Shown: positions 1 through 9,234 of the stretch, piece by piece
Layout: every line of letters begins with the position of its first letter
How positions within the stretch are numbered: position 1 is the first letter of the stretch
Notes under the pieces: model-generated
The model's database searches: none
What the model was told of the DNA's origin: nothing
The model's input: only the letters and a program-made list of their open reading frames with translations
From: Candidatus Latescibacterota bacterium
GTDB taxonomy: Bacteria; JAAXHH01; JABIQT01
NCBI GenBank assembly: GCA_018667995.1
Contig: JABIQT010000915.1
Span: 1-9,234 of the forward strand
Direction of reading: 5' to 3'
DNA: 9,234 nucleotides
Position numbers and translations under genes: made by a program

Positions 1-2013
1 ATCGCCACACAGGAGGAATTGGACGCAATCCAGGTGCAAGTGACCTACGTACGGCTTGACCCTTGGGAGGAACATGAAGATCGCCGGGTTTTCAGTCACT
101 CCGAGCTGGATGAATTTGCCGTCGAACTGATCACCCGATATCTCGCGTGGTCGCGAGCCTATCTGGAATGGACATCGCAGAGAGATGTCTCCATCTCCAA
201 TCTGAACTTCCCATTTCCGGAATACCGTCCAGGTCAGCGACGTTTTGCTGTAGCGGTTTATCGTACCATTGAATCCCAATGTCGCCTGTTTGCACAGGCA
301 CCAACCGGGATCGGGAAGACAATCTCCACCATTTTTCCAGCCTTGAAGGCACTGGGAGAAGGTCTCCTTGACAAGATCTGGTATCTCACGGCCAAGACTG
401 TCGGACGTACTGTTGCCGAAGGAACAATTGAGATTCTAAGGGAGAGAGGGCTAGCCGTAAAGAGTGTCACGCTAACGGCTCGCGATAAAATCTGTTTCAA
501 TCCAAATGCCCAGCCAAGATGCGATCCTGAAAACTGTGAATTCGCCATCGGTTACTACGATCGGATCAATGATGCCCTTGTGGACGCACTGAAATCTGAT
601 GCCCTGACGCGTTCTCAAATTGAGCAGGTGGCGCGTCGACACACCGTGTGTCCGTTCGAACTGTCACTGGACCTATCCATCTGGGCAGACATTGTCATCT
701 GTGATTACAACTACGTATTCGATCCGAGAGCCTATCTGCGGAGGTTCTTTCAGGAGGACACTGGTCGACATGTCTTCTTAATCGATGAGGCACATAACCT
801 TCTAGATCGCGCACGGGAAATGTACTCTGCAACCCTTGGTAAAGAGAGCATTCTCAGCTTGCGAAGAGCGGTAAAATCCAATCAGCCCGCGGTGGCCAAG
901 GCACTCGCATCAATTAACCGCCACTTCCTCTCATTTCGCAGAGAGTGCGAAGCCGGTGCCTCCAAGGAGCATTGGACCGACACGGCCCTGCCTGAATCGC
1001 TCCTCCCCGCTCTGAAGCGATTCGTCAAGGTAACCGAAGAGATCCTGGCCAGCGGCGTGGCCTTCCCGCAGCGTCAGTCAGTGCTAGAATTCTATTTTGA
1101 GGTCGTGGCATTTCTGAGAATCTCCGAACTGTTCGATGATCACTATATCACATATTGCGAAAAATCAGGTAAGGATCTAAAGCTCAAGCTCTTCTGCATG
1201 GATCCCTCAAATCTCTTGAATCGAAATATGAAGCGTGGATCCGGCTCTGTACTGTTTTCAGCCACGTTGTCTCCACTGCCCTACTACAGGGAACTATTGG
1301 GAGGCGAACCGGAGGATCCCATGCTAAGCTTGAATTCTCCCTTCCCTGCCGAGAATCTCCAGATTCTTGTGGCTGACCATATTGGGACATCCTATCGGCT
1401 CCGAAACGGATCCTATCAAGACGTTACAGAATCAATCGCATCGATGGTCGCGGGCCGGGAAGGGAATTATCTCATCTACTTCCCGTCATTCCGATACCTG
1501 AAGGAAGTCGAAAACCGTTACCGAATGACATTCCCCGACTCACATATTTCGATTCAAACACCTGCGATGGGTGAAGCAGAGCGGGAAGATTTCCTTGCTC
1601 AGTTCCATGACGAAAGATCGCACACCTTGCTCGGATTCGCGATAATGGGAGGTATTTTCGGGGAAGGTATAGATCTGACCGGTGAGAGACTGGTCGGTGC
1701 TGTCATCGTCGGGGTGGGCCTGCCACAGGTTACGCTGGAGCGAGATCTACTACGGGCATATTTTGATGGTCGAAATCTGGACGGCTTTACCTACGCCTAC
1801 ACCTATCCGGGGATGATTCGTGTTCTGCAGGCTGCCGGACGCGTTATTCGAACCGATCGCGACCGTGGCGTTGTCCTGCTGATCGACCAGAGATTTGGCG
1901 ATCCGGGGTACCGCCGGCAATTCCCAACGTGGTGGCAGCAGGTAGAACGACTTCACGATTCAGATCGTATTCGTCAGACTGCTGAGGAGTTTTGGCGCAC
2001 TAATTCCTACTGA
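1..2013 (+). CDS. DinG/Rad3-type iron-sulfur ATP-dependent DNA helicase, 5'-partial
   Basis: Superfamily 2 DNA helicase of the XPD/DinG group (COG1199), expected to unwind DNA 5'-3' in repair or recombination in the cytoplasm. Residues are numbered from the TTG at base 19. Visible motifs are a Q-like segment PGQRRF (71-76), Walker A APTGIGKT (94-101), the DEAH box (256-259), LFSATLSP (412-419), GEGIDLTGERL (548-558) and motif VI QAAGRVIRTDR (604-614). Cys159, Cys168, Cys173 and Cys211 lie between Walker A and DEAH, where this family binds a 4Fe-4S cluster. The frame is open from base 1 to the TGA at 2011-2013, so the gene begins upstream of the window; the TTG is not credited as a start. Residues 1-50, including QVQVTY, resemble the end of a PD-(D/E)XK nuclease domain, which some COG1199 proteins carry at the N-terminus; this part is inference. 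It converges on the PKS gene and shares no operon with it. Confidence 0.93.
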   Translation: MATQEELDAIQVQVTYVRLDPWEEHEDRRVFSHSELDEFAVELITRYLAWSRAYLEWTSQRDVSISNLNFPFPEYRPGQRRFAVAVYRTIESQCRLFAQAPTGIGKTISTIFPALKALGEGLLDKIWYLTAKTVGRTVAEGTIEILRERGLAVKSVTLTARDKICFNPNAQPRCDPENCEFAIGYYDRINDALVDALKSDALTRSQIEQVARRHTVCPFELSLDLSIWADIVICDYNYVFDPRAYLRRFFQEDTGRHVFLIDEAHNLLDRAREMYSATLGKESILSLRRAVKSNQPAVAKALASINRHFLSFRRECEAGASKEHWTDTALPESLLPALKRFVKVTEEILASGVAFPQRQSVLEFYFEVVAFLRISELFDDHYITYCEKSGKDLKLKLFCMDPSNLLNRNMKRGSGSVLFSATLSPLPYYRELLGGEPEDPMLSLNSPFPAENLQILVADHIGTSYRLRNGSYQDVTESIASMVAGREGNYLIYFPSFRYLKEVENRYRMTFPDSHISIQTPAMGEAEREDFLAQFHDERSHTLLGFAIMGGIFGEGIDLTGERLVGAVIVGVGLPQVTLERDLLRAYFDGRNLDGFTYAYTYPGMIRVLQAAGRVIRTDRDRGVVLLIDQRFGDPGYRRQFPTWWQQVERLHDSDRIRQTAEEFWRTNSY

Positions 2014-2057
2014 GATGGCCCAATCAGTGGACTCTTCGGTCACGATCCAGATTAAAT
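2014..2057. other. Convergent intergenic gap between helicase and PKS stop codons
   Basis: Forty-four bases separate the two facing stop codons. They hold no open frame and no strong GC-rich stem with a T-run on either strand. The only pairing seen is a short imperfect GTGGAC/GTCAC stem around TCTTCG, which is too weak to call a terminator. The gap shows that the two genes do not share a transcript. Confidence 0.6.
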
Positions 2058-5000
2058 TCAACCGAATGACTGAGAAATGAAGACCACGGTCTTCTCGATT
2101 GACACATTTCGCTGAAAATCTGAGACCGGGACATCGGTTTGGAGATCCTTTTGTATCTGGTTGCGCATTTCGACAGCCATTAGGGAATCCAACCCCAACT
2201 CCATCCAAGTCGCGGGCAAGCTGAAGTCGCCGCTATCGGCCTCCGTCACTCGTGACGCTAATTTCCTCAGATACCGCCTTATCTCTTCCAGACGCTCGAT
2301 CTCCGACATACTCCCGAAGTCAACCAACGTAACCTGATGCTCGTCATCTACCTGTGCCTCAACAGTGTGCCCGGCTGTAGCCAGCGTATTTTGGACCACC
2401 GCAATTTGAACCTCTGAAGAATCCAGAAGCAGTCCAAAAGCAGTTAGCGCCTGTTCCGGAAATAGAGTCTCGATCTCGGCATTGGTTTTCATGCCCGCCA
2501 TTCCCGTATCTTCCCATCCTGCCCAGTCTATGGATAAACCAGGCAAGCCTTTTGATCTTCGATACCGGGCGAGGCCGTCAAGGAATGCGTTGGCGGCGGC
2601 ATATCCTACCTGGCCGATCGTGCCGGTCAGCGCCGAAATCGAAGAAAACAGCACGAAAAACTCCAGATCCATCTGTTCGGTTAATTCGTGAAGGTGCCAC
2701 CCGCCTTCGACTTTGGGCGCAAGAACACTCCGCAACCGCTCCGGAGTCTGATTTATCATGAGTCCGTCGTCGAGGACGCCTGCTGCGTGAATGACGCCGC
2801 CAAGCGGACCCGGAGATTGTGACGCCCGAACAATTACCTGGGAGAGTGCGTCTCTATTGGTAATATCTATGACAGCCACTTCAATTTGCACGCCCTCACT
2901 CCGCAGCCGGTCAATCAACGCGGAGCTATGGGCATCGGGTTCATGATGTCCTATCAACACAAGATGCCGATCGCCATTGTCGTAGAACCACTGTGTCAAC
3001 AGGCGGCCCAAGGCGCCGAAAGCGCCACTTATCAATACACTCCGATCCACCCGACAAACTGACTTTGGCGGAGACAGGACCTCTATAGGAGTCTCGTTGG
3101 CGGAAAGTACGATTTTACCAATATGATCTGGTTCGGACATGCGTTGAAAGGCCCGCCGGACATCCTGAAAGGCGAACTCGGCGGTGGGGATCGGTGAGAG
3201 TTTCTCATCATCAAAAAGATTGAGACAATCTGCCAGAATCCTGCCTACGGTTTCCGGATCATCTCGCCAGCGTCGCGCGAGGTCGACTGCAATGAACGAG
3301 ATTCCACGATCGAATACCCCGAGAGAAATAGAACGATTAGCCTGTATGTCTGCTTTGCCGAGTTCAATGAACCGACCGTCCGCAGCTACCAAACCGAGAC
3401 TTATTTCAAAAGCGTCATCCGCGAGAGAGTTCATAACTACGTCGACACCGTAACCGTCAGTCGCCGCTCTGACTTCATCTGCGAATGTTAGACTTCGGGA
3501 GTCCATAACGTGCAGGATACCCGCGTCCCTGAGAAACTGCCTCTTCATCTCGCTTCCAGCTGTGGCCAAGATCTCAGCTCCGGCATATCGGGCAACCTGA
3601 ATGGCCGCGAGCCCAACCCCACCGGATGCGGAGTGAATCAGTACCTTTTCGCCTGGCCGTATCCGGGCCTGATGTATGAGCCCATACCATGCGGTCAGGA
3701 AAACAACCGGAATACCCGCCCCCTGAATCACAGAAAGTGCGCCCGGCAATGGAAAGACGAGCGAAGCATGCGCGATTGTATGAGAACCTATCGAAGCAGT
3801 GGCGATTGCCATCACAGTCTCGCCCTTTTTTAGGTGTCGCACCCCTGGTCCTACAGCCGTAACTCTACCAGCGCACTCCCATCCGAAAGCGGGCAGACCC
3901 TGTAACTCCACGGCCGTCAATAGTCCAAATGCCGTCATCACGTCCCGGAAATTCACGCCTGAGGCCTCTATCTGAATTTCGACTTCTCCCTTTTGTGGTG
4001 CGGCGCGGGAGACGCTGTAATACCCTAAATCATCCAGCAGACCCGGGCTAGTCATGCTGAGACGCCAGGGCCTATCTCGGGCAGATGTCATCACAGATGA
4101 TTCGGAGGCACGGCCCAGATCAGGTTTCTTTGTTCCCTTCAGAGAACGTGTGTAACGCTTCCCGCTGCGATATGCGATTTCAGGGCCCGTCTGTGCCTGT
4201 TGAATCTCCTGAACAATCGTCGGTAGTGAAAGATCATCAAAATCAATCAATGTAGGTGAGAATTCCGTGTGTTCGTTCGCCATCACCCTGAGCACTCCAG
4301 GAAGGATGGACTGTGACACATTTATCATTTCATCTTCGATCACGCCACAGGCCCTGCTCGTAATGACCCAGACTCGAAATTCATTACGCGGAGTACATGC
4401 GGCAGCGGCCCGCACGATACGGAGGATCCGGAAGATCCCGCGGCGATAGACTTGCTCAAAATCAGAGAGTCGACCCGTTTCATCCACAGGGGAACAGGCA
4501 TCCGCCAGGAAAACTACATGGCAAAGTGGCGTTGCGGCATCACGCGAGACTTCCTTGAACAGGCTGGCATAGTCCTCATCACTGTCTAGGTTAATCTCAA
4601 ATTCGTCCTCACCGATTTCCTCGAAATGCGATCCAGATCGGGCTCTGATCAACTTCTGATGGGGCGGAACCGTCCCGTTCTCCAGAATCTCCTGATTCTG
4701 TATCAACACGACGGAAGAACGAAGAGGCTCTTCCGATTTCGGCAAAGACGTTGGCTGCCAATGCTCCCTAAGATACTTCAGGGGCATTGATGTTCCTATC
4801 TGCCCAAGAGGTTGGAGAACCGCGCCGCGCACCGATAGCAGTATTGATCCACCAGCATCGCTAATTGAGAATTCTCCGTGTACGATTCCAGGTTGCCTCT
4901 CAGTGACGGAGGCCTTCACAGTGAGGGGATCCCGTGGGCCCTGTAAAATCTGGCCACGAACTATTTCTGCTGCGCCGGTGGGTAACCACAGACGCCTATC

Positions 5001-8000
5001 CAGCGAGGCTGACATTGTAAGGGCCTGGAAACCGGCATCGATGAGCGTAGATTCCATCCGAAAGGGATGTTCGTTTGACCAGTTCTCCAAGAATGCATGT
5101 GTGTGTGAATCGGTATAGCGAGCCCGTTCAATTTTCCGGAATGACAATCCGTAAATCATGCTCCGCTGCCGCATGCTCGCGTAGTATTGATCGCCATTGA
5201 CGGCCACCGCGATCTCCGATAGTTCAGGCACACTTGGAGTACCGATCTGGCCTTTCGCTGATCCGATTGAAGCGATGACATGCCTCGTCCAGGGCGTATT
5301 CTGCACGGCGCGGCGTGTGCTGATTTCAACACGAGTGACGTCGGCATGCACATTTAGTACGGTCTGACAGATCCGAGGCTCATCGTCCTCAAAGAGGCAA
5401 GGGGCTAAGATCTCAAAATCCTCTATGCCCAATGACATATCCCAATCAAGGAAATCCAGACACTGGAAAATGATCTCAATATAAACTGCGGCTGCTATTA
5501 CCACCTTTCCACGGATTCTGTGATCCGTTAGAAAGGTCTGGCTATCTGGATCCAGCGTGGTTTCCAGCAGATGGCATTTACCTGTCCCCGGTGCGACCAT
5601 GTGACGCATGGCCAGCCCGCTTCGCCCATTGCCCCCTGAAGGATGATCACCCATTACTACCGAGGGGAGCCAGTAACTCTTCTTCCGCCAGGGATATGTG
5701 GGGAGGGACACATGGGGGCGGACCTCTGGATAAAGTGACAGGAGATTTACGTCAATACCCAGGGAATATAGGGATCCCAGCGATTTTAGATGAGTGCGTT
5801 GCTCCGGTTCATCACGACGGATGCTGGCAAGAACCACTCCTGACTGAGCGTGATGTGAGAGATTCTCAGTGATGGCCTGAGACAATACAGGATGCGGGCC
5901 GATCTGGAGGTAGACGAGGCCAGGATCGCCACAGAGCTGATCCATGGCAAGGTCCAAGCGAACAGGCATTCGCATATTGCCCCACCAGTATTCCGCATCT
6001 AACTCTCCCTCCTGAACGACTCGGCCAGTAACAGAGGATATCATTGGACGACTGCCCGCCCCGGGTTTGAGGTCCAGCAAGCCGGCAATAAACCGATCCC
6101 GCAGCGGATCAAGACGGTTGCTGTGGTAGGCAACGTCCACTTCCAGGCGACGATTGAAAATCTCATCATGGTCGAAGTCGGATGCCAACGATTTCAGGTC
6201 GTCCGCGTTTCCTGCCAAAGTCACAGAGACAGGGCTGTTGACCGCGGCAATCGAGACGGTACCATTCAGATGGCCAATGGCCTTTTCGGCCTCGGCGAAG
6301 GAGATAGCCACAGCCATCATTGCGCCGTGACCAGCGACCTCTTCTTGCAGCGTACCGCGCAGACTACATATTCTCAGTCCCTCCTCCAAACTCAGGAATC
6401 CTGCCACCACAGCGGCCGCAATCTCACCTACACTGTGGCCCACCACACAATCAGGAACTACCCCTCTGGAACTCCAGAGGTCGGTCAGCGCTATCTGCAG
6501 GGCGAAATTGGCTGGTTGAGAAATTCTCGTTTCGAGGATTCGAGATTCGGTCTCCTCCATCAATAATTCGTCAATGAGTGACCAATCAACAAGGTTGCGC
6601 AGTATGGCATCGCAACGACCTATTGCATCTCTGTATACCTGTTCGCTCTCGAACAGATCAAGCCCCATTCTCCACCACTGCGGCCCCATTCCGGTGAATA
6701 CAAAGGCCGATTTTGCATCGGGACGGACCATTCCGCCAATGAGATCGGGATGTGGCCGGCCAGCGGCAAGCGCTTCAAATTTCGGTTTTAGGTCATCGCC
6801 AGGTTCGAACACCAAGGCCGCCCGATAGCGGTGTGATCGATAGCGGGAAACGGCGCTGATGGCAAGATTTGTACTCGACACGTCATCTGAGTGTGCCAGG
6901 CCAGCCATTGCGGCCCCCAGATCTCGTAGTGAAGAGGGATGTTCAGCACAGAGTGGGACAAGCCCCGGAAGTAGAGGAGGAGATGCTGGGCTCTGTTCTT
7001 CGACGACGCCCTGAAGCACGATATGGGCGTTGACTCCGCCAAAGCCGAAAGAGTTTACCCCTGCGACTATTTCTTCGCGCCTGCCACTCAGAGATTCGTT
7101 TTCGCTGCAAATACGGAGCCCCAGTTGGTCAAAGGGTATTCTGGCGTTGGGCGAGCCACAATGGATGCTCTTCGGCAAATATTGGTAATGAATCGCCAAA
7201 GCGGCCTTAATGAGTCCGGCCACACCGGATGCCGCCTCCGCATGACCAATGTTAGATTTCACCGAACCGATCAGGCAAGCTGCCCCGGGCTCACGTCCGA
7301 GCCCCAGGATTTCACCCAGAGCTTGCGCCTCCACGGGATCTCCCACAGGCGTACCAGGTCCGTGGGCCTCGACGAATCGTACACTGGAAGTGGAAATACC
7401 AGCCTGTCCATATACGTCAGTGAGCATCTTCTTCTGCGCTTGAACAGACGGTACCGTAATCCCAGCAGTACGACCATCCTGATTGACAGCACTTCCCTTG
7501 ATTACCGCATATATCGGATCTTTGTCGGCACGAGCTGCCAGAAGCTGTTTGAGGACGACGATTCCTGCCCCGTCGCTCCTGACATAGCCATCCGCCGATG
7601 CGTCAAATGGACTGCATCTGCCTATTTCGGATATCATGGAAGCTTGCTGGAAGCCCGCTGTAGTTTGAGGCGACAGGAGGAGGTTTACGCCACCGGCGAG
7701 GGCCATGGTGGACTCCCCGGATCGTATGCTCTGGCAGGCAAGGTGGACGGCCACAAGAGAGGAAGAACAGGCCGTGTCGATAGACATACTCGGCCCCCGA
7801 AAATCGAAGGTATACGAAATTCGGTTTGCAGCAATACTCATTGTTCCGCCGGTATTCGTATGCGCCGTCACATCGCTACCGGTGTACCTCTGCATATCCC
7901 AGTATTCATCAAGAAATATTCCAATGAATACACCTATGGGCGCACCCCGAAGGCTGTCTGGCAATAATCCAGCGTCCTCAAGGGATTCGTATGCGATTTC

Positions 8001-8339
8001 AAGGAGTAATCGATGTTGAGGATCTATCGAGCGAGCTTCGCGGGGAGCAATACCAAAGAAATCGGCATCAAATTTCTCGATATCATCCAGGTAACCGCCA
8101 CGTGGCCGTTGGGAGACCAGATCTCTTCCGTATCGTCCGGCGAGAAGTTCCCGGCGGTTATCAGGCATTTCAGTGACGGCATCAAAACCGTCGGTCAATC
8201 TGTCCCAGAACTGTGCCGGGGAACCACAATCACCCGGCAGCCGGCAACCGATACCGATGATGGCGATATCACCATCAAAGACCTCGTCATCGAGCGACAT
8301 GGAAGGGTCGTGTCTTTGAGTTCCACTCATGATGCCCAT
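2058..8339 (-). CDS. Type I polyketide synthase, single fully reducing module KS-AT-DH-psiKR-ER-KR-ACP
   Basis: A 2093-residue synthase that extends an acyl chain and reduces each beta-carbon fully. The KS (about 25-445) has Cys191 in DTACSSS, His326 in EAHGPGT and His366 in SNIGHAEA. The AT (about 545-850) has Ser636 in GHSVGE, Arg661 exactly 25 residues later, and His739 in VAYHS. The DH (about 920-1185) has His940, Asp1101 and Gln1105 of DxxxQ. Residues 1205-1395 look like a structural pseudo-KR with no methyltransferase motif. The ER (about 1425-1745) has GVNFRDVM and HSASGGVG. The KR (about 1765-1950) has GxxGxxG, LDD (1856-1858, B-type), Lys1876, Ser1900, Tyr1913 and Asn1917. The ACP (about 2010-2093) has Ser2052 in GLDSL for phosphopantetheine. 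There is no thioesterase, reductase, loading module or docking segment. The start is uncertain: this is the longest ATG form, but the ATG at 8330 has better ribosome-site spacing, and one at 8300 is also possible. It overlaps the end of the upstream transferase gene, so the two are probably co-transcribed. Product and starter unit cannot be read from the sequence. Confidence 0.97.
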   Translation of the reverse strand: MGIMSGTQRHDPSMSLDDEVFDGDIAIIGIGCRLPGDCGSPAQFWDRLTDGFDAVTEMPDNRRELLAGRYGRDLVSQRPRGGYLDDIEKFDADFFGIAPREARSIDPQHRLLLEIAYESLEDAGLLPDSLRGAPIGVFIGIFLDEYWDMQRYTGSDVTAHTNTGGTMSIAANRISYTFDFRGPSMSIDTACSSSLVAVHLACQSIRSGESTMALAGGVNLLLSPQTTAGFQQASMISEIGRCSPFDASADGYVRSDGAGIVVLKQLLAARADKDPIYAVIKGSAVNQDGRTAGITVPSVQAQKKMLTDVYGQAGISTSSVRFVEAHGPGTPVGDPVEAQALGEILGLGREPGAACLIGSVKSNIGHAEAASGVAGLIKAALAIHYQYLPKSIHCGSPNARIPFDQLGLRICSENESLSGRREEIVAGVNSFGFGGVNAHIVLQGVVEEQSPASPPLLPGLVPLCAEHPSSLRDLGAAMAGLAHSDDVSSTNLAISAVSRYRSHRYRAALVFEPGDDLKPKFEALAAGRPHPDLIGGMVRPDAKSAFVFTGMGPQWWRMGLDLFESEQVYRDAIGRCDAILRNLVDWSLIDELLMEETESRILETRISQPANFALQIALTDLWSSRGVVPDCVVGHSVGEIAAAVVAGFLSLEEGLRICSLRGTLQEEVAGHGAMMAVAISFAEAEKAIGHLNGTVSIAAVNSPVSVTLAGNADDLKSLASDFDHDEIFNRRLEVDVAYHSNRLDPLRDRFIAGLLDLKPGAGSRPMISSVTGRVVQEGELDAEYWWGNMRMPVRLDLAMDQLCGDPGLVYLQIGPHPVLSQAITENLSHHAQSGVVLASIRRDEPEQRTHLKSLGSLYSLGIDVNLLSLYPEVRPHVSLPTYPWRKKSYWLPSVVMGDHPSGGNGRSGLAMRHMVAPGTGKCHLLETTLDPDSQTFLTDHRIRGKVVIAAAVYIEIIFQCLDFLDWDMSLGIEDFEILAPCLFEDDEPRICQTVLNVHADVTRVEISTRRAVQNTPWTRHVIASIGSAKGQIGTPSVPELSEIAVAVNGDQYYASMRQRSMIYGLSFRKIERARYTDSHTHAFLENWSNEHPFRMESTLIDAGFQALTMSASLDRRLWLPTGAAEIVRGQILQGPRDPLTVKASVTERQPGIVHGEFSISDAGGSILLSVRGAVLQPLGQIGTSMPLKYLREHWQPTSLPKSEEPLRSSVVLIQNQEILENGTVPPHQKLIRARSGSHFEEIGEDEFEINLDSDEDYASLFKEVSRDAATPLCHVVFLADACSPVDETGRLSDFEQVYRRGIFRILRIVRAAAACTPRNEFRVWVITSRACGVIEDEMINVSQSILPGVLRVMANEHTEFSPTLIDFDDLSLPTIVQEIQQAQTGPEIAYRSGKRYTRSLKGTKKPDLGRASESSVMTSARDRPWRLSMTSPGLLDDLGYYSVSRAAPQKGEVEIQIEASGVNFRDVMTAFGLLTAVELQGLPAFGWECAGRVTAVGPGVRHLKKGETVMAIATASIGSHTIAHASLVFPLPGALSVIQGAGIPVVFLTAWYGLIHQARIRPGEKVLIHSASGGVGLAAIQVARYAGAEILATAGSEMKRQFLRDAGILHVMDSRSLTFADEVRAATDGYGVDVVMNSLADDAFEISLGLVAADGRFIELGKADIQANRSISLGVFDRGISFIAVDLARRWRDDPETVGRILADCLNLFDDEKLSPIPTAEFAFQDVRRAFQRMSEPDHIGKIVLSANETPIEVLSPPKSVCRVDRSVLISGAFGALGRLLTQWFYDNGDRHLVLIGHHEPDAHSSALIDRLRSEGVQIEVAVIDITNRDALSQVIVRASQSPGPLGGVIHAAGVLDDGLMINQTPERLRSVLAPKVEGGWHLHELTEQMDLEFFVLFSSISALTGTIGQVGYAAANAFLDGLARYRRSKGLPGLSIDWAGWEDTGMAGMKTNAEIETLFPEQALTAFGLLLDSSEVQIAVVQNTLATAGHTVEAQVDDEHQVTLVDFGSMSEIERLEEIRRYLRKLASRVTEADSGDFSLPATWMELGLDSLMAVEMRNQIQKDLQTDVPVSDFQRNVSIEKTVVFISQSFG

Positions 8340-9144
8340 ACTTCCCGGTGGAAAGGCGTGCGACTGCGATTTCTTCCTGAGCCGTCAGTGGTTGATCAAT
8401 GAAGGAAACCTCCAGCCCGGACTCGAATCCGTGTCTGACCAGGGGCGTCATCTCCTCAGGGGCGACAGATCTGCCCAGAATTTCGGAGACGTCGATAGTT
8501 CTATCATTGAGCATTGCGGCCAGTTCAGCGCGTTCTGCATGGCGGCGGTTGGGTAGCAGCAACGGGAGACGCTTGTGATCGGGGCCCAACAGAATCGATC
8601 CATGCTGGAGGACCGCGCCCCGAGCCCTTCTCTGAGCACTGCCAGCTATCTTCTTTCCGCTGACCACCAGCTCAAACCGCGCGGCATAGGAGAAGCAAGC
8701 GCCGGCACTACCTTCCGGTGTACTGTCAGGTGCCTCTGCGAGTTCGACAGGTACACCCACCTCTTCTAAGGCTGTCTGCAATGATTCGCTCACTCGTCGA
8801 TACGTCTCGTAGGCACTGTTTCCGATTGCAGGATGGCCTTCAGGCGCGATTACGCTATATGTCAACTCGCAGCCATGCAACACTGTCCGGCCGCCCGTTT
8901 GCCGCCGAATAACATCGATGCCGTACATAGCACACTTTTCAGGATCAATCTCTTCATGCAGGATCTGTGCATAGCCAAGTGACACCGCAGGGGGGCTCCA
9001 GCTGTATACTCGAATTGTGGGCGGAACGGAACCCGACCGGACCTCATCGGTGACGGCCTCGTCAACGGCCATATTGTAAACTGCGGTACCGGGACCTGAG
9101 TCTAGAAACCGCCAATGGGATAAAGCATCAATGAAGGCGGACAT
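8287..9144 (-). CDS. lipM: LipM-like octanoyl/lipoyl protein transferase (biotin/lipoate A/B ligase family)
   Basis: A 285-residue cytoplasmic protein of the biotin/lipoate A/B ligase family. LipM moves an octanoyl group from acyl carrier protein, via a cysteine thioester, to a lysine of GcvH or another lipoyl domain in lipoate synthesis. Supporting motifs are WRFLDSG (11-17), NMAVDEA (24-30), RRQTGGRTVLH (80-90), ELTYSV (93-98), SGKKIAGSAQ (162-171) and LQHGSILL (179-186), and the C-terminal KYGHHEWN (268-275) is also typical. Cys150, in GACF, sits where LipM has its nucleophile. This, with GGR rather than the GGG usual in ATP-dependent LplA ligases, favours transferase over ligase. The length matches LipM (about 280). 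The ATG at 9144 is the first start after an in-frame TAA a dozen codons upstream. It has no good Shine-Dalgarno, since the preceding bases are pyrimidine-rich. Its last codons overlap the PKS start. It may serve ordinary lipoylation or act on the PKS product; the sequence alone does not decide. The symbol is a family-level assignment. Confidence 0.85.
   Translation of the reverse strand: MSAFIDALSHWRFLDSGPGTAVYNMAVDEAVTDEVRSGSVPPTIRVYSWSPPAVSLGYAQILHEEIDPEKCAMYGIDVIRRQTGGRTVLHGCELTYSVIAPEGHPAIGNSAYETYRRVSESLQTALEEVGVPVELAEAPDSTPEGSAGACFSYAARFELVVSGKKIAGSAQRRARGAVLQHGSILLGPDHKRLPLLLPNRRHAERAELAAMLNDRTIDVSEILGRSVAPEEMTPLVRHGFESGLEVSFIDQPLTAQEEIAVARLSTGKYGHHEWNSKTRPFHVAR
8341..8346 (-). promoter_or_regulatory. 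Candidate ribosome binding site for the PKS gene
   Basis: On the - strand GGGAAG lies inside the 3' end of the lipM-like gene. It is 10 bases before the ATG at 8330 but only one base before the ATG at 8339. The spacing favours translation from 8330, giving a protein that begins MSGTQR, three residues shorter than the longest form. The match to a Shine-Dalgarno is partial. Because the site lies within translated upstream sequence, terminating ribosomes could help initiation. Confidence 0.4.
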
Positions 9145-9234
9145 GGGGAGGATTCGTGGTATGAAAGGGAACGGGGGTTAACTTCACCTGCAACGGGCCA
9201 GGTCACTCACTCTCTGACGCCAAAAGATTCAGGC
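9145..9234 (-). other. Short leader upstream of the lipM-like gene
   Basis: Ninety bases upstream of the transferase start, running to the window edge. An in-frame TAA closes the reading frame just upstream of the ATG. No gene, convincing -10/-35 pair or riboswitch was recognised. It may contain the promoter of the lipM-PKS pair, but the sequence does not show it clearly. Confidence 0.35.

Follow-up and report, generated by a model that had tools for sequence, protein, structure and literature searches.

A lipM-type octanoyltransferase gene overlapping a fully reducing polyketide synthase gene, conserved in a lineage of Candidatus Latescibacterota

The 9,234-nucleotide stretch of Candidatus Latescibacterota DNA analysed here (the window, which is the whole of contig C469 of genome G000; genome size 6.06 Mb, 85% complete) raises the question of whether a lipoylation-type acyltransferase and a polyketide synthase (PKS), encoded by overlapping genes, act on the same acyl chain. 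The original prediction for this locus described a LipM-like gene that overlaps and precedes a reducing PKS gene, and two such open reading frames were indeed found on the minus strand, overlapping out of frame (Table 1). Three readings had been put forward with it: that the transferase unloads the PKS, that the PKS supplies a dedicated acyl group for lipoylation, or that a housekeeping lipM lies next to the PKS by chance.

The window LipM was found to be a single-domain protein with the LplA/LipB catalytic fold, both by profile search (PF21948, E 2.4e-38) and by its AlphaFold model (pLDDT 90.1). The best match of the model in the PDB was the lipoate-protein ligase 3r07 (Z 30.0, rmsd 2.5 over 250 residues), the LipB structures 2qhs and 1w66 scoring somewhat below the lipoate-protein ligases, and the protein gave no match at the cut-off of the NCBIfam LipB model TIGR00214. 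Cys150 and Lys165, the catalytic cysteine plus lysine of LipM, were invariant in all 39 aligned LipMs; the T. acidophilum ligase has no cysteine in the alignment stretch around the Cys150 position, and in the model Cys150 sits in a loop (residues 141–154) that belongs to its low-confidence part. The fold and the two conserved residues are shared with the B. subtilis LipM type, from which the gene here differs in being encoded in a fatty-acid operon, as read in the relatives, and in its overlap with a PKS gene. The B. subtilis enzyme modifies GcvH only (PMC6067878). Judged by fold, catalytic residues and ancestry, the window LipM most likely takes octanoyl from an acyl-ACP. In the same alignment, position 125 was Ala or Thr in all 14 PKS-linked LipMs and Gly in 22 of the 25 others; Ala167 was also considered as a signature residue of the PKS-linked proteins and rejected, as it was not universal among them. 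In the LipMs of three relatives (G007, G003 and G008; loci L045, L046 and L047) the first helix is followed by repetitive insertions of the RRDASRRDAG type, which vary in length.

The PKS is mono-modular, with the domain order KS-AT-DH-ER-KR-ACP, and its catalytic motifs were conserved in all linked members whose sequence covers them. The closest solved protein was mycocerosic acid synthase (9d2y, E 1.6e-267), which has the same order and likewise lacks a thioesterase. From what is known of this family, the linked PKS is expected to make a saturated chain. Domain searches found no thioesterase or reductase release domain in the window PKS, in agreement with the original prediction, and no release-type gene was found behind the linked PKS in the operon, which leaves lipM as the only adjacent candidate.

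Table 1. Features of the window, with coordinates on the forward strand and the basis of each assignment.
Feature	Position	Strand	Basis
Fully reducing mono-modular type I PKS, 2080 aa from homologous start codon	2058..8300	−	Domain matches; start by comparison with 14 relatives
C-terminal acyl carrier protein domain, with the GLDSL serine	2091..2273	−	Domain matches and motif alignment
Ketoreductase domain	2508..3038	−	Domain matches and motif alignment
Enoylreductase domain	3102..4055	−	Domain matches and motif alignment
Dehydratase domain	4800..5582	−	Domain matches and motif alignment
Acyltransferase domain, GHSVGE; VAYHS motif	5754..6704	−	Domain matches and motif alignment
Ketosynthase domain, Cys in DTACSSSL, two His	7011..8270	−	Domain matches and motif alignment
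lipM/PKS overlap, 14 bases (ATGTCGCTCGATGA)	8287..8300	−	PKS start homology; 11 bases in 14 relatives
LipM-type octanoyltransferase gene, 285 aa	8287..9144	−	PF21948 132.5 bits; AlphaFold model; invariant Cys150 and Lys165
Cys150 codon, predicted acyl-thioester nucleophile	8695..8697	−	Invariant in two alignments
Probable 3' end of rnc (RNase III), 9 codons and stop, ..LNLLASESE*	9203..9232	−	Resembles G001 RNase III C-terminus RLNLLPTMP*

The longest PKS reading frame (2058–8339, minus strand) would encode 2,093 aa, and the overlap of 44–53 bases that had been proposed for the two genes depends on a PKS start at the ATG at 8330 or 8339. Every one of the 14 relatives with the pair has its PKS start at an ATG inside the last His-Val codons of lipM (CAT GTC, or CAT GCC in a single case), which gives an overlap of 11 bases throughout. 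Since CATGTC is also present in the window, where one additional codon precedes the lipM stop, the PKS start was placed at 8300; the overlap itself stands, at a much shorter length than first proposed. The original prediction had described a candidate ribosome site within lipM; no convincing one was seen in front of 8300, and a start codon buried in the end of lipM together with the lack of such a site fits translational coupling from lipM to the PKS.

The lipM-PKS pairing is real, old and conserved. It was found in 15 of the 16 genomes of the phylum that were examined, including all 14 genomes (G002–G015) of family f3, and spans two families and four genera; a phylum-wide search returned the same 16 genomes as an order-wide one. 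There are few linked families, and fragmentation affects many of the genomes. Since 12 of the 15 belong to one genus, the independent support amounts to about four deep branches. The linked PKSs formed one clade in a KS-AT tree (support 100/99, 12 linked rows), and the linked LipMs one clade in a tree of LipM-like proteins only, without LplA or LipB rows (support 97/87, 14 linked rows), with the LipM of G001 as sister. G001, from family f2 of the same order, is the one genome without the pair: its rnc and intact lipM are followed by a different sequence with no PKS. The best PKS match of that genome (G001:C46) lies on another contig; as a copy of the linked PKS without lipM beside it, it would have broken the pairing, but tree and identities place it as a paralogue outside the linked clade. 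Outside the lineage, no PKS like that of the window was seen beside lipM among the best 80 of 555 LipM loci. This distribution is most simply explained by a single joining that was then inherited vertically, G001 having either branched off before it or lost the PKS. Some of the genomes of the relatives were deposited as Candidatus Latescibacterota or Gemmatimonadetes MAGs, and judging by isolate names and general knowledge the relatives are presumably mostly sponge-derived.

Chance neighbourhood, the null explanation of the original prediction, does not survive an overlapping pair that is kept in two families and forms single clades for both proteins. A weaker form of it would attribute the shared transcript solely to arrival of the PKS at the end of the fatty-acid operon, with neither a biochemical link nor a shared acyl pool. 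The intact lipM of G001 agrees with this, as does the presence of unrelated genes in the operon (rnc, sucCD, xylB and a sigma factor), but the overlap survived in both families at about 38% PKS identity, whereas the two families have different genes beyond the PKS (a helicase in the window, an amidohydrolase or an ion channel in the relatives). We consider such hitch-hiking improbable. The helicase of the window is DinG/Rad3-like; its gene (1–2013) is cut by the contig start and converges on the PKS gene, the two stops lying 44 bases apart.

In the 14 relatives, wherever the contig reaches far enough, lipM and the PKS form the 3' end of a fatty-acid operon, which in f3 consists of genes for a sigma factor, xylulokinase (xylB), sucC, sucD, yceD, fabD, fabG, fabF, rnc, lipM and the PKS; acpP presumably lies in the gap between fabG and fabF. 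The corresponding operon of G000 would lie beyond the end of contig C469; the ten codons visible in the 90 bases upstream of the window lipM are suggestive of the end of rnc, and in G001 the RNase III gene lies directly upstream of lipM. The same yceD-fabD-fabG-fabF-rnc-lipM order was found in Gemmatimonadota-like outgroups from other phyla (loci L052, L112, L113, L125 and L098), which differ in having no PKS behind lipM and, in several cases, a fabH within the operon. These five outgroup genomes (G039–G043) each encode a single LplA/LipB-family protein, and lipM is therefore their likely lipoylation enzyme. One LplA/LipB-family protein was also detected in each of G000 and G001, and G000 in addition has lipA. 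On this comparative evidence, lipM probably came to the PKS as an old housekeeping octanoyltransferase. Because lipM predates the PKS at this operon position, adjacency alone does not make it an off-loader of the PKS.

The explanation that we favour, to which we assign a probability of about 0.5, is that LipM keeps making octanoyl-protein from acyl-ACP and that the PKS is an operon-coupled second synthase of saturated chains. LipM would have been inherited as the last gene of a type II fatty-acid operon (fabD-fabG-fabF-rnc-lipM) and, going by what is known of its family, would pass octanoyl from an acyl carrier protein through a thioester on Cys150 to the lysines of lipoyl domains. The PKS gene would have been added once behind lipM, in the ancestor shared by the PKS-linked families, and with its start codon inside the last codons of lipM, ribosomes finishing the one gene could begin on the other. 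The PKS would then be an extra synthase, produced alongside the enzymes of the fatty-acid operon in a lineage where neither FabH nor PlsX was detected. This explanation is preferred to off-loading because the joining of the PKS to the operon end already accounts for the adjacency.

The fatty-acid gene content of the lineage bears on a second possibility, in which the type II pathway is incomplete and the PKS is a dedicated source of octanoyl for lipoylation, LipM drawing on the ACP of the PKS and not on AcpP. FabH was over its curated cut-off in none of the 15 PKS-linked genomes and, among the 16, only in G001; PlsX was found in none of the 16, and FabK was not found over its cut-off in the PKS-linked genomes. 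No FabI was found with the E. coli protein as query, in a search that had no positive control, and the enoyl-reductase evidence covers FabI and FabK only. FabZ was present in 13 of the 16 genomes, and in the one read from sequence (G002) it is fused behind LpxC (L148 1886–3442), between LpxD-like and LpxA-like genes. These findings, together with the overlap of the two genes, would suit a dedicated octanoyl supply. The operon nevertheless retains fabD, fabG and fabF, and lipoylation needs little octanoate, for which a synthase of 2,000 aa would be costly, so that we consider this possibility improbable. Loss of FabH by itself gives the PKS no priming role, since FabH-free initiation by malonyl-ACP decarboxylases occurs in Proteobacteria (PMC8666670). 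In G000–G015 the missing FabH bears on how chains are started (in the PKS-linked genomes) and the missing PlsX on how glycerol-3-phosphate is acylated (in all 16).

Off-loading of the PKS by LipM, in which the chain would move from the PKS ACP to Cys150 and on to a protein lysine, a small amine or AcpP, can be advanced only tentatively, but several observations point towards it. The overlapping pair has been kept in 15 genomes, and neither the PKS nor a gene behind it offers another means of release. In mycocerosic acid synthase, also built without a thioesterase, the chain is unloaded in trans by PapA5, a distinct acyltransferase (PMC5064953). In G013, a paralogous PKS is paired with its own release-type enzyme, one resembling BioF or serine palmitoyltransferase; given these two cases, a trans off-loader would be unsurprising. 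That the linked PKS operon offers no release partner but lipM, when the G013 paralogue has its own, also counts against the housekeeping reading. PapA5 differs in belonging to a dedicated lipid cluster and not to a fatty-acid operon, and it is not known to have the LplA fold.

Family f3 provides a further argument for off-loading. A second LplA/LipB-family protein was found in 13 of its 14 genomes and was over the TIGR00214 (LipB) cut-off in the three tested; at the loci read over sufficient length, its gene lies directly upstream of that for pyruvate dehydrogenase E1 alpha (e.g. L141 584–1273). With a separate LipB beside pyruvate dehydrogenase, LipM looks redundant for lipoylation in f3. Its distance to the outgroup was moreover 1.18–1.44 times that of the G001 LipM, against ratios of 0.87–1.05 for the operon neighbours YceD, FabD and RNC and 1.06–1.29 for FabG and FabF. 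Such faster divergence suggests a changed job and speaks against the housekeeping reading; it fits a relaxed or altered role, or a division of labour with, for example, LipM serving GcvH and LipB serving E2.

Against off-loading stand the presence of lipM at its operon position before the PKS came and the identity of its catalytic residues and most conserved positions with those of ordinary LipMs. The original prediction had asked for a second lipM or lipB for housekeeping lipoylation. Outside the family of the window, most f3 genomes have a second protein of this kind (a LipB in those tested), but none was found in G000, an absence that is weak evidence at 85% completeness. With the window LipM as the sole LplA/LipB-family protein found in that genome, and with its place among ordinary LipMs in the tree of LipM-like proteins, the result comes close to what the original prediction had itself named as speaking against its proposal. 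An extended version, which we regard as unlikely, would have a LipM-fold enzyme recruited as trans off-loader or as a shuttle of chains to AcpP, the PKS starting chains that the type II system finishes in a FabH-less phylum, and LipB taking over lipoylation in one family. The position of the pair in a fatty-acid operon, in a lineage without detectable FabH or PlsX, makes two ideas testable: a type I PKS that feeds or primes core lipid metabolism, and the lipoate-ligase fold as a PKS release enzyme.

No relevant paper on a LipM-PKS system was found among those searched. The swf and sup clusters resemble the present locus in encoding mono-modular PKSs from sponge-associated bacteria, and Latescibacterota MAGs are reported to contain swf-like clusters (PMC9426513). 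The swf cluster includes swfB (reductase and sulphotransferase) and swfC (radical SAM) (PMC3908369), neither of which was seen among the identified neighbours of the linked PKS. Other PKS genes were encountered in the same genomes. The G013 paralogue (G013:C174; L188 1842–9835) is apparently orthologous to a second PKS in G000 (G000:C629; L185), with 66% identity over KS-AT, and in G013 it is followed by the BioF/serine-palmitoyltransferase-like enzyme and an HpnA-like epimerase, possibly part of a sphingolipid-like pathway. A further PKS, roughly 3,500 aa long and matched twice by KS, is encoded in most genomes of the main f3 genus (L173–L182 and related loci).
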